Of a stretch of DNA of 64,000 bases, positions 1-64,000 are shown one piece after another. Where the stretch lies: NCBI RefSeq assembly GCF_004917065.1, contig NZ_SSYA01000001.1, positions 762,550 to 826,549 on the forward strand. The letters run 5' to 3'. Below the pieces are notes generated by a model. The model searched no databases. It had not been told where the DNA came from and saw only the letters and a program-made list of their open reading frames with translations. The stretch is from Geomonas ferrireducens (GTDB lineage: Bacteria > Desulfobacterota > Desulfuromonadia > Geobacterales > Geobacteraceae). Position 1 is the first letter of the stretch. The number at the start of each line of letters is the position of its first letter. The position numbers and the translations under genes were made by a program.

Positions 1-276
1 TCCAGGCGAATCGGGGTGCAAGAGGTGATCTTTCTCAACGAACGGGACGAGATCACCGAAGGGACCTACAGCAACGTTGTCGCGCGGATCGACGGCCACC
101 ACTACACCCCTTCGCTGTCGTGCGGGCTTCTCCCGGGGACCCTGCGCGAGGAGTTGCTCGCGCGCGGTGAGATCGTGGAGAAGGTCCTGAAGCGGGAGGA
201 CCTCGAGCGGGCCGAGGCGCTTTATTTGGTAAACTCGGTGCGCAAGTGGCGCAAGGCGACGCTGGTTCTCGATTGA
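1..276 (+). CDS. Aminodeoxychorismate lyase (PabC-type) C-terminus, partial
   Basis: This is the 3' end of a gene that starts before the window; the frame is open from base 1. The 91 visible residues read like the C-terminal part of a class IV PLP aminotransferase/lyase: FLNERDEITEGTYSNVV matches the family motif in which E-x-T-E-G-T/S-x-S-N precedes the small domain. L-S-x-G-L-L-P-G-T-L-R follows, as in 4-amino-4-deoxychorismate lyases and PabB-PabC fusions of p-aminobenzoate/folate synthesis. The ending YLVNSVRKWRKATLVLD is typical of the PabB-PabC fusion form, but the PabB half is outside the window, so fusion is an inference. A D-alanine or branched-chain aminotransferase is less likely. 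Confidence 0.75.
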   Translation, partial: SRRIGVQEVIFLNERDEITEGTYSNVVARIDGHHYTPSLSCGLLPGTLREELLARGEIVEKVLKREDLERAEALYLVNSVRKWRKATLVLD

Positions 277-344
277 TCCTCGCCCTCCCTTGACGGCCTG
301 CGCCCGTAGCGCGTCTGCCCGGGAAAGGGGATCTTGCCCTCCAA

Positions 345-370
345 TCTCCCCCTCCCGCAAGGGAAGGGGG
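345..370. repeat. GC-rich palindromic repeat
   Basis: A CCCCCTCCC / GGGAAGGGGG hairpin-forming element sits between the PabC-type gene and the reductase gene. It resembles the other GC-rich palindromes of the window (13325-13572, 22755-22846, 54097-54133, 58804-58932). It has no T-tract and is probably a REP-like element, though it may also act as a weak terminator. Confidence 0.45.
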
Positions 371-425
371 CAACTGCAGCAGTTTTCACGGAACTTGGTA
401 TCCATCAACACAAGGAGGCAACACT

Positions 426-1289
426 ATGGAAACGTACGGTTTTCTGGGGCTAGGCATCATGGGAAGCGCCATGGCCAAAAACCTCATCAAGGCGGGCTTC
501 AAGGTGAAGATCTGGAACCGTTCTCCGGCCAAGTGCGAAGAACTAGCCGCGCTGGGCGCCGAGGTCGCGGCAACACCGGCCGAGGTCGCGTCCTCCTGCG
601 CCATCACCATCGCCATGCTGGCCGACCCGGCTGCGGTGCGCGAGGTCTGCTTCGGACCGCAGGGGGTGCTGGAAGGGGTCGGCGCCGGGCGCAGCTACGT
701 CGACATGTCAACCGTTGACGCCGGCACCACGAAGGAGATCGCCGCGGCGGTGACCGCCAGAGGAGGCAGGTTTCTGGAGGCGCCCGTTTCCGGGAGCAAG
801 AAACAGGCAGAGGACGGTACGCTGATCATCCTGTCCGCCGGCGACCGCGGCCTTTTCGATGAGACCGTTCCGCTCTTTGAGACGATGGGCAAAAAAAGCC
901 TCTTTCTCGGCGAAGTGGGACGCGGCGCGGAGATGAAGCTCATCGTCAACATGGTCATGGGGGGGATGATGACCATATTCTGCGAGGGGATGGCGCTCGC
1001 CGAGAAGGCGGGGCTCGACAGCGCCGACCTCCTCGACGTGCTCGATTCGGGTGCCATGGCGAACCCGATGTTCAAGCTGAAGGGTGGACAGATGACCGGC
1101 GGCAACTTCGCCCCGGCTTTCCCACTCAAACACATGCAAAAGGACATGCGGCTTGCCGTCGCCTTGGGCGACGCGCTCGGGCAGCCGCTCTTCACCGCGG
1201 CAGCAGCCAATGAGAACTTCAAACGGGCCAAGGCAGCGGGTTTTGCGGATGAGGACTTCTGCGCCGTCTACAAGGCCATCAAGTCGTGA
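426..1289 (+). CDS. NADPH-dependent gamma-hydroxybutyrate / succinic semialdehyde (glyoxylate) reductase
   Basis: Member of the beta-hydroxyacid dehydrogenase family, 287 residues, the usual length. The N-terminus has the Rossmann motif GFLGLGIMGSAMAKNL, with IWNRSPAKC after it, where the Asn-Arg pair suits NADPH. The substrate signature EAPVSGSKKQAEDGTL lies near residue 120 and the catalytic lysine in the EMKLIVNM helix near residue 170. From memory it closely resembles the structurally studied Geobacter enzymes that reduce succinic semialdehyde and glyoxylate. The start is fixed by AAGGAGG at 412-418. The gabT-like gene at 35279-36589 could supply succinic semialdehyde, but the two are 34 kb apart. 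Other 3-hydroxyisobutyrate-type substrates remain possible. Confidence 0.85.
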   Translation: METYGFLGLGIMGSAMAKNLIKAGFKVKIWNRSPAKCEELAALGAEVAATPAEVASSCAITIAMLADPAAVREVCFGPQGVLEGVGAGRSYVDMSTVDAGTTKEIAAAVTARGGRFLEAPVSGSKKQAEDGTLIILSAGDRGLFDETVPLFETMGKKSLFLGEVGRGAEMKLIVNMVMGGMMTIFCEGMALAEKAGLDSADLLDVLDSGAMANPMFKLKGGQMTGGNFAPAFPLKHMQKDMRLAVALGDALGQPLFTAAAANENFKRAKAAGFADEDFCAVYKAIKS

Positions 1290-1456
1290 AGAAGTTTCTC
1301 TCGACTGCAGCGGTGACGCTCCTTACCAGTGCGTTTCTCGACCCCTTGATCCAGTCCGGCTTGGACAAGCCGGTACCTTGGCTCAGGGACTTCGGTATGG
1401 CGCTTGCGGGCGCGGCATGCTTCTACATCCTGGTGAAATACCGTCACGACCTGTAA
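1286..1456 (+). CDS. Predicted 56-residue membrane protein
   Basis: A short frame starts at GTG 1286, overlapping the TGA of the reductase gene (GTGA), and stops at TAA 1454-1456. The product is basic at the N-terminus (VKKFLSTAAVTLLTSAFLD), has a polar turn (QSGLDKPVPWLRD) and a second hydrophobic stretch (FGMALAGAACFYILVKY), then ends in RHDL. This is what a two-segment inner-membrane miniprotein looks like. The stop-start overlap suggests translational coupling to the upstream gene. I do not recognise a family, and no Shine-Dalgarno separate from the upstream coding sequence is obvious. Confidence 0.5.
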   Translation: MKKFLSTAAVTLLTSAFLDPLIQSGLDKPVPWLRDFGMALAGAACFYILVKYRHDL

Positions 1457-1488
1457 CCGCGCTCGTGAACCTGGAGCTCAGTTTGCCG

Positions 1489-1517
1489 TTGACAAATAGC
1501 GGCGGCTCCCTTATCCT
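1489..1517 (+). promoter_or_regulatory. Sigma-70-type promoter of the metX riboswitch transcript
   Basis: TTGACA at 1489-1494 is a perfect -35, followed by a 17-bp spacer and TATCCT at 1512-1517. The expected start lies about 25 bases before the SAM-I aptamer, the normal arrangement for a riboswitch leader. Confidence 0.7.
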
Positions 1518-1545
1518 GCACCCCAAAATTGAATAGAAAGACCTG

Positions 1546-1646
1546 CTTATCTAGAGTGGTGGAGGGAAAGGCCCTGCGAAGCCACAGCAACCGGCCCAAT
1601 CGGGCGACAGGTGCTAAATCCTGCCGAAAGGCGAAGATGAGAAAGG
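1546..1646 (+). promoter_or_regulatory. SAM-I (S-box) riboswitch aptamer
   Basis: The leader carries S-box consensus blocks in order: CTTATCTAGAGTGGTGGAGGG, a P2 region ending in AGCAACCGGC, AGGTGCTAAATCCTGC and GATGAGA. P1 is formed by 1546-1552 with 1635-1641. SAM binding should stabilise P1. An antiterminator is visible: TGAGAA (1638-1643, 3' strand of P1) is complementary to TTCTCA (1681-1686) in the loop of the downstream terminator. Low SAM therefore frees the P1 strand and permits transcription into metX, while high SAM terminates it. Confidence 0.92.
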
Positions 1647-1671
1647 CGCTTTTGAGCTATTGTCACACCCG

Positions 1672-1706
1672 AAAAGCCCCTTCTCACATCGAGACGGGGC
1701 TTTTTT
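1672..1706 (+). terminator. Riboswitch-controlled intrinsic terminator
   Basis: AAAAGCCCC (1672-1680) pairs with GGGGCTTTT and runs into six T residues (1701-1706). Its loop contains the TTCTCA antiterminator strand, so this is the expression platform of the SAM-I switch rather than a gene-end terminator. Confidence 0.9.
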
Positions 1707-1743
1707 CGTGCCGTTTGCCGGCACCCGAAAGTACGAGAGAGAC

Positions 1744-2847
1744 ATGTCCTACGGCATCGTGACAGAACAAATCACCACCTTCGACACCGAACTGCGCCTG
1801 GAAAGCGGCCGCATCCTCGGGCCGATCGATATCGCGTACGAAACCTACGGCACCCTCAACGAGGACCGCTCCAACGCCATCCTGGTCACCCACGCCTGGA
1901 CCGGGAGCGCGCACCTCGCCGGGCGCTACAGCGAGGACGAGAAGCGAGGGGGGTGGTGGGACGACATCGTGGGACCCGGATGCCTGCTCGACACCGACCG
2001 CTACTTCGTCATCTGTTCCAACGTGCTTGGATCCTGCTTCGGCTCCACAGGTCCCACCTCGATCAACCCGAAGACCGGCAAGCGCTACAACCTCGCCTTC
2101 CCGGTGATCACCGTCCGCGACATGGTGAAGGCGCAGACCCTGCTCATCGACCGGCTCGGGATCAAGAAGCTCTTCTGCGTGTTAGGCGGGAGCATGGGAG
2201 GGATGCAGGCGCTCGAGTGGGCGACCCAGTATCCGGACCGGATCGCCTCCGCGGTGGTGCTCGCCACAACGCCGAGGCCGTCGGCACAGGCCATCTCGCT
2301 GAACGCCGTGGCACGCTGGGCCATCTTCAACGACCCGACCTGGAAGAAGGGGGAGTACCGCAAGAATCCCAAGGACGGCTTGGCGCTCGCCCGCGGCATC
2401 GGTCACATCACCTTCCTCTCCGACGAGTCGATGACCGCCAAGTTCGGGCGCCGCTTCTCGGCCCGCGACGGCCAGTTCGACTTCTTCGGACAGTTCGAGG
2501 TGGAGCGTTACCTCAACTACAACGGCTACAACTTCGTGGACCGCTTCGACGCCAACTCCTTCCTCTACCTCGCCAAGGCGCTCGACCTGTACGACGTCGC
2601 CGCCGGTTGCGAGTCGATGGAGGAGGCCTTCGCGCCGGTCTCGGCGCCGATGCAGTTCTTCGCCTTCACCTCCGACTGGCTCTACCCTCCCGCGCAGACC
2701 GAAGAGATGGTCGACACGCTGAATAAGCTGGGTAAAAAGACGGAGTACCACCTGATCACCTCGGCCTACGGCCACGACGCATTCCTCCTCGAACACCAGA
2801 CTTTCACGCCGATGGTGCGGCAGTTCCTCCAAGGGATCAAGCCGTAG
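1744..2847 (+). CDS. metX: Homoserine O-acetyltransferase
   Basis: Transfers acetyl from acetyl-CoA to L-homoserine, the first committed step of methionine synthesis by the acetyl route. The 367-residue protein has the alpha/beta-hydrolase acyltransferase layout: [14 protein letters not shown] near the oxyanion region, nucleophile Ser150 in [12 protein letters not shown], an Asp in FTSDWLYPP and the catalytic His in [11 protein letters not shown] chose ATG 1744 because the upstream in-frame extension lies inside the riboswitch terminator. Control by the SAM-I switch just upstream agrees with a methionine gene and argues against serine or homoserine succinyl variants, although MetX specificity cannot be proved by eye. 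Confidence 0.93.
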
Positions 2848-2857
2848 GAGGCAGCAA

Positions 2858-2894
2858 AAAGGGCGGAGACCTGCATGGTCATCCGCCCTTTGTC
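2858..2894. terminator. Bidirectional terminator between metX and the acetate-kinase homologue
   Basis: AAAGGGCGGA (2858-2867) pairs with TCCGCCCTTT (2882-2891), with an inner GACC/GGTC stem. It lies between two convergent genes, and T-rich sequence follows on the plus strand with an A-run on the other side. Confidence 0.8.
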
Positions 2895-2914
2895 GTTTCT
2901 TTTCCTTTGTGACG

Positions 2915-4123
2915 CTACTGCCAGCCCATGATGGCGGCTACGTCCTCGTTGAGCACCATATCCTCGCCGCTCGGTATCGCGAACACCTTGACACCCGAGT
3001 CCTCCGCGCTGATCAGCATCTCCCGCTCGCCCTTGAGCGCTTCCTCGTCCTTTTTCAGGTCGACCTTGATGTCGAAGTGCTCCATCCCGCTCAGCGCCAT
3101 GCCGCGCACCGGCCAGTCCTCCCAATCCTCACCGTAGGTGAAGACGATGGCATCCGGCTTGCCGGTGACGGCGATGTAGGCCCCCAGGTACTTGCGCAGA
3201 CGGTAGGTCTCCATATCGAGGGCAAGCTGGCAACGGGCGTCGCCGACCACCGCCTCGTCCACGACGGTCCGGCGGCTCACGCGACGCCCTACGATGCCGG
3301 CGAGGCCGCTCTTCTGGTTCAGGAACAGGTCGAGCTCGGTCGCCGAGACCCCCGCCTCGTTCACCATGAACGGGATGATCCCGGCGTCGATGTCGCCGCA
3401 GCGGGTCCCCATCATGACACCCTCCAGCGGGGTAAGCCCCATGCTGGTGTCGACGGACGCACCGTTGCGCAGGGCACAAAGCGAGACGCCGTTGCCGGTG
3501 TGCACGGTGATCATGTTGCATTCCTCGAGCGGCTTGCCGATCAACTCCGCACCCCTCCGCGCCGCGTGCGAATGGGACTGCCCGTGGAAGCCGTAGCGCC
3601 TGATGCCGTGATTTTTGTACCACTCGTAGGGAAGCGGGTAGATGTAGGCCATCTCTGGCATGGTCTGATGGAAGGCGGTATCGAAGATGGCGACCTGGGG
3701 GACCCCCGGCAGGAGCGCCTGGGACGCGCGAATACCGGCCAGGTTCGGGTTGTTGTGCAGAGGCGCTAGGGTCGCCACCTCCTTGATGGCATCGACGACG
3801 TTTTCGTCGATGAGCACCGATTTGGTGAAGCGTTCGCCGCCGTGCACCACGCGGTGGCCGACTGCGGTAATTTGGGCGACATCGGAGATGACGCCATCTC
3901 TGTCGTTGGTAAGCGTGTTCAGGATCAACTGCAGCGCATCCTTGTGATCGGCGCACTCGCCGTCCAGGTGCCTCGGGTCCTGCCCCGGCACCCTGTGCGT
4001 CACGAAGGAGTCCCCGACCACGATCCGCTCCACCTTGCCGGTCGCCAGAAGGGCCTGCCTGTTCCAGTCGTAAAGTTGGTACTGTGCCGAGAACCTTCGG
4101 CAGTTCAGGGTGAGAATTAGCAT
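2915..4123 (-). CDS. Divergent acetate kinase family protein
   Basis: Full-length ASKHA acetate/propionate kinase fold, 402 residues, in one continuous frame. Kept family features: Asn7, the Arg of GHRVVHGGE, FDTAFHQTMP with the catalytic Asp, the His of RYGFHG, TGNGVS, and GVMMGTRCGDID with the second substrate Arg. Changed features: the phosphate-1 motif, normally N-A-G-S-S-S-L-K, reads NCRRFSAQ, so Ser10, Ser11 and Lys14 (Methanosarcina numbering) become Arg, Phe and Gln. The adenosine motif, normally FTAGIGEN, reads FTYGEDWEDW. No pta gene is adjacent. It may be an acetate/propionate kinase with a different phosphoryl donor, a kinase for another acid, or a regulatory paralogue. Confidence 0.85.
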   Translation of the reverse strand: MLILTLNCRRFSAQYQLYDWNRQALLATGKVERIVVGDSFVTHRVPGQDPRHLDGECADHKDALQLILNTLTNDRDGVISDVAQITAVGHRVVHGGERFTKSVLIDENVVDAIKEVATLAPLHNNPNLAGIRASQALLPGVPQVAIFDTAFHQTMPEMAYIYPLPYEWYKNHGIRRYGFHGQSHSHAARRGAELIGKPLEECNMITVHTGNGVSLCALRNGASVDTSMGLTPLEGVMMGTRCGDIDAGIIPFMVNEAGVSATELDLFLNQKSGLAGIVGRRVSRRTVVDEAVVGDARCQLALDMETYRLRKYLGAYIAVTGKPDAIVFTYGEDWEDWPVRGMALSGMEHFDIKVDLKKDEEALKGEREMLISAEDSGVKVFAIPSGEDMVLNEDVAAIMGWQ

Positions 4124-4488
4124 GCTGCCAAACTCCGATCCGGGCCTGCTGGATAAATTGAGCGGGACCCGCTGCTTTGTTGCGTATCTCAGGGTGGGTA
4201 CTGAAACGTCACCTACGATACGTGTGGAGAGTATGATCGGTTGGGGTCATCACAGGGTCTTCACGGACTATCGCACGGCGGAACGTCCATAAGTAGCACT
4301 ATCTGCGCGAAAGTGCAATTAGTAACGATGTCTTACAAACTTACGCGGCGCTCTTTCCGATGGGAAAATGACACTGGGCGAGTGGTTATTCGCCCTTGCA
4401 GGGCAAGGATCAGGTTCTTCCAAAAGCACGGGGAGAAAATGGCTTAAGCCGATGACAGCGGAGCATATTGAGTGAAGCGATGACGTGA
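4124..4488. other. Intergenic region without a supported gene
   Basis: This 365-bp gap lies between the start of the acetate-kinase homologue and the stop of the EEP gene, both on the minus strand. It is less GC-rich than its neighbours near 4290-4340 and must hold the kinase promoter, but I found no convincing -35/-10 pair. GGGCGA (4376-4381) and TCGCCC (4390-4395) form a small hairpin that could help end EEP transcription. Confidence 0.4.
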
Positions 4489-5538
4489 CTACTGGAGCGT
4501 CCGGCGCAGGTTGGCGAGGAGGAACTCCGCCGTCACAGGGCGGTGGTCGGAGGCCTGACGGGTGCCGACCCAGCAACGCTGGGCCTTCAAGCCGGAAGTC
4601 GTCATGATGTGGTCGATGCGCATCCATGAAGCGCGGATGGACGGCACCCTGTATTGTAAAACGTTGTGACCATAGGTGTAGCCGTACCCCCTGCCGCTTT
4701 GCGTGAAGGCGTCGACAAACCCGGCGCGTCTGATGATCTCGCAGACGAGCGACTGGTCCGGAGAGTTGAAGTCGCCGGCAACGATGCAATCGCCCCGCTC
4801 CTGCCCCAGGAACTCGGCGACACGTTCTGCCTGCAGAATCCTCGTCTGAACGTTCCCTTCGAAAAGATCGACAGCCTGGGGTATGTACCAGGCGCCCGAA
4901 CTTGCCTTGCGGAAGGCGTTCAAGCTCCACCTTGGTGTCTTGAAGTGGACGTTGTAGATAGAGATGTTCCGGGAGCCAACCCTAACGACGCAGCGCAGGA
5001 AGGATTCCCCCTTCTCCTCTTGATAGGGGAGCTCATGCAGTTGGACGGCGGAGAGGGGGTACCGGCTCGCGACGACGTACTGCCCGCGGTTCACCACCTG
5101 CCACCCCGACAGGTAATCGGTTAGGGGGCCCCTGCCGATGTTTGGTGCATCCTGGAAAAGCATTATGTCAGGGCGACTGCGCCTAAGTTCAGCGATGAGC
5201 GGCGTCATGTCGCAGTTGCCGTACTTGATGTTCCAGGTCATCACCCTGAGGACCGGACCGGAAGCCACCGCGCTGCGAGGCTGCCATGACCAGTGCCACC
5301 CCATGACAGGCCCCAGCACCCACAGGATGCCAGCAACCGGCAACATGGCCCACAGGCGCGCATAGCGAAAGGTCAACGGGGCGAGCAGAAGGCCGGGAAG
5401 TGCCCAGATCAGCTGGGGTAGGTAGAAGTTCAGCGCCGCCATCCAAAAACGGTCCGGGCCGACCCGGTTCAAAAGGGTGAGAGCGGCAATGAGGATGATG
5501 TAGGTGGCGTTTATGGCCAGAAGGAGGTGCAGCTTCAT
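4489..5538 (-). CDS. Membrane-anchored endonuclease/exonuclease/phosphatase family protein
   Basis: A 349-residue protein with about three N-terminal membrane segments (residues 1-85) followed by an EEP domain. The domain shows VMTWNIKYG, the metal-ligand region LFQDAPN (the usual Q-E is Q-D here), IYNVHF, GDFNSPDQ, RIDHIM and the terminal SDHRPV. EEP proteins cut phosphodiesters in nucleic acids, phosphoinositides or sphingolipids; the topology would place this domain at the outer face of the inner membrane. ATG 5538 overlaps the stop of the deacetylase gene (ATGA), so the two are translationally coupled. The substrate is unknown. The pairing hints at a cell-envelope role. Confidence 0.8.
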   Translation of the reverse strand: MKLHLLLAINATYIILIAALTLLNRVGPDRFWMAALNFYLPQLIWALPGLLLAPLTFRYARLWAMLPVAGILWVLGPVMGWHWSWQPRSAVASGPVLRVMTWNIKYGNCDMTPLIAELRRSRPDIMLFQDAPNIGRGPLTDYLSGWQVVNRGQYVVASRYPLSAVQLHELPYQEEKGESFLRCVVRVGSRNISIYNVHFKTPRWSLNAFRKASSGAWYIPQAVDLFEGNVQTRILQAERVAEFLGQERGDCIVAGDFNSPDQSLVCEIIRRAGFVDAFTQSGRGYGYTYGHNVLQYRVPSIRASWMRIDHIMTTSGLKAQRCWVGTRQASDHRPVTAEFLLANLRRTLQ

Positions 5539-6566
5539 CTGGATTCCCCCAAAGCAGCACCGGAGCAATCCTTCGCATCTTTACTGTTTCCATCCAGCCT
5601 CGCTTCCGGGGAAGTGCCGTTTTCGGCTTCCGGGCACGTCTTACCGGCGCTTTCGTTCCAGAAAGTGGCCATCTCATGGGGAAGCAGGTGCCAGTACTGC
5701 CCCTCGTATTCGGTTTTGATGTGCATCAGCAATTCGCGGTAAAAATCGCTTGGATACTCTTCGAATCCTGGATTGCCGTCGAAGTTCATGTAATCGGGGT
5801 GAGTGATCAGCAGCGCCATGCCTCCGTGCTCGGCGATCCAGCGGAGCTTCTCCTTCCAGATGCGAATGTTCTTCTCGCGGAACAGGATGAACATGGTGAA
5901 ATCCTGCGGCAGGGTGTAGGGGAGCACCACGTATTCCCGCCCGGGAACCTTGGTGTGGTGCACAGGAAAGATCGTTCTCAGGCCATCCGACTGCGGTTCA
6001 AAAGGGTCCGTGTCGAAGGCGGAGGCCTCATAGAGGATATCCAGACCGTGAAGCCAGTCGAAGTTGTGGTAGACACATGGGGAACGGAACCCCACGGCTC
6101 CCCATTCCTTCAGATATCGGTTGATCTGCACGGCATGTTCCGCAAAGACCTCCGGCGAGTCGTACAACTTACGGTTGTGCTCTAACCCATGCACGCCGAC
6201 CTCGAAGCCTTCGGCAACCAGCTTGTGGCGCAGGGCAGCGGGAAGGTCGTAGTCGTGGGCAACGAAGTTGAAAGAGGACCGAAAGCCGAGTTCCTGTTCA
6301 AGCGCCATGAGATTTTCGCACCGTGTCAGGCCGCGCGCCGTATCGACATCATGGGTCAGCACGACGGAGAAGCGCCTCCCCTCGGGCCACCCGCCGAACC
6401 CCGGCGGGGTAGTGCCGGCCTTGGGATCTATCGGCCATATCGACCGGAAGAAGTAGCGCTTGGACTTGGCGACGATCCTGCGCAGGACGATCTGCAGCCG
6501 GCGCGACATCAACGGCTTGACTCGGTAGTAGGCGCGCGCAATGGTCTCTTCGCTGATCAGCTTCAT
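5535..6566 (-). CDS. Polysaccharide deacetylase (NodB-like) family protein
   Basis: A 343-residue protein with a basic N-terminus and a NodB-type domain from about residue 65. VVLTHDVDT holds the catalytic and metal Asp pair, GVHGLEHN the metal His residues, and GFRSP and LLITHPDY the later motifs. Such proteins deacetylate N-acetylated sugars; versions beginning THDVD often sit in surface-polysaccharide loci. No signal peptide is evident, so it may be cytoplasmic. The acidic, low-complexity tail after residue 310 is not part of the domain. It is the first gene of a two-gene unit with the EEP protein. Confidence 0.8.
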   Translation of the reverse strand: MKLISEETIARAYYRVKPLMSRRLQIVLRRIVAKSKRYFFRSIWPIDPKAGTTPPGFGGWPEGRRFSVVLTHDVDTARGLTRCENLMALEQELGFRSSFNFVAHDYDLPAALRHKLVAEGFEVGVHGLEHNRKLYDSPEVFAEHAVQINRYLKEWGAVGFRSPCVYHNFDWLHGLDILYEASAFDTDPFEPQSDGLRTIFPVHHTKVPGREYVVLPYTLPQDFTMFILFREKNIRIWKEKLRWIAEHGGMALLITHPDYMNFDGNPGFEEYPSDFYRELLMHIKTEYEGQYWHLLPHEMATFWNESAGKTCPEAENGTSPEARLDGNSKDAKDCSGAALGESR

Positions 6567-6610
6567 GCACCGCTCCTTTGTCTGTCACCCGAGCAGATGG
6601 CAAGGCATAA

Positions 6611-6639
6611 GATAAATCTAATTAGACAAACAGTGACAA
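6611..6639 (-). promoter_or_regulatory. Possible promoter of the deacetylase-EEP unit
   Basis: On the minus strand TTGTCA (6634-6639), a 17-bp spacer and TTTATC (6611-6616) lie 45 bp before the deacetylase start, in a local AT-rich patch. The match is moderate, and the same patch could instead hold the recC promoter. Confidence 0.35.
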
Positions 6640-6825
6640 AATATATACGAAGCCGCACGCAATGCAAGCGCACGCGGTGCTGACTGAAAGCCCCGAGGCC
6701 GAGCTTTTGGTCGAGACAGCCGCGGGAGGATGTGATATCTTTGCGCATTCCGCCACCCCCCCGACCGCTCCATGCGAGATACGTGACCGGGATGCTCCCC
6801 GCAGGACCGCGATACGAGAAAGACC

Positions 6826-9800
6826 ATGCCCCTGAACATCTACACCAGCAATCAGATGGAGCGCCTGGTGGACCGCCTGGAAAAGGTGGTCCGCGCGCCG
6901 CGTCGCGCCCACTCTTCCCCTTTCGAGAAGGAGCTGATCGTGGTGCAGAGCAAGGGGATGCAGCGCTGGCTTTCCATGGAGCTCGCTGCCCGCATCGGGG
7001 TCTGGGCAAACGGCGAATTCCTCTTCCCCAACAAGTTCGTGGAGCAGCTCTTCGCGAAGGTGCTCCCGGGGTGCCCCGAAGAAGCCTCCCTCTTCTCCCC
7101 GGAAGTGATGACGTGGCGGGTGCTGGGACTTTTGCAGCAATCGGCGGGAAAGCCGGGATTCGAGGAGATCGCGGGGTATCTTGCCGACGACCGCGACGGG
7201 CTTAAGCGCATGCAGCTTGCCCGGCGCATCGCCGACACCTTCGACCGCTACACCATCTACCGCCCTGAATTCCTGCCGGCATGGGAAAAAGGGAAGGAAG
7301 AACACTGGCAGGCGCAGCTTTGGCGCGCGCTCACCGACGGCGTTGAAGAGAAGCACCGCGCCCGCCTGCTGGAAGAATTCAGAAAAGCGCTCGATGCCGG
7401 AAGCGTCCCCGAAGAGCGCCGCATCTCCGTAATCGGCATACCGTCGCTCCCCCCCTTCCACCTCGAGATCCTGGCCCGCGTCGCCCGTCACACCGAGGTG
7501 AACCTGTTCCTTTTGAACCCCTGTCGACAGTACTGGGGGGAGATCGTGTCGGAGCGGGAACTGGCCCGGCTGGAGAAAGAGGGGGACGGAGAGGAGCAGT
7601 GGTACGAGACCGGGAACCCACTCCTCGCCTCCTGGGGGAAGCTCGGGCGGGACTTCTTCGAAGCAATCATCGACGGCTGCGGTGAACACGAGCGGGAAGA
7701 CAGCTTCCCTCCCCTGCCGCAGGGCTCGCTTTTGCACGAGGTGCAGGCGGACATCGTCGAGCTGCGCGGAGCCGACGCCGGGGTACGCCAGGTGGCGCCG
7801 GACGACCGCTCCATCGAGGTGCACTCCTGCCACTCGCCGATGCGCGAGGTGGAGGTCCTCCATGACACGCTGCTCGCCATGTTCGACGCCGACCCGTCCC
7901 TCTCCCCACGCGACGTGCTGGTGATGACGCCGGACATCGAGGCGTACGCCCCGTACATCTCCGCGGCATTCGGCAATCCCGAGCCCGGTGCGGAGCGCAT
8001 CCCCTATTCCATCGCGGACCGAAGCCTCAAGAACGAGGGGGAGGCGGCGCAGGCGCTGCTCTCCATCCTCGCCCTGAGCGGTGGGCGCTACGGCGTCGCG
8101 ACCGTGATCGACATCCTCGAATCCCCGCCGGTTGCGCGGCGCTTCAACCTCTCGGCAGACGAGCTGGAGACGGTGCGCGACTGGCTGAGGGAAGCGAACA
8201 TCAGGTGGGGTATCGACGCGGCGCAGCGGGCGGAACAGGGAGTCCCCCCCTTCCACGAGAACTCGTGGGCCGCGGGTCTCGACCGACTGCTCCTAGGCTA
8301 CGCCATGAGCGGCGACGGCCGCTCATTCTACAACGAGATCCTACCCTTCGACAACATGGAGGGGGGCGCGGCGCTGGTGCTCGGGCGCTTCATGAACTTC
8401 TGCGACAGGCTGTTCGCCGAAACGAGGGGACTCGCCCGACTGCGGACCCCGGCACAGTGGGTCCCGGTACTGCGCCAGATCCTGGACGACTTCATCCTGC
8501 CGGACCGTGACGGGGAGCGCGAACTCCTTTCGCTGATCGAAATCGTGAAGAAGCTAGGCACGTGCGGCAGCGAAGCCGGTTTCGAGGAAGAGGTCGGCAT
8601 CGAGGTGGTGCGCTACTGGCTTGGAGAGCAGTTAGGGAGCTCCGAGCGCGGCCTCGGCTTTCTCACCGGCGGCGTTACCTTCTGCGCCATGCTCCCAATG
8701 CGCAGCATCCCCTTCCCGGTGGTGGCCCTGATCGGAATGGACGAGGGGCAGTTCCCGCGCCGCAACCCTGCCCAGGGCTTTGACCTGATGACCAGGGAGC
8801 GCCGACCGGGCGACCGCTCGCCGCGCGACGAGGATCGCTACCTGTTCCTCGAGGCGCTCCTCTCCGCCCGCAAGCGGCTGCATATAAGCTACGTCGGGCA
8901 GAGCATCAAGGACAACGCCGAGCTTCCCCCTTGCGTGCTGGTGAGCGAACTCCTCGATTACCTCGGGCGTTGCTTCGTGACCGCCGATGGGGAGAAGGCG
9001 GGACAGGTGCGGCACCACCCGCTGCAGCCCTTCAGCCCGAAGTACTTCAGCGGCGCCGACGGTTTCTTCAGCTATTCGCAGCAAAACTGCGCCGGGGCCG
9101 TCGCCAAGCTCTCCCCTCCCGCTCCCGCCGCCCCCTTCCTGGCAAGTCCGCTGGAGCCATGGGAGGAGGAAGGGACCGTCACAGTCAAGGCGCTGACCGA
9201 CTTTTTGTGCAACCCGGCAAAGGAGCTGTTGCGGCGCAGGCTCGGCATCCGCATCGAGGAAAAGGACGATCCGCTGGAAGAGACGGAACCGTTCGCGCTC
9301 GGCTCTTTGGAAAAGTACCAGCTGGAACAGGAGATCGTCGCGGCCGTGCTGCGCGGCGATGAACTCGAGGTCCCCTTCGCGGTGGCGTGCGCGCGCGGCG
9401 ACCTTCCCCCCGGGGTGTGCGGTGCGGCGCTGTACCAGAAGCTCGGCGAACCGGCGGCGGAGTTCGCAGAAAAGGTGCGCGAGGCTTGCGCAGGCGAGCC
9501 CCTCACCCCGCTGGACATAGATCTGAGCCTCCCCGCCGGTCGCATCGTGGGGCGCATCGAGGAGCTGCGCGGCGACGCCATGGTGCGCTACCGCTACACC
9601 GACCTGAAGGCGAAGGACCGACTCCGGCTGTGGGTCGAGCACCTGGTGCTTAACTGCGTCGAGGCCGAAGGGTATCCCCTCGAGAGCACCTTCGTCGCCG
9701 CCAACGGCACCGTCCGCACCCCGGCCATTGAGGGTTGCGAGGCTGAGTTGAACCGGCTTCTCGAGCTCTACCGAACCGGCATGCGGGCGCCGCTCAAGTT

Positions 9801-10047
9801 CTTCCCGGAGACCTCGCTCGAGTACGTCAAGAAGAGCCGCGATCCGAAGCAGGCGGGAAAGGCGCTTTCCGCCGCCGCGGGAGTCTGGCGCGGTAGCGAC
9901 TACAAGAAGGGGGAAGGAAAGGACCCGTACTGCCGCCGGTGCTTTGGCGAAGTCGCGCCGCTGGACGACGAGTTCCAGGCCCTCGCCCTCGCGGTTTGGG
10001 AGCCGATCCTGGAGCACCAGGCGATGAAGAGCGTGAAGAAAAAATGA
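6826..10047 (+). CDS. recC: RecBCD enzyme subunit RecC
   Basis: RecC of the RecBCD helicase-nuclease, which processes double-strand ends and recognises Chi in enteric bacteria. It is 1073 residues, slightly shorter than E. coli RecC. The opening IYTSNQMERLVDRL, then VVQSKGMQRWLSMELA and ANGEFLFPNKFVEQLF, is the family signature. FLLNPCRQYW near residue 230, SCHSPMREVEVLHD near 335 and DEGQFPRRN near 645 follow in the expected order. RecC has a defunct helicase and nuclease fold, so missing Walker motifs are normal. ATGA overlap with recB and recD downstream give a recC-recB-recD operon. Confidence 0.95.
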   Translation: MPLNIYTSNQMERLVDRLEKVVRAPRRAHSSPFEKELIVVQSKGMQRWLSMELAARIGVWANGEFLFPNKFVEQLFAKVLPGCPEEASLFSPEVMTWRVLGLLQQSAGKPGFEEIAGYLADDRDGLKRMQLARRIADTFDRYTIYRPEFLPAWEKGKEEHWQAQLWRALTDGVEEKHRARLLEEFRKALDAGSVPEERRISVIGIPSLPPFHLEILARVARHTEVNLFLLNPCRQYWGEIVSERELARLEKEGDGEEQWYETGNPLLASWGKLGRDFFEAIIDGCGEHEREDSFPPLPQGSLLHEVQADIVELRGADAGVRQVAPDDRSIEVHSCHSPMREVEVLHDTLLAMFDADPSLSPRDVLVMTPDIEAYAPYISAAFGNPEPGAERIPYSIADRSLKNEGEAAQALLSILALSGGRYGVATVIDILESPPVARRFNLSADELETVRDWLREANIRWGIDAAQRAEQGVPPFHENSWAAGLDRLLLGYAMSGDGRSFYNEILPFDNMEGGAALVLGRFMNFCDRLFAETRGLARLRTPAQWVPVLRQILDDFILPDRDGERELLSLIEIVKKLGTCGSEAGFEEEVGIEVVRYWLGEQLGSSERGLGFLTGGVTFCAMLPMRSIPFPVVALIGMDEGQFPRRNPAQGFDLMTRERRPGDRSPRDEDRYLFLEALLSARKRLHISYVGQSIKDNAELPPCVLVSELLDYLGRCFVTADGEKAGQVRHHPLQPFSPKYFSGADGFFSYSQQNCAGAVAKLSPPAPAAPFLASPLEPWEEEGTVTVKALTDFLCNPAKELLRRRLGIRIEEKDDPLEETEPFALGSLEKYQLEQEIVAAVLRGDELEVPFAVACARGDLPPGVCGAALYQKLGEPAAEFAEKVREACAGEPLTPLDIDLSLPAGRIVGRIEELRGDAMVRYRYTDLKAKDRLRLWVEHLVLNCVEAEGYPLESTFVAANGTVRTPAIEGCEAELNRLLELYRTGMRAPLKFFPETSLEYVKKSRDPKQAGKALSAAAGVWRGSDYKKGEGKDPYCRRCFGEVAPLDDEFQALALAVWEPILEHQAMKSVKKK

Positions 10048-13000
10048 AACGTTTCGACCTCCTACATACCCCGCTTGCCGGGCGCAACTTGATCGAGGCG
10101 AGTGCCGGCACCGGCAAGACCTTCACCATCGCCGGGGTCTACCTGCGCCTGGTCATCGAGAAAGAGCTCGACGTGTCGCGCATCCTTGTAGTGACATTCA
10201 CCGAGGCCGCGACGAAGGAGCTGAAGGAACGCATCAGGAAGAAGTTAAAGGACGCGGAAGAAGGCTTCCAGACCGGGGCGAGCGACGACTTCCTCATCGC
10301 CGGGATCATGGAACGTACCGCGGATCACGCGCGGGTAAGAAGGCTTCTGGCGAGTGCGGTGCGCAGCTTCGACGAGGCCGCCATCTTCACCATTCACGGT
10401 TTCTGCCAGAGGATGCTGCAGGACAACCCCTTCGAGAGCGGGTCGCTTTGCGACACCGAACTCGTCACCGACCAGGGAAAGATCTTAAGCGAGATCGCCC
10501 AAGACTACTGGCGCATCAACTGTTACGGCGCCCCGGTGGCGCGGATCGCCGCCGCCGACCAGGCGAAGGTGACCCCGGAGTCGCTGCTGAAACTCGTGAA
10601 GCGGGTCAGCGGCGACCCGTACGCCGCCGTAGTCCCCGCCGCACCGGCCGCCACCGAGGAGATCCCGGAGTGGCTCCTCGCGCTCAAGCGCAACTTCTTC
10701 GACTACCTGCGTGCCGAACTCCCGAAGCGAAAGCGGCTGAAAAACGTCCGTTCCTTCGACGACCTCTTAGCCGACCTGCATGCCGCGCTGATCCGCACCG
10801 GCTCCACGCTCCCGAAGCTGATACGTGAGCGCTACCAGGCCGCACTGATCGACGAATTCCAGGACACCGACCCGGTCCAGTTCGCCATCTTTGACGCCGT
10901 CTATCCCGCGGACTGCGAGCTCCCCTTCTTCCTGATCGGCGACCCGAAACAGGCCATCTACAGCTTCCGCGGCGCCGACATCTTCGCCTACATGGGGGCG
11001 GCGGAGGCGACGGAAAAGCGGCACACCCTGCTGCAGAACTTCCGCTCCGAGGCGACGCTCATCGAAGCGGTGAACGCGGTCTTCGACTCTCGCGAGCTCC
11101 CTTTTCTGCACGAAAAAATCGGCTTCAACAAGGTCGAGGCGGCGCCCAAGGAAAAAAGCGTCCTGAAGGTGAACGGCGAGCGCAAGGCCCCGCTCAAATT
11201 CTGGTTCGCCCCCCGCACCGAGCCGGGCAAACCAATCAACAAGGGAGACGCATGGGAGCTCCTCCCGGAGACGGTGGCCTCCGAGATCGCACGACTCCTG
11301 CGTGACGCAAACGCTGGGAAGCTCGCCGTCGACGAGCTGAAAAAGGATGGCGAAGAGGAGCACTGGGAGCGGCGGCCGGTCCGGCCGCGTGACATAGCCG
11401 TCCTGGTGCGTGCGAACCATCAAGCGAAACTGATGCAGCAGGCGCTCACCCGCAGGGGCATCCCGAGCGTTCTTTGCAACGCTGGAAACCTCTTCGAATC
11501 CGAGGAGGCGACCGAACTGCTGAGGCTTTTGAGCGCCGTGGCGCAGCCGGGACACGAGGCGCTTCTGCGCGGCGCGCTGGCGACCGACTTGGTCGGAGTC
11601 ACCGGCACCGAGCTCGCAGAGCTCATCGATGACGAGGACAAGTGGGAGGAGATCCTGGAAGAGTTCCGGGACTACCACGACACCTGGAACGCCGGGAGCT
11701 GCATGGCGATGGCGCTGCAGTTCATGGAGCGGCGCAAGGTGCGCGAGCGGCTGCTCGCCGGGCCGATGGGGGAACGGCGCCTCACCAACGTGCTGCACGC
11801 GGTCGAGACCATCCACCAGGCCCAGGTGAAGGAGCGCCTCGGAATGGAAGGGGTCGTAACCTGGCTCTCCGGCCGCATCACCGAAGATCCCAAGAAGGAA
11901 GAGTACGAGGTACGCCTGGAGACTGACGAGGAAGCGGTACAACTCGTCACCATCCACAAGAGCAAGGGGCTCGAGTACCCGATCGTCTTTCTCCCGTTCT
12001 CATGGGCCGAGCCGGGCAGCAAGGACGAGGGTGCCCTCTTTCACGACGGCAACGGCCGTGTCGTCCTCGACATCGGTTCGCCGGAGATGGAACAAAGCCG
12101 GGCGAAGGCGGCACAGGAAGCGCTCGCCGAGAGCCTGCGCCTGCTCTACGTCGCCCTAACCCGAGGCAAGCACCGCACCTACGTCATCTGGGGCGCCTTC
12201 AAGGACGCCGGCGACAGTTCCCTGCATTACCTGCTGCATCCGGGGCATAGCGCGGTCAAAGGGCAGGTGGCGATCAGCGACGACGACATCCTCGAGCGTC
12301 TGGGAGAGCTCGCAACCTCGTCCCCCGGAAACATCGAGGTGCTGACCATGCCGCCAGCCGACCTGCAGGGATACCGGGCGAGCGAGGAGAAGGCGCCCGA
12401 ACTGGCACCGCTGGTGTTCACCGGCGCCATCTCCCGCGACTGGCGCGTGGCGAGCTTCACCTCCCTTTCCAGCAGCCGGCACCACGCGTCCCACACCGCC
12501 GAGCTGCCCGACCACGACGAGGAAAGCTTGGGCGAGGAAAACCCGGCGCGCGACGTGGAGCCTACCGGCATCTTCGCCTTCCCCAAGGGGGCGAAAGCGG
12601 GCATCTTCCTGCACAAGATCTTCGAGGAGCTCGACTTCACGCGGAGCGCCGAGCGGCTCGCGCCGCTGGTCGAGGACGAGCTGGACAAGCACGGTTTCTC
12701 CACCGACTGGAAACAGGCCGTGTGCGACATGGTGGAGAACGTCCTTACGGCCCCGCTTGGAGAACAGGGAATCCCCCTGGCAGAGGTAGGGCCGGAGCGG
12801 CGCCTCACCGAGCTTGAGTTCTTCTTCCCACTCGCGGCACTTACCTCGGAGCGGCTTAAAGAAGCGGCGGAGCGATTCATGGCCGCACGGGGGGCGGAGG
12901 CCGTCTTCCCGGTGGATATGGCCGAGCTTTTCTCCCGGCTCTCCTTCGCGCCGGTCCGGGGGATGCTGCTCGGTTTCATCGACCTCATCTTCGAGCATGG

Positions 13001-13418
13001 CGGGCGCTACTACATCGTGGACTGGAAGTCGAACCACCTGGGCAACGCTCCTTCGGACTACGGCCCGGCTGCGCTCAGGCGCGAGATGGAGGAGAACTTC
13101 TATCCGCTGCAGTACCTCCTCTACACCGTGGCGCTCGACAACTACCTGCGGCTGCGCGTCCAGGATTACGACTACGACCGCCATTTCGGTGGGATCTTCT
13201 ACCTCTTCCTGCGCGGTGTCGACGGTACAGGACACGGCGTCTTCGCCGACCGACCGCCGAAGGAGTTCATTACCGAACTCGCCGCCGTGCTGTTGCCGGA
13301 GACGGTGCAGCACGAGGAAGCGCAGCCCTCACCCCAGCCCTCTCCCGGTGGGCGAGGGAGAGTGGACAAAAAGAGCAAGAAAGCGGCGGATCAGCAGTTG
13401 AGCTTGGATTTGTTCTAA
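10044..13418 (+). CDS. recB: RecBCD enzyme subunit RecB (helicase-nuclease)
   Basis: 3'-5' SF1A helicase and nuclease subunit, 1124 residues. The P-loop ASAGTGKT is at residues 19-26, IHGFCQRML follows, the DE-box is in LIDEFQDTDPVQF, motif III in LIGDPKQAIYSFRGAD, and motif V/VI in VTIHKSKGLEYPIVF and LLYVALTRGK. The RecB-family nuclease sits near residue 975 (GFIDLIF...YYIVDWKSN). The start ATG overlaps the recC stop. The C-terminal tail is odd: residues about 1094-1107 (SPQPSPGGRGR) are encoded by a palindromic repeat that also occurs twice downstream, so the repeat has been accommodated in frame, after the nuclease domain. Confidence 0.95.
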   Translation: MKRFDLLHTPLAGRNLIEASAGTGKTFTIAGVYLRLVIEKELDVSRILVVTFTEAATKELKERIRKKLKDAEEGFQTGASDDFLIAGIMERTADHARVRRLLASAVRSFDEAAIFTIHGFCQRMLQDNPFESGSLCDTELVTDQGKILSEIAQDYWRINCYGAPVARIAAADQAKVTPESLLKLVKRVSGDPYAAVVPAAPAATEEIPEWLLALKRNFFDYLRAELPKRKRLKNVRSFDDLLADLHAALIRTGSTLPKLIRERYQAALIDEFQDTDPVQFAIFDAVYPADCELPFFLIGDPKQAIYSFRGADIFAYMGAAEATEKRHTLLQNFRSEATLIEAVNAVFDSRELPFLHEKIGFNKVEAAPKEKSVLKVNGERKAPLKFWFAPRTEPGKPINKGDAWELLPETVASEIARLLRDANAGKLAVDELKKDGEEEHWERRPVRPRDIAVLVRANHQAKLMQQALTRRGIPSVLCNAGNLFESEEATELLRLLSAVAQPGHEALLRGALATDLVGVTGTELAELIDDEDKWEEILEEFRDYHDTWNAGSCMAMALQFMERRKVRERLLAGPMGERRLTNVLHAVETIHQAQVKERLGMEGVVTWLSGRITEDPKKEEYEVRLETDEEAVQLVTIHKSKGLEYPIVFLPFSWAEPGSKDEGALFHDGNGRVVLDIGSPEMEQSRAKAAQEALAESLRLLYVALTRGKHRTYVIWGAFKDAGDSSLHYLLHPGHSAVKGQVAISDDDILERLGELATSSPGNIEVLTMPPADLQGYRASEEKAPELAPLVFTGAISRDWRVASFTSLSSSRHHASHTAELPDHDEESLGEENPARDVEPTGIFAFPKGAKAGIFLHKIFEELDFTRSAERLAPLVEDELDKHGFSTDWKQAVCDMVENVLTAPLGEQGIPLAEVGPERRLTELEFFFPLAALTSERLKEAAERFMAARGAEAVFPVDMAELFSRLSFAPVRGMLLGFIDLIFEHGGRYYIVDWKSNHLGNAPSDYGPAALRREMEENFYPLQYLLYTVALDNYLRLRVQDYDYDRHFGGIFYLFLRGVDGTGHGVFADRPPKEFITELAAVLLPETVQHEEAQPSPQPSPGGRGRVDKKSKKAADQQLSLDLF
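13325..13362 (+). repeat. Palindromic repeat copy inside recB
   Basis: CCCTCACCCCAGCCCTCTCCC followed by GGTGGGCGAGGGAG lies in the recB reading frame and encodes the SPQPSPGGRGR tail segment. The same sequence recurs at 13535-13572 and, inverted, at 13459-13503 and 54097-54133. Confidence 0.85.
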
Positions 13419-13458
13419 GAGAACAAAGACCGGAAAGCCGGAAGGATCTGTACATAGT

Positions 13459-13572
13459 TCCCTCTCCCGCCGGGAGAGGGTGCCCAAAGGGCGGGTGAGG
13501 GCGTTGCCACGAAGTGAGTAATTGGCGCTTCCGGCGCCCTCACCCTAGCCCTCTCCCGGTGGGCGAGGGGAC
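13459..13572. repeat. Two further palindromic repeat copies between recB and recD
   Basis: The first copy (13459-13503) holds a perfect palindrome, CCCTCTCCCG / CGGGAGAGGG (13460-13480). The second (13535-13572) reads CCCTCACCCTAGCCCTCTCCC then GGTGGGCGAGGGG, in the opposite orientation. Together they could fold into a large structure in the recB-recD mRNA and separate recD from its operon. A tandem CCTCTGTGGA/CCTCGGTGTC/CTCTGTGTTG stretch follows at 13610-13640, just before the recD start. Confidence 0.8.
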
Positions 13573-13665
13573 GTTTTGCTTTACCCCTGAAGTCGATTTT
13601 CCTCCATGACCTCTGTGGACCTCGGTGTCCTCTGTGTTGATGCTTTTTTGATTTACAGGTGCCCC

Positions 13666-15468
13666 ATGACTCCTGAAGGAGCGCAATTAAACGACATAGA
13701 CCGGCAGTTCGCCGCCTTCATCTGTAGGCAGGCGGGAAGCCGTGATCCCCACCTGGAAGCGGCGGCGGCCCTTTTGAGCCGCGGCGTGACGGCCGGGGAC
13801 GTCTGCCTGGATCTCGCCGGCGCGCTCGATGAAGGGCGTGCCGCCGGGTACCGGCTCGAGTCGGTTGCGACTTGGCGCGAGCGCCTTGCCGCCGCGCCGG
13901 TGGTCGGGGATCCCGGCGAATTCAAGCCGCTCATCCTGGACCAAGCGGACCGGCTCTACCTGCAGCGCTACTGGCGCTACGAGAACGAACTCGCGGAGGC
14001 GATCCTCAAGCGCGGCGAGCCCGCCCAGTTCGACCGCGAGCGTCTCAAGCAGGGCCTTGCCCGCCTCTTCCCCGCAACGCCGGGAGGAACGGACTGGCAA
14101 CGGGTCGCCGCCCTTGCAGCCGTAACCAGGCGCTTCTGCGTCATCTCCGGCGGACCGGGCACCGGTAAGACCTCCACCGTGGTTAAGGTGCTGGCACTCC
14201 TTTTGGAGCAGGCGGAAGCCATGGGCACCGGGAGCGCCCTACGCATCGCCCTCGCCGCCCCCACCGGTAAGGCAGCCGCGCGACTGAAGGAATCCATCGC
14301 CGCCGGTCTGGACAAGGCGGGACAGGAGGTGCGCGGCCTCATCCCGGAGGACGTCTTCACCCTGCACCGGCTCCTCGGATACCTGAAGGGATCGAGCGGC
14401 TTCCGCCACAACAGTGAGAATCCGCTACCCTACGACGTCGTCATCGTGGACGAGGCGTCCATGGTTTCCCTGCCGCTCATGGCGAAGCTCCTCTGCGCCC
14501 TGCGCCGGGACACCCGCCTGATCCTGCTGGGCGACCGGGACCAGCTCGCCTCCGTCGAGGCCGGTGCGGTGCTGGGCGACATGTGCGACACCGGCGCCGT
14601 GCACGGCTTCTCCCCCGACTTCGCAGCGCTCGCCGCCGAAGTTGCGGGCGATGCCGTCTCCGTCCAGCCGGGGCTGGGACCGCTGGGCGATGCCGTGGTG
14701 CTGCTTAAGAAAAGCTACCGTTTCTCGTCCACCGGCGGTATCGGCAAGATCGGCGCGCTGGTGAACGCAGGAGACGCCGCCGCGGCCCTTGCCGCCTGCC
14801 TCGATCCGGCCCTCCCCGAGGTCTCGCTGGCATCACTTCCCCCCGCCGGTGGCTTGGCCGACGCCCTCGCCAAGCGCATCACCGACGGGTATGCGGAATA
14901 CCTGCACGAGCAGAGCCCCGAAGAGGCGTTCGCCAAGTTCAGCCGGTTCCGCATCCTGTGCGCCATGCGCAGCGGGCCGTACGGAGTCGAGTCCGTCAAC
15001 CAGCTCGTACGGCAGCGCCTGGCGCAAGCCGGGCTCATCCATCCGCACGGGCGCTGGTACGCGGGGCAGCCCGTCATGATCAGCAAAAACGACTACAACC
15101 TCGGACTCTTCAACGGCGACGTGGGACTCATCCTTCCCGATGCCGAGTCCGGCGGCGAGCTGCGCGCCTTCTTCCCCTCCGGCTCCGGGGGGATGCGCAA
15201 GGTGCTGCCGCTCAGGCTCCCCGAGTACGAGTGCGCCTTCGCCATGACCGTGCACAAGAGCCAGGGCTCCGAGTTCGACCGCGTCCTGCTCGTCCTCCCC
15301 GACCGCGACACGCCGGTCTTGACGCGGGAACTGCTGTACACCGCGATCACCAGGGCGAAGAGCTCCGCCGAGATTCTATCCACAGAAGAACTGTTCCTCT
15401 CCACAGTTGAGCGTCGCGTTGTCCGACGGTCAGGCCTGCGCGAACGCCTTTGGGGGCCAATCATCTGA
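13666..15468 (+). CDS. recD: RecBCD enzyme subunit RecD (5'-3' helicase)
   Basis: 5'-3' SF1B helicase subunit, 600 residues (E. coli RecD 608). Residues 1-150 are the RecC-contacting N-domain (FICRQAGSRDPHL). The P-loop SGGPGTGKTST is near 163, then LAAPTGKAAARL, VDEASMVSLPLM (motif II), LLGDRDQLASVEAGAVLGD (motif III), and MTVHKSQGSEFDRVLL with LLYTAITRAK (motifs V-VI). ATG 13666 is preferred over the in-frame ATG at 13606, which lies in a repetitive stretch. It is separated from recB by 247 bp of repeats but is clearly part of the locus. Confidence 0.94.
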   Translation: MTPEGAQLNDIDRQFAAFICRQAGSRDPHLEAAAALLSRGVTAGDVCLDLAGALDEGRAAGYRLESVATWRERLAAAPVVGDPGEFKPLILDQADRLYLQRYWRYENELAEAILKRGEPAQFDRERLKQGLARLFPATPGGTDWQRVAALAAVTRRFCVISGGPGTGKTSTVVKVLALLLEQAEAMGTGSALRIALAAPTGKAAARLKESIAAGLDKAGQEVRGLIPEDVFTLHRLLGYLKGSSGFRHNSENPLPYDVVIVDEASMVSLPLMAKLLCALRRDTRLILLGDRDQLASVEAGAVLGDMCDTGAVHGFSPDFAALAAEVAGDAVSVQPGLGPLGDAVVLLKKSYRFSSTGGIGKIGALVNAGDAAAALAACLDPALPEVSLASLPPAGGLADALAKRITDGYAEYLHEQSPEEAFAKFSRFRILCAMRSGPYGVESVNQLVRQRLAQAGLIHPHGRWYAGQPVMISKNDYNLGLFNGDVGLILPDAESGGELRAFFPSGSGGMRKVLPLRLPEYECAFAMTVHKSQGSEFDRVLLVLPDRDTPVLTRELLYTAITRAKSSAEILSTEELFLSTVERRVVRRSGLRERLWGPII

Positions 15469-15539
15469 CCTCCGCATGCCTTCACAAGCCCTCCCTCGCC
15501 CTACGGGAGACCCACTTCATCCACTACCAAGGAGCAACC

Positions 15540-16337
15540 ATGCACTGCACCGTTAATGATATAAACATCGCCTATGATGAAGCAGGCCAAGGCCCTGCCG
15601 TCCTGCTCATCCACGGCTTTCCTCTCAACCGCCAGATGTGGCAGCCGCAACTGAAGCCGATTGCCGACGCCGGTTACCGTGTCATCGCCCCGGACCTGCG
15701 CGGCTTCGGCGCAAGCGACGCACCCGCCGGGCCTTACAGCATGGAACTTCTCGCCGAAGATATGATCGCCCTCATGGATGCTTTGAAGATCGACAAAGCG
15801 GTCATCGGCGGCATGTCCATGGGGGGCTACGTCCTCATGAACCTCCTGGAGCGCTACCCGGAAAGGGTCCGTGCCGCCTGCTTCATCGCGACCCGCAGCA
15901 ACGCGGACGACGAAGCGGGACGCGAGCGGAGAAAGGCCATGGCCGCGGAGGCTGAGAGGCTCGGCGCCAACCCGATCATCAAGATATTCGCTGAACTGCT
16001 GTTCGCGGCGGAGACCTCGCAGGAAAGCCCGGCGCTGATCGCCCGCGTCACCGCGTGGATGCGCGAAACCCGTCCGCAGGGGCTCGCCGGCGGTCTGCTC
16101 GGCATGCGCAACCGCAAGGACTACACAGCCCTCCTCCCCACGTTCAAGCACCCCTCATTGGTGATCGCAGGCGCGGAAGATCGTGCCGCCCCCGCAGAAA
16201 CCGCCGAGACGCTGATCCATGGACTTGCCGGCTGCCGGAGCAAAGTAATCGAAAAGGCAGGGCACATGGTGAACATGGAACAGCCTGAAATCTTCAACGA
16301 GACCATGATCTCTTTCCTTAAATCGCTACCGGAGTAG
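15540..16337 (+). CDS. Alpha/beta-fold hydrolase
   Basis: A 265-residue hydrolase of the BioH/haloperoxidase type. It has LLIHGFPLNRQMW (oxyanion HG), DLRGFGASDAP, nucleophile Ser93 in GGMSMGGYV, an acid residue in IAGAEDRAAP and the catalytic His in KAGHMVNMEQPE. The start has a good AAGGAG site six bases upstream. It is 71 bp after recD and 2 bp before rmuC, so probably in the same transcript. Esterase, lactonase and non-heme peroxidase activities are all common in this family, and the sequence does not decide between them. Confidence 0.85.
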   Translation: MHCTVNDINIAYDEAGQGPAVLLIHGFPLNRQMWQPQLKPIADAGYRVIAPDLRGFGASDAPAGPYSMELLAEDMIALMDALKIDKAVIGGMSMGGYVLMNLLERYPERVRAACFIATRSNADDEAGRERRKAMAAEAERLGANPIIKIFAELLFAAETSQESPALIARVTAWMRETRPQGLAGGLLGMRNRKDYTALLPTFKHPSLVIAGAEDRAAPAETAETLIHGLAGCRSKVIEKAGHMVNMEQPEIFNETMISFLKSLPE

Positions 16338-16339
16338 CC

Positions 16340-17662
16340 ATGGGAACCGACCTGCTGCAACTCATCCTGCTGCTTCTACTCGCCGCCACCTTCACCGTGG
16401 CCATCCTCTGTTACCTGCACCTGAAACGGCTCACCTCGTCCGAGGCGCGCTTCGATCAGTTGGAGAAGGGACTCGAGCGACTGGAGCGGACCCTTCAGGA
16501 CGAGCTACGCCGAAACCGGGAGGAGCTGGGCGGCAGCTTGCGACAGTTCGGTGAGGCGGTGCAGAAACGGATGGTCGACATCGCGTCGCTGCAAAAGGGG
16601 CAAATGGAAGGATTTACGCAGCAGTTGGGCGCCCTCACCGCAAGCAACGAACAGCGACTGGACAAGCTGCGCGAGACTGTCGAGCTCAGGCTCAAATGGC
16701 TGCAGGAGGACAACTCGAAGAAACTGGAGCAGATGCGCGCCACGGTGGACGAGAAGCTGCATGAGACCCTGGAGAAGCGACTTGGTGAATCATTCAAGCA
16801 GGTGAGCGGGCAGTTGGAACAGGTGCACAAGGGACTGGGCGAGATGCAATCGCTGGCATCCGGCGTCGGCGATCTGAAAAAGGTCCTCTCCAACATCAAA
16901 ACGCGCGGAACGCTGGGCGAGGTGCAACTGCACAACCTGCTCGAACAGATCCTCACCCCGGACCAGTACAGCTCCAACGTCGCCACCAAGCCCGGCAGCG
17001 ACGCCCGCGTCGAGTTCGCGGTCCGGCTTCCCGGCAAGGACGACAAACCGCTCTGGCTCCCCATCGATGCGAAGTTCCCGCAGGAGGACTTCCTGCGTCT
17101 GGTTGAGGCGCAAGAACAGGGAAACCTGGCCGCGGTAGCCGAGGCAACGAAGCAGTTCGACAGGACAGTCCAGGGGATGGCGAAGCTGATCTGCGACAAG
17201 TACCTGGCGCCGCCGGAGACCACCGATTTTGCAGTCATGTTCCTAGCCAACGAGGCAAGCTACGCGCAGGTGTTGAGCCGCCCCGGGCTTTTCGACGCCA
17301 TCCTGCGTGAGCACAAGGTGATCGTCGCCGGCCCCACCACCATCGCCGCCCTCCTCTCGTCGCTGAGCCTCGGATTCAGAACGCTGGCAATCGAGAAGCG
17401 CAGCAGCGACGTCTGGCGCCTTCTGGGCGCGATCAAGACCGAGTTCATGACCTTCGGGACTCTATTGGACAAGACCAGGAAAAAGCTGGACGAGGCATCC
17501 TCAAGCATCGACACCGCGGCCACAAGGACCAGGCGCATCCAGAGGAAGATGCAGGGGATAGAGGAGCTGCCTGAGCATGAGGCGAAGGCGATTTTGGGCG
17601 TAGACTTCGGCAGCGGCGCGGAGGCCGAGGTAAGCGAGGCGGTGCTGATCGAGGAGCCGTAA
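16340..17662 (+). CDS. rmuC: DNA recombination protein RmuC
   Basis: A 440-residue protein with one N-terminal membrane helix (LLQLILLLLLAATFTVAILCYL), a long coiled coil (about residues 35-165) and the RmuC domain. The domain shows GDLKKVLSNIKTRGTLGEVQL, LPIDAKFPQEDFLRL and TDFAVMFLANEASYAQVL, with a PD-(D/E)xK-like core. RmuC restrains inverted-repeat-mediated rearrangement and acts on DNA ends. Its place two bases after the hydrolase and downstream of recCBD fits a shared DNA-repair transcript. The local abundance of inverted repeats makes this association suggestive only. Confidence 0.92.
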   Translation: MGTDLLQLILLLLLAATFTVAILCYLHLKRLTSSEARFDQLEKGLERLERTLQDELRRNREELGGSLRQFGEAVQKRMVDIASLQKGQMEGFTQQLGALTASNEQRLDKLRETVELRLKWLQEDNSKKLEQMRATVDEKLHETLEKRLGESFKQVSGQLEQVHKGLGEMQSLASGVGDLKKVLSNIKTRGTLGEVQLHNLLEQILTPDQYSSNVATKPGSDARVEFAVRLPGKDDKPLWLPIDAKFPQEDFLRLVEAQEQGNLAAVAEATKQFDRTVQGMAKLICDKYLAPPETTDFAVMFLANEASYAQVLSRPGLFDAILREHKVIVAGPTTIAALLSSLSLGFRTLAIEKRSSDVWRLLGAIKTEFMTFGTLLDKTRKKLDEASSSIDTAATRTRRIQRKMQGIEELPEHEAKAILGVDFGSGAEAEVSEAVLIEEP

Positions 17663-17671
17663 AGGGCTTAA

Positions 17672-17806
17672 GTCCCCCCTTTGCGAAGGGGGATTTAGGG
17701 GGATTTCTTGCATACCTTGGCAGAGGCAAATCCCCCCTGTCCCCCCTTCGCAAAGGGGGGAACGTTTGGGCTCATGCAGAGCTTCGTGGGAGCTGTCTCC
17801 ATGTTC
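17672..17806. repeat. Dispersed GC-rich repeat (copy A)
   Basis: Two hairpin units (TCCCCCCTTTGCGAAGGGGGA and CCCCCCTTCGCAAAGGGGGG) are followed by AACGTTTGGGCTCATGCAGA. From 17724 the element GGCAAATCCCCCCTGTCCCC...GGGCTCATGCAG-GCTTCG matches copy B at 62621-62740. The first hairpin may end the rmuC transcript. Confidence 0.75.
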
Positions 17807-17882
17807 CAGCGAATTTCCCGAACCATCGTGCTCGATGGTCTCACTTTCCCTGACCTTTGTTGTCTTGGGACGAACCAAAGAA

Positions 17883-17931
17883 AAAGCCCGTCGGCAGGTG
17901 GTCCATGGAACCAGTGCCGGCGGGCTTGTTT
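17883..17931 (-). terminator. Terminator of the CHRD gene
   Basis: AAGCCCG-T-CGGCA and TGCCG-G-CGGGCTT form a long hairpin just past the CHRD stop codon. On the minus strand it is followed by a T-rich stretch (complement of AAAGAAAAAG at 17876-17885). Confidence 0.75.
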
Positions 17932-17952
17932 ATTGTACGGCCGCTTTAGCCG

Positions 17953-18417
17953 TTATTTGATCTGCCCGCGGATTTCGCCGTCCGGGTACTTGTCGGTGTG
18001 GACGTTCACGTAGGTATCGCCCGAACGAAGCAGTTTTACCAGCTCGTCGAATTTACCTTTGTAGTCGCCCATCAGGTCGTTGCCGCTGACCTTACCTTCC
18101 GAGAGGACACCGCTGAATTTCCCTTTCTTGCCACCGCTGAAGAGCCCGACAATCGGAGGACCATTCTCCCCTTTTTTGCCGACATGGATGTGTGCCGCAC
18201 TGGCGTCGACCACGTCCTTAACGTGGAGCTTGTAAGTCAGCTCCTTGCCGTCTTTGCTGAGTTTGAATTCGGCCTTCCCGGAAGATTTGGCGTCAGGTTT
18301 TGCCACTTCCTCCTTCGGGGTCAGTTTTGCCTTGAAGCTGTGCTCAGCGGCATATCCGGTTGAGACAGCAAAGAACGCAGCCAGCACCACCAGCATCAGC
18401 AGCCTTATCCTTTTCAT
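17953..18417 (-). CDS. Secreted CHRD domain protein
   Basis: A 154-residue protein with a clear Sec signal peptide (MKRIRLLMLVVLAAFFAVSTGYAA) and one CHRD domain. The domain is recognised by the spaced motif AAHIHVGKKGENGPPIVGLF and the ending TYVNVHTDKYPDGEIRGQI. CHRD domains occur in animal chordin and in many bacterial secreted proteins of unknown function. The conserved His and Asp residues may bind metal, which I infer from their placement. Start support is AGAGGAGG. It has its own terminator and stands alone. Confidence 0.88.
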   Translation of the reverse strand: MKRIRLLMLVVLAAFFAVSTGYAAEHSFKAKLTPKEEVAKPDAKSSGKAEFKLSKDGKELTYKLHVKDVVDASAAHIHVGKKGENGPPIVGLFSGGKKGKFSGVLSEGKVSGNDLMGDYKGKFDELVKLLRSGDTYVNVHTDKYPDGEIRGQIK

Positions 18418-18458
18418 TTCCTGCCTCCTCTAAAGCCTTGTTGTTACCACTACCGGCG

Positions 18459-18464
18459 ATTATA
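18459..18464 (-). promoter_or_regulatory. Possible -10 element of the CHRD gene
   Basis: A perfect TATAAT on the minus strand lies 42 bp before the CHRD start. No good -35 stands 17 bp upstream; a T6 tract occupies the spacer. Confidence 0.3.
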
Positions 18465-18517
18465 CCCTTTGCATTCAAAAAACACTATACATCTCACTCC
18501 TCAGACTTTTCCCTTTG

Positions 18518-18820
18518 TTAACGCAGGGCAGCAAGCCCTTTACGGTCTACGATGTCCAGCAGTCGCAACGCAGGGCCACTCGGCTTCTTCACCCCTTGTT
18601 CCCATTGTTGTACAGTGCTTTTACCTATACCTAGAAGTGACGCAAAAACAGCCTGACTGGCATGACAGGCCATCCTGATCTGTTTGATCTCTTCCGGCCG
18701 GTATGGTTTCTTACGTGGGAGGCACAACGCCTGTATCTGTCGGAAGGTGAGGTCATCCATCATGCCGGCTTCGAACAATTCACGCGCCATTTCATCAGCT
18801 ATGTCCAAAATTTCACTCAT
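18518..18820 (-). CDS. XRE-family HTH regulator, antitoxin-like (orphan)
   Basis: A 100-residue protein whose C-terminal half is a lambda-repressor-type HTH (EEIKQIRMACHASQAVFASLLGIGKSTVQQWEQGVKKPSGPALRLLDIV). The N-terminal 30 residues are acidic, as in HigA/NadS-type antitoxins. No toxin frame fits in the 76 bp upstream and none follows, so the partner is absent or elsewhere. The ribosome site GAGGTGA lies eight bases before ATG. The promoter directly upstream contains a palindrome in its spacer, as expected for autorepression. It could be a solitary regulator rather than a toxin-antitoxin remnant. Confidence 0.82.
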   Translation of the reverse strand: MSEILDIADEMARELFEAGMMDDLTFRQIQALCLPRKKPYRPEEIKQIRMACHASQAVFASLLGIGKSTVQQWEQGVKKPSGPALRLLDIVDRKGLAALR

Positions 18821-18846
18821 CTTGTTTCACCTCAACTTGAGCCGCC

Positions 18847-18875
18847 ACTATATCACCTAGTGATACAGCTGTCGA
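18847..18875 (-). promoter_or_regulatory. Promoter with embedded operator of the HTH gene
   Basis: On the minus strand TCGACA (18870-18875), a 17-bp spacer and TATAGT (18847-18852) form a good promoter. The inverted repeat TATCAC-CTA-GTGATA (18851-18865) fills the spacer and touches the -10, so a bound dimer would block RNA polymerase. The position suits autoregulation by the HTH protein. Confidence 0.65.
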
Positions 18876-18896
18876 CATCAATGGAGTCGGTCATTT

Positions 18897-19301
18897 TTAC
18901 GCGAACTCCGCGATGGGCTGTCCCGGCTGTACAGCTTCGCCCACGGAAACGAGGATCTTATCCACGGTACCGGACATGTGCGCCGTGATGTTCGTCTCCA
19001 TCTTCATCGCCTCCAGGACGACGAGCAGATCGTTCACCTCCAGGTGCTGGCCGACCTGCGCAACGACCTTGAAAACAACGCCGGCAATCGGGCTCCAGCA
19101 GATCTTGTCCGATGCCGCCGTGCCGCCTGGGGGAGCGCCGGTAACCGGGGCGGGGGCGGCCATCGGCATTGCGCCCGAAGGGGGCGTCACCGCCTGCACC
19201 GTCGTAGTAGGGAACGATTCGGCCAGCCGAACCTCTTCGCCCTCTTCGACTTCCACGTCAACCCGATACTTCTTTCCGTCGATCGTCATGGTCAGTTGCA
19301 C
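18897..19301 (-). CDS. Biotin carboxyl carrier subunit (transcarboxylase 1.3S type)
   Basis: A 134-residue biotinyl protein. An N-terminal beta region (MTIDGKKYRVDVEVEE) is joined by an Ala/Pro linker (about residues 38-62) to a biotinyl domain with the target lysine in VLEAMKMETNI. Length and linker match the 1.3S subunit of Propionibacterium transcarboxylase and the gamma subunits of Na+-pumping decarboxylases. The GTG start at 19301 has AAGGAGA five bases ahead; ATG 19289 is the alternative. It is the last gene of a four-gene minus-strand operon and carries CO2 between the two carboxyltransferase subunits. Confidence 0.92.
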   Translation of the reverse strand: MQLTMTIDGKKYRVDVEVEEGEEVRLAESFPTTTVQAVTPPSGAMPMAAPAPVTGAPPGGTAASDKICWSPIAGVVFKVVAQVGQHLEVNDLLVVLEAMKMETNITAHMSGTVDKILVSVGEAVQPGQPIAEFA

Positions 19302-19316
19302 GGTGGTCTCCTTTTA

Positions 19317-19517
19317 CTACCCTCTTCTGAGGTTCAAGTTATGCGACGCCTGCAGCACGACGCGGCTCGACTGCCCCCAGGCGTTCGCCTGCATGGGATC
19401 GACGAACCTCGCCCTGCGGATGCGTACGTTCTTCCCCAGATAGGCTGCGATGGATGCCGCCATCACCATCAACAATTCCGGGGTTACCTCCTCATGTTTC
19501 CCTGCATGTTCTTCCAC
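19317..19517 (-). CDS. Small soluble delta/OadG-like subunit of the carboxylase complex
   Basis: A 66-residue protein starting at GTG 19517, chosen because GAGGAGG, overlapping the preceding stop codon, lies six bases upstream. The sequence EEVTPELLMVMAASIAAYLGKNVRIRRARFVDP resembles the C-terminal cytoplasmic part of OadG/GcdD-type delta subunits (a-VI-AAI-AYLG...IRRV...W...SR). The N-terminal membrane helix of those proteins is missing. It probably helps assemble the biotin carrier and carboxyltransferase. It sits between the 12S and 1.3S genes with 11-bp and 15-bp gaps. The family assignment is from memory of the motif and is moderate. Confidence 0.6.
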   Translation of the reverse strand: MEEHAGKHEEVTPELLMVMAASIAAYLGKNVRIRRARFVDPMQANAWGQSSRVVLQASHNLNLRRG

Positions 19518-19528
19518 GGTAAGCCTCC

Positions 19529-21073
19529 TCAAAGTGGGATCAGGCCGTGCTTCTTCATGGGGCGGAACTCCCGCTTGGTGTGCAGGATGTCGAGCGTCAT
19601 GGCGAGATGACGTCTCGTCTCCGCCGGCTCGATGATGTCGTCGACGTCACGCCGCGCAGCCGCCGCGTAGGGGGTCGCAAAGGTGCTCTGGTACGACTCG
19701 ATCAGTTCCCGGCGCTTCTGCTGCGGATCTTCGGACTGCGCGATCTCGTTGCGGAATATCACGTTCACCGCCCCCTGCGGCCCCATCACCGCGATCTCCG
19801 CGGTCGGCCACGCGAAGACCCGGTCCGTCTCCAGTTCCTTGCCGCACATGGCCAGGAAAGCGCCGCCGTAGGCCTTGCGCATGATCACGGTGATCTTCGG
19901 GACGGTGGCCGCCGAGTAGGCGAAGAGCATCTTGGCGCCGTGCCTGATGATCCCCCCTTGCTCCTGTTGCACGCCGGGGAGGAATCCCGGCACGTCCACC
20001 AGCGTGATGAGCGGGATGTTGAAGGCGTTGCAGAAACGAACGAAGCGCGCCCCCTTGTCCGAGGCGTTGATGTCCAGTGCGCCGGCGAGCACGCTCGGCT
20101 GGTTCGCCACCACACCGACGCTCCGCCCGAGGATGCGGGCGAAACCGACCACAATATTGGCTGCGAAAAGCGGCTGCACCTCGAGGAAGTCGCCGCCATC
20201 CACAAGGCGCGTGATCACTTGGCGCACGTCGTAACTCTTCTTCGGATCGGCCGGGACGATTGTGTTCAGCGTCTTGTCCGGCACCACGATGTCGTCCGCC
20301 TCGAGTTGGGGCGGATCCTCGAGGTTGTTGGAAGGAAGGAAGGAGAGGAGCCTCTTGCAGATGCGCAGCGCCACCAGATCGTTTTCCGCGACGAAGTGCG
20401 CGACCCCGGCGTAGTTCATCTGGGAAAGCGGGCCGCCAAGGGCCTCGGCGGTGATCTCCTCACCGGTCGCTTCCTTGATGACCGATGGCCCCGTGATGAA
20501 CATCCTCGCGTTCGCCGTCTGGATGATGAAATCTGTGAGGGCCGGGCTGTACGCGGCGCCGCCTGCACACGGACCGCAGATGAGCGAGATCTGCGGCACC
20601 ACCCCGGAGAGCATGACGTTGTGATAGAAGATCTTGCCGTAGCCAGCCAGCGAGTCGATCCCCTCCTGAATCCTTGCGCCGCCGGAGTCGTTCATGAACA
20701 CGAAGGGGGTGCCGGTCTTCAGCGCGGCGAGCATCGCTTGGACGATCTTGTCGCTGTGCACCTCACCCGCGGAACCGCCGGCGACGGTGAAATCCTGACT
20801 CGCAAGGTGCACCAACCGCCCCCCGACGCTACCCGCTCCGGTGACCACCCCTTCCGCAGCGAATTCCTTTCCGGCCATTCCGAAATTCGTGCAGCGATGC
20901 CGGGCGAAGAGTCCGATCTCCTGAAAGCTGTCCTTGTCGACCAAGCTCTCGATGCGCTCCCGGGCGGTGAGGCTTTGCCGTTCGTGCTGCTCGTCGATCT
21001 TCGTCCGTCCACCGCCGAGCTTCAGCCGCTCTTTCCTCTCGTTCAGCTCCTTGACCTTCTCGTCTATAGACAT
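19529..21073 (-). CDS. Acyl-CoA carboxyltransferase subunit (methylmalonyl-CoA carboxyltransferase 12S type)
   Basis: A 514-residue biotin-dependent carboxyltransferase with two crotonase-like halves. The first has FMNDSGGARIQEGIDSL, with the oxyanion Gly-Gly-Ala, and CGPCAGGAAYSPALTDF; the second has LVDVPGFLPGVQQEQGGIIRHGAKMLFAYS and KAYGGAFLAM. The length matches the 12S/MmdA/PccB family, which moves CO2 between carboxybiotin and propionyl-CoA. The neighbouring 5S-type and 1.3S-type genes, and the absence of any membrane beta subunit, favour soluble transcarboxylase (propionyl-CoA + oxaloacetate = methylmalonyl-CoA + pyruvate). An acetyl-CoA or propionyl-CoA carboxylase half cannot be excluded. 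Ribosome site GAGGAGGG. Confidence 0.9.
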   Translation of the reverse strand: MSIDEKVKELNERKERLKLGGGRTKIDEQHERQSLTARERIESLVDKDSFQEIGLFARHRCTNFGMAGKEFAAEGVVTGAGSVGGRLVHLASQDFTVAGGSAGEVHSDKIVQAMLAALKTGTPFVFMNDSGGARIQEGIDSLAGYGKIFYHNVMLSGVVPQISLICGPCAGGAAYSPALTDFIIQTANARMFITGPSVIKEATGEEITAEALGGPLSQMNYAGVAHFVAENDLVALRICKRLLSFLPSNNLEDPPQLEADDIVVPDKTLNTIVPADPKKSYDVRQVITRLVDGGDFLEVQPLFAANIVVGFARILGRSVGVVANQPSVLAGALDINASDKGARFVRFCNAFNIPLITLVDVPGFLPGVQQEQGGIIRHGAKMLFAYSAATVPKITVIMRKAYGGAFLAMCGKELETDRVFAWPTAEIAVMGPQGAVNVIFRNEIAQSEDPQQKRRELIESYQSTFATPYAAAARRDVDDIIEPAETRRHLAMTLDILHTKREFRPMKKHGLIPL

Positions 21074-21095
21074 GAGCCCTCCTCGGCGCGCGGCG

Positions 21096-22601
21096 TTACT
21101 CCTGGCCGTACGGCGCCACGGTGACCTTGTGCTGCTGTCCGCTCAGGGTGACCGTGTAGGTGACGGGGCCGGTAATTTTACCTGGATGCCCCTCCGGGAT
21201 GTTGGTTTCCGACGCGCCGGTCTCCGGATCGCGCCCGACGTTCTTCGGCCCCTCGTGCCGGGTGGCGAAGAACTTCGGCGCCACCTGCGGGAAGAGCGCG
21301 TAAGTGAGCACGTCCTCGTCGCTGCCGTCGCACCCTTCAAGCGGCAGCGCCGCCGCGCGCAGCTTGCCCCATTCCGGCTCCAACAGGTCGGCGGGACGCA
21401 CATCGATAGGGTCCTTCTTCGCGTGCCGCCGCGCCATCTCGACCACCTCCGGGTTCAGCACACCCGGAGCGGCGCCGTAATAGCCGAGCATCAGGTCGGC
21501 AAATTCCCCGGTGAGCACCTTGTAACGCCCCATCAGAGTGTTCAGCACGGCCTGGGTTCCGACGATCTGGCTGGTCGGGGTCACCAGCGGCACGTAACCG
21601 GTGTCCTTGCGCACCACCGGGATCTCTTCCAGCACCTCATGCATCCGGTCCGCCGCCCCCTGCTGCTTCAACTGGCTCTCCATGTTCGAGAGCATCCCGC
21701 CGGGGATCTGGCTCCTGAAGATCTCAGTCTCCACGCCGGTGACCGTAGAAAGGAACTCGCGGTAGCGCGGCAGGATCTTCGAGAAGTGCTCCTTCACGCG
21801 CAGCATGCGCGCAAGGTCAATCCTCGTGCTGTTCCCGGTATGCTCCAGCATCTCGACGAAGCTCTCGGTCGGGTTGTGCCCCGGGCCTAGGCTCATCGAG
21901 CTCACTGCGGTATCCACGCAGTCGACACCCGCCTCCACCGCCTTCATGAGGCTCACCATGGTGACGCCGGTGGTGGCGTGCACGTGCAGTTGCACCCGGG
22001 TCTGCTCCCCGCAGTTCTCCTTGATGCCGCGCACGAGCTCATAGGCCGACTGGGGCTTGATGAGCGCCGCCATGTCCTTGATGCAGATCGAGTCGCACCC
22101 CATTTCAACTAGCCGTTTCGCCTGATCCACGTAGGCCTGGGTGGTGTGGATCGGGCTTACCGTATAGGAGATGGCACCCTGGGCATGTTTGCCGCACTTC
22201 TTGACCGCCTTGACCGAACGCTCGATGTTGCGCAGGTCGTTCAGGGCGTCGAAGATGCGGAAGACGTCGACCCCGTTCTCTGCGCTCTTGTCGACGAAGC
22301 GGTCCACCACCTCGTCCTGGTAGTGGCGGTATCCCAGAAGGTTTTGACCACGCAAGAGCATCTGCAGCGGCGTTTTGGGCATGAGCGACTTGAAGGTCCT
22401 GAGCCGCACCCAGGGGTCCTCGTTCAGGAAACGGATGCAGGCGTCGTAGGTGGCGCCCCCCCAGCATTCAAGGGACCAGAACCCGGCGTTGTCGAGATCC
22501 TCACAGACGGGGACCATGTCCTCGATGCCGAGGCGCGTAGCGATGAGGCTCTGGTGGGCATCGCGCAGAGCCAGCTCGGTGATGTCGATGATTCGGTTCA
22601 T
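21096..22601 (-). CDS. Pyruvate/oxaloacetate carboxyltransferase subunit (transcarboxylase 5S / PycB-like)
   Basis: A 501-residue DRE-TIM-type carboxyltransferase. RDAHQSLIATR at the N-terminus and LHVHATTG give the metal site, and the carbamylated lysine is in CIKDMAAL; a PYC_OADA-like second domain ends near residue 450. There is no C-terminal biotinyl domain, since biotin is on the separate 1.3S-type protein. ATG 22601 follows GGAGGGAAG; the longer frame upstream lacks such a site. It leads the operon 5S-12S-delta-like-1.3S with a 22-bp gap to the 12S gene. Pyruvate carboxylase subunit B or oxaloacetate decarboxylase alpha are the alternative readings, but their biotin carboxylase or beta partners are missing here. 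Confidence 0.9.
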   Translation of the reverse strand: MNRIIDITELALRDAHQSLIATRLGIEDMVPVCEDLDNAGFWSLECWGGATYDACIRFLNEDPWVRLRTFKSLMPKTPLQMLLRGQNLLGYRHYQDEVVDRFVDKSAENGVDVFRIFDALNDLRNIERSVKAVKKCGKHAQGAISYTVSPIHTTQAYVDQAKRLVEMGCDSICIKDMAALIKPQSAYELVRGIKENCGEQTRVQLHVHATTGVTMVSLMKAVEAGVDCVDTAVSSMSLGPGHNPTESFVEMLEHTGNSTRIDLARMLRVKEHFSKILPRYREFLSTVTGVETEIFRSQIPGGMLSNMESQLKQQGAADRMHEVLEEIPVVRKDTGYVPLVTPTSQIVGTQAVLNTLMGRYKVLTGEFADLMLGYYGAAPGVLNPEVVEMARRHAKKDPIDVRPADLLEPEWGKLRAAALPLEGCDGSDEDVLTYALFPQVAPKFFATRHEGPKNVGRDPETGASETNIPEGHPGKITGPVTYTVTLSGQQHKVTVAPYGQE

Positions 22602-22754
22602 GTCTTCCCTCCCTTTTGTCACGAAGGGATAGTCTACGGGAACCGGATTCATTGGCAATGATTAATTTGATTTTAAGCGGTGCACGGGGTGGGGAGAGGG
22701 AAGGTGGAAGTAATGCGCTAAGGGGCATGGCTTCTGAAAAAGTTGCCGAGACGT

Positions 22755-22846
22755 ACCCTCCCCGGAGGGGGAGGGACAGGGAGGGGGAGCTTAGCAGCTC
22801 GACCCGGCTTCCCCCCTCTCAGCCTCCCCACTCTGGGGGGAGGGGC
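22755..22846. repeat. Pair of GC-rich palindromes
   Basis: CCCTCCCC-GG-AGGGGGAGGG (from 22756) and CCTCCCC-ACTCTGG-GGGGAGG (from 22823) form two hairpins in the gap between the glycosyltransferase stop and the 5S start. No T-tract follows. The gap of 301 bp holds no other supported feature. Confidence 0.6.
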
Positions 22847-22902
22847 TTACTCAATGGCAGGACGTAGCGGAAGGCTTGGTCGGGGACTGATCAGGAAAGC
22901 TT

Positions 22903-23925
22903 TTACGCTTCGGCGAGGATCTCCTGGTAGAGAGAATAATAGGCCTGCCCTTCCTTCTCGGGGCAGCACTGTTCGCGCACGAGGTCGCGGCCGTTTTTAC
23001 CCAGACGTTCGCGCAGATGGGCGTCGGTCAGCAACTGCTTGGCCTTGGCCTTAAACTCAGCGGCGCCATGGTACACGAGACCGTTCACGCCGTCTTTCAC
23101 GATGGAACGGTTCCCCTCGATGTCCGCAACGAGGAGCGGCTTCGCGTAGGCCGATGCCTCCAGCACGGTGTTTGCCATCCCCCCCTCGGTGAGGGAGGTG
23201 TTCAGCACGACGTCGACCCGCCGGTAGAGCGCTCCCATGGAATCATGGGGCACGACGCCGAGGTATCGGGCGAAGGGACAGCTTTCCAGGGCCTCCATCA
23301 CCTCGGCGGCGTAGGCCGTGTCGAGCACCGGGCCGGCCAGCTCAAGGCGCAGCTGCGGGTAGCGTGCGTGCAGCTCGGCAAGCGGCGCCAGGGGAAACAT
23401 CGCGTTCTTCACCGGACGCAGGCCGGCAGGAAGCAGGAAGGTGAACTCGCCTTTTCCTTCCGCGGACGCAACGGAAGCGAATTCCTTGGGAAGCTCGACC
23501 CCCTGGCGGATCAGGACGGTGCGCGCCTCAAGGCTGTGCAGGTGTTCGCCAAGCCGCTTCTTCACGCAGCCGTGGAACGCGACCAGCCGCGCGGCACCGC
23601 GCAGCGCACCGTGCATCTCCAGCCCGCGCTGATCGCACAGCGCCTGGTACACGTCGGTACCGGTCAAGGTAATCAGATAGGGAATGGACAGCAGCTTCGA
23701 GAGCGCGTAGGCCACGCGCCCGCCGTGGTAGGCATGGAAGGCATGCAAAAGCTGCGGCTGGAACTCCCTTACCGCCTCCTGCAGGCGCTCTCCCGACAGA
23801 CGGTCCACCGGGAATACCTGCACCTCGCAGCCAAGAAGCCTCAGTTCGCTCTCGATACGTCTTACAGTAACGGCGTTGCCGGTTTCAGCAGGATAGTAAT
23901 TGGGGGCGACAATGCCGACACGCAT
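22903..23925 (-). CDS. GT4-family glycosyltransferase
   Basis: A 340-residue GT-B enzyme. The N-terminal domain starts GIVAPNYYPAETGNAVTVRRIESEL and contains LITLTGTDVYQAL, a typical GT4 acceptor-domain motif. The C-terminal nucleotide-sugar domain has LLPAGLRPVKN and the E-x7-E motif region LTEGGMANTVLEASAYAKPLLVADIEGN. GT4 retaining transferases add sugars to lipids, glycans or proteins; the substrate is not evident. It stands alone, with no polysaccharide cluster around it. Confidence 0.85.
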   Translation of the reverse strand: MRVGIVAPNYYPAETGNAVTVRRIESELRLLGCEVQVFPVDRLSGERLQEAVREFQPQLLHAFHAYHGGRVAYALSKLLSIPYLITLTGTDVYQALCDQRGLEMHGALRGAARLVAFHGCVKKRLGEHLHSLEARTVLIRQGVELPKEFASVASAEGKGEFTFLLPAGLRPVKNAMFPLAPLAELHARYPQLRLELAGPVLDTAYAAEVMEALESCPFARYLGVVPHDSMGALYRRVDVVLNTSLTEGGMANTVLEASAYAKPLLVADIEGNRSIVKDGVNGLVYHGAAEFKAKAKQLLTDAHLRERLGKNGRDLVREQCCPEKEGQAYYSLYQEILAEA

Positions 23926-24011
23926 TAAGAACCTCTACAGGAGTATTTTCACCGCATCATTAAAAAGCCGCTACCGCGGCAGGTTCAGATAATAGCCTCA
24001 AAACCCGCACT

Positions 24012-24034
24012 AGGCAAGGGATAAACCCTTGCCT
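24012..24034. other. Hairpin in a divergent promoter region
   Basis: AGGCAAGGG-ATAAA-CCCTTGCCT is a perfect 9-bp stem between the divergent glycosyltransferase and metallohydrolase genes. It has no T-tract on either side, so it is more likely an operator or mRNA leader structure than a terminator. Confidence 0.4.
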
Positions 24035-24081
24035 CACTCAAACGTTCATGGTACCTTACGCACCATTCCGAGGTGCGACAC

Positions 24082-24837
24082 ATGAAAATTACCATCCTCG
24101 GCTCTGGCACCTCGACCGGTGTCCCCATGGTCGGTTGTCACTGCCAGGTCTGCGGCTCCTCTGACCCGCGCGACAAAAGAACACGAGCCTCGATCCTGGT
24201 CGAGTCCCAGGGGCAGCGCATCCTCGTCGACACCTCTACCGACCTGAGGACGCAGGCGCTCAGGGAAGGGGTACCGCAGATCGACGCCGTTCTGCTCACC
24301 CACACCCATGCCGACCACATCAACGGCATAGATGACCTGCGTGGCTTCCATTTCATTCACCGCAAGGTGATCCCGTGCTATGGCAGCCCGGACACCATCG
24401 GACAGGTGCGCGGCACCTTCTCCTATATCTTCGAGGGACTCTGCTCGGAGGGATACTCACCGCTTATGGAATCGCACCCGGTGGAGGTCCCCTTCGACCT
24501 GTTCGGCTGCCGGATCACGCCCGTCCCCATCAGGCACGGCTCCTTCCTGGCTACCGGTTACCGCTTCGACGACGCTGCTTACCTTACCGACTGCAGCGAA
24601 ATACCGGAAGCCTCCATGGAGCTTCTGCAGGGGCTCGATCTGATGATCATCGACGCCCTGCGTTTCTCTCCACACCCGAACCATTTCAACATCGAGGGTG
24701 CGTTGAGGATGACCGAGATTCTGAAACCGCGCCGCACCGTGCTGACCCACCTGACCCACGAGGTGCACCACAGCGACGGCGAGCGCCTCCCAGACGGGGT
24801 GGAGTTCGCCTACGACGGCATGACGCTCGAGCTTTGA
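24082..24837 (+). CDS. PhnP-like metallo-beta-lactamase-fold phosphodiesterase
   Basis: A 251-residue MBL-fold hydrolase. GSGTSTGVPMVGCHCQVCGSSDPRDKRTRAS is the PhnP-type N-terminal segment with the structural-zinc cysteines. The active-site motif HTHADHINGIDDLR, then VPIRHG, YLTDCSE, and the final H in HHSD follow in order. PhnP opens cyclic ribose phosphates in phosphonate breakdown, but relatives act on other cyclic phosphodiesters or lipoyl/octanoyl intermediates, and no phn genes are nearby. ATG 24082 has GAGGTG six bases upstream. It is followed after 31 bp by the unrecognised gene at 24869, likely in one transcript. Confidence 0.83.
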   Translation: MKITILGSGTSTGVPMVGCHCQVCGSSDPRDKRTRASILVESQGQRILVDTSTDLRTQALREGVPQIDAVLLTHTHADHINGIDDLRGFHFIHRKVIPCYGSPDTIGQVRGTFSYIFEGLCSEGYSPLMESHPVEVPFDLFGCRITPVPIRHGSFLATGYRFDDAAYLTDCSEIPEASMELLQGLDLMIIDALRFSPHPNHFNIEGALRMTEILKPRRTVLTHLTHEVHHSDGERLPDGVEFAYDGMTLEL

Positions 24838-24868
24838 GGAACTAAGACCTGAAGAACGGACGGAACTG

Positions 24869-26713
24869 ATGTTCAGAGACATTCGGCTGCACGGCTATGC
24901 AAACGACCAGATCGAGTTCTACGCCATCACGGCGGGCAGCGAGGCGTACAACCGGTACTTCTTCAACACCGATCCGACCGATCCAGGCGAGATCCGCTTC
25001 TTCTCTCCCGGCAACGAGTTCATCATCGGCAAGAACGGCATCAGCCACCGCGGCAACGGCGGCTCCTTCTGCGAGTACATGTTCGGGGTGGACCAGCCGA
25101 TCGCCGACCTCGCCAAGGAAGACGTCTCCAACCGCCTCATCATCTACGGCACCCACTACGACAACCGCTCCGGCACGCTGAGGTTCAGCGAGCGCACCGA
25201 AGGGTACGTAAGCTACGACAAGATCTTCTTCGACGGCAACGCCATCTTCAACTATTTCTTCGCCCTTACCGGGGCCGACTTCTCCGCCCCCATGCACGAG
25301 CAGCAGGAGCGCATCCTCAGGGTGCTGGGGAAGGCACTCAAGCGCTCAGGTGCGGTCGGCGAAGAACAGGATAACCTGATCATCCGGGAAATCCTCGACA
25401 TCATCGACGACCCCAACGCCCACCTCTTCCTCTTCAAGCTGATCAACGTCCGGCACCGCGAGTACAGCGAGGCCTTCAAGGCGCTCTACTTCAACAACAA
25501 GAAGATCACCGACTCCGAGTTCCAGTCCTTGGCCGTCCTTGCCGAACGTTACGGCATCGACCGCTATCAGCAGGAGAGAATCCGGATCGACGTGATGTAC
25601 AAGCATCCCGACAACCGGCGCATCGTCGACGAGTACAAGAACATCCTGATCGCCTGCAACCGCAAGGGGGAGATCAACAAGCTCGAGAACGCGCGCCTGA
25701 CGCGCCTCAAGACCCTTTCGGTGCGCAACAAGATCCCCGGGGCGCTCTTTTACACCCTGGACGAGATGCTCAAGAAGGACAAGAAGCTGGTCGACCTGGA
25801 GGAGAGCAACTACATCTCCGAGACCCGCACCATCCTGGAGGGGATGTTCCTTTCCGAGCGGCAGATCGAGAGCACCATCGACGCTGAGGACATGCTGAAA
25901 CTCCTCTACGCTAAAAAACAGGCTGCGGAGAACCGCGACCACGCCTTCGAGGAGATGCTTCTTGACGCCAGCAAGGCCTGCGACGAGAAGATCCGCGACG
26001 GCGCCGACATATCCATCCTGGAAGGCTACTCCTACATCATCACCTACTTCGACCGCTACGACGCGACCTCCTCGGCGATCAACCAGCTCGCCTTCATGGA
26101 GAACGTGAGGATTTCCGAGGAGATGATCCGAAGCCTGCTCGGCAACAAGCACGCCTTCGACATGCTAGCCCCCGACCTCTTCACGAAGCTCTTCCTCTCC
26201 GGCATCTTCGAGGACAAGTACCTTGGGATCTACGGCAGGAAGAAGGTGAGCCATTTGGCAGCGGGCCTCAAGCTCATCGAGGAAAACCGCCTCACCACCA
26301 GCGGCCTTCTCGAGCAGTTGGTGAAGATCGACAGCGACGAGCGCCTGCACCTCACCCTGCTCGCTCACATCAAGGATCGCATCCGCAATTTCTACTCCAA
26401 GTACGCCACCAAGGCGGACCAGGATGCCCTCAAGAAGGAGCTCGCCGAGGAGTTGAAGAACAAGAAACTCATCGACGGCGAGATCCCCGACCACCTGTTC
26501 CGCGAGGCGATCCTCACCATCAAGAAAGAAGCGGTGTACATCCACAACCTGCTGCCGCAGATCATCCTCGAGAAGAGCTGGGCGCTACGCGAGGACTTCC
26601 TGGAGAACTCCGGCCTCGACCGTTTCTACGTCGAGGAGCTCGAGCGCGAGTTCTTCGAGCTGAACGGCCTGGACCTCGAAGAGCTGTATCAGTTCAGGAA
26701 AGGGTTCAACTAA
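24869..26713 (+). CDS. Uncharacterised 614-residue protein
   Basis: I cannot assign a function. From memory it may belong to an uncharacterised Geobacterales family (TIGR04442-like), with low certainty. The N-terminal 140 residues look like a beta-rich domain (FRDIRLHGYANDQIEFYAITAG...YVSYDKIFFDG), and the rest is mainly alpha-helical, charged and repetitive in length, without signal peptide or membrane segments. No Walker motif, metal motif or Cys cluster is visible. It follows the PhnP-like gene by 31 bp and precedes a GAF/sigma-54 regulator by 191 bp, so a signalling or stress role is possible. Confidence 0.8.
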   Translation: MFRDIRLHGYANDQIEFYAITAGSEAYNRYFFNTDPTDPGEIRFFSPGNEFIIGKNGISHRGNGGSFCEYMFGVDQPIADLAKEDVSNRLIIYGTHYDNRSGTLRFSERTEGYVSYDKIFFDGNAIFNYFFALTGADFSAPMHEQQERILRVLGKALKRSGAVGEEQDNLIIREILDIIDDPNAHLFLFKLINVRHREYSEAFKALYFNNKKITDSEFQSLAVLAERYGIDRYQQERIRIDVMYKHPDNRRIVDEYKNILIACNRKGEINKLENARLTRLKTLSVRNKIPGALFYTLDEMLKKDKKLVDLEESNYISETRTILEGMFLSERQIESTIDAEDMLKLLYAKKQAAENRDHAFEEMLLDASKACDEKIRDGADISILEGYSYIITYFDRYDATSSAINQLAFMENVRISEEMIRSLLGNKHAFDMLAPDLFTKLFLSGIFEDKYLGIYGRKKVSHLAAGLKLIEENRLTTSGLLEQLVKIDSDERLHLTLLAHIKDRIRNFYSKYATKADQDALKKELAEELKNKKLIDGEIPDHLFREAILTIKKEAVYIHNLLPQIILEKSWALREDFLENSGLDRFYVEELEREFFELNGLDLEELYQFRKGFN

Positions 26714-26843
26714 ATCAGAGGCTAACGGTTAGTCGTCGCCTTTCCGTCGGGGCGAATCATCTCGCCCCGACATACCCTGCCCCCTCCCATCTGCCCCCAC
26801 TAGTCCCATCTGCCCTATCGGTCCCATTACTTCCATCCCCCCC

Positions 26844-26872
26844 TTGACACCAGCCCCCAATTCCTTTACCGT
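26844..26872 (+). promoter_or_regulatory. Possible promoter of the GAF/sigma-54 regulator gene
   Basis: TTGACA at 26844-26849 is a perfect -35, but the hexamer 17 bp downstream, TACCGT, is a weak -10. The region is C-rich, with a repeated TCCCATCTGCCC just upstream. Confidence 0.35.
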
Positions 26873-26904
26873 GCCCTGTGTAAATTATGTACTCAGGAGA
26901 GCAC

Positions 26905-29691
26905 ATGGCTGCTACAGAGCAACAACTAAAGACGCTCGGCGACCGCATCGCCGCCTACGGGAAAGAGAACCTCGACGAGATGCTGCACCTGGTCGGCGAG
27001 GGAGCGCGCCTCGTCTCCGATCAGGAGCGGGTGCGAATCTACCTGGAAGACCTCACCCGCGGCGCCCTTTCCTGTGCTTTCGCCTGCGGCAGCTTTGCCA
27101 CCGAGATCCGCCAGGAAACCTTCCCCATCATCTCCGCCGAAGCAGCCGTTTCGAATACCTTCGTAACCCAGATGCCCGCACAATTCCTGCATCCCGCGAG
27201 CAGTGGTCTCCCGCTCGATCAGGACTTTTCCCGACGCTTCGAGATCGACGGCACCACCATGCTTCCGATCACCAGCAACGGCAAATCCATCGGGGTTGCC
27301 TGCGTCGACGGGGAACTCCTCTCCCGCGACCGCATCGAGATGCTCATCCCATTTCTCGCCCGCGCCGGAGAACGGGTGGACCATGCCCGGAAGTACCACC
27401 AGCAACTGCTGCTGGCCCGCCGCGTTGAGGTCTACAAGAAAAGGGAAGCCGCGAGCTTCATGGTCCGCTCCGCGGTGCACCTGATCGACGGGCTCACCCT
27501 TGCGTCGGTGCTGATCCCGGTGCGCGGCGGCATGGAGGTGCTGGCAAGCCATGCCGAGAACCTGGAGCTCAAACAGCGCTATGACAACGTCGGCAACATC
27601 GACCTGAAACACGGCACCTCGCTCGTCTCCCGCTACGTGAACGAAGCGGGCGTCGTCACCGACGACCAACTCCTGAAACCGCTCTTCATCGCCGATCTGC
27701 AGGACCAGACCATACAGCGTCGCGCCCTCACCGAGGAGATGGGGCTGAGAACTCTCTACATGGTGCCTCGCCTCGAGCCGGACACGCGCCGCCTCATCTG
27801 CCTCATCAACTACTTCACCCGCGAGTTGGCGAGCTTCAGCGAGTTCGAGGAAGGACTCCTTCAGACCCACGCCGAGATGGTGGAGCGCGTCATCAACGAG
27901 GTCGGCGGGGAGCACCTGGAAATCAAGGTCCTCTCCGAGATCTCCGACCTTTTGCAGGAGCGCAACGAGGGACTGCATCCCTTCCTCACCAAGGTGCTTT
28001 CCAAGGCGACCGAGCTGATCGGCGCGGACACCGGGAGCATAGCCATCGTGCAGGAGCGCGAGGGTGAGAAGTGGCTGGTGGTTGAGAACGAGGAAGGTGC
28101 CATTGTCGGGGCGAAGAACAAGGAATGGCTCAAGAAGAAGATCCCGCCCTTCAAGATCGGCGGCGAAGACCTCCCCGTGCAGGAACGCAGCCTGACCGGT
28201 TACGTCGCGTGGACAAAGGAGCCGAAGATCATCGGAGAGGTCACGGACACCTCGCAGCATTCGGGCTTTCACCGTCCCATGAACGAGCTGATCAAGAGCG
28301 AGATGGCCGTTCCGGTGATCAGCGACGACGAGGTGATCGCAGTCATCTGCCTGAACTCGCTGCAGGAAGGATATTTCACCGAAGAGCACAAGCGTATCCT
28401 GCAGATTATCGACCGCCTAACGTCCCGGCACATCTCCGACATCCAGCGCATCGAGCGCCTGCAGTCCGAGGTGAACAAGCTGCAAAGCGACATCGCCTAC
28501 AAGGACCCGAAGGTTTCCTCGTACCGTCTCGGCAACATCATCGGCAACAGCCGCAAGGCGCAGGAGATCGTCGCCTTCATCAACACCGTTTCCCAACCGC
28601 TTTCAAACCGCATCGCCCTCTGGAGCCGCCACGTTTTGCAGGAGGCGACCATCGGGCTGCCGTCCATACTGGTGCTCGGTCCCACCGGAGCGGGTAAGGA
28701 ATTCTTCTTCAACAACCTGTACAACAAGCTGAACGAGCTGTACCGGCAGCAGATCAACCCGGACGGCGAGCTCCCTGTCAAGAAGACCAACATCGCCGCC
28801 TACAGCGGAGACCTCACCTACTCCGAGCTTTTCGGTCATATCAAGGGGGCCTTCACCGGCGCCTACAGCGACCGCAAGGGGATCCTCGAAGAGGCTTCCG
28901 GCGGCATCGTCTTCCTCGACGAGATCGGCGACGCCGACCCGAAAACCCAGGTGCAGCTTTTGCGTTTTCTGGACAACGGCGGTTTCGTCCGTCTAGGCGA
29001 GAACCGGGAGAGGATCAGCCGCGTCCTGCTCGTCGCCGCCACCAACAAAGACCTGAGAAAAGAGATCGCCCTCGGGAACTTCCGTGAGGACCTGTACCAC
29101 CGTCTCACCGAGCTCTCCGTCGTGGTCCCGTCTCTTAACGAGCGGCGAGAGGACATCCCCGACCTATCCACCCACTTCCTCGGCAAGCTCTACAGGACTT
29201 ACCGAAGCACCGAGGAAGCCGTTCGCGACGACGAGCCGAGCCTCTCAAACGACGCCAAGGAAGCTCTCGTCGGCCACAACTACAAAGGGAACATCCGCGA
29301 GTTGCGAAGCATCCTGCTGCGGGCGCTGTTTTTCAGGAGCGGGAAGCTTGTGACCGGCGATGACATCAGGAAAGCCATCAGGGATGGTGCACAAGAGCAG
29401 ATGGTACCGGCCTCCGAGCGTTTGGCCGAAGAAGTGGCCAGCAGCATCATGACCGAGATAGAGACGGGGAAGGATTTTTGGGAAGCGGTCTACGAGCCCT
29501 ACTCTCAGAGCAGGATTTCCCGCGACGTGGTGAAGCTGGTAGTCGAGCGGAGTCGGAGTGCCGCCGGCAAGAGCATGCCCGAAGTAGCCCGGCATCTGAA
29601 AGCCATCACCGGCGATCCACAGGAGGACGAAGAAGAAAGGAAGCGCTTCTTTAGATTCAAGAACTTCCTTTACAAGACGGTGAAGATTTAG
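26905..29691 (+). CDS. Sigma-54-interacting regulator with GAF domains
   Basis: A 928-residue protein. The first 540 residues appear to hold two or three GAF-type sensor domains (about 25-170, 180-330 and 350-530), ending in a coiled linker. The AAA+ domain has Walker A VLGPTGAGKEFFFNN near 590, ELFGHIKGAFTGA near 647 and Walker B IVFLDEIGD near 668, with RFLDNGGFVRLGE and GNIRELR after it. The intact GAFTGA loop means it should contact sigma-54. The C-terminal 130 residues are not a typical Fis helix-turn-helix, so DNA binding is unclear. I chose ATG 26905 because CAGGAGAG lies between it and the upstream in-frame ATG. Targets are unknown. Confidence 0.85.
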   Translation: MAATEQQLKTLGDRIAAYGKENLDEMLHLVGEGARLVSDQERVRIYLEDLTRGALSCAFACGSFATEIRQETFPIISAEAAVSNTFVTQMPAQFLHPASSGLPLDQDFSRRFEIDGTTMLPITSNGKSIGVACVDGELLSRDRIEMLIPFLARAGERVDHARKYHQQLLLARRVEVYKKREAASFMVRSAVHLIDGLTLASVLIPVRGGMEVLASHAENLELKQRYDNVGNIDLKHGTSLVSRYVNEAGVVTDDQLLKPLFIADLQDQTIQRRALTEEMGLRTLYMVPRLEPDTRRLICLINYFTRELASFSEFEEGLLQTHAEMVERVINEVGGEHLEIKVLSEISDLLQERNEGLHPFLTKVLSKATELIGADTGSIAIVQEREGEKWLVVENEEGAIVGAKNKEWLKKKIPPFKIGGEDLPVQERSLTGYVAWTKEPKIIGEVTDTSQHSGFHRPMNELIKSEMAVPVISDDEVIAVICLNSLQEGYFTEEHKRILQIIDRLTSRHISDIQRIERLQSEVNKLQSDIAYKDPKVSSYRLGNIIGNSRKAQEIVAFINTVSQPLSNRIALWSRHVLQEATIGLPSILVLGPTGAGKEFFFNNLYNKLNELYRQQINPDGELPVKKTNIAAYSGDLTYSELFGHIKGAFTGAYSDRKGILEEASGGIVFLDEIGDADPKTQVQLLRFLDNGGFVRLGENRERISRVLLVAATNKDLRKEIALGNFREDLYHRLTELSVVVPSLNERREDIPDLSTHFLGKLYRTYRSTEEAVRDDEPSLSNDAKEALVGHNYKGNIRELRSILLRALFFRSGKLVTGDDIRKAIRDGAQEQMVPASERLAEEVASSIMTEIETGKDFWEAVYEPYSQSRISRDVVKLVVERSRSAAGKSMPEVARHLKAITGDPQEDEEERKRFFRFKNFLYKTVKI

Positions 29692-29862
29692 GCGGTCTGG
29701 AGGCCGCCTTCCTTAAGGAGGCCGCCTCAGGGATCGAATGACTCAAGCCAGGCTTGTGGCACGGGAACAACAAGGGAAAAACTATACGGATGTGACAGAG
29801 GAGTAGGCTAAGGCCTGCGTTTCACAAGAGAAACTGCGACCAATTGCCGATATGAACCGCGC

Positions 29863-30171
29863 TCAACTGAACCTTCGTGCAAGGAAGATGACCAGCATGC
29901 CGCAGAGCATGGCGGCGAGGGTGTTGCGGGTACGAATCACGACGATGCCGGTAAGTGCGGCGGCCATGAGCCCCCACACGCCTTCGGCGACGATGGAGGG
30001 CAATACCAGGGAGAACAGCAGCGCACCGGGAAGGGCGTCCATGCCTCTGCGGAAACGTCCGGAGCGCGGGAAACGTGAGGCGAGCAGCAGCCCACCCAGA
30101 CGCAGCGAATATGTGACCGCGGCGGCAAGCGCCACCGCTATAATGACCTGAGTTTCAATAGCCGACTGCAT
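29863..30171 (-). CDS. azlD: AzlD-type branched-chain amino acid exporter small subunit
   Basis: A 102-residue protein with about three to four membrane helices. ALAAAVTYSLRLGGLLLASRF and LPGALLFSLVLPSIVAEG are typical of AzlD, the small partner of AzlC in amino-acid export (leucine, azaleucine). ATG 30171 is preferred over 30195 because GGAGGGGGAAGAG precedes it; it overlaps the azlC stop by 17 bp, so the two are coupled. Confidence 0.87.
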   Translation of the reverse strand: MQSAIETQVIIAVALAAAVTYSLRLGGLLLASRFPRSGRFRRGMDALPGALLFSLVLPSIVAEGVWGLMAAALTGIVVIRTRNTLAAMLCGMLVIFLARRFS

Positions 30172-30883
30172 TCTCTTCCCCCTCCTCTTCACCATCGACC
30201 GCGGCCTCGCCCGGCCCGATCATCGCGCTTAACGCACCGGCAAGACCGCCTGCCACGATGTACCATTTTCCCGGCACGAAGTGATGGGTAAGCAGGGCGG
30301 CGCCGCCAGCGGCTACCCAGGGTATGACATCGCTCTTCCCGCGCCACACCCCGACAGCCAGCGCGGTGAACACCGCGGTGAAGGCGAAGTCCAGGGCATA
30401 ATCTTCGGGCCTCGTGATGAAGCCTCCGCCAAGCAGACCGATGAGCGTACCGCTGCTCCAGGCCATGTAAAGAAACACCCCTCCACCAAAGAGAAACCAG
30501 GTGCTGGCGCTTCCCCGACGCTGCTCAGACATGGTCACCGCCCAGTTTTCGTCGGCGACCAGATGCATCATCCCCACCTTGTGCAAAAGCCGCTTGCCGG
30601 AGAAAAGCGGATCCAGCGAAGCGCCGATCAGCAGGTAACGCAGGTTGATCACCAACACGGCAAGGGTCATCTCCAGGATGGGAAGATGATGCGACCACAT
30701 GTCCACCATGACGAACTGGGCGGCACCGGCGAAGACGGCGGTGTTCATGTACATCATGTCGAGCCAGCTCAGCCCCTTTTGCGAGGCGAGCACCCCCAGC
30801 ACGCTGCCATAGGCCATGGCGCTCGCGGCGACAGGCACATTGGCCCTCGCCCCTCTTATGAACTCGGGCTTTCTCTGTTTCAT
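30155..30883 (-). CDS. azlC: AzlC-type branched-chain amino acid exporter large subunit
   Basis: A 242-residue integral membrane protein. The N-terminus FIRGARANVPVAASAMAYGSVLGVLASQKGL and the segment FAGAAQFVMVDMW are AzlC signatures, as are NLRYLLIGASLDPLF and HLVADENWAV. Together with AzlD it forms a proton-driven exporter of branched-chain or related amino acids. The acidic C-terminal tail (EAAVDGEEEGEENAVGY) is not conserved in the family as I know it and overlaps the azlD start. An exporter 8 kb from a Liv importer could relieve overload, which is speculation. Confidence 0.9.
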   Translation of the reverse strand: MKQRKPEFIRGARANVPVAASAMAYGSVLGVLASQKGLSWLDMMYMNTAVFAGAAQFVMVDMWSHHLPILEMTLAVLVINLRYLLIGASLDPLFSGKRLLHKVGMMHLVADENWAVTMSEQRRGSASTWFLFGGGVFLYMAWSSGTLIGLLGGGFITRPEDYALDFAFTAVFTALAVGVWRGKSDVIPWVAAGGAALLTHHFVPGKWYIVAGGLAGALSAMIGPGEAAVDGEEEGEENAVGY

Positions 30884-31081
30884 GCTCCCACCTTAAAGAC
30901 TCATGCGCCTCGTTAAAACTCTGTATACCGCGTCGATACTACCATAGCCAAACTGTCGCCAGTAGGCACAAATACCACATTAAATCGAGCCTTACTGTAT
31001 TGCCCCTAAAACTTCGAGACATGAGCCTATGGATAATACTCCAGATGGAATTTAAATGTACGCAAAAACCTAAAAAAGCCT

Positions 31082-31110
31082 TTGACTGTCCTTATGAGAA
31101 AGTGATAAGT
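31082..31110 (+). promoter_or_regulatory. Possible promoter of the hybrid kinase gene
   Basis: TTGACT (31082-31087), a 17-bp spacer and ATAAGT (31105-31110) lie 69 bp before the GTG start. The rest of the 295-bp gap (30884-31178), which is relatively AT-rich, shows no other clear element. Confidence 0.35.
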
Positions 31111-31178
31111 TCTCAATCGTTATCGCGGGTTCTGCACTGGCCCCAAAGAAATCTCGCTGCAAGAGGTTAGGAGGGGAC

Positions 31179-33767
31179 GTGGGCGGTGTGGCCACCGGCA
31201 ACGTGATGCAACGGACTGAAACGCAGGTCGTTTCCTTTGTCACGTTCGCGCTCGCTGTCCTGATCCTCTACATCTGCAGCCTGTACTCATATCTGCTGTT
31301 CCACACTCTGGTCGAACTCTTCTGCACCATCGTCACCCTGGGTGTCTTTTTCATCGCCTGGAATTCTCGTAGATTTCTGGACAACCACTACTTCCTTTTC
31401 CTCGCCCTTGCTTTCTCCACCTCATCGGTCCTGCAGCTTCTACACACTTTCTCTTTCAAGGGCCTTGGCATCTTCATCGGATACGATGCGAACCTCCCCA
31501 CGCAGCTTTGGATCGCCTCTCGCTACGTGGTCAGCCTCTCTTTTCTTGCCGCTCCACTCTTCATAGTCCGAAAACTCCACCTGCAGACAGCACTTTCGGC
31601 CTTCGTCACCGCAAGCGCCCTACTCGTCTTTGCCATATTCTCAGGAAACTTTCCCGACTGTTTCATCGAAGGGAGCGGCCTCACGCCGTTCAAGATCTAC
31701 AGCGAGTACGTGATCATATCCATCCTGCTTGCTGCAGCGGTCCTGCTTTACAAGAACAGGGCCAGTTTCGACAGCCGCGTTTTCAGCGCACTCCTGGTTG
31801 CCGTGCTGAGCGGTGCAGCCGCCGACCTAGCCTTCACGAAGTACCTGAGTGTCTACGGGCAGGCGAACCTCGTCGGACACCTGCTCCTCTTTCTCTCCTC
31901 CTTTATGATCTACCAGGCCATCGTATCGACCGGTTTGAAGCAGCCCGCCGCGCTCCTGTTCCGCAGCCTCGAACAGAGCGAGCAGGCCCTAAAGCGCAGC
32001 GAGGCGCAACTGCAGGCCGCCCTGGAGCAGCGCACCAGAGAGCTGATCGAGAAAGAAGAACTGAACGCCGAGTTGCAGCGTAGCGAAGCAGCCCTGAAGC
32101 GGACCAATCAGCGCCTCGACCTTCTCGCGGCATCGGCGAACCGGCTGCTGCAAAGCGGCGCACCGCAGCAATTGGCTGACGAGCTGTGTCGCGAGGTCAT
32201 GAATTTTCTCGGTTGCGATGTCTTTTTCAATTATCTGCTGGACGAGGCCGAAGGTGTGCTGAAGCTGAACGCTTGCGCGGGCATCGGCGAGAAACAGGCG
32301 GCCGAGATCCAACGCCTGGATCTGGGGGTAGCGATCTGCGGGTGCGCGGCACGGGATGCCTGCAGGATCGTCGCCGAGAACATCCCGGAGACACCGGACC
32401 CGCGCACGGAGCTGGTAAAGTCCCTAGGGGTCCGCGCCTACGCTTGCCACCCTCTGTTGTCGCAGGGACGGGTGCTGGGGACGCTATCCTTCGGCACGCG
32501 CAGCAGAAACAGTTTCAACGACGACGAACTCTCACTCATGAAGGCGGTTGCCGACCAGGTGTCCATCGCCATGCAGCGGCACCTGATGGAGGAGAGCCTG
32601 CGCCAGGCCAAGCAGGTGGCCGAGGCGGCCAGCCATACCAAGAGCAGGTTCGTGGCCAACATGAGCCATGAGCTGCGCACTCCGATGACCGGCGTGCTAG
32701 GGATGCTGGACCTCGCCCTGCAGACCGCCGACGACGCCGAGAGGACCGAGTATATCGAGACCGCCCAGCGCTCCGCCCGGTCTCTGCTGCGGATTCTTAA
32801 CGACGTGCTCGATCTCGCCAAGGTCGAGGCGGGAAAATTCTCGCTGGACCCGAAACCGTTCGCCCTGCGCGCCTGCCTCTCCCAGACCGTGGAGGTCGTG
32901 ATGCCGGAGGTGCGGCGCAAGGGGCTCGAGCTTGCCCTGCAGGTCGATGAGCAGTTGCCGGATCACGTCATTGGAGACCAGGTCCGGCTGCGCCAGGTGC
33001 TGACGAACCTCGTCGGCAACGCTGTGAAATTCACCGAACGCGGCGGCGTACAAATCGCTTTGCGCAGCGGAGCGCGCGCCCCGGACGGCTCCGTCGAGGT
33101 CAGCTTCTCGGTACGCGACACGGGCATCGGGATACCGGAGGAGAAACGGCACCTCCTTTTCAGCTCTTTCAGCCAGCTTGATGACTCAGATACCCGAAGC
33201 CATGGCGGAACCGGGCTGGGGCTTGCCATCAGCAAGGAGATCATCGAGCGGATGGGGGGAAGCATCGTTTTGGAAAGCGAAGGGGGGAAAGGAAGCTGCT
33301 TCTCCTTCTCGGTACGCCTGGGGGTGGCTGATGGGGCGTCGGAAGAGGCCCGTCCGGCCGTCGCGCCTGCTTCTTTCTCACCGGGCACCGGCAAGGGACG
33401 CCGGCTGCTGGTCGCCGAAGACGACCCCACCATCCGGCAGGTGCTTGGGACGATGCTGGGCAGAATAGGTTACGAGATAGAGTTCGCGGAGGACGGCATC
33501 CAGGCCGTGGCGAGGTGGCAGGAAGCATCGTTCGACATGCTGATCATGGACGTCCAGATGCCGCGGGTGAACGGGTTCGAGGCGACGCGCAGCATACGCG
33601 AGATCGAGGCGGGGGGGCGCGCCGGGAGGATCCCGATCCTCGCCATGACCGCCCACGCCATGAAAGACGACGAGCAGCGCTGCATCGCGGCCGGGATGGA
33701 TGACTACATTTCAAAGCCGATCGATTTCAGGGAGTGCCTGAACAAAATCCACGTGTTACTTGGATGA
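31179..33767 (+). CDS. MASE3/GAF hybrid sensor histidine kinase
   Basis: An 862-residue membrane kinase. Residues 1-250 form seven or so membrane helices resembling a MASE3 sensor; a coiled coil (265-310) and a GAF domain (about 310-470) follow. The HisKA motif is FVANMSHELRTPMTG with phospho-acceptor His497. The HATPase domain has NLVGNAVKF (N box), DTGIGIP (G1), FSQLDDSDTRSHGGTGLGLAI (G2). A C-terminal receiver domain carries Asp791 in MLIMDVQMPR and the Lys of YISKPIDF. GTG 31179 has AGGAGGGG just upstream. No response regulator or output domain is adjacent, so it must signal to a distant partner. A strong terminator overlaps its stop codon. Confidence 0.9.
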   Translation: MGGVATGNVMQRTETQVVSFVTFALAVLILYICSLYSYLLFHTLVELFCTIVTLGVFFIAWNSRRFLDNHYFLFLALAFSTSSVLQLLHTFSFKGLGIFIGYDANLPTQLWIASRYVVSLSFLAAPLFIVRKLHLQTALSAFVTASALLVFAIFSGNFPDCFIEGSGLTPFKIYSEYVIISILLAAAVLLYKNRASFDSRVFSALLVAVLSGAAADLAFTKYLSVYGQANLVGHLLLFLSSFMIYQAIVSTGLKQPAALLFRSLEQSEQALKRSEAQLQAALEQRTRELIEKEELNAELQRSEAALKRTNQRLDLLAASANRLLQSGAPQQLADELCREVMNFLGCDVFFNYLLDEAEGVLKLNACAGIGEKQAAEIQRLDLGVAICGCAARDACRIVAENIPETPDPRTELVKSLGVRAYACHPLLSQGRVLGTLSFGTRSRNSFNDDELSLMKAVADQVSIAMQRHLMEESLRQAKQVAEAASHTKSRFVANMSHELRTPMTGVLGMLDLALQTADDAERTEYIETAQRSARSLLRILNDVLDLAKVEAGKFSLDPKPFALRACLSQTVEVVMPEVRRKGLELALQVDEQLPDHVIGDQVRLRQVLTNLVGNAVKFTERGGVQIALRSGARAPDGSVEVSFSVRDTGIGIPEEKRHLLFSSFSQLDDSDTRSHGGTGLGLAISKEIIERMGGSIVLESEGGKGSCFSFSVRLGVADGASEEARPAVAPASFSPGTGKGRRLLVAEDDPTIRQVLGTMLGRIGYEIEFAEDGIQAVARWQEASFDMLIMDVQMPRVNGFEATRSIREIEAGGRAGRIPILAMTAHAMKDDEQRCIAAGMDDYISKPIDFRECLNKIHVLLG

Positions 33768-33798
33768 TCGGGGAGCTTCGGCTCCCCGATCCCTTTTT
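33766..33798 (+). terminator. Intrinsic terminator of the hybrid kinase gene
   Basis: GATCGGGGAGC-TTCG-GCTCCCCGATC is a perfect 11-bp stem with a stable TTCG tetraloop, followed by CCTTTTT. The stem begins inside the TGA stop codon of the kinase gene. Confidence 0.92.
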
Positions 33799-33856
33799 CA
33801 TCCCCGACGCGCGTTACGGCGCCATCCGGCAGCGCTCATTTCCGAGGCAACACTTT

Positions 33857-34324
33857 TCAGTCGATCTGCTCCGTCAGGTAGTTCTGGATTCCCATCTGCT
33901 TGATCTGGTCGAGCTGGGCCTCCAGAAGGTCGATGTGCTCTTCCTCGTCGTGCAGTATCGACTCCAGGAGCTCACGGGTCCCGTTGTCGCCGAGCTCGAC
34001 GCAGAGCCTTATGCTCTCGTTGTACCCCTTGATGGCCCCCTCCTCTGCCTGCCGGTCGTTCTCGTGCATCACCGGAACCTCGGCACCTATGTGCATCTTG
34101 TTGTAGTTGCTCACGATGGGGATGCCGTCCAGGAACAGGATGCGGGCGATCAGCTTCTCGGCATGCTTCATCTCGTCGATGGAGCGTTTGCGGATCATGC
34201 CGTGCAGCTTCTCGTAATTCCAGTTTTCACACATTTCAGCATGAACGAAGTACTGGTTTATTGCTGTGAGTTCCTCTGCCAGACGTGCGTTCAGCGTGGC
34301 AACCACTTTCTCGTGTCCTTTCAT
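33857..34324 (-). CDS. bfr: Bacterioferritin
   Basis: A 155-residue four-helix ferritin that stores iron as a 24-mer. All di-iron ferroxidase ligands are present at canonical positions: Glu18, Glu51, His54, Glu94, Glu127 and His130. The heme-ligand Met52 is also kept (SIDEMKHAEKL), so it should bind heme between subunits. Start support is GGGAGGT six bases before ATG. It stands alone, without an adjacent bfd ferredoxin gene or an obvious Fur box in the upstream 240 bp, though I could not scan for one rigorously. Confidence 0.95.
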   Translation of the reverse strand: MKGHEKVVATLNARLAEELTAINQYFVHAEMCENWNYEKLHGMIRKRSIDEMKHAEKLIARILFLDGIPIVSNYNKMHIGAEVPVMHENDRQAEEGAIKGYNESIRLCVELGDNGTRELLESILHDEEEHIDLLEAQLDQIKQMGIQNYLTEQID

Positions 34325-34439
34325 TTAAGACCTCCCTAAGTTAGCCTATCAAACTCCCCAAATGCTCTCGCTGTGACTTTTGCCTGAACAATTGAAACAG
34401 GGGTTTTCAAACTGTCAAATGGGCTGCTGAGTGTGGAGG

Positions 34440-34499
34440 CGCACTCTATGACTATGACTATGACTATGACTGTGACTGTGACTGTGACTGCGGAGTGCG
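34440..34499. repeat. Hexanucleotide tandem repeat flanked by inverted repeats
   Basis: Four TATGAC units (34447-34470) and three TGTGAC units (34471-34488) run in tandem. CGCACTC (34440-34446) and GAGTGCG (34493-34499) flank them as a 7-bp inverted repeat. It lies between bfr and the Nudix gene and encodes nothing I can support. Confidence 0.9.
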
Positions 34500-34570
34500 G
34501 GATCATGCATGAAGGAAGCGGCTGGGCCGACGATAGCACAGCCGGATTTTGCAGGCGGCGGGGGCCCGTC

Positions 34571-35053
34571 CTACGGGGTGGGGTCGGGCCAGGAGAGCAG
34601 GTCGCGCTCAAGGTGCAACTGGTAGGGTTTTAACGAGTAGGACCGGTAGCTGACCCTGCCGTCGTAATACAGCAAGGCCTCCAACCGCTGTCTCATGGTG
34701 GGACTCACCACCATTTCGAGGGCGGTTTCCTCGGAAACCCAGGCGGCTTCCTCGCTGTCGTCGGTCGGGTTTAGCTCCCCGCTAAGGTAGCGCCCAAGAA
34801 AACCGAAGATGAGCACGGAGCTGGGCGAGACCATGGACCACATGGCTGCTAGCGGACCGATCTCGGCGTTCACCCCCGCCTCCTCCGCCACCTCACGCTT
34901 CGCGGCATCGACGAGGTTCTCGCTCTCTTCGACGTGCCCCTGGGGAATCTCCCAGCCGCGCCTATAGTGGCGGATCAGCAGGACCTGATTCTCGGCGTTG
35001 CGGACCAGACAACCAACTATCACCGTGTGCCGCGGTTCGCTCTTCCCGGTCAT
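34571..35053 (-). CDS. Nudix hydrolase
   Basis: A 160-residue protein with a full Nudix box, G-x5-E-x7-REVAEEAGV (from GHVEESENLVDAAKREVAEEAGV near residues 42-64). It starts TVIVGCLVRNAENQVLLIRHYRRGWEIPQG, typical of the ADP-ribose or (d)NTP pyrophosphohydrolase branch. These hydrolyse nucleoside diphosphates linked to another moiety. The substrate is unknown. GGAGGTGGCGC precedes ATG. It is a single gene between bfr and the aminotransferase. Confidence 0.88.
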   Translation of the reverse strand: MTGKSEPRHTVIVGCLVRNAENQVLLIRHYRRGWEIPQGHVEESENLVDAAKREVAEEAGVNAEIGPLAAMWSMVSPSSVLIFGFLGRYLSGELNPTDDSEEAAWVSEETALEMVVSPTMRQRLEALLYYDGRVSYRSYSLKPYQLHLERDLLSWPDPTP

Positions 35054-35195
35054 GCGCCACCTCCTTTCTCACCTTTGACTGCCTCGCACACTAAGCCATT
35101 TGCAACGCGGCCTTGGCAAGGACCCAGCTCGCCATCATCACTAACAGGTCATGCTCCACCCGGGATCGAGGCCTACGTTTCGCGCTACAAAACGA

Positions 35196-35253
35196 CAACG
35201 GCAGTGCCTGTGCACCTCTTCCCCCAACGGTGAGATGCCGGACACTGCCGTTG
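35196..35253 (-). terminator. Possible terminator structure after the aminotransferase gene
   Basis: CAACGGCAGTG (35196-35206) and CACTGCCGTTG (35243-35253) are an 11-bp perfect inverted repeat 26 bp past the aminotransferase stop. The 36-base loop is long for an intrinsic terminator, but on the minus strand GTTTTGTAGC follows the stem. Confidence 0.45.
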
Positions 35254-35278
35254 CCGTGTTGTTGCCGCCGCAGTTGCG

Positions 35279-36589
35279 TTAGATCTCTGCGTTCACCTCT
35301 GCCAGGGACTCCTCGAGGATGGCGAGACCGCGCTCAAGCTGCTCGTCGGTGATGACGAGCGGCATCAACAGACGGACCACGTTGCCGAGGGCGCCGCAGG
35401 AGAGGATGACGAGCCCCTTGTCGAAGCAGAGCTTGACGAGTTTCTTCGCCAGGTCGCCGGCCGGGGCCTTGGTGTTGCGGTCGCGCACGAGCTCGAGGGC
35501 GAGCATGGGCCCTTTGCCGCGCACCTCGCCGATGATCTCGTACTGCTCCTGCATCTTCGCGAAGCGCTCCTGCAGCTGGTCGCCGAGCTTCACGGAATGC
35601 TCGAGCAGGCCGTCTTTGAGGAAGATGTCTAGGACGGCAAGGGCCGCAGCGCAGGAGAGCGGGTTGCCGCCATAGGTGCCGCCCAGGCCGCCTGCGTGCG
35701 GCAGGCTCATGATCTCGGAGCGGCCGGTCACCGCGGAAAGCGGCATGCCGCCGGCGAGGCTCTTGGCGGTGGTGATGATGTCGGGCTCGATGCCCCAGTG
35801 ATCGATGGCGAAGAGCTTGCCGGTACGCCCCATGCCGCTCTGGATCTCGTCGATGATGAGCAGGATGCCGTGCTTCTTGCAGATCCCCTGCACGATCTCG
35901 AAGTACTCCTTCGGCGGGGTGACGAAGCCGCCTTCACCCTGGATCGGCTCGATGATCACCGCCGCGGTCTGCTCGGCCGCCACGTAACCGGTGAAGAACT
36001 CGTCGAGCTTGTGGGCGCAAGCGCACTGGCAGCTCGGGTAGCTCTCGCCGTAGGGGCAGCGGTAGCAGTAGGCGGAGGGGATGCGGTAGCTCTCCGGCGC
36101 AAAGGGACCGAAGCCGTACTTGTAGGGCTTCACCTTGGAGGTAAGGGTCATGGTCATCAGGGTGCGGCCGTGGAAGCCGTTCTCAAGGGAGATGATCCCG
36201 GGACGTTTGGTCACGTAGCGGGCAATCTTGATGGCGTTCTCGACCGCCTCGGCGCCGGAGTTGGCCAGCATGGTCTTCTTCTCGGAGCTGCCGGGAGCGA
36301 GCTCGTTCAGGCGCTGCGCGAGCTCAACGTACCCCTGGTAGGGAGCGACATGGAAACAGGTATGGATGAACTTCTCCGCCTGCTCCTGGATCGCCTTAAC
36401 GACCTTGGGGTGGCTGTGCCCCACGTTGTTGACGCCGATCCCCCCGGCGAAATCGATCAGGTCCCGCCCATCGACGTCGGTCATGATGGCCCCCTGGGCC
36501 TTGGCGATGAAGGCGTTGCTCAAAAGCGCGACCCCTCCGGGAACATGTTGGTTGCGTAACTCCATCAGTTGTTCGTTACCAGCGGTCAT
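35279..36589 (-). CDS. gabT: Class III aminotransferase, 4-aminobutyrate transaminase-like
   Basis: A 436-residue PLP enzyme of the GabT/acetylornithine type. NSGAEAVENAIKIAR binds the cofactor phosphate, FHGRT follows, IIDEIQSGMGRTG holds the PLP Asp, and the Schiff-base lysine is in TTAKSLAGGMPLSAV. It would convert GABA and 2-oxoglutarate to succinic semialdehyde and glutamate, though 5-aminovalerate, beta-alanine or other omega-amines are possible. Unusual is a Cys-rich segment near residue 155, C-x2-C-x8-C-x-C-x-C (CYRCPYGESYPSCQCAC), reminiscent of the C-x2-C iron-sulfur site of animal GABA transaminase. ATG 36589 has AGGAG upstream. It is divergent from the PAS/sigma-54 regulator. Confidence 0.88.
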   Translation of the reverse strand: MTAGNEQLMELRNQHVPGGVALLSNAFIAKAQGAIMTDVDGRDLIDFAGGIGVNNVGHSHPKVVKAIQEQAEKFIHTCFHVAPYQGYVELAQRLNELAPGSSEKKTMLANSGAEAVENAIKIARYVTKRPGIISLENGFHGRTLMTMTLTSKVKPYKYGFGPFAPESYRIPSAYCYRCPYGESYPSCQCACAHKLDEFFTGYVAAEQTAAVIIEPIQGEGGFVTPPKEYFEIVQGICKKHGILLIIDEIQSGMGRTGKLFAIDHWGIEPDIITTAKSLAGGMPLSAVTGRSEIMSLPHAGGLGGTYGGNPLSCAAALAVLDIFLKDGLLEHSVKLGDQLQERFAKMQEQYEIIGEVRGKGPMLALELVRDRNTKAPAGDLAKKLVKLCFDKGLVILSCGALGNVVRLLMPLVITDEQLERGLAILEESLAEVNAEI

Positions 36590-37098
36590 GGATACAGCTC
36601 CTTTGCCTAGTATTTGTGACTGCCGGGGTCGCTCGATGAGGACACCGGCCCACGTGGCGGATCGGCACGGACGGCATGAGAATGCGTCGTCGGAATATCC
36701 CCCACTACAAGGACCGTACCAAGCACCCGCCGTCTGCCCGCGCCCAGTCATAAATCGGGATTTGACGTAAAGGTAAACACGGCTGAGACACGAACCGAAC
36801 CTTATACAATGGAGCACCTATGTATCTGCACATACGGGCACAGACAGGAGCCTAGGGGTCTCCCTGTTTAAAGAGCGGAAAATGTCATACGCGAAAAATA
36901 AGGACTTAGGACTGTGACAGTGGTATGAAGGGCAGTGACTGTTTGAGCCTCCTTTTTTATTTATCCTTGAATATTTGATTCAATTCTGCATAATGCGCCG
37001 AAACACCCCCGTCCGCGACGCCGTGAACGACCGTCGCGAAACCGCCTCAGCGGCTTGCAACACTCGCAAAATGAGCCGGGAAGAAGGAGACGCAGCCC
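36590..37098. other. Long divergent regulatory region
   Basis: The 509 bp between the aminotransferase and the sigma-54 regulator hold no supported gene. Its right part is AT-rich and contains the regulator promoter (36967-36994). I looked for a minus-strand -24/-12 site for the aminotransferase and found only a poor GG-N10-GC match near 36850, so its promoter is not identified. Confidence 0.5.
36967..36994 (+). promoter_or_regulatory. Promoter with palindrome for the PAS/sigma-54 regulator
   Basis: TTGAAT (36967-36972), a 16-bp spacer and CATAAT (36989-36994) form a fair sigma-70 promoter. The -35 is also the left arm of the inverted repeat TTGAAT-ATTTG-ATTCAA (36967-36983), a likely operator, perhaps for autorepression. 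Confidence 0.55.
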
Positions 37099-38880
37099 GT
37101 GAACAGCTCGCTCAACCCTGTGGAACTGATCGGTTTTTTAGGCAACGGTGATTTACGCTCGGACCACTTCTACCAGGCCATGGTGAACGCCGTCGAGGTA
37201 GGCATCCTCGCCGTCAACACCTCGGGGATGATCATCCTCGCCAACCGGGCCGTCCGCGAGGGGTTCGGTGCCTTCCAGGGGGTGCACCTGAACGACGTCC
37301 TCCCGGAGCTCTGGCCCAAGGTGGCGCAGCGCCTTTTGGGAACTTCCCGGAACAACGCGGAAATATCGGTGCGCGGCATCGAGTCGAACTTCCTCGTTCG
37401 GGTGAGCCCGATGCTCCTGGACCAGGAGCAGGTGGGCGCGGTCTGCGTCTTCGTGGAAAGCACCGAGCTCGAGGACATGGCGAAACAGATGGAGTTTTTC
37501 CAGGAACTTACCCGGGAACTGGACACCATCATCGACTCCTCCTCGGACGGGCTCTGGATCTGCGACGCCGACGCGAACGTGGTGCGCATCAACCCCGCCT
37601 CCGAGCGCATCAACAACGTGCAGGCAAAAGACGTGGTGGGGCGCAACATGCGCGACCTGGTAAACCAGCGGGTTTTCGACCGTTCCGCGACGCTCGAGGT
37701 GCTCCGCACCCGCTCGCGGGTGAACCTTCTGCAGTCGCGCGAGGGGAAAAAGCTCATCACCACGGCGACCCCGGTTTACGATTCCGCAGGCCGCATCACC
37801 CGCATCGTGGTAAGCGAGCGGGACATAACGGAAATCGACGACCTGCAACGCGAGCTCGAGGACCAGGAGGCGATCAAGGACCAGTTCCGCAACCAGATGC
37901 TCGAGATGCAGCAGGAACAGCAGCTGGAAAACCAGCAGATCATCGCAAAAAGCCCAGCCATGCTGAAGGCTTTGCGCCAGGCGCTCAAGGTGAGCAAGGT
38001 GGAATCGACCGTGCTCATCCTCGGCCCCTCGGGGGTGGGCAAGGGGCTCTTCGCCGACCTGATCCACAAGAACTCGGAGCGCGCCGACAAGCCGCTCATC
38101 AAGATCAACTGCGGCGCCATCCCGGAATCCCTCATAGAATCGGAGCTTTTCGGCTACGACAAGGGGGCCTTCACCGGTGCGCAGTCCAGTGGCAAACCGG
38201 GCTACTTCGAGCTCGCCGACGGCGGCATCCTCTTCCTCGACGAGATCGCCGAACTCCCCCTCCCCTCGCAGGTGAAGCTTTTGCGCTTCATGGAGGACGG
38301 CACCATCATGCGCCTGGGCAGCACCCGGTCCCGCGAGGTGAAGGTGCGCATCCTAGCCGCAACACATCGAAATCTCGAGCAGATGGTCGAGGAAGGAAAG
38401 TTCCGCCTCGACCTCTACTACCGCCTCAAGGTGATCCCGATTCACGTCCCCTCCCTGAAGGAGCGCAAGGAATGCCTGCTCCCCCTCATCCTCCACTACA
38501 TCGAGTGGTACGCGAAGAAACACAAGACCCGCAAACGCCTCTCCCGCGCGGCCTGCGACACCCTGTTAGGCTACCCCTTCCCCGGTAACGTGAGGGAGCT
38601 CATGAACCTCTGCGAGCGCCTCGTCGTCATGACCGAAACCGAGGTGATCAGCCTGCAGGACCTCCCTGCCGATGTCGCCAAGGGGGATGTCGCAGGCGAC
38701 ACGGTGCCTGCGCAGTGGCCCGAGACCATGACGCTGCCGCAGGTGCTCGAAAGTACTGAAAGGGCGCTCCTCGCGCAGGCGGCGGAGGCCCACGGCAGCC
38801 AGGCCGACATCGCCCAGGCGCTCGGCGTTAGCCAGCCGACCATAGCCCGGAAGCTCAAGCGCTACGGACTGACCGCATAG
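37099..38880 (+). CDS. PAS-containing sigma-54-dependent regulator
   Basis: A 593-residue enhancer-binding protein: two PAS domains (about 25-130 and 135-260), a coiled linker rich in Glu/Gln, an AAA+ domain and a Fis-type HTH. Walker A is LGPSGVGKGLFAD near residue 308, GAFTGA near 355 and Walker B ILFLDEIAELPLPSQ near 375; the HTH is HGSQADIAQALGVSQPTIARKLKRYG. GTG 37099 has AAGGAG upstream. It should activate sigma-54 promoters on sensing a small ligand through PAS. The neighbouring -24/-12 promoter at 39081 makes the Liv operon a likely target, and the divergent aminotransferase a possible one. Confidence 0.92.
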   Translation: MNSSLNPVELIGFLGNGDLRSDHFYQAMVNAVEVGILAVNTSGMIILANRAVREGFGAFQGVHLNDVLPELWPKVAQRLLGTSRNNAEISVRGIESNFLVRVSPMLLDQEQVGAVCVFVESTELEDMAKQMEFFQELTRELDTIIDSSSDGLWICDADANVVRINPASERINNVQAKDVVGRNMRDLVNQRVFDRSATLEVLRTRSRVNLLQSREGKKLITTATPVYDSAGRITRIVVSERDITEIDDLQRELEDQEAIKDQFRNQMLEMQQEQQLENQQIIAKSPAMLKALRQALKVSKVESTVLILGPSGVGKGLFADLIHKNSERADKPLIKINCGAIPESLIESELFGYDKGAFTGAQSSGKPGYFELADGGILFLDEIAELPLPSQVKLLRFMEDGTIMRLGSTRSREVKVRILAATHRNLEQMVEEGKFRLDLYYRLKVIPIHVPSLKERKECLLPLILHYIEWYAKKHKTRKRLSRAACDTLLGYPFPGNVRELMNLCERLVVMTETEVISLQDLPADVAKGDVAGDTVPAQWPETMTLPQVLESTERALLAQAAEAHGSQADIAQALGVSQPTIARKLKRYGLTA

Positions 38881-39080
38881 CGGGCACCCCGCCCGTATAC
38901 GGACACCCTTTCGTTATTCAGATGTGAATATTTTCCTGCCCGCCACGGACCCGTTACGCCGAAGCACGGCGCGCCGCCTAGGTGCGTTTTCCTGCGGACA
39001 AACCTGTGCAGCCCCTCCGGAGCGCGATTTTCCGTCCCTATGCCCCCGTCGCCGCCCCCTTTTTACCCGTTGCCACCTCC

Positions 39081-39097
39081 TTGGCATGCTTTCTGCT
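39081..39097 (+). promoter_or_regulatory. Sigma-54 promoter of the Liv operon
   Basis: TTGGCATGCTTTCTGCT has GG at 39083-39084 and GC at 39095-39096 with exactly ten bases between, close to the consensus TTGGCACG-N4-TTGCT. It lies 153 bp before the start of the binding-protein gene, directly downstream of a sigma-54 regulator gene. A possible upstream site is ATTCA-GATG-TGAAT at 38916-38929, about 150 bp before the promoter. The 369-bp gap holds no supported gene. Confidence 0.75.
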
Positions 39098-39249
39098 GTA
39101 TACGGCCAACCTGCGCCGAGGGTGCGGGCCGGGTCTCCTTCGGTCGCCGACAGCCGACGTCGTCTGCCTGAGCGCCGCGAGCACCGGATGTAATGCAATG
39201 CAACGCTGGCCGAACTCTAATCGCAACATCACAAACAGGAGGTAGCACA

Positions 39250-40491
39250 ATGAAGTTTGGATTCGTCAGGGTACTGCTGCTCATCGCGGCCCTCTTCGTG
39301 GCCATCCCGGTCCACGCGGAACAGAGGAACTTCTACAAGATCGGCGTCATCACCGAGCTCTCGGGTGACCTCGTGACCGGCGGCAACATCACCAAGCGCG
39401 GCTACGACCTCTGGGCCCAGGAAGTGAACGCCAAGGGTGGCATCGAGGTCCAGGGCAAGAAGTACCAGGTGAAACTGGTTTACGCCGACGCCCAGAGCAA
39501 TCCCGCCGCCGGCGCAGCGGCAGCCGAGAGGCTGATCACCCAGGAGAAGGTCGATTTCATCCTCGGCCCCTACTCCTCCGGCGTAACCCTCGCCGTGGCA
39601 CCTGTCGTCGACAAGTACAAGGTCCCGATGATCACCGGCTCCGCAGAAAGCCCGCTCATCTGGAAGAACAAGTTCAAGTACACCTTCGGCACCATTCCCC
39701 CAATCAACTTCACCGGCGCCACCTCCATCAAGACCCTTACCGAGCTGAAGCCGGCTCCGAAGACCATCGCCATCATAGGCTCCAACGACGCCTTCTCCAA
39801 GGCGACCGCAGAGGCCTACAAGACCGCAGCCGAGAAAGCGAAGCTTAAGATCGTAAAGTTCAGCATCGTCCCCTCCGGCCAGGACATGACCCCGCTTCTT
39901 TCCGCAGTGCGCAGCATGAAGCCCGACGTCATCGCCTTCGGCGGCCATGACGAGGAGCACGTGAAGTTCGTGAAAGCGCTCAAGCAGATCGGCTACACCC
40001 CGAAAGCGCTCCTCATGCACTGTGGCATCACCGACAAGGCGTTCACCGACGCGGTAGGCAAGGACGGCGAGCAGATCTTCGGCACCACCTGCTGGACCGG
40101 CACCGCCAAGACCAAGAGCAAGGTGCTCTGGCCGACCGCTTCCGCCTACGCTGCCGCCTCCCAGAAGGCCTTCAAGAACCCGGGCGACTACACCCAGGGT
40201 GGCTGCTCCGCGGCAGGCATCGCCTTCCAGACCGCACTCCAGAAGATCGGCGCGAAGCCGGGCATGGACGAGGCGATGCGCGCGAAACTCGTGCAGGCGC
40301 TCGAGCAGATCGACGTCCAGACCTTCTACGGCCGCGTGAAGTTCGCCACCTCCGGCGAGTTCTACCACGCCAACGTCGGTCTCGACCCGCTCACCATCCA
40401 GATCCAGAAAGGCCAGATCAAGACGGTTGGCCCGAAGGCCTCGGTGGAAGCGGCCGCCCAGTACCCGATGAAGGAATGGAAATCCCGCTAA
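39250..40491 (+). CDS. Branched-chain amino acid ABC transporter substrate-binding protein
   Basis: A 413-residue periplasmic type I binding protein. The signal peptide MKFGFVRVLLLIAALFVAIPVHA is followed by the family start YKIGVITELSGDLVTGGNITKRGYDLWAQEVNAKGG and VKLVYADAQSNPAAGAAAAERLI. It collects an amino acid or amide for the LivHMGF complex. The exact ligand cannot be read from sequence; relatives bind leucine, aromatic compounds, amides or short organic acids. AGGAGG lies seven bases before ATG 39250. It is the first gene downstream of the sigma-54 promoter. Confidence 0.9.
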   Translation: MKFGFVRVLLLIAALFVAIPVHAEQRNFYKIGVITELSGDLVTGGNITKRGYDLWAQEVNAKGGIEVQGKKYQVKLVYADAQSNPAAGAAAAERLITQEKVDFILGPYSSGVTLAVAPVVDKYKVPMITGSAESPLIWKNKFKYTFGTIPPINFTGATSIKTLTELKPAPKTIAIIGSNDAFSKATAEAYKTAAEKAKLKIVKFSIVPSGQDMTPLLSAVRSMKPDVIAFGGHDEEHVKFVKALKQIGYTPKALLMHCGITDKAFTDAVGKDGEQIFGTTCWTGTAKTKSKVLWPTASAYAAASQKAFKNPGDYTQGGCSAAGIAFQTALQKIGAKPGMDEAMRAKLVQALEQIDVQTFYGRVKFATSGEFYHANVGLDPLTIQIQKGQIKTVGPKASVEAAAQYPMKEWKSR

Positions 40492-40513
40492 GCCTCGAAG
40501 ATGAAACAAAGCT

Positions 40514-40541
40514 TCCCTGCCGGTCACCGCACCGGCAGGGA
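40514..40541 (+). other. Hairpin between the binding protein and livH
   Basis: TCCCTGCCGGT-CACCGC-ACCGGCAGGGA is a perfect 11-bp stem 22 bp after the binding-protein stop, with no T-tract. It is probably an mRNA-stabilising or partially terminating element, which would give more binding protein than permease. Confidence 0.65.
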
Positions 40542-40637
40542 CTGTTGAGGCCGCGGGTGCCGGTGATACGCCGTCCCGCGGCCCCCATGAAGTAACTGCC
40601 GCATTTGCTTTAATCGCAACGCTGGAGGACTCGCTTT

Positions 40638-41525
40638 ATGATGGAACTGCTGCCACAAGCCCTGACCGACGGGATTCTTTTGGGCGGGATCTACATCACC
40701 ATCGCCATCGCTTTCTCGCTCACCTACGGGGTCATGCACGTCATCGACTTCGCCGTCGGGGAGTGGATCATGTTCGGGGCCTTCACCGGCTACTACCTGA
40801 ACAAATGGACCGGTCTCGATCCCTTCATCTTCCTTCCGGTCATCTTCGTCATCTATTTCGGGGTCGGCTACCTGGTCCAACCGGTGATCCACCGGGTGCT
40901 TTCGGGCACCAAGGGGAACCCCTTCCTGATGGGGCTCGTTTTCACCTTCGGCCTGGCCATCATGTTCCGCGGGCTTGCCCTCACCGCGTTCGGCTTCTAC
41001 TCGAATTCGATCCCGTCCGCGTTCTCGGAGGGGTCCTTCAACCTCGAGTCCATCGGCCTCACCGTGACCATCCCGACGGTGCGTCTCATGGGGCTTGCCT
41101 ACGCTGTGGCGATCACCCTGATCCTGCATTACCTCCTCAAAAAGACCAATTTCGGCCTCGGCGTCCGGGCGCTGGCACAGCACAAGGATGCCGCGGGTCT
41201 CATGGGGGTGAACGCGAAGCGCACCGGTTCCTACGTGTACGGCATCTACGTGGGGATCTCCGCCATGACCGGGGTGCTTTTGGGCTGCATCCTTTCCATC
41301 GGCGCGCAGATGGGGAACGAGTACACCATCTTCGCCTTCTTCGTGGTGGTCTTAGCCGGCATGGGGTATCTGGCCGGCGTCCCCTGGGCGGCGCTTCTTC
41401 TGGGCCTCGTGCAGTCGATCTTCATGATCTACTTCAACCCGAGCCACACCCTGCTCGCCGTGTTCGTCATCCTTTACATCATCCTGCTGATTTCCCCGCG
41501 CGGGCTGTTCGGCAAGGGGGTCTGA
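40638..41525 (+). CDS. livH: Branched-chain amino acid ABC transporter permease LivH
   Basis: A 295-residue inner-membrane permease with about eight helices. ALTDGILLGGIYITIAIAFSLTYGVMHVIDFAVGEWIMFGA is the LivH N-terminal signature, where family members normally read G-x-I-x-F-A-H/Q-G, here with VGE. RALAQHKDAAGLMGVNAKR is the cytoplasmic EAA-like loop that contacts the ATPases. It is one base from livM. Confidence 0.93.
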   Translation: MMELLPQALTDGILLGGIYITIAIAFSLTYGVMHVIDFAVGEWIMFGAFTGYYLNKWTGLDPFIFLPVIFVIYFGVGYLVQPVIHRVLSGTKGNPFLMGLVFTFGLAIMFRGLALTAFGFYSNSIPSAFSEGSFNLESIGLTVTIPTVRLMGLAYAVAITLILHYLLKKTNFGLGVRALAQHKDAAGLMGVNAKRTGSYVYGIYVGISAMTGVLLGCILSIGAQMGNEYTIFAFFVVVLAGMGYLAGVPWAALLLGLVQSIFMIYFNPSHTLLAVFVILYIILLISPRGLFGKGV

Positions 41526-41526
41526 C

Positions 41527-42528
41527 ATGAAAACCAGTCGCGGCGCAGCCATCCTCGCCATCATCACCGCAGCCCTATTGATCCTGCCTCTCGTCGTGCA
41601 CGACACCTTCGTCCTGCGCGTGCTCACCGAGGGGATCATGTGGATCGGGCTTGCCATCGCCTTCGACGTCATCGCGGGCTACACCGGTTACCTGAACTTC
41701 GGTCACGGCGCCTTCTTCGGCATCGGCGCCTACACCATCGGCATCCTCATGATGCAGGCGCATCTCCCCTTCTGGGTGGCGCTTCCGCTCGGCGGCGTGG
41801 CGGCCGCCTTGACCGCGCTCATCGCCGGCATCCCGACGCTGAGGCTCAAGGGGGCCTATTTCGCCATCGCGACATGGGCTCTCTCGCGCGCCATCCAGCA
41901 GCTCGCCCTGAACGTCGAGTTCACCGGCGGCCCGGACGGCATGCGCCTCGAGGCCTTCCTGAACCCGCTGTTCTTCTACTACCTGATGCTCATCACCGTC
42001 GGGGTGATCTTCCTGGTCCTTTGGTACCTCCTGGAGCGTGCCCCCTTCGGGCTCAAGCTGAAGGCGATCCGCGAGGACGAGGAAGGGGCGAAGGCTCTGG
42101 GACTCAACCCGACCATGCTGAAGATGCAGTCCTTCATCCTCTCGGCGATCCCGACCGGCATCCTGGGCGGCATCTACGCCTACTGGATCACCTTCATAGA
42201 CCCCTCCTCCACGCTGGGGGACCTGGTGAGCGACCAGGCGGTGGTCATGGTGGTGTTCGGCGGCATGGGCACCCTCTTCGGACCGGCGCTAGGCGCGATC
42301 CTCATCTTCGCCTTCAAGACCATCTTCTGGGCGTACCTGTCCGACTTCCAGCTTCTCTACCTGATCATCCTGGGCGCGCTGATCGCGATCAGCGTCATCT
42401 TCATACCCAACGGCCTCTGGGGCACCCTGGTCAAACGCAAGGCGGTGGCCAGGCCGCAGCAAAAGCCTGAACCGGCATCGGAACCCGCGGTTCTCTCCGC
42501 CGTGGCAGTACCGGAAGAGGGGAACTAA
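41527..42528 (+). CDS. livM: Branched-chain amino acid ABC transporter permease LivM
   Basis: A 333-residue permease with about ten membrane helices. AGYTGYLNFGHGAFFGIGAYT is the LivM motif near residue 50, and KAIREDEEGAKALGLNPTMLKMQSF the ATPase-coupling loop near 180. The last 30 residues are a polar Pro/Ala-rich tail (KPEPASEPAVLSAVAVPEE) outside the fold. It partners LivH in the membrane and is followed by livG after two bases. Confidence 0.93.
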   Translation: MKTSRGAAILAIITAALLILPLVVHDTFVLRVLTEGIMWIGLAIAFDVIAGYTGYLNFGHGAFFGIGAYTIGILMMQAHLPFWVALPLGGVAAALTALIAGIPTLRLKGAYFAIATWALSRAIQQLALNVEFTGGPDGMRLEAFLNPLFFYYLMLITVGVIFLVLWYLLERAPFGLKLKAIREDEEGAKALGLNPTMLKMQSFILSAIPTGILGGIYAYWITFIDPSSTLGDLVSDQAVVMVVFGGMGTLFGPALGAILIFAFKTIFWAYLSDFQLLYLIILGALIAISVIFIPNGLWGTLVKRKAVARPQQKPEPASEPAVLSAVAVPEEGN

Positions 42529-42530
42529 TC

Positions 42531-43252
<722 letters not shown>

Positions 43253-43256
<4 letters not shown>

Positions 43257-43963
43257 ATCTACTCGACGTCAACGGCATCTCCGTCAACTACGGCGACATC
43301 CAGGCCCTCTGGAACATCTCCTTCTCGGTGGCCAAGGGGCAGCTCGTCGCGCTCATCGGTGCGAACGGCGCCGGCAAGACCACGACCCTCAAGGCGCTTT
43401 GCGGCCTGATCCCGACCGCGAACGGCACCATCCACTACAACGGCACCCAGGTGACCGGCATGCCGGTACACAAGGTGGTCGACCTCGGCATCACCCTGGT
43501 CCCCGAGGGGCGCCAGCTCTTCCCGAAGATGACCGTGGAGGAGAACCTCCTGGTCGGGGCCTACCTCAAAAGGGCCCACGGCAAGCGCCAGCAGACCCTG
43601 AAGCGGGTCTACGAGATCTTCCCGCGCCTGGAAGAGCGGCGCACCCAGACCGCCGAGACCCTCTCCGGCGGCGAGCAGCAGATGGTGGCCATCGGCCGCG
43701 CGCTCATGCAGGACCCGCAGGTGATCATGTTCGACGAGCCGAGCCTTGGTCTCGCGCCCATCATGGTGCAGGAGGTCTTCAAGGTGATCCAGGAGCTGCA
43801 CAATGCCGGGCTCACCATATTCCTCGTCGAGCAGAACGTGCACCAGACCCTGAAGGTCGCGGACTACTGCTACGTCATGGAGAACGGGCGCATCGTGGGG
43901 CAGGGGTCCGGCGACGACCTCGAAGCCGATGCCTCCATCCGCGAGGCCTACCTCGGCTTCTAA
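43253..43963 (+). CDS. livF: Branched-chain amino acid ABC transporter ATP-binding protein LivF
   Basis: A 236-residue ABC ATPase. Walker A is GANGAGKTTTLKALCGL, the LivF motif GITLVPEGRQLFPKMTVEENLLVGAY follows, the signature is ETLSGGEQQMVAIGRAL and Walker B VIMFDEPSLGLAPI, then the H-loop VEQNVHQTL. Together with LivG it drives uptake. It is the last transporter gene; a GC hairpin follows before the MoaD-AOR genes. Confidence 0.94.
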
Positions 43964-44015
43964 CCAACCACCAAGAACACGTTCCTTTCAGACTCCCTGA
44001 AACCGCTTTTCCGGA

Positions 44016-44040
44016 AGGCGCCGGGTCACTCCCGGCGCCT
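44016..44040 (+). other. Strong hairpin after livF
   Basis: AGGCGCCGGG-TCACT-CCCGGCGCCT is a perfect 10-bp stem 52 bp after the livF stop. GTATGGG follows, without a T-tract, so termination would be partial at best and read-through into the MoaD-AOR genes is plausible. Confidence 0.6.
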
Positions 44041-44099
44041 GTATGGGAACCGTGCGGCCTGACGGGGGCTTTTTACCTTTTAGCTACGAGGTTTGAAGG

Positions 44100-44324
44100 A
44101 TGCAGATCAGGATCAAACTCTACGCTTCCCTGCGCTGGAAGCTTTTCGAAGAGGCTGAGTGGGAATGCACCCCGGGGCAGAAGGTCGCCTCCATCGTGGA
44201 GCAGTTGGGGCTTCCCAGAAACGACGTGGGAACCGTCCTCGTGAACGGGCTGCACGCGGCCTGGGACGAGATGGTGCAGGACGGCGACGTCCTTTCCCTT
44301 TTGCCGCGCATGGGCGGGGGGTAG
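44100..44324 (+). CDS. MoaD/ThiS-family sulfur carrier protein
   Basis: A 74-residue ubiquitin-like protein. IRIKLYASLRWKLFEEAEWE, a central GTVLVNGLHAAWDEMVQDGDVLSLLPRMGGG and the C-terminal Gly-Gly are the MoaD/ThiS features; the terminal glycine is thiocarboxylated to donate sulfur for the dithiolene of molybdopterin or tungstopterin. It sits 51 bp before the AOR gene, so it is probably dedicated to the tungsten cofactor of that enzyme. Confidence 0.88.
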   Translation: MQIRIKLYASLRWKLFEEAEWECTPGQKVASIVEQLGLPRNDVGTVLVNGLHAAWDEMVQDGDVLSLLPRMGGG

Positions 44325-44375
44325 CCCCCGGAGCCTTGCCGTTCGACACAAACCGACTTTGCGGAGCAAAAAGAT

Positions 44376-46220
44376 ATGAGCGACAACAAAATGATGAGCA
44401 CCGACCCGGAAAGCGTGATCTACCAGCGCTGCACCATCGACCTCGCCACCGGCCGCGCCGACTTCGCCGCGGTCCCCTGCAGGAACCTCGAGGACGTCCT
44501 CGGCGGCTTCGGCAGGAGCTTCCAGATCCTGGCCGAGCGCGACATAGCTCGCGCCTACTCCCCGGAAAACCCGCTGATACTGAACTCCGGCCTTCTGACC
44601 GGCACCAGCGTGATGACCGGGATGCGCAGCTACTTCTCCGGCTACAGCCCGTTGAAGCAGTCCGGCACCGGGCGCCCCGGCGCCATGTGGTCCACCGGCA
44701 GCGGCAACTTCGGCAACAAGTTCAAGTGGACCGGCCTCGACGAGGTGATATTCGAGAACCGCTCCGAGACCCCGGTGTACGCGGTGTTAAGGGAAGGGGC
44801 GAACGGCCCCGAGGTCGAGCTGAAGCCGGCCGGGCATCTGATTGGCCTCACCGGGCACGCGAAGATCATGGCGCTTGCCGCCGAGTACCCGGACGCCCAC
44901 TTCGCGGCCATCGGCCCGGCGGGCGAGAACTGGGAGACGAACTACATGGGTGCCGTTGTCATGAGCACCGACAACGAGCTGAAATCCGGGGAGCCGAAGA
45001 GCCGCTTCGCCGGGCGCGGCGGCATGGGGAGCCTCATGGGGTACAAGAACCTCCTCGCCATCGTGGCCCAGAGCCCGGACAAGCTGCAGAAGATCACCCC
45101 CGAGATCCGCGACGTGAACCGCGACATCCTGAAAAGCGGCGGTAGCGCGCGCTTCCAGCCGACGAGCCAGGGGGGCGGCGGGGGCACCTGGGCCAACATC
45201 GAGGTGCTGCAGGTCTTTCACGCCGTGCCGCTCAACAACTTCCGCCCCAAGGGGTGCGACAACGTGGAGCGCCTGTTCCGCGACGAGGTGGAGAGGGAGT
45301 TCGAGGTCGCCACCGAGGCCTGCCACCGCTGCGGCATCCGCTGCCACAACAACCTCTTCCACAAGAACGAGGACGGCAGCCGCGGCAAGCTCGCCGCGAA
45401 GTTCGACTTCGAGCCGCTCATCCTGTTCGGCTCGAACCTCGGCGTGCACGACCCGAAGGAAGTCTGCGACCTGATCCACCGCTGCGACCTCCTCGGCATG
45501 GACGCCATCTCGCTCGGCACCACCATCGCCTACCTGCTCGACTACAACGAGCGCCACCCGGAGGCGCCGATCCTGAACGGAGCCGTTTTCGGCGACTACG
45601 AGAAAATCGCGGCGCTCATCGACGGCGCCGGGCGCGGCCTCCACCCCGAACTCGGGCGCGGCGTGAAGCGCCTCTCCGAGGCGCTCGGCGAGACCGCCTA
45701 CGCCATGCACGTGAAGGGGCTCGAGCTTCCCGCCTACCTCCCGGACACGAACCCCGGCTACATCTTCGCCATCGCCGGTGGGCACATGTCCATGGGGACG
45801 CACATGATGCTCGCGAAAGAAGGGAAGCACTCTCTGGATGAGTGGGTGCAGGCGATCACGAGCGGCGGCCTCCTGCAGGTGGGCTACGACATGATCGGCC
45901 TGTGCAAGTTCGTCGGCGTCGGCATCGGCCACGACATCATCGTGCGTGCCGTGAAGGAAGCGGCGGGGCTCGAGATCGCCTCGGCGGACATCGTCGCCTC
46001 CGTGCGCCGGGCATACCTGCGCGGGCTCGCCCTCGAACTGCGCCAGGGCTTCCACGAGCACGAGGAGTACACCCTCCCCTCGCAGGTCATGGACGACCCG
46101 AACCACAAGGTGACGCTCCCGAAGTTCATCACCCACGACTTCCTGGCCCAGCTGCGCGAACGGGTCTGGAGCGTCTTCAAGCCTGAAATGGAAGGACTTT
46201 TGCCGGTCCTTAAGGGGTAG
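44376..46220 (+). CDS. aor: Aldehyde:ferredoxin oxidoreductase (tungsten-type)
   Basis: A 614-residue AOR family enzyme. The bis-pterin-binding N-domain includes RPGAMWSTGSGNFGNKFKWTG and GPAGENWETNYMG, and RFAGRGGMGSLMGYKNLLAIV is the AOR signature. The 4Fe-4S cysteines lie in ACHRCGIRCHNN (C-x2-C-x3-C, near residue 318), with a later Cys in LIHRCDLLGMDAISLG. AORs oxidise aldehydes to acids and reduce ferredoxin, or the reverse. It follows a MoaD-like gene and is two bases from the glutamate dehydrogenase gene, which suggests a role in amino-acid-derived aldehyde oxidation. A W-specific versus Mo-specific cofactor cannot be told by eye. Confidence 0.9.
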   Translation: MSDNKMMSTDPESVIYQRCTIDLATGRADFAAVPCRNLEDVLGGFGRSFQILAERDIARAYSPENPLILNSGLLTGTSVMTGMRSYFSGYSPLKQSGTGRPGAMWSTGSGNFGNKFKWTGLDEVIFENRSETPVYAVLREGANGPEVELKPAGHLIGLTGHAKIMALAAEYPDAHFAAIGPAGENWETNYMGAVVMSTDNELKSGEPKSRFAGRGGMGSLMGYKNLLAIVAQSPDKLQKITPEIRDVNRDILKSGGSARFQPTSQGGGGGTWANIEVLQVFHAVPLNNFRPKGCDNVERLFRDEVEREFEVATEACHRCGIRCHNNLFHKNEDGSRGKLAAKFDFEPLILFGSNLGVHDPKEVCDLIHRCDLLGMDAISLGTTIAYLLDYNERHPEAPILNGAVFGDYEKIAALIDGAGRGLHPELGRGVKRLSEALGETAYAMHVKGLELPAYLPDTNPGYIFAIAGGHMSMGTHMMLAKEGKHSLDEWVQAITSGGLLQVGYDMIGLCKFVGVGIGHDIIVRAVKEAAGLEIASADIVASVRRAYLRGLALELRQGFHEHEEYTLPSQVMDDPNHKVTLPKFITHDFLAQLRERVWSVFKPEMEGLLPVLKG

Positions 46221-46222
46221 CC

Positions 46223-49200
46223 ATGCGCCCAAGCGCCGACCAAAACCTCCTGGCAGCAGTCGACCGCCTCATCGCCGAAAGCGACGCGAGGTCCAGGGAG
46301 AACCTCGCCTGGCTGAAGGCGCAGATGGACTCCTACTTCTTCATCACCATGAAGGAGGAGTCCGAGGCGGTGCACGCCCTCGCCGTGGGGCTGAAGACCT
46401 TGGCGCAAAACCAGCGGCTCACCGTGGCGGACCGGGCGAAGACGCTGATCCTCGCCCGCCTGAACCGCCCCGGCTCGCTCTACGACACCCTGCGCACCCT
46501 GCAGGAGCGCGACATCTCCTACGCCGAGTTCACCCACTCGAAGGGGGCGGTGCCGGGGCTTTCCCAGGGGCTCGAGGTGCAGCGCTTCGACTTCGACCGC
46601 AAGGAGCACAGCGAGATCGCCGACGCCCCTGCCCCCGAGATCCCGGCCGAGCTGCGCGCCGGCATCGAGGAGGCGCTGAAAACGCGCTATCCCCTCTTCG
46701 ATCTGGGCCAGCTCGACGCGCTACTGCGCCTTTTGTGGCTCAACAACGAGCAGTACGTGCGCATCTCCCCCCCGAACCGGGTGGCCCAGATCCTCTGGGT
46801 CTTCCAGGAAGGGAACCGCCAGGGTGGCATTTTCCTGGACGTGGAAGAGACCGACGACATGGGGCTCGACAGCGAGACCCGCGTCCTCTTCGCGGTGGGC
46901 AACCCGCCGCAGAACGACTTCCTCTTGCAGACCATGGAGGTCTTCAACCGCCTGGGCTTCGGGGTGCAGCGCGCCTACTGCCTCACCATCTCCAACGGCG
47001 TGCATCCCTACTTCCTCGGCACCTTCTACGTCAGGAAGCGCCCCGACGCGCCGCTTCTCTCCAAGGGGAGCGAGCTCTTCGACCGGCTGCAGATGGAGCT
47101 CTACAACACCCAGATCCTCTCCACCGCCTCGAGGACCTACCGCGAGTTCGTCACGAGCCGCGTGATGACCGGCGAGGAAGCGTCGCTCGTAAACGCCTTC
47201 ATCGCCTTCTGCCACACGAACCTCGCCCATCACCACCCCGACCCGTACGGCTACGAGGACGTGATGCTCGCCTTCCACTCGCACCCGGACATAGCGCTGC
47301 AGCTCGCGAAGCTTTTCAGGATCCGCTTCCAGCCGGGGCTTTCCCTGCGCGAGGAGTTCTACCGGAAGACGCTCGAGGAGACGGTCCGCTTCGTCGAGTC
47401 CTACAACACCGGGCACCGCTACATCGACGACCTGCGCCGCGCCATCTTCCGCTGCGCCATCACCTTCATCAGGAACACGCTGAAGACGAACTTCTACGTG
47501 CGCGAGAAGCACGCCCTCGCCTTCCGGCTCGACCCGGCCTACCTGGCCGAGCTGGCACCCGAATTCACCGCCGACCTTCCCCCGGAGATCCCGTTCCGCA
47601 TCACCTTCTTCTTCGGGCGCTACGGCAGCGGCTACCACATCGGCTTCTCCGACATCGCCCGCGGCGGGTGGCGCACCATCGTCACGAGGAATCGCGACGA
47701 GTACGTCACCTCGGCGAGCACCCTCTTCCGAGAGGTCTACGTCCTCGCCCACACCCAGCATCTGAAGAACAAGGACATCTACGAGGGGGGCTCGAAGATG
47801 GTGGTGGTGCTCGACGCCGCCCGTCTCGAGGCGCGCGACCTCTCCACCCAGCGCCTTTACAAGCTGCAGTTCGGCTTCATCAACGCCTTTTTGGACATCT
47901 TCGTCACCGAGAACGGCCGGGCCCGCGACCCGCGCGTCGTCGACTACTACGGCGAGGACGAGCCGATCGAGCTAGGCCCGGACGAGAACATGCACGACGT
48001 GATGATCGAGATGATCGCGCGCCAGTCGCTAAAGCGCGGCTACCTGCTCGGCATCGGCCTCATCTCCAGCAAGCGGGTCGGGATCAACCACAAGGAATAC
48101 GGGGTCACCTCGACCGGCGTGATGCAGTTCGCCGAGACCGCCATGCAGCAGCTCGGCATCGACATAAGACGCGACCGCTTCAGCGTGAAATTCACCGGAG
48201 GGCCGAGCGGCGACGTGGCGGGGAACGCGCTGCGCATCATGCTCGAGCGCTCTCCCGAGGCGTGCATCAAGCTGATCCTCGACGGCTCAGGCGCCATCTT
48301 CGACCCGGAGGGGATGGACCACGGCGAACTATCCCGCATCGTGCTCAAGCACGACCTGGACGCCTTTGATCCGGCCCGCCTGCACCCGGGGGGCTTCATC
48401 CTGTACCGCAACGAGCGGCGCACCGACGGGCTGCGCGAACTTTTCAAACGCGCCGTCAGCACCGGGGCCGGGGTTCAGGAACAGTGGGTGACCACGGACC
48501 AGTTCCACCGCGAGTTCGGAAACCTCCTCTTCTCGGTCCCGACCGACCTCTTCATCCCCGGGGGGGGACGCCCCGAGACCATCGATGCCGAGAACTGGCC
48601 GCGCTTTTTCCGCGAGGACGGCACCCCCACCACCCGCGCCATCGTCGAGGGGGCGAATTCCTTCATCACGCCGGAGGCGCGGACCCAGATGCAGCGGCGC
48701 GGCATCGTCATCATGCGCGACGCCTCGGCCAACAAGTGCGGCGTGATCTCATCGTCCTACGAGATCATCGCGAACCTCATGCTCTCCGAGGAGGAGTTCC
48801 TGGCCCACAAGGAGCGCTACGTGGGGGACGTGCTGACGATCCTGGAAAGACGGGCGCGCGACGAAGCCGAGCTCATCTTCCGGCGCCACCGCGAGGCGGG
48901 GGGAAGCTTCATCTACACCGAGATTTCCGACGCCATAAGCCACGAGATCAACGGCCACTATGCGCGCCTCTTCTCGTTCTTCCAGAGAAACCCGGAGCTG
49001 TGCGACGAGCCGGTCTTCCAAAGCGCCATCCTCGCACACCTTCCCGCCATGCTGCGCGAGCCCCAGTACCAGGGGCGCCTGGAGCGGCTGCCGGCCAAGT
49101 GCCGCTACGCCATCCTCGCCGCCGAGATCGCCTCGTCTCTCGTCTACCGGGGTGACCAGGAGGCGGACTTCAAGGAGATGATCAAGGGACACCTGTTGCG

Positions 49201-49261
49201 CAACTTCGCCCGGCCCGAAGCGCTCACCCGGCCGGTGACGGCAGCACAATACATCCAGTAA
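46223..49261 (+). CDS. Large NAD-dependent glutamate dehydrogenase-type protein
   Basis: A 1012-residue protein of the large NAD-GDH class, much longer than the 450-residue GDHs. The first 480 residues are an N-terminal regulatory region without recognisable ACT motif. The catalytic part starts near 460: TFFFGRYGSGYHIGFSDIARGGWRTIVTRNRDEY, then the likely catalytic lysine in IYEGGSKMVVVLDA, the NAD-domain KFTGGPSGDVAGNALRIM, and VEGANSFITPEARTQMQRRGIVIMRDASANKCGVISSSYE. It should oxidatively deaminate glutamate to 2-oxoglutarate and ammonia. It starts two bases after AOR and precedes the Usp gene by 31 bp, so it is in the same transcript. Confidence 0.87.
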   Translation: MRPSADQNLLAAVDRLIAESDARSRENLAWLKAQMDSYFFITMKEESEAVHALAVGLKTLAQNQRLTVADRAKTLILARLNRPGSLYDTLRTLQERDISYAEFTHSKGAVPGLSQGLEVQRFDFDRKEHSEIADAPAPEIPAELRAGIEEALKTRYPLFDLGQLDALLRLLWLNNEQYVRISPPNRVAQILWVFQEGNRQGGIFLDVEETDDMGLDSETRVLFAVGNPPQNDFLLQTMEVFNRLGFGVQRAYCLTISNGVHPYFLGTFYVRKRPDAPLLSKGSELFDRLQMELYNTQILSTASRTYREFVTSRVMTGEEASLVNAFIAFCHTNLAHHHPDPYGYEDVMLAFHSHPDIALQLAKLFRIRFQPGLSLREEFYRKTLEETVRFVESYNTGHRYIDDLRRAIFRCAITFIRNTLKTNFYVREKHALAFRLDPAYLAELAPEFTADLPPEIPFRITFFFGRYGSGYHIGFSDIARGGWRTIVTRNRDEYVTSASTLFREVYVLAHTQHLKNKDIYEGGSKMVVVLDAARLEARDLSTQRLYKLQFGFINAFLDIFVTENGRARDPRVVDYYGEDEPIELGPDENMHDVMIEMIARQSLKRGYLLGIGLISSKRVGINHKEYGVTSTGVMQFAETAMQQLGIDIRRDRFSVKFTGGPSGDVAGNALRIMLERSPEACIKLILDGSGAIFDPEGMDHGELSRIVLKHDLDAFDPARLHPGGFILYRNERRTDGLRELFKRAVSTGAGVQEQWVTTDQFHREFGNLLFSVPTDLFIPGGGRPETIDAENWPRFFREDGTPTTRAIVEGANSFITPEARTQMQRRGIVIMRDASANKCGVISSSYEIIANLMLSEEEFLAHKERYVGDVLTILERRARDEAELIFRRHREAGGSFIYTEISDAISHEINGHYARLFSFFQRNPELCDEPVFQSAILAHLPAMLREPQYQGRLERLPAKCRYAILAAEIASSLVYRGDQEADFKEMIKGHLLRNFARPEALTRPVTAAQYIQ

Positions 49262-49292
49262 CTCACCCGCACGCATCAAGGAGGCGCACCAG

Positions 49293-50093
49293 ATGGAGTT
49301 GAAACAGATACTAGTCTTCATGGACAACCTGGAACATTCCGCGGACCGGCTCGAACTGGCCATCGACCTGGCGAAACGGCACCGCGCGACGATCACGGGA
49401 CTCAAGGTGGCGGTGCATCCCCTGATCCCGATGCGGAGGGGGCACGACAAGGAGGCGGGCGAGGAGCTGGCGCAGCTTTTCCGTGAGAAGACGGGAGCCG
49501 CCGACGTGAAGGGTGAATGGATAACGGCGGACGCCAAGGCGCTCGGCGGGGGCGTCGTTGAGGCGATCAGCCACTACGCCACCTTCGCAGACCTGGTCAT
49601 CGTCGGACAAAGCGAGCACGGCTCCACGGAGCGCCGCGCCACCGATTTCCTCCCCGAAAAGGTGGTGTTCGGCTCCGGCAAGCCGGTCCTCATCGTCCCC
49701 TACGCCGGGCGCTACCAGAGCGTCGGCAGGAACATCCTCGTGGCGTGGAAGACCGGGCGCGAGTCTTCGCGCGCGCTCACCGATGCCCTCCCCCTGCTGC
49801 GGGTCGCCGAGTCGGCCCACATCTTCGAGGTGAACCCGAGCAACGACGAGATGGCCGACATGGAAGGGCTGCGGCGCTACTTAGCCGCCCACGGCGTGAA
49901 GGCCCAGGTCGAGACGAGCGCCATCACCGAGCTCGGCATCGGCGACGTGCTCCTGAACCGCGTGTCTGACGAGGGGAGCGACCTCCTGGTGATGGGGGGA
50001 TACGCCGACCTGCACTTCGGCACCTACGTCCTCGGCGACGTCGCGAAGCACGTGCTGCGCCACATGACCATCCCGGTCTTCATGTCCCACTGA
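49293..50093 (+). CDS. Universal stress protein with tandem Usp domains
   Basis: A 266-residue cytoplasmic protein with two Usp domains. Domain 1 (QILVFMDNLEHSADRLELAIDLAKRHRATITGLKV) ends in the ATP-type loop VGQSEHGSTERRATDFLPEKVVFGSGKPVLIVPY. Domain 2 (NILVAWKTGRESSRALTDALPLLR) ends MGGYADLHFGTYVLGDVAKHVLRHMTIPVFMSH, which keeps only part of the G-x2-G-x9-G motif. Usp proteins bind ATP or ligands and respond to stress. AAGGAGG precedes ATG. The stop shares a base with the next start, so it is coupled to the dehydrogenase. Confidence 0.88.
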   Translation: MELKQILVFMDNLEHSADRLELAIDLAKRHRATITGLKVAVHPLIPMRRGHDKEAGEELAQLFREKTGAADVKGEWITADAKALGGGVVEAISHYATFADLVIVGQSEHGSTERRATDFLPEKVVFGSGKPVLIVPYAGRYQSVGRNILVAWKTGRESSRALTDALPLLRVAESAHIFEVNPSNDEMADMEGLRRYLAAHGVKAQVETSAITELGIGDVLLNRVSDEGSDLLVMGGYADLHFGTYVLGDVAKHVLRHMTIPVFMSH

Positions 50094-51040
50094 TGGAGCG
50101 GATCGTCTTTTTAGACCGCGGCGGCATTTCGGTGCCGCTACGCGCGCCGTGCTTCCCGCACCGGTGGACGGAATACCCGGACACGCGCGAAGCCGAGGTG
50201 GTGGAGCGCCTGGCCGACGCCACCGTCGCCATCACGGACCAGGTCGCCATCACCGCGGAGCACCTGGCCGAGCTGCCGCAACTGCGCCTGATCGCGGTCG
50301 CCGCCACCGGGGTCAATCACGTCGATCTCGAAGCCTGCCGCCGCCGCGGTGTCGCAGTCTCCAACGTGCGCAACTGGTCGGTGAGCGTCCCGGAACACGT
50401 CTTCTCCCTCATCCTAGCCCTGCGACGCAACCTCCTTGCCTACCATGAGGCAGTCCAGGGGGGTGTCTGGCAGCGTTCGGAGGGGTATCTGGTGCAGGTG
50501 GAACCGATGCCGCGCTCCCTCTACGGGGCGCCCCTCGGCATCATCGGCGTCGGCGCACTGGGGAGCGCGGTGGCTGCGCTGGGCGAGGCCTTCGGCATGG
50601 AGATCCTCTGCGCCGAGAGAAAGGGTGCGGCGGAGGTACGCCCGGGACGGACGCCGTTTAACGAGGTGCTGGCGAAAAGCGACGTCCTGGTGCTGCTGTG
50701 CCCCTTGACCGAGGAGAGCTTCGGCATGATCGGAAAAGCCGAGCTCGAGCTGATGCCGCGCCACGCGATCCTCATCAACTGCGGCCGCGGCGGGCTGCTC
50801 GATGAAGCAGCGCTGGCGCAGGCGTTGGCGGAAGGGACGATCGCGGGAGCCGGGCTCGACGTCCTGACCCAGGAACCGCCCCGAGAGGGCTCTCCGCTTC
50901 TCGACTTGAAACAGCACAACCTGATCGTCACGCCGCATGTCGCCTGGATCAGCGACCGTTCCCTCGCAACGCTGGCCGAGCAGTTGATCGGAAACCTGGA
51001 AGGGTTCGTTCTCGGGCACCCGCGCAACCTGGTGGTCTAA
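50093..51040 (+). CDS. D-2-hydroxyacid dehydrogenase
   Basis: A 315-residue NAD-dependent D-isomer-specific dehydrogenase of the glycerate dehydrogenase (HprA) type. LIAVAATGVNHVDLEACRRRGVAVSNV is the N-terminal signature, GIIGVGALGSAVAALGEAFGMEI the NAD motif, INCGRGGLLDEAALAQALAEGTIAGAGLDVLTQEPP holds the catalytic Arg/Glu area and VTPHVAWIS the catalytic His. It interconverts a 2-oxo acid and a D-2-hydroxy acid; glyoxylate/hydroxypyruvate or an amino-acid-derived 2-oxo acid are candidates. Start ATG 50093 overlaps the Usp stop. It closes the MoaD-AOR-GDH-Usp gene string before a terminator. Confidence 0.87.
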   Translation: MERIVFLDRGGISVPLRAPCFPHRWTEYPDTREAEVVERLADATVAITDQVAITAEHLAELPQLRLIAVAATGVNHVDLEACRRRGVAVSNVRNWSVSVPEHVFSLILALRRNLLAYHEAVQGGVWQRSEGYLVQVEPMPRSLYGAPLGIIGVGALGSAVAALGEAFGMEILCAERKGAAEVRPGRTPFNEVLAKSDVLVLLCPLTEESFGMIGKAELELMPRHAILINCGRGGLLDEAALAQALAEGTIAGAGLDVLTQEPPREGSPLLDLKQHNLIVTPHVAWISDRSLATLAEQLIGNLEGFVLGHPRNLVV

Positions 51041-51041
51041 C

Positions 51042-51075
51042 AAAAAAAGCCGGGCCTCCATCGGGGGCCCGGCTT
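51042..51075. terminator. Bidirectional terminator between the dehydrogenase and lipoprotein genes
   Basis: AAGCCGGGCC-TCCATCGGG-GGCCCGGCTT forms a 10-bp stem. On the minus strand a T7 run follows, making it a strong terminator for the TRL-like lipoprotein gene. On the plus strand CGTTGTTT follows, so it probably also ends the long operon. Confidence 0.85.
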
Positions 51076-51099
51076 CGTTGTTTCCGTGGTTTTTACTGA

Positions 51100-51408
51100 C
51101 TATTCGCCGTAGACGTGCAGCTTGTATTCGCCGAAGAGACCGAGGATGTTCTTCCCTTCCCAGTCGACTGCGGAAACCTTGGAAACGCCGCCGTTCTTCT
51201 TCGCGGTTTCGATGCTGCAGTCGCCGGTAGCTACCAGTCCCAGCACGCTCTTGCACTCCGCCACGCCATGCTTTCTATCAGCACCGTTCCCGGTAGCCGC
51301 CACCGGTAGTTTCAGCTCCGTGTAGAGGGCGCCCATCGGCACCGGCGAAGCGCAACCGAACATCATCCCGAGACCAGCCAACATACCAACGTAAAGAACT
51401 TTCTTCAC
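51100..51408 (-). CDS. TRL-like family lipoprotein
   Basis: A 102-residue protein with a lipoprotein signal (KKVLYVGMLAGLGMMFGC, lipobox Cys near residue 19). The TRL-like pattern follows: PVPMGALYTELKLPVAATG, a CKSVLGLVATGDCSIETAKKNGGVSKVSAVDWE core and NILGLFGEYKLHVYGE. The family is of unknown function and is named from a tRNA-associated locus of Legionella relatives. GTG 51408 is chosen because AGGAGG precedes it and the signal begins there; the longer frame has no such site. It is divergent from the diguanylate cyclase gene. Confidence 0.82.
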   Translation of the reverse strand: MKKVLYVGMLAGLGMMFGCASPVPMGALYTELKLPVAATGNGADRKHGVAECKSVLGLVATGDCSIETAKKNGGVSKVSAVDWEGKNILGLFGEYKLHVYGE

Positions 51409-51456
51409 AGCTTCCTCCTGAACAAAGTATTTGCCATCGCCTCCTGAAACCCTGTA

Positions 51457-51577
51457 TTTGTACCAGTCATCCTGAAAGGTTAGGCCCGGCGACCTTAGCA
51501 TGAGACCACACTTAATTCAAGAATTCGTATACGACTATTCGCATTACCTTACTCGTTTATTAATTGACTGGTACAAA
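51457..51577. repeat. Perfect 13-bp inverted repeat in a divergent promoter region
   Basis: TTTGTACCAGTCA (51457-51469) recurs inverted as TGACTGGTACAAA (51565-51577), 95 bp apart. Each copy lies about 45-60 bp before its own gene, and the right copy overlaps the -35 of the cyclase promoter. It could be a shared regulator site or a mobile-element end. Confidence 0.85.
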
Positions 51578-51593
51578 AGCTTGCTAGTAAAAT
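51564..51593 (+). promoter_or_regulatory. Promoter of the diguanylate cyclase gene
   Basis: TTGACT (51564-51569), an 18-bp spacer and TAAAAT (51588-51593) lie 29 bp before ATG. The -35 is embedded in the right copy of the 13-bp inverted repeat. Confidence 0.6.
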
Positions 51594-51621
51594 CCGCCAA
51601 TCCCGCTACTTTAGGAAGCCC

Positions 51622-52512
51622 ATGGAAACCACTGCAGACATATTCCCGGTTTTAGCGAAAGTCATGTCGATTCTACTCCTGGGGGGAGCCGTGCTTTTGA
51701 CTGCGGCGCTCTACCTGGTGCGGAAGCTGACCAAAGAACTCCCGAAAGGCGCCAACCGCAACTGGTGGTACGTGCTGGCCGGGCTCCTGCTGCTGTTCCT
51801 ATCGGGATACGTAGGCTTTTTGTCCCTCAAGGCCGGCAGCCTCTACACGCACTCCGAGATGCTCGTCGTGGTGATCTTCCTGCTGGGGGCGGTCTTCTGC
51901 CTGATGGTCTGTCTGCTCGCTTACCGGACCACCCTTGAACTGAAGCGGATTTACATCCTCGAGCACGAGGCGATGACCGATCCGCTGCTGGGGATCTACA
52001 ACCGGCGCGTCCTGGACCGCAGGCTGCGCGACGAGGTGATGCGTGCACGGCGTCACCATCTGGACCTGGGGCTTTTGATGGTCGACCTCGACCGCTTCAA
52101 GTCAGTGAACGACACCTACGGTCACCAGGCAGGGGACCTCGTCCTGCAGCACGTGGCGCGGCTTTTGATGGAATCGCTGCGGCAGACCGACGTGGTGGCC
52201 CGCTACGGCGGCGAGGAGATCACCATCCTGCTGCCGCACACCCCGCCCGCCGAGACCTGCGACGTGGCCGAGCGCCTGCGCCGCACCATCGCCGGAACCC
52301 CGGTGAGCATCACTGATCACCACGGAGAGAAGACGGAACTGACGGTGACGGTGAGCATCGGCTGCGCCGGCCTTCTGCCGGAACACGACACGGTCGAGTC
52401 GCTTTTGCAGCGAGCCGACCAAGCGATGTACCAGGCAAAACAGCAGGGGCGCAACAAGGTGGTGCGCTTCGAACCCCGGCAAGAGGCGGCCGAGATAGTA
52501 GAGAGGGGATAG
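51622..52512 (+). CDS. Membrane-bound diguanylate cyclase (GGDEF)
   Basis: A 296-residue protein with three N-terminal membrane segments (about residues 10-100) and one GGDEF domain (about 120-285). The active-site loop is RYGGEEITILL (GGEEI, a functional variant of GGDEF), preceded by the inhibitory I-site RQTD five residues upstream. DPLLGIYNRRVLDRRL and MVDLDRFKSVNDTYGHQAGD are also intact. It should make cyclic di-GMP from two GTP and be product-inhibited. No sensory domain beyond the membrane helices is visible. It is divergent from the TRL-like lipoprotein. Confidence 0.92.
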   Translation: METTADIFPVLAKVMSILLLGGAVLLTAALYLVRKLTKELPKGANRNWWYVLAGLLLLFLSGYVGFLSLKAGSLYTHSEMLVVVIFLLGAVFCLMVCLLAYRTTLELKRIYILEHEAMTDPLLGIYNRRVLDRRLRDEVMRARRHHLDLGLLMVDLDRFKSVNDTYGHQAGDLVLQHVARLLMESLRQTDVVARYGGEEITILLPHTPPAETCDVAERLRRTIAGTPVSITDHHGEKTELTVTVSIGCAGLLPEHDTVESLLQRADQAMYQAKQQGRNKVVRFEPRQEAAEIVERG

Positions 52513-52568
52513 AAGAAGGTGGGCTCAGCGTTTGCGGGAATGCACCGACATCTGGGTCAACCGGCAAT

Positions 52569-54050
52569 TTACTCCTTTTCCCCCATCTGCACGTACTTCT
52601 TCACCGTGCGCCGGTCGAGGCGGGTGCGGCGGGCGACTTCCTCGTAGGTGCCGCAGGTGTCGTATAAAAGCCCGCAGTAGGCGGCGAGGAGCTCTTCCGC
52701 ACCGAACGAGCCCTCCCGTATCCCCGCTGCGAGACGATCCGCCCGGCCCGCTCCCTTCTCCCGGCGCACCCCCTGGTAGCGACCGGTCAGGATGATCCGC
52801 TTCACCGCCTGCTCCAGCTCCCTTACGTTCCCCGGCCAGTCGTAATCCACCCCGACGTCGCGCCTGATCACCTTCTTCACCAGTTGCCGCTCCCGCGCGG
52901 GAACCTGCTGCCCGGCAACGCGCGACAGGATGGCCGCGATCAGGTTGTCCAGCTCCTCCGGGTCCTCGCCGAGCCTCTCACGCAGCGGCGGGATGGTGAC
53001 CACGTCGGAACAGAGGCGGTAGTAGAGATCCTCCCGGAACTTTCCCCCTAGCATCATGTCATCGAGCGGCCGGTTCGTGGCGGCAACGATGCGCCCGCTG
53101 AAGCGCCTCGCCTCATGACTTCCCACCGGATAGAAAACCCTTTCCTGCAGCACCTGCAAGAGCTTTATCTGCACCGGCACGCTCACGTCGCCGATCTCGT
53201 CGAGGAAGATGACGCCGTGCGGCGCACAGCGGCTGAAAAGCCCCTCGTGGTTCTCCACCGCGCCGGTGAACGCCCCCTTTTTGTGCCCGAACAGCTCGGA
53301 CTCGAGCACCCCCTCGGAATACTGAGAGAGGTTGATGGCGACGAAATTCCGGGTGAAACTCTCCGGGAAGCCGTTTCCGGCCCGGTCGTAGGGGATGAAG
53401 CCGGAGCGTCCGATGGCGGCAGCCGCGGCCCCCTTGCCGGTTCCGGTCTCACCGAGAAGCAGGATGGAGAACTCCTCCATCCGGTTCCAAAGCCCCGCCT
53501 CGAACCAGCGGATATCATGGGTGAAGACGCAATCCCAGAGATGCCGGCGCAGCGCCTTCATGGAAGGTGAGCTCCCGACGAGGCCGTTTCTGATGAAGTA
53601 GAAGGCGCGGCGCAACTGGTAGAAGACGGCAAATGTCCGCTCAGCCTCGTCTTCGGATAGCCCGAAGCGAGCCATCTCCGCGAGCGCGTCGCCGGCGAAG
53701 CCGACCCGGCACGGCTTGTCCCCCGCCTGCAACTGGGCCTGGATGAGCTGGTCGAAGTGATCGACGTAGCGGTGGAAGACGTGGAAGAGGAAGAACCTGC
53801 GCAGCACCTCGCGCCTGGTCCCTTCCACGGCACGCAGGTCTGCCACCCCGCGCGCCCGCAGGCTCTCGACCTGGGTCGCCACCCGGGTGAGCACCGAGGT
53901 GAGGATCTCGTCGGGGGAAGAACCGGGCGACGCGCCGCCAATCAGGATATCGAGGTCGTCGCGCGTATCGCCGAAGGGATTGGCAAAAGCCGCCCGTGCC
54001 ACTGTCTCCAAGAAAGTCCACTCTTGGTCGGTAATTTTTGCGACTGTCAT
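52569..54050 (-). CDS. Sigma-54-dependent regulator with unclassified N-terminal domain
   Basis: A 493-residue enhancer-binding protein. Residues 1-180 are alpha-helical, with no PAS, GAF or receiver motif that I recognise (RRFFLFHVFHRYVDHFDQLIQAQLQAG). The AAA+ domain has Walker A LLGETGTGKGAAA (199-206), GAFTGA (259-264), Walker B VIFLDEIGDVSVPVQIK and the arginine-finger region AATNRPLDD. The C-terminus is a short HTH, GTYEEVARRTRLDRRTVKKYVQ (about 466-490). The intact GAFTGA implies sigma-54 activation. It is divergent from the amidohydrolase-Aas genes, with a palindrome and a sigma-54-like site between, so those are its probable targets. Confidence 0.9.
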   Translation of the reverse strand: MTVAKITDQEWTFLETVARAAFANPFGDTRDDLDILIGGASPGSSPDEILTSVLTRVATQVESLRARGVADLRAVEGTRREVLRRFFLFHVFHRYVDHFDQLIQAQLQAGDKPCRVGFAGDALAEMARFGLSEDEAERTFAVFYQLRRAFYFIRNGLVGSSPSMKALRRHLWDCVFTHDIRWFEAGLWNRMEEFSILLLGETGTGKGAAAAAIGRSGFIPYDRAGNGFPESFTRNFVAINLSQYSEGVLESELFGHKKGAFTGAVENHEGLFSRCAPHGVIFLDEIGDVSVPVQIKLLQVLQERVFYPVGSHEARRFSGRIVAATNRPLDDMMLGGKFREDLYYRLCSDVVTIPPLRERLGEDPEELDNLIAAILSRVAGQQVPARERQLVKKVIRRDVGVDYDWPGNVRELEQAVKRIILTGRYQGVRREKGAGRADRLAAGIREGSFGAEELLAAYCGLLYDTCGTYEEVARRTRLDRRTVKKYVQMGEKE

Positions 54051-54096
54051 ATAACCTCTTCACATAAGTGCTGCTGTTACTCCAACCATCTCATTT

Positions 54097-54133
54097 CCCC
54101 CTCTCCCCCTGGGAGAGGGTCAGGGTGAGGGCG
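54097..54133. repeat. Palindromic repeat of the recB-recD family
   Basis: CCCCCTCTCCCCCTGGGAGAGGG followed by TCAGGGTGAGGGCG is, on the minus strand, CGCCCTCACCCTGACCCTCTCCC, the same sequence family as 13535-13572. It lies just upstream of the regulator start. Confidence 0.75.
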
Positions 54134-54152
54134 TCGACACAAAGACAATGAT

Positions 54153-54183
54153 CATTTTATGTAGTATCAATGCACATAAAATG
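54153..54183. promoter_or_regulatory. Candidate enhancer (UAS) palindrome
   Basis: CATTTTATGT (54153-54162) and ACATAAAATG (54174-54183) form a perfect 10-bp inverted repeat with an 11-bp spacer, so half-site centres are 21 bp (two helical turns) apart. It stands about 107 bp upstream of a -24/-12-like site and 103 bp from the start of the divergent sigma-54 regulator, the usual place for an enhancer-binding-protein site. Confidence 0.75.
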
Positions 54184-54274
54184 TCAACAAGCCTTTTGAA
54201 GCATCAGGCACAGTCGCAGTCATGTCTTACGACAAACCAGCACCTTATCCGCTATCACCTCTTTAAAACAGTCC

Positions 54275-54290
54275 TTGGCACACTACCTGT
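54275..54290 (+). promoter_or_regulatory. Candidate sigma-54 promoter of the amidohydrolase-Aas operon
   Basis: TTGGCACACTACCTGT has a perfect -24 block (TTGGCAC, 54275-54281) and, ten bases after the GG, GT where GC is usual. The start would be near 54302, 25 bp before the amidohydrolase ATG. The imperfect -12 lowers confidence, while the adjacent UAS-like palindrome and regulator raise it. Confidence 0.6.
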
Positions 54291-54326
54291 AATGACAATG
54301 GCATCTCACGCACAGGAGACACCGAC

Positions 54327-55331
54327 ATGCACGCAGCATCAGCAAACGGCATCATCGACATGCACTGCCACACCGCCGGCATCGGCGCAGGAAACAGCGG
54401 CTGCTTCATCTCGCCCGCCATGCGCAAAAGCTGGCGCTACAGGGTCTTCCTGAAAGCCTTCTGGGTCACCGAAGAGCAGCTCTTGCAGGAAGGGGACGCC
54501 CTGGTGATGCGGCGCATCTCCGAGCGGCTCGCCGCCTCGCAGCGCGTAACCGCCGCCGTCATCCTCGCCATGGACGGCGCGGTGGACGGCAACGACGAGC
54601 TTGATCGCAACAGCACCGAGATGTACATCCCCAACGACTTCGTCGCGGCTGAGACCGCCAAATATCCGAACCTCCTATTCGGGGCAAGCATCAACCCGCT
54701 GCGCCACGACGCCCTCACGCGCCTGGAGAAAGCGGCGGCGGACGGCGCCGTACTGGTCAAGTGGCTCCCCTCCATCCAGCACTTCGACCCGGCCGACGAG
54801 CACCTGATCCCGTTCTACCTGAAGCTGAAAGAGCTGGGGCTTCCGCTGCTCACCCACACCGGCACCGAGCACTCCTTCACCATGACGCGCAACGAACTGG
54901 GCGACCCGGAACGGCTAAGACTCCCGCTTTCGCTCGGGGTGAAGGTGATCGCGGCGCACTGCGGCAGCTGCGGCAGAAACGAAGGGGAGAGCAACTACCG
55001 CCGCTTTCTCCGACTCATCGACGAGTTCCCCAACTGCTACGGCGACATCTCCGCGCTCACCCAGATAAACCGGAAGTGGCACCTCACGCGCCTGTTGAAG
55101 AAGGGCGTTTCCGGACAGCTTCTCTACGGCACCGACATGCCGCTTCCCAACACCGTCTCGGTCACCCCCTACGCGTTCCCCATCAAGCTCTCGCCACGCC
55201 GCATGGTGGAGCTCTCCCGGATCGCCAACCCCTGGGACCAGGACGTGGCCCTCAAGGAGGCGCTCGGAGTGCCCGAGCAGGTCTTCTCGAACGCAAACAA
55301 CGTCCTCAGGCTTCCCGTCCCCACCCCCTGA
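54327..55331 (+). CDS. Amidohydrolase-family (TIM-barrel metal-dependent) hydrolase
   Basis: A 334-residue amidohydrolase_2-type protein. The metal HxH is in GIIDMHCHTAG at the N-terminus, LVKWLPSIQHFDP gives the barrel lysine area, then LLTHTGTEHSF, VIAAHCGSCGRNEGE and GTDMPLPN with the catalytic Asp. Family members are hydrolases or decarboxylases acting on small cyclic or aromatic substrates; the substrate here is unknown. GGAG lies eight bases before ATG. It is 15 bp upstream of the Aas fusion gene, so the two are co-transcribed and may act on the same lipid-related compound, which is inference. Confidence 0.86.
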   Translation: MHAASANGIIDMHCHTAGIGAGNSGCFISPAMRKSWRYRVFLKAFWVTEEQLLQEGDALVMRRISERLAASQRVTAAVILAMDGAVDGNDELDRNSTEMYIPNDFVAAETAKYPNLLFGASINPLRHDALTRLEKAAADGAVLVKWLPSIQHFDPADEHLIPFYLKLKELGLPLLTHTGTEHSFTMTRNELGDPERLRLPLSLGVKVIAAHCGSCGRNEGESNYRRFLRLIDEFPNCYGDISALTQINRKWHLTRLLKKGVSGQLLYGTDMPLPNTVSVTPYAFPIKLSPRRMVELSRIANPWDQDVALKEALGVPEQVFSNANNVLRLPVPTP

Positions 55332-55346
55332 TCCTGGAGCACCGAC

Positions 55347-58300
55347 ATGACCACCGCCTCATCCAAATCCTTCGCCTGGCTGAACGCCACCCAGTTCCTC
55401 GGGGCGCTGAACGACAACATCCTGAAGCTCTTGATCATCTTCTTCCTGATCGGCAGCCGGGGACGCGCCCACGCCGGGATGATCACCGCCTCGGTCGGCG
55501 CCGCCTTCGTCGTCCCCTTCATCCTCTTTTCCGCGCCGGCCGGATGCCTCGCCGACCGCATGGCGAAATCGAAGCTCATCGTGAACGTGAAGCTCTTCGA
55601 GGTGGCGGTCACCCTCTTGGCCGTCGCCGCCTTCGCCTTCAGACAGGAACATCTCCTCTACCTGGTCGTTTTCCTCATGGCGAGCCACAGCGCCTTCTTC
55701 GCACCGGCGAAGTACAGCATCGTCCCCGAACTGGTCCGGAAGGATGAACTCTCCCGGGTGAACGGGCTGATGGAATCCTGCACCTTCCTCGCCATCATCG
55801 TCGGCACCGGCCTTGCCTCCGGACTCGCCCAGGCAGCGGGAGGAAGCTTCTGGATCGCCTCGCTCTTCAGCCTCGCCGTCGCCAGCGCCGGGCTTGCCTG
55901 CGCGAGGATGATCGGCGAAAGCACTCCCGGGGACGCGGCCCGTCCCGTGGCCCTTCTCCCCACCGGCATCCTGCACACGGTTCGCGGCATCTCGAAAGAC
56001 CGCCACCTCATGCTCGCCATCATCGGGCTCGCCTGGTTCATGTTCATCGGCGCCTTCGCGCAACTGAACTTGATCGGCTACGGCATGGAAAGGCTCGGGC
56101 TCTCCGAGGCGCAAAGCGGCTACCTGTTTCTCGCCGCGGCGCTCGGCATCGGCGGGGGCTCGCTCCTCGCCGCCAAGCTCTCCGGCCGCGACGTCGAGTT
56201 CGGCATCGTTCCGCTCGGCGCCGCCGGGCTCACCCTCGCCCCGGTCCTGCTGCACATCCTCCCCGGCAACCTTGCCGCGAGCCTCATCGTCATCGTCTTT
56301 TTCGGTGTCTCGGCGGGGGTCTTCAGCCTGCCGCTGCAGACCTTCATACAACTGCGGGCCGACGCCGCCATCCGCGGCGAGGTGCTGGCAGCCTCATCCT
56401 TCATCAACTGGGTCGGCATCCTCGCCGCATCCGGGCTCACCTGGCTCTTCAGCGGTCCGATGGGGCTCTCCGCCGCGCAGGGCTTCAGCGCCGTCGGCGC
56501 ATTGACCCTGATCCTGACGCTCCTCTCGTTCCGGATCCTCCCGGACTTCCTGATCCGCTTCATCGCCCTCGTCACCATGCGGGTCTTCTACCGGCTGCGC
56601 ATCAAAGGGCTCGAAAACCTCCCGGTGGAGGGGCCGGCGCTTCTGATCCCGAACCACGTCACCTGGGCCGACGCCCTCTTGCTCACCGCCACCTGCCAGC
56701 GCCGCATTCGCTTCGTCATGGAGCGAAGCATCTACAACACGCCCCTCTTGCGCGGCCTGTTCCGGCTCATGGGGGTGATCCCGGTTTCCTCGACGGACGG
56801 CAAAAGGGAGATGCTGGAGTTCATCAAGAGGGCGCGCGCCGCGCTGGACGAGGGGTACATGGTCTGCATCTTCGCCGAGGGGGCGCTGACGAGGACCGGC
56901 ATGCTGGGCGAGTTCCGCGGCGGCTTCGAGCGCATCGTGAAGGACAGCGGCCACCCGATCATCCCGGTGTACATCGGCGGAGCCTGGGGGAGCATCCTCT
57001 CCTACGCACACGGAAAGCTCCTCTCCCGGCTCCCCGCACTCTCCCCCTACCCGGTCACCATCCTCTTCGGGGACCCGATGCCCGCGACGAGCCTCGCCGT
57101 CGAGGTGCGCCAGAAGGTGGCCGAGCTTTCCTGCGACTACTTCGCCTCCAGAAAGGAGCAGCGCCGGCCGCTGCCGGAGTATTTCATCCGCACCGCACGC
57201 CGTTACTGGGGACGCCGCGCCATTGCCGATACCTCGGGGAAGAACCTGAGCTACGGCCGCACCCTGACCTCCGCCGTCGCCCTGGCCGGAAAGCTCGACG
57301 GGATGATCGACGATGCGGAACACGTGGGACTTTTGCTGCCGCCGTCCGCCGGGGGCGTGCTCGCGAACCTCGCCCTCTCCATGCTGGGGCGTGTTACCGT
57401 GAACCTCAACTACACCGCCTCCGAGGCTTCACTTTCCTCCGCGGTGGCCCAGTGCGGCATTCGCACCATCGTCACCTCGCGCGCGTTCCTGGAAAGGGTC
57501 CCGACCCTGCCGCGGCTTGACGGCATGATCTTCCTGGAGGACATCGTCCCCGCCATCTCCGGCCGGGCAAAGCTCATGGCCCTTCTCAAGGCGAGGCTCT
57601 ATCCCGCTACCCTCCTCTGCCGCGCTAAAGGGTTCCACGTCGACCAAAGCGCCACGGTGATCTTCTCCTCGGGGAGCACCGGCGAGCCGAAGGGGGTGAT
57701 GCTCAGCCATCACAACATCATGTCGAACATCGAGGCGCTGCGCATGGTGTTCAAGGTCGATCTGAACGACAACATCTGCTCGGCCCTCCCTTTCTTCCAT
57801 TCCCTGGGCTTCACCGCGACGCTCTGGTTCCCGCTCACGAGCGGCTTTTCCTCCGCCTACCACACGAACCCGATGGAGGGGGAGAAAATCGCCCAGGTGG
57901 TGCGCGAACACCGCTCCACGCTCCTCCTCGCCACCCCCACCTTCCTCCTCTCCTACCTGCGCCGCGCGAAGCGCGAGGATTTCGCCACGCTGCGCCTCGT
58001 GATCACGGGAGCGGAGAAACTGAAGAGCAAGGTGGCGGACAGCTTCCAGGAGAAGTTCGGCATCCGCCCTATGGAGGGGTACGGCGCCACGGAGCTCTCT
58101 CCCGTTATCACCCTGAGCCTTCCGGACGTGGAGATCGACGGGGTGAAGCAGCACGGGGCCAAGGAGGGGAGCGTAGGGCACCCGATCCCCGGCGTCGCCA
58201 TCCGCGTGGTCGACCCGGAAAGCGGAGCGGTATTGAAGCCCGGGGAGGCCGGGATGCTCCAGGTGAAGGGACCGAACGTGATGCTCGGCTACCTGGGAAG

Positions 58301-58721
58301 AGAGGAGTTGACCGACGAGGTGGTGCGCGACGGCTGGTACGTCACCGGAGACCTAGGCGTCATGGACGACGACGGCTTTGTCAGGATCACGGACCGCATC
58401 TCTCGCTTCAGCAAGATCGGCGGCGAGATGGTTCCCCACGGGGTGATCGAGGACGAGTTGCACGCCCGGCTCGGGCAGAGCGGGATCCTCGCGGTAACCG
58501 CGGTACCCGACGAGAAAAAGGGGGAGCGGCTGGTGGTGGTCTATACCCGCGGTGCGACCGATGCCGCGACGCTCTTACAACACCTTTCCGAGAGCGAGCT
58601 CCCCAACCTCTGGAAGCCCGGACGCGACGGGTTCGTCGAAGTAGAGAGCCTTCCCATACTCGGAACGGGAAAGCTGGACCTGAAGGGGCTGAAAGAGATC
58701 GCGCTGGCGGCAACAAATTAG
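55347..58721 (+). CDS. aas: LplT-PlsC-Aas fusion: lysophospholipid transporter / acyltransferase / acyl-ACP synthetase
   Basis: An 1124-residue three-part protein. Residues 1-400 are an MFS/LplT-type flippase (FAWLNATQFLGALNDNILKLLIIFFL, FSAPAGCLADRMAKSKLI). Residues about 405-600 are a PlsC acyltransferase with IPNHVTWADALL (H-x4-D) near 434 and FAEGALTRTGML. Residues about 615-1124 are an AMP-forming acyl-ACP synthetase with FSSGSTGEPKGVMLSH near 778, GYGATELSPV, VTGDLGVMDDDGFVRITDR and the closing lysine in LPILGTGKLDLKGL. In E. coli LplT and Aas are separate neighbours that flip and re-acylate lysophosphatidylethanolamine; here both are in one chain. It is downstream of the amidohydrolase gene. 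Confidence 0.92.
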   Translation: MTTASSKSFAWLNATQFLGALNDNILKLLIIFFLIGSRGRAHAGMITASVGAAFVVPFILFSAPAGCLADRMAKSKLIVNVKLFEVAVTLLAVAAFAFRQEHLLYLVVFLMASHSAFFAPAKYSIVPELVRKDELSRVNGLMESCTFLAIIVGTGLASGLAQAAGGSFWIASLFSLAVASAGLACARMIGESTPGDAARPVALLPTGILHTVRGISKDRHLMLAIIGLAWFMFIGAFAQLNLIGYGMERLGLSEAQSGYLFLAAALGIGGGSLLAAKLSGRDVEFGIVPLGAAGLTLAPVLLHILPGNLAASLIVIVFFGVSAGVFSLPLQTFIQLRADAAIRGEVLAASSFINWVGILAASGLTWLFSGPMGLSAAQGFSAVGALTLILTLLSFRILPDFLIRFIALVTMRVFYRLRIKGLENLPVEGPALLIPNHVTWADALLLTATCQRRIRFVMERSIYNTPLLRGLFRLMGVIPVSSTDGKREMLEFIKRARAALDEGYMVCIFAEGALTRTGMLGEFRGGFERIVKDSGHPIIPVYIGGAWGSILSYAHGKLLSRLPALSPYPVTILFGDPMPATSLAVEVRQKVAELSCDYFASRKEQRRPLPEYFIRTARRYWGRRAIADTSGKNLSYGRTLTSAVALAGKLDGMIDDAEHVGLLLPPSAGGVLANLALSMLGRVTVNLNYTASEASLSSAVAQCGIRTIVTSRAFLERVPTLPRLDGMIFLEDIVPAISGRAKLMALLKARLYPATLLCRAKGFHVDQSATVIFSSGSTGEPKGVMLSHHNIMSNIEALRMVFKVDLNDNICSALPFFHSLGFTATLWFPLTSGFSSAYHTNPMEGEKIAQVVREHRSTLLLATPTFLLSYLRRAKREDFATLRLVITGAEKLKSKVADSFQEKFGIRPMEGYGATELSPVITLSLPDVEIDGVKQHGAKEGSVGHPIPGVAIRVVDPESGAVLKPGEAGMLQVKGPNVMLGYLGREELTDEVVRDGWYVTGDLGVMDDDGFVRITDRISRFSKIGGEMVPHGVIEDELHARLGQSGILAVTAVPDEKKGERLVVVYTRGATDAATLLQHLSESELPNLWKPGRDGFVEVESLPILGTGKLDLKGLKEIALAATN

Positions 58722-58803
58722 TTGTCATTTAGAAGCGTTACCGGTATCTTTTCCGCGCCTGCGGTCACCATCCGCCCATCGGCGCGCCGCAACCGGCCCA
58801 CAA

Positions 58804-58932
58804 CTCCTCCCCCTGGAGGGGGGAGGCCGGGAGGGGGGAAAGCGGAACCAAGACGCTGCGCGCCCCCTTCCTGACCCTCTCCCCCTTGGGACCGAAGCCC
58901 CTGCGGGGGGAAGGGCCTCGGCGCGAGAGGGC
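58804..58932. repeat. GC-rich palindromic repeats
   Basis: CTCCTCCCCCTGGAGGGGGGAG (58804-58825) and a longer element from CCTGACCCTCTCCC (58870) to CGCGAGAGGG (58922-58931) form hairpins. The second begins like the 13535-13572 family and has a different inner part. They separate the aas gene from the cysteine-hydrolase gene; nothing else is visible in the 242-bp gap. Confidence 0.65.
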
Positions 58933-58963
58933 AAATTCAAACAATCGTACAAGGAGGCCCCAC

Positions 58964-60523
58964 ATGAGGCTTCGTCTCTGCATCCTGCTCTCGCTCTTCA
59001 TCGCCCTATCCTGCGCGCCGCCGGTCATGGCCGCAGACACCCTTAAAGAACTCGTCGAAAGGGGGGCATGCGGCGGGGAATCGGACAATACCTGTACCGG
59101 GCACTTCCTCGAGGCGCACGGCTGCACCAAGGCGAGCGTGGAGCAGGGGCTCACGCGGGAGCTAAACGAGTTCCGCACCCTCGCGGAAGAGGCGCTCGCG
59201 CTGCGCGCGGAGACCATCAAGACCGGCATCCGCATCAAGCAAGAAATGGAGCGTGGCAAACCACTCTCAGGCGACGACCTCGCCCTCATCAACCAGGGAA
59301 TCATCGACCACTTGGCGCTGCGCGAGAAGCTCCTAGCCCTGGCAGAGGCGCACGAGTGCTGGCTCGATGTCGACGACAGGTATTTCGCCGAGCTCGGGGT
59401 AACCAAGGAGAGCCGGCTCAAAGGGGTCATGCTCTCGCTTTCCTCCGCCCTGGTCCTCTACGACAACTACCTGCTCGCCATCTCCCTCTTCGAGGGTGAC
59501 GCTAAGCTGCGCCGCATCCTGAACGAGCGCGACCCGGGTTATGCGGTGCGGCGCGCCGAGCTTGCCAAGGTCACCATGAACTACGATTCCATCGCGAACC
59601 GCCAGCGGGTACGCAGGGCGATCAACTTCTACGAGAAACAGATCAGGAAATCCCCCTTCACCTCGGACACCCTCGCCATGGACTACGTCTCCACCCTGAT
59701 AAGGCAAAGCCCCTCATACGACATAGTAAAGAAATGGTCCCCCTTCTACGTAATCGGCAGAAAGCTCGGCTTCTTCGGCGCGGTGACCACGGACACACTG
59801 CTAGGTCTTGAGCGGGAGGGGACCAGCCTGTTCAGCATGGTTTTCGGAAACGCGGTGGGGCTCGTGGAGACCCGGAAGGGAAAACTGTACGGGAAGGAAG
59901 CGGTAAGGGCCGAGGTGCAGAGAAACCTGCAGGCGGGAGACATTCTCCTGGAGAAGACCCCCTTCCGGCTCACCGACAAGCTGATTCCGGGCTACTGGGG
60001 GCATGCGGCGGTGTGGACCGGCTCCGAGCAGGAGTTGCGGGAGCTGGGGATCTGGGATCACCCGGTGGTTAAGCCGTACCAGCAACAGATAAAAAGCGGC
60101 CACATGGTGGTCGAGGCGCTGCGCTCCGGGGTCGAGATGAACACCATGCAGCACTTCCTCAACATCGACAGCATCGGGATCCTGCGCAAGACCGCGGCCA
60201 CACGTCAAGACCGCGCCCACACTGTGATCCAGGCACTGCGCCAGGTAGGGAAGCCGTACGACTTCAACTTCGACGTCGAGTCCAAGGGGAGGGTGTACTG
60301 CTCAAAGCTTGTGTACATGAGCTACAGCGGGGTCGATTGGCCGACCAAGAAGTCGCTGGGACGCACCACCTTCACGCCGGACGACGTGGCCATCAAGGCG
60401 ATCAAGGGGGGCACCCTGCAGTTGGTGGCCTTCTACCACGAGGGGAATCTGGTCTCACACGACCCGCTCAACACCATGGCGAAGCTTATGGGATTACCCA
60501 ACGGGAGCCAGTCGGCGCGGTAA
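58964..60523 (+). CDS. Secreted YiiX/YebB-like (permuted NlpC/P60-type) cysteine hydrolase
   Basis: A 519-residue protein with a Sec signal peptide (RLRLCILLSLFIALSCAPPVMAA). Residues 25-315 are helical and not recognised, apart from four Cys in the first segment (RGACGGESDNTC...HGC). The C-terminal 200 residues match the circularly permuted papain-like family of YiiX: GDILLEKTPFRLTDKLIPGYWGHAAVWTG with His347, and GRVYCSKLVYMSYSGVDWP with nucleophile Cys446. Such enzymes cleave amide or thioester bonds, and some are lipid-linked. AAGGAGG precedes ATG 58964. It lies downstream of aas beyond a repeat cluster and ends at a strong terminator, so it may be read from the same promoter. Confidence 0.82.
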   Translation: MRLRLCILLSLFIALSCAPPVMAADTLKELVERGACGGESDNTCTGHFLEAHGCTKASVEQGLTRELNEFRTLAEEALALRAETIKTGIRIKQEMERGKPLSGDDLALINQGIIDHLALREKLLALAEAHECWLDVDDRYFAELGVTKESRLKGVMLSLSSALVLYDNYLLAISLFEGDAKLRRILNERDPGYAVRRAELAKVTMNYDSIANRQRVRRAINFYEKQIRKSPFTSDTLAMDYVSTLIRQSPSYDIVKKWSPFYVIGRKLGFFGAVTTDTLLGLEREGTSLFSMVFGNAVGLVETRKGKLYGKEAVRAEVQRNLQAGDILLEKTPFRLTDKLIPGYWGHAAVWTGSEQELRELGIWDHPVVKPYQQQIKSGHMVVEALRSGVEMNTMQHFLNIDSIGILRKTAATRQDRAHTVIQALRQVGKPYDFNFDVESKGRVYCSKLVYMSYSGVDWPTKKSLGRTTFTPDDVAIKAIKGGTLQLVAFYHEGNLVSHDPLNTMAKLMGLPNGSQSAR

Positions 60524-60550
60524 GGGCGGAAGGAAGGGGCGGAAGGAAGG

Positions 60551-60586
60551 GGGGACCGGCACATAAAGAGCCGGTCCCCTTTTTTT
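60551..60586 (+). terminator. Intrinsic terminator after the cysteine hydrolase gene
   Basis: GGGGACCGGC-ACATAAAGA-GCCGGTCCCC with a T7 run (60580-60586). It abuts the stop codon of the convergent nitroreductase gene. Confidence 0.93.
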
Positions 60587-60587
60587 A

Positions 60588-61412
60588 TCAGATGCGGTGG
60601 ATCAGGGCGCCCTGGTGCTGGACGGTGCGCGCGTATTGGACGGCGGGCTTGCCGAAGGCGATGCAATAGCCGACGGTGTGGTCCTCTGGGATGCCGAGGC
60701 GGGCCAGGGATTCGGGGACGAGATCGTTGATGGCGATCTTGGCGAGGCCGTCCCAGACGGTACCCACGCCGTTTGCCTGCGCGAAGAGCTCGAAGTAGCT
60801 GAGCGCGATCATGCAGTCCTGCAGCGGCGAGACCGCCTTGTCCGAGACCGACGCGACCAGCAGGTGCGGTGCGCCGCGGAAAAGAACGTCCACGCACTGC
60901 TCCTCCCAGAGCTTCACGAAATCGCCGAAGAACGCGAGCTGCTCGGGAAGCGCGTTCTCACGCACCAGACGCGCGACACCGGCCAAAAGTTCATCGCGGA
61001 AGGAGGCGAGCTTTTCCCGATCGTCGATAACCGTGAAGCGTACCTGGCGGGTGTTGACGCCGGTAGGTGCGTGCCAGGCGACCTCGAGCAGGCGCTGCAA
61101 AAGTTCCGGCTCCAGGTTCTCCTGCTTGTAGCGCCGCACAGACCGACGCCCTTTCATCAGGGTCTCCAGCTTTGCCGGGTCCGGGCGCCAGTCCCCCTCA
61201 AGCGGCGTACTCTCTTGCGGGTCGAGCCCCAGGATTGATACGGCGCCGGTGGGACAGACCGCGAAGCAGTGCTGGCAGCGGTAGCATCCCGCCTCCTTCT
61301 CCGCCATGATCAATGGAAACCCATCCGCCGTATCCATGACGTGCGCCGGACAGTCGGCAACGCACAGGCCGCACCTGGTGCATTTCTCCTTGTCTACCTT
61401 GAATTGCAGCAT
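60588..61412 (-). CDS. Nitroreductase with N-terminal 2[4Fe-4S] ferredoxin domain
   Basis: A 274-residue protein. The N-terminal 65 residues bind two 4Fe-4S clusters (CTRCGLCVADCP and CYRCQHCFAVCP). The rest is a nitroreductase FMN domain, RRSVRRYKQENLEPELLQRLLEVAWHAPTGVNTRQVRFTVI, ending CIAFGKPAVQYAR. It likely passes electrons from a low-potential donor to FMN and then to quinone-like or nitro substrates. ATG 61412 has GGAGGGAAGG just upstream; the longer open frame has no support. It is 17 bp downstream of the flavin reductase gene and co-transcribed with it. Confidence 0.9.
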   Translation of the reverse strand: MLQFKVDKEKCTRCGLCVADCPAHVMDTADGFPLIMAEKEAGCYRCQHCFAVCPTGAVSILGLDPQESTPLEGDWRPDPAKLETLMKGRRSVRRYKQENLEPELLQRLLEVAWHAPTGVNTRQVRFTVIDDREKLASFRDELLAGVARLVRENALPEQLAFFGDFVKLWEEQCVDVLFRGAPHLLVASVSDKAVSPLQDCMIALSYFELFAQANGVGTVWDGLAKIAINDLVPESLARLGIPEDHTVGYCIAFGKPAVQYARTVQHQGALIHRI

Positions 61413-61429
61413 CCTTCCCTCCGGACCCT

Positions 61430-62065
61430 TTACCTGATGAAGTTGGTGAAGATCTTGGTCTCCTGCTCCGGCTCGGGCACCACCCCCTTGCCGTTTTCCA
61501 CAAGCTTGAGAAGCCACGCCATGTTCTTGGCGAGAACGCGCATTATCTGCACACCTTCGCCGTCCTGAAGAGCCTCGCCGGGTGTCCTGCCGTGGATCAC
61601 GTTCCAGTAGTTGGAAGTGGGGAGCAGCATCTCGGAGTAGTTCAGGAAGTGATTCAACTGGTCGAAGGTCGTCACTCCGCCGGAGCGGCGCACCGCGACC
61701 ACCGCCGCACCCACCTTGTGGCGCAGCAGGCCGCCGTTCACGCCGGCCACGAAGAAGGCGCGGTCCATGAACGACTTCAAGGTCCCCCCGACCCCTGAAT
61801 AGTGCACCGGGGACCCCAGGATGATGCCATCGGCACCCTTCATCTTCTGGACGTACTCGTTCACCTCGTCGTCCTTGATGGCGCACCGTTCATCCTGGTT
61901 CTTCAAGCACTGGTAACAGGCGATGCAGCCGCGGATCGCCTTGTTCCCGACATGGACGATCTCGGTCTCGATCCCATCCTTGGCCAGCTCTTCGGCCACC
62001 AGCTTGATGGCGTGATAGGTGTTCCCTTCCTTGTTGGGGCTGCCGTTGAATGCCACGACCTTCAT
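61430..62065 (-). CDS. NADPH-dependent FMN reductase / flavodoxin-fold iron-sulfur flavoprotein
   Basis: A 211-residue flavodoxin-like protein. The FMN phosphate loop is FNGSPNKEGNTYHAIKL, the Cys-containing segment is GCIACYQCLKNQDERCAIKDD (C-x2-C-x2-C-x6-C), and LGSPVHYSGVGGTLKSFMDRAF forms the flavin pocket. The close Cys spacing near residue 48 is that of archaeal iron-sulfur flavoproteins, so a 4Fe-4S cluster beside FMN is possible. ATG 62065 follows GGAGGAG. It is divergent from the HxlR regulator, whose likely operator lies upstream. Confidence 0.88.
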   Translation of the reverse strand: MKVVAFNGSPNKEGNTYHAIKLVAEELAKDGIETEIVHVGNKAIRGCIACYQCLKNQDERCAIKDDEVNEYVQKMKGADGIILGSPVHYSGVGGTLKSFMDRAFFVAGVNGGLLRHKVGAAVVAVRRSGGVTTFDQLNHFLNYSEMLLPTSNYWNVIHGRTPGEALQDGEGVQIMRVLAKNMAWLLKLVENGKGVVPEPEQETKIFTNFIR

Positions 62066-62129
62066 TGTGTCTCCTCCCGTCTGGCTGTTCTGAATCAACC
62101 CGACGCTTTTCTTTTTTTTGCAGTTGGGC

Positions 62130-62159
62130 TATATAGGACCATTGGTGCCGGACCGTCAA
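62130..62159 (-). promoter_or_regulatory. Promoter of the flavin reductase-nitroreductase operon
   Basis: On the minus strand TTGACG (62154-62159), an 18-bp spacer and TATATA (62130-62135) lie 65 bp before the flavin reductase start. The GTAC repeats begin only five bases upstream of the -35. Confidence 0.65.
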
Positions 62160-62163
62160 TAAC

Positions 62164-62205
62164 GTACTTTTGCGAAACGTAGTACCTTATTTGAAACACG
62201 GTACC
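62164..62205. promoter_or_regulatory. Triple GTAC repeat, candidate HxlR operator
   Basis: GTAC cores at 62164, 62182 and 62201 are spaced 18-19 bp. The first two head similar units, GTACTTTTGCGAAACGTA and GTACCTTATTTGAAACACG, and the last two form GTACC-N13-GGTAC. The block lies between the divergent promoters of the HxlR gene and the flavoprotein operon. Confidence 0.6.
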
Positions 62206-62235
62206 CTACAGGGAACCTCGCCAGAAGGAGATGAC

Positions 62236-62598
62236 ATGCAGCAAAGCCAGTCTACAGCCGAAGTAATGACATTGCGGGACAAGGAATACAAGTGCGGTAT
62301 CGACGTGACACTGGCTCTTGTCGGTGGGAAATGGAAGGCCTCCATCCTATGGCATCTCGCACAGGACACCATGCGCTTTTCCGACCTGCAGCGACAGTTC
62401 GCGGACACGACGAGGAAGATGCTCACCCAGCAGTTGCGCGAACTGGAGGGCGATGGGCTGGTGCACCGCGAAGTCTACCCGCAGGTTCCGCCCAAGGTCG
62501 AGTACTCACTGACCGAGCAGGGAAAGAGCATCTTTCCGATCCTGGAGATGATGTGCGACTGGGGGGCGAGCTACCTTAAGGCGGCGAACACGCCCTGA
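62236..62598 (+). CDS. HxlR-family transcriptional regulator
   Basis: A 120-residue winged-helix protein: CGIDVTLALVGGKWKASILWHLAQDTMRFSDLQRQFADTTRKMLTQQLRELEGDGLVHREVYPQVPPKVEYSLTEQGKSI is the complete HxlR domain. Cys20, just before the first helix, matches the redox-active Cys of YodB/HypR-type sensors of quinones, aldehydes or disulfide stress. ATG 62236 follows AAGGAG. Divergence from a flavin reductase and a nitroreductase, both typical quinone-detoxifying enzymes, supports an electrophile-sensing role by inference. Confidence 0.9.
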   Translation: MQQSQSTAEVMTLRDKEYKCGIDVTLALVGGKWKASILWHLAQDTMRFSDLQRQFADTTRKMLTQQLRELEGDGLVHREVYPQVPPKVEYSLTEQGKSIFPILEMMCDWGASYLKAANTP

Positions 62599-62620
62599 AA
62601 CCGGCCTGAGATCGCATCAA

Positions 62621-62740
62621 GGCAAATCCCCCCTGTCCCCCCTTCGCGAAGGCGCGCTACGGGGGGCAGGCTCCCCCTACATCAAGTGGGGAACGTAGGG
62701 GCTCATGCAGTGCTTCGCAGGAGGCCGCACTTCACGTTCC
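62621..62740. repeat. Dispersed GC-rich repeat (copy B)
   Basis: GGCAAATCCCCCCTGTCCCC-CCTTCGC opens and GGGGAACGTAGGGGCTCATGCAGTGCTTCGCAGGAG closes the element, matching copy A at 17724-17806 with about 35 extra bases in the middle (GCGCGCTACGGGGGGCAGGC and following). The 224-bp gap between hxlR-type and secreted-protein genes holds only this and a terminator. Confidence 0.75.
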
Positions 62741-62768
62741 CCGGAACTTTCTGCAAAAACAAAGTAAA

Positions 62769-62799
62769 GGGCCCCTCTCCCGATGCCGGGGAGGGGCCC
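62769..62799 (-). terminator. Terminator of the secreted Trp/Tyr/Pro-rich protein gene
   Basis: GGGCCCCTC and GAGGGGCCC with an inner CCC/GGG form a strong hairpin 23 bp past the stop. On the minus strand TTTACTTTG follows. Confidence 0.75.
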
Positions 62800-62822
62800 A
62801 TTCGTGCTACTGGATTACCGCA

Positions 62823-63749
62823 CTAGCGGCCACGTTCGTCATCCTTGTCCTGGCCGCGGCCCCGGCCCTGGCCGCCGCCCCTCTCGGGGCCGCCACCTCT
62901 TTCCATCCTCTCCTGCATCCTTTCCTGGCGCGGTTCCATGCGCTGCTCAATGCGAGGCTCATGCCCCCTTGGAGGCTCCATGGCCTTCGGCGCGTGCTGG
63001 GCAGGAGGCTGCATCCTCGGTTCGTGCTGCATCGGTGCCTGCCGCTCGCGTTCCGGCCCGCGCTGCATCTGGGCCGGCGGCATTGCACCCGGCCCTCTCA
63101 TCTCGGGACGCTCCTGGCGTACCGGCGGACCGGATGGACGTTTTTCCACCTCCCTCAGATGTTGCCGTACCACGCTGTTTTTAGGCTGGTAACGGTAACT
63201 GTCACGGCGCACCCTTTGCTGCTGTTCGTAAGTAGAAGGATAGCGATCACCGGTATAGCGGCGCTGGTAGGTGGGAAGCGGCGCCCTGCCGGGCGCGCGG
63301 CTTCTGTCCCAGCGGTCCCAGCCGTGGCGGCGTTCTTCCCATCCGCGTCCCCAGTGCTGTCCCCAGCGCGGCGGGTAGTTGGGCGCCCAGGACCTGAAGT
63401 AGACCGGCGGTTCAACATAGTACCGCACCGGTACGCGCAGGATGTAGACCGGCACCACATAGGGGTCTACCAGAGCCCATGGACCGTTGTACCAGGAGCT
63501 CACGTACCAGTTATCGTTCCAGAAGCTCCAGTACATGCCGTCATAAAAGAAGTAGTTGCCGGGGACATTGGGGGCATAGTAGACGGGATAACCCGGTATA
63601 GGGCGCAGGTCGGGGTAGCCACCGAGATTGATCCCGATGCTCACGTTGGGAAGCCCGATCCCTATGCCAACGCTCACTGAGGCTGTTGCGGTAGTGGACA
63701 GACAGAACAGCAAGCCCAGTACTATGAAGCAATGACGCAATCTTTGCAT
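62823..63749 (-). CDS. Secreted Trp/Tyr/Pro-rich protein with charged low-complexity tail
   Basis: A 308-residue protein with a Sec signal peptide (QRLRHCFIVLGLLFCLSTTATA). Residues 25-130 are rich in aromatic residues and Gly/Pro (VSVGIGIGLPNVSIGINLGGYPDL, YFFYDGMYWSFWNDNWYVSSWYNGPW), a pattern common in uncharacterised envelope proteins of this group. The last 170 residues are Arg/Glu/Pro/Gln-rich and low in complexity, ending in a Gly-Arg stretch, so probably disordered. ATG 63749 is chosen for GGAGGACA upstream. I cannot assign a function; surface or outer-membrane-associated structure is an inference. Confidence 0.8.
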   Translation of the reverse strand: MQRLRHCFIVLGLLFCLSTTATASVSVGIGIGLPNVSIGINLGGYPDLRPIPGYPVYYAPNVPGNYFFYDGMYWSFWNDNWYVSSWYNGPWALVDPYVVPVYILRVPVRYYVEPPVYFRSWAPNYPPRWGQHWGRGWEERRHGWDRWDRSRAPGRAPLPTYQRRYTGDRYPSTYEQQQRVRRDSYRYQPKNSVVRQHLREVEKRPSGPPVRQERPEMRGPGAMPPAQMQRGPERERQAPMQHEPRMQPPAQHAPKAMEPPRGHEPRIEQRMEPRQERMQERMERGGGPERGGGQGRGRGQDKDDERGR

Positions 63750-63829
63750 ATTGTCCTCCATTTACTCAGCAGGTGTTGTAGGTATCTCAAAGCGGCGCGG
63801 CCCTCTCTTACAGCATCGCGCCGCATAAC

Positions 63830-63858
63830 AGCATACCACATTCCAGCTGCTGCACCAA
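63830..63858 (-). promoter_or_regulatory. Possible promoter of the secreted Trp/Tyr/Pro-rich protein gene
   Basis: On the minus strand TTGGTG (63853-63858), a 17-bp spacer and TATGCT (63830-63835). The leader then contains GCGGCGCG / CGCGCCGC (63792-63799 and 63817-63824), an 8-bp stem that could influence translation. Confidence 0.45.
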
Positions 63859-63880
63859 AACAGCCACCGCAACACAAAGG

Positions 63881-63906
63881 AAAAGCCACCCGTATGGGTG
63901 GCTTTT
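63881..63906. terminator. Terminator of the cytochrome gene
   Basis: AAAAGCCACCC-GTAT-GGGTGGCTTTT is a perfect 11-bp stem with T/A runs on both sides. It lies 30 bp past the stop of the minus-strand cytochrome gene. Confidence 0.9.
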
Positions 63907-63936
63907 CGGTACTGCGACTGTTACTGCTGATTACCG

Positions 63937-64000
63937 CTAGTGCTCTTCGGTATGCCCGCCGGTCATCCCTGCGCTGAAGGTATGGCAGTTGCTGCAGTCA
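63937..64000 (-). CDS. C-type cytochrome, C-terminal fragment
   Basis: The last 20 codons of a minus-strand gene run in from beyond the window: DCSNCHTFSAGMTGGHTEEH and stop. CSNCH is a heme-c attachment motif (CxxCH), and HTEEH supplies further histidines that could be distal ligands. The number of hemes and the protein class cannot be judged from this fragment. Confidence 0.7.
   Translation of the reverse strand, partial: DCSNCHTFSAGMTGGHTEEH

Follow-up and report, generated by a model that had tools for sequence, protein, structure and literature searches.

The window analysed here, a 64,000-nucleotide stretch of the Geomonas ferrireducens genome, contains a gene, ackA-2, that is the Geomonas form of AckA-2, an old acetate kinase paralogue of the Geobacterales. 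Its product combines an intact acyl-binding and catalytic site with rewritten nucleotide-binding loops. We give about even credence to the reading, drawn from sequence comparison, that it is an acyl-phosphate- or carboxylate-binding protein that would no longer be an efficient ATP-dependent acetate kinase and would act as a regulatory or sensing protein. The gene family is already known, and the loop changes are what appears new.

The ackA-2 reading frame is unbroken over 402 codons and starts with ATG. Its product scores above the cut-off of the NCBIfam ackA model TIGR00016 (424.9 bits, cut-off 293.4), matches solved acetate kinases in a phmmer search (best E 7.6e-124), and stays below the cut-offs of the two butyrate kinase (Buk) models (51.4 and 64.9 bits, cut-offs 289.1 and 222). 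The gene is thus an intact acetate kinase paralogue, as a preliminary description of this DNA had stated. Among the best 80 of 505 relatives, the nearest named records come from Geomonas edaphica (99%) and G. oryzae (97%). The preliminary description had also suggested a check of the genome for a second, canonical ackA accompanied by pta; such a gene (AckA-1) is present, next to a gene for phosphotransacetylase (TIGR00651, 373.1 bits, cut-off 311.2). The genome carries a butyrate kinase gene as well. Since the ordinary reaction is covered by AckA-1, its presence counts for AckA-2 having another role. The annotation of ackA-2 as an acetate kinase rests on the family model and may misstate its activity. 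The gene and its motifs, all on the minus strand, are located as follows:

2915..4123 (minus strand): ackA-2, acetate kinase paralogue of 402 amino acids (open frame; TIGR00016; phmmer)
4133..4136 (minus strand): GGAG, by its sequence a likely ribosome-binding site, 9 nt 5' of the ackA-2 ATG
4082..4105 (minus strand): PHOSPHATE1 loop, residues 7-14, NCRRFSAQ, with G9R, S10R, S11F and K14Q (alignment)
3851..3853 (minus strand): Arg91, substrate residue, retained (alignment)
3680..3682 (minus strand): Asp148, catalytic residue, retained (alignment)
3584..3586 (minus strand): His180, catalytic residue, retained (alignment)
3482..3502 (minus strand): PHOSPHATE2 loop, residues 208-214, HTGNGVS, with N211 retained and no extra residue (alignment)
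3386..3412 (minus strand): LOOP3 region, residues 238-246, MGTRCGDID, with G239 and R241 retained (alignment)
3269..3277 (minus strand): LOOP4, residues 283-285, with D283S and R285 retained (alignment with AckA-1)
3101..3142 (minus strand): ADENOSINE loop, residues 328-341, FTYGEDWEDWPVRG, with A330Y, V332E, G333D and E334W, and G331 retained (alignment)
2963..2965 (minus strand): Glu387, equivalent to Glu384 of Methanosarcina thermophila AckA, retained (alignment)

Residue numbers match M. thermophila AckA (1tuu) in register at the N-terminus and over residues 309-340, and residues were compared in alignments with both 1tuu and the genome's own AckA-1; the substitutions are named relative to AckA-1. 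The PHOSPHATE1 loop reads NCGSSSVK in AckA-1 and N7-C8-R9-R10-F11-S12-A13-Q14 in ackA-2, which leaves the hallmark set N7, S10, S11, S12 and K14 incomplete, with only N7 and S12 retained. According to passages of PMC4390882, these five belong to a set of fifteen hallmark residues with high conservation across the acetate kinases of prokaryotes and eukaryotes. The ADENOSINE loop, FTAGVGEMGA in AckA-1, has become FTYGEDWEDW (F328, T, Y330, G331, E, D, W334, E, D, W337). Both alignments confirm the rebuilt loops of the preliminary description, which is refined in two respects: N7, S12 and G331 survive, and LOOP4 is altered as well, at D283. Its further claim that substrate and catalytic residues are preserved holds at every aligned acyl-pocket and catalytic position (R91, V93, L122, H123, D148, F179, H180, P232, R241 and E387, and also H208). 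In summary of the comparison with canonical M. thermophila AckA (1g99/1tuu) and AckA-1, ackA-2 shares their fold, acyl pocket, catalytic residues, N211, G239 and G331, but differs at G9, S10, S11 and K14, at D283 in LOOP4, and at positions 330 and 332-334 of the ADENOSINE loop. On the nucleotide side N7, S12, N211, G239, R285 and G331 are retained; with five of these (N7, S12, N211, G239 and G331) in place, the nucleotide site is not wholly gone. Arg9 and Arg10 could themselves hold phosphate.

An AlphaFold2 model of the protein (26 aligned sequences; mean pLDDT 79.3) confirms the acetate kinase fold at the level of prediction. Its top Foldseek matches are all acetate or propionate kinases, with TM-scores, normalized by query length, of 0.85-0.90 for the M. 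thermophila, Treponema vincentii and Thermotoga maritima acetate kinases and 0.80 for the Entamoeba enzyme. Confidence is low in parts of the model (pLDDT below 50 at residues 151-174, 229-251 and 269-272, and an average of 67 over 331-340), and we therefore draw no pocket from the model.

The rebuilt loops are a conserved feature of a well-delimited subgroup. A profile built from nine members and applied with a threshold of 750 bits retrieved 21 genomes from a search of the family (48 genomes) and the identical 21 from a search of the class (277 genomes), with a gap from 759 to 656 bits between the subgroup and the next match. The window's genus group, with records from Geomonas and Citrifermentans, contributes 18 of its 19 genomes; two of the five in group g7, which includes Geotalea records, and one of group g5 (Geomesophilobacter) make up the rest. 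The frame is open in all 21. Across 20 compared genomes that carry both genes, position 9 is invariably Arg, encoded by six Arg codons, and Gln14, Trp334, Asp336 and Trp337 are likewise constant (20/20). A sequencing error or frameshift as the source of the unusual loops, the frameshift having already been discounted in the preliminary description, is ruled out because 21 genomes carry the same type and codons vary at invariant residues such as Arg9. Over 172 genome pairs, the same for both genes, the median dN/dS is 0.176 for ackA-2 versus 0.052 for AckA-1 (190 pairs were computed, and 18 with a dS of zero, above 1.5 or undefined were dropped); the median ackA-2/AckA-1 ratios are 3.6 for dN and 1.15 for dS. 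Thus, ackA-2, rebuilt loops included, is under purifying selection that is looser than that on AckA-1.

Second copies of this kind are spread across the Geobacterales. Our sample was drawn within the order, with AckA-1 and AckA-2 first sorted by motif reading, and the alignment has 141 rows: 75 AckA-1, the 21 subgroup members, 43 other AckA-2, and two far outgroup rows that were not counted. The AckA-2 sample does not take in every second copy; those outside it include G010:C279, G069:C122, G083:C159, G100:C319, G115:C89, G106:C73, G108:C166 and G110:C481 and the fragments in G063, G071 and G097. The residues G9, S10, S11, K14, N211 and G239 are all canonical in 75/75 AckA-1 versus 0/64 AckA-2. 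The set R91, H123, D148, H180, H208, R241 and E387 is complete in all 75 AckA-1, in 59 of the 64 AckA-2, and in every one of the 21 members of the window's subgroup; the five proteins lacking part of it are L149, L135, L201, L202 and L196, the last with a frame cut by a stop. Position 9, canonically Gly, is Trp or Arg in 63/64 AckA-2. In most of the other AckA-2, Gly9 of PHOSPHATE1 is replaced by Trp, and Ser11 often by His, Tyr or Asn, while PHOSPHATE2 has Lys or Arg at position 211 and LOOP3 has Glu or Asp at position 239; the last two changes occur jointly in 28/43. A salt bridge between Lys/Arg211 and Glu/Asp239 across the phosphate site is plausible in these proteins, because residues 211 and 239 are hydrogen-bonded in M. 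thermophila AckA (in the relevant passages of PMC4390882). The window's subgroup has kept N211 in 19/21 members (Asp in two) and G239 in 21/21. Position 93 is Ala in 29 of the 43 other AckA-2 and in 3 of the 21 subgroup members. The nucleotide loops of AckA-2 have thus left the consensus in different ways, with the acyl site mostly retained.

Two trees, covering 54 and 51 rows of 139, support this sorting. In the larger one, built from all columns, a single branch sets the 25 paralogues used apart from the other rows (75/99; present in 74% of bootstrap trees). The smaller one, a quick tree, leaves out the loop columns; there a branch with SH-aLRT 99 separates the 19 AckA-1 rows, and the 31 paralogue rows share its other side with the single far outgroup row, a placement in which clade and grade are indistinguishable. 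Second copies with canonical loops (L148, L150, L181 and L199) group with AckA-1.

The AckA-2 group probably includes the published GSU3448/Gmet_0149, the "AckA-2" of Geobacter (PMC2700814, PMC4121341), a likeness drawn from a nine-residue peptide. This peptide, implied by PMC4121341, occurs exactly in three of the 43 other AckA-2 (L105, L151 and L136) and in none of the 75 AckA-1 or the 21 members of the window's subgroup. Passages of PMC2700814 indicate that the acetate kinase activity of GSU3448 is insufficient for growth and float a propionate kinase for the Geobacter paralogue. According to parts of PMC13274346, GSU3448 of G. sulfurreducens is lower with propionate than with acetate, which does not favour a propionate kinase, and its authors keep a propionate route open. 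Altered nucleotide loops receive no mention in the passages of PMC2700814 and PMC4121341 that deal with Geobacter AckA-2, and we found no description of them in the open-access literature, supplements aside, on the paralogue, its locus tags, or acetate kinase pseudoenzymes and pseudokinases, as represented by the passages available. Two AckA paralogues per genome, as here, are also found in Lactococcus lactis, but passages of PMC3956926 describe its AckA1 and AckA2 as both holding the nucleotide-binding residues bar one position and as studied as active isozymes.

In the window ackA-2 stands alone: metX is convergent, the upstream Exo_endo_phos gene ends 365 bp away, and no operon partner was found. 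A promoter scan for ackA-2 found none, and a terminator scan gave 2 observed against 1.2 expected. The sole Rfam match at gathering score in the window is a SAM riboswitch (RF00162, 72.5 bits, 1544-1643, plus strand) just 5' of metX (1660-2847), where ordinary methionine control is the natural reading.

Neighbours with a possible bearing on function appear in the sister families f3 and f4. A MarR-family gene (PF01047/PF12802) lies upstream of AckA-2 in 18 of their 30 loci, on the same strand in 16 of the 18 and within about 155 bp in eight of those 16; one further locus has a MarR gene downstream. A CoA-transferase gene (PF02550/PF13336, which we take to be the family of succinyl:acetate CoA-transferase) is near AckA-2 in 5/30 of these loci, three times on the same strand 38-226 bp upstream and twice divergent within 800 bp. 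These counts are lower bounds because the upstream flanks differ in length (297 bp at L189), and they come from related genomes and so are not independent. Within the flanks examined, no MarR or CoA-transferase gene is near AckA-2 at any of 20 loci in the window's family, seven window-type loci included, and no MarR, CoA-transferase or glutamate synthase match lies within 6 kb of AckA-1 at any of 65 loci. The neighbour evidence thus concerns the sister families and not directly the window's member.

Individual loci show further details. L177, L182 and L186 (G008, G070 and G119) show apparent CoA-transferase-AckA-2 strings on one strand, 38-226 bp apart, with a MarR gene near. At L152, L066, L151 and L136, the gene immediately upstream of AckA-2, on the same strand, resembles the large subunit of glutamate synthase (about 1,500 aa); a glutamate-synthase-like gene is upstream at 4/20 AckA-2 loci of the window's family. 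All four loci of genus group g6 (L137-L140) have a gene for a GAF-domain PEP-protein phosphotransferase (PtsP-like) 3' of AckA-2 on the same strand. Neither of these two neighbours is widely shared.

The loss of PHOSPHATE1 and ADENOSINE residues from a protein that retains its acyl site argues against an ordinary ATP-dependent acetate kinase, and loop changes in other acetate kinases are described in passages of PMC4390882 and PMC5517563 as cutting activity. Changes at N211, G239 and G331 of M. thermophila AckA lower activity 6- to 200-fold (part of PMC4390882), figures that apply by analogy only, since all three residues are retained in ackA-2. In the regulatory or sensing reading, bulky residues would close or reshape the nucleotide site and the efficiency of ATP-dependent acetate kinase activity would thereby be lost; AckA-2 may still bind acetate, acetyl phosphate or another acyl phosphate of this kind, and might, perhaps in a pair with the canonical AckA, regulate or sense the metabolism of acetate and acyl-CoA. 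The preliminary description had named a regulatory role as one option, beside another phosphoryl donor and another acyl phosphate. The MarR and acetate CoA-transferase neighbours in the sister families point to such an acetate/acyl-CoA pathway. Several observations weigh on the other side: the partly retained nucleotide site, in which Arg9 and Arg10 could hold phosphates; the catalytic residues, intact in 21/21 subgroup members although binding by itself would give no reason to keep them; the TIGR00016 score above cut-off; and the lack of MarR and CoA-transferase genes at the 20 loci of the window's family.

For Geobacter-like bacteria, acetate is among the main electron donors. A wider proposal, less likely than not, is that AckA-2 forms an order-wide pseudokinase family in the acetate-oxidising Geobacterales, in which the ATP site would have been shut after an ancient duplication by at least two routes, and the acetyl-phosphate site kept under selection; the former metabolic kinase would now sense acetyl phosphate or acetate together with MarR regulators and the acetate CoA-transferase. 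One route would combine Trp9, Lys/Arg211 and Glu/Asp239 (most lineages), and the other Arg9-Arg10-Phe11 and the Trp-rich ADENOSINE loop (the window's subgroup). Passages of PMC2700814 give acetyl phosphate a possible role as a global signal, and a conserved acetate kinase relative with rewritten ATP loops and an intact acyl site would be a ready candidate acetate/acetyl-phosphate sensor in such bacteria.

The main rival, which we consider rather unlikely, is that AckA-2 still works as an ATP-dependent acyl kinase, either slowly or on a special substrate such as propionate or a different short acid, with phosphate binding partly taken over by Arg9 and Arg10. The intact catalytic residues, N211, G239 and G331 are consistent with it, as are the family-model score and the propionate kinase suggestion for the Geobacter paralogue, but S10, S11 and K14, which passages of PMC4390882 describe as important for M. 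thermophila AckA activity, are all lost. Substrate range is a further point of contact: Val93 limits acyl length in M. thermophila AckA (part of PMC5517563), and its frequent replacement by Ala in the other AckA-2 would fit a specialised kinase there; the window's protein, however, retains V93, so no widened acyl pocket is predicted for it, and the lower GSU3448 on propionate also speaks against this explanation. Decay of a duplicate without present function, to which we give least credence, could account for the faster protein change than in AckA-1 and for members elsewhere with lost catalytic residues (L149, L135, L201 and L202) or an in-frame stop (G092, L196), but it is at odds with the dN/dS of 0.176, the open frame throughout the subgroup, and rebuilt loops that stay invariant over varying codons.

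Retained acyl and catalytic sites beside rebuilt nucleotide loops would also fit an acyl kinase whose phosphoryl donor or acceptor is not a nucleotide but PPi/Pi, as in Entamoeba, or polyphosphate; we judge this improbable. The preliminary description had drawn the parallel to the PPi-dependent acetate kinase of Entamoeba. With the E. histolytica enzyme it extends to the altered ADENOSINE loop and, in the window's protein, to Glu335, a residue at the position of E. coli Asn337 that Yoshioka et al., as cited in passages of PMC5517563, proposed to be important for PPi use. The parallel is otherwise weak, since the Entamoeba enzyme has an extra PHOSPHATE2 Gly, Asp330 and Gln331, a position where the type has Gln or Asp (same passages), whereas ackA-2 lacks the insertion, has Tyr330 and Gly331, and has lost PHOSPHATE1; moreover, residue 335 is Glu in only 15/20 orthologues, and the predicted fold is closer to the bacterial and archaeal ATP enzymes than to that of Entamoeba. 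A hydrolase, in which the phosphoryl group of acetyl phosphate would pass to water for want of a nucleotide acceptor and acetyl phosphate would be lowered, could explain a catalytic set that is intact in most AckA-2 despite altered nucleotide loops, but it is pure conjecture and seems very improbable; we know of no hydrolase in the acetate kinase family.

Identity with the Entamoeba-type PPi enzyme itself was considered and rejected, three of its four sequence hallmarks being absent from ackA-2. As part of PMC5517563 reports, the G331Q-I332M variant of M. thermophila AckA lost 50- to over 100-fold in kcat and gained no PPi use, and five E. coli variants cited there showed no PPi use either.

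Several individual proteins outside the window's subgroup deserve mention. L149 (G055:C1:2459551-2460744) and L135 (G020:C1:3039590-3040783) are very degenerate AckA-2 with open frames, the former having lost R241, D148 and H123 and the latter H208 and E387; from their sequences, they are strong candidates for catalytically dead yet retained proteins. At L196 (G092:C68) a single in-frame TAG breaks the AckA-2 frame, and intact relatives are found in neighbouring genomes. Finally, L144 (G050:C1:3081815) and L146 (G053:C60:43375) represent a third, distant AckA type with a canonical PHOSPHATE1 loop and a GGIGEN ADENOSINE loop.
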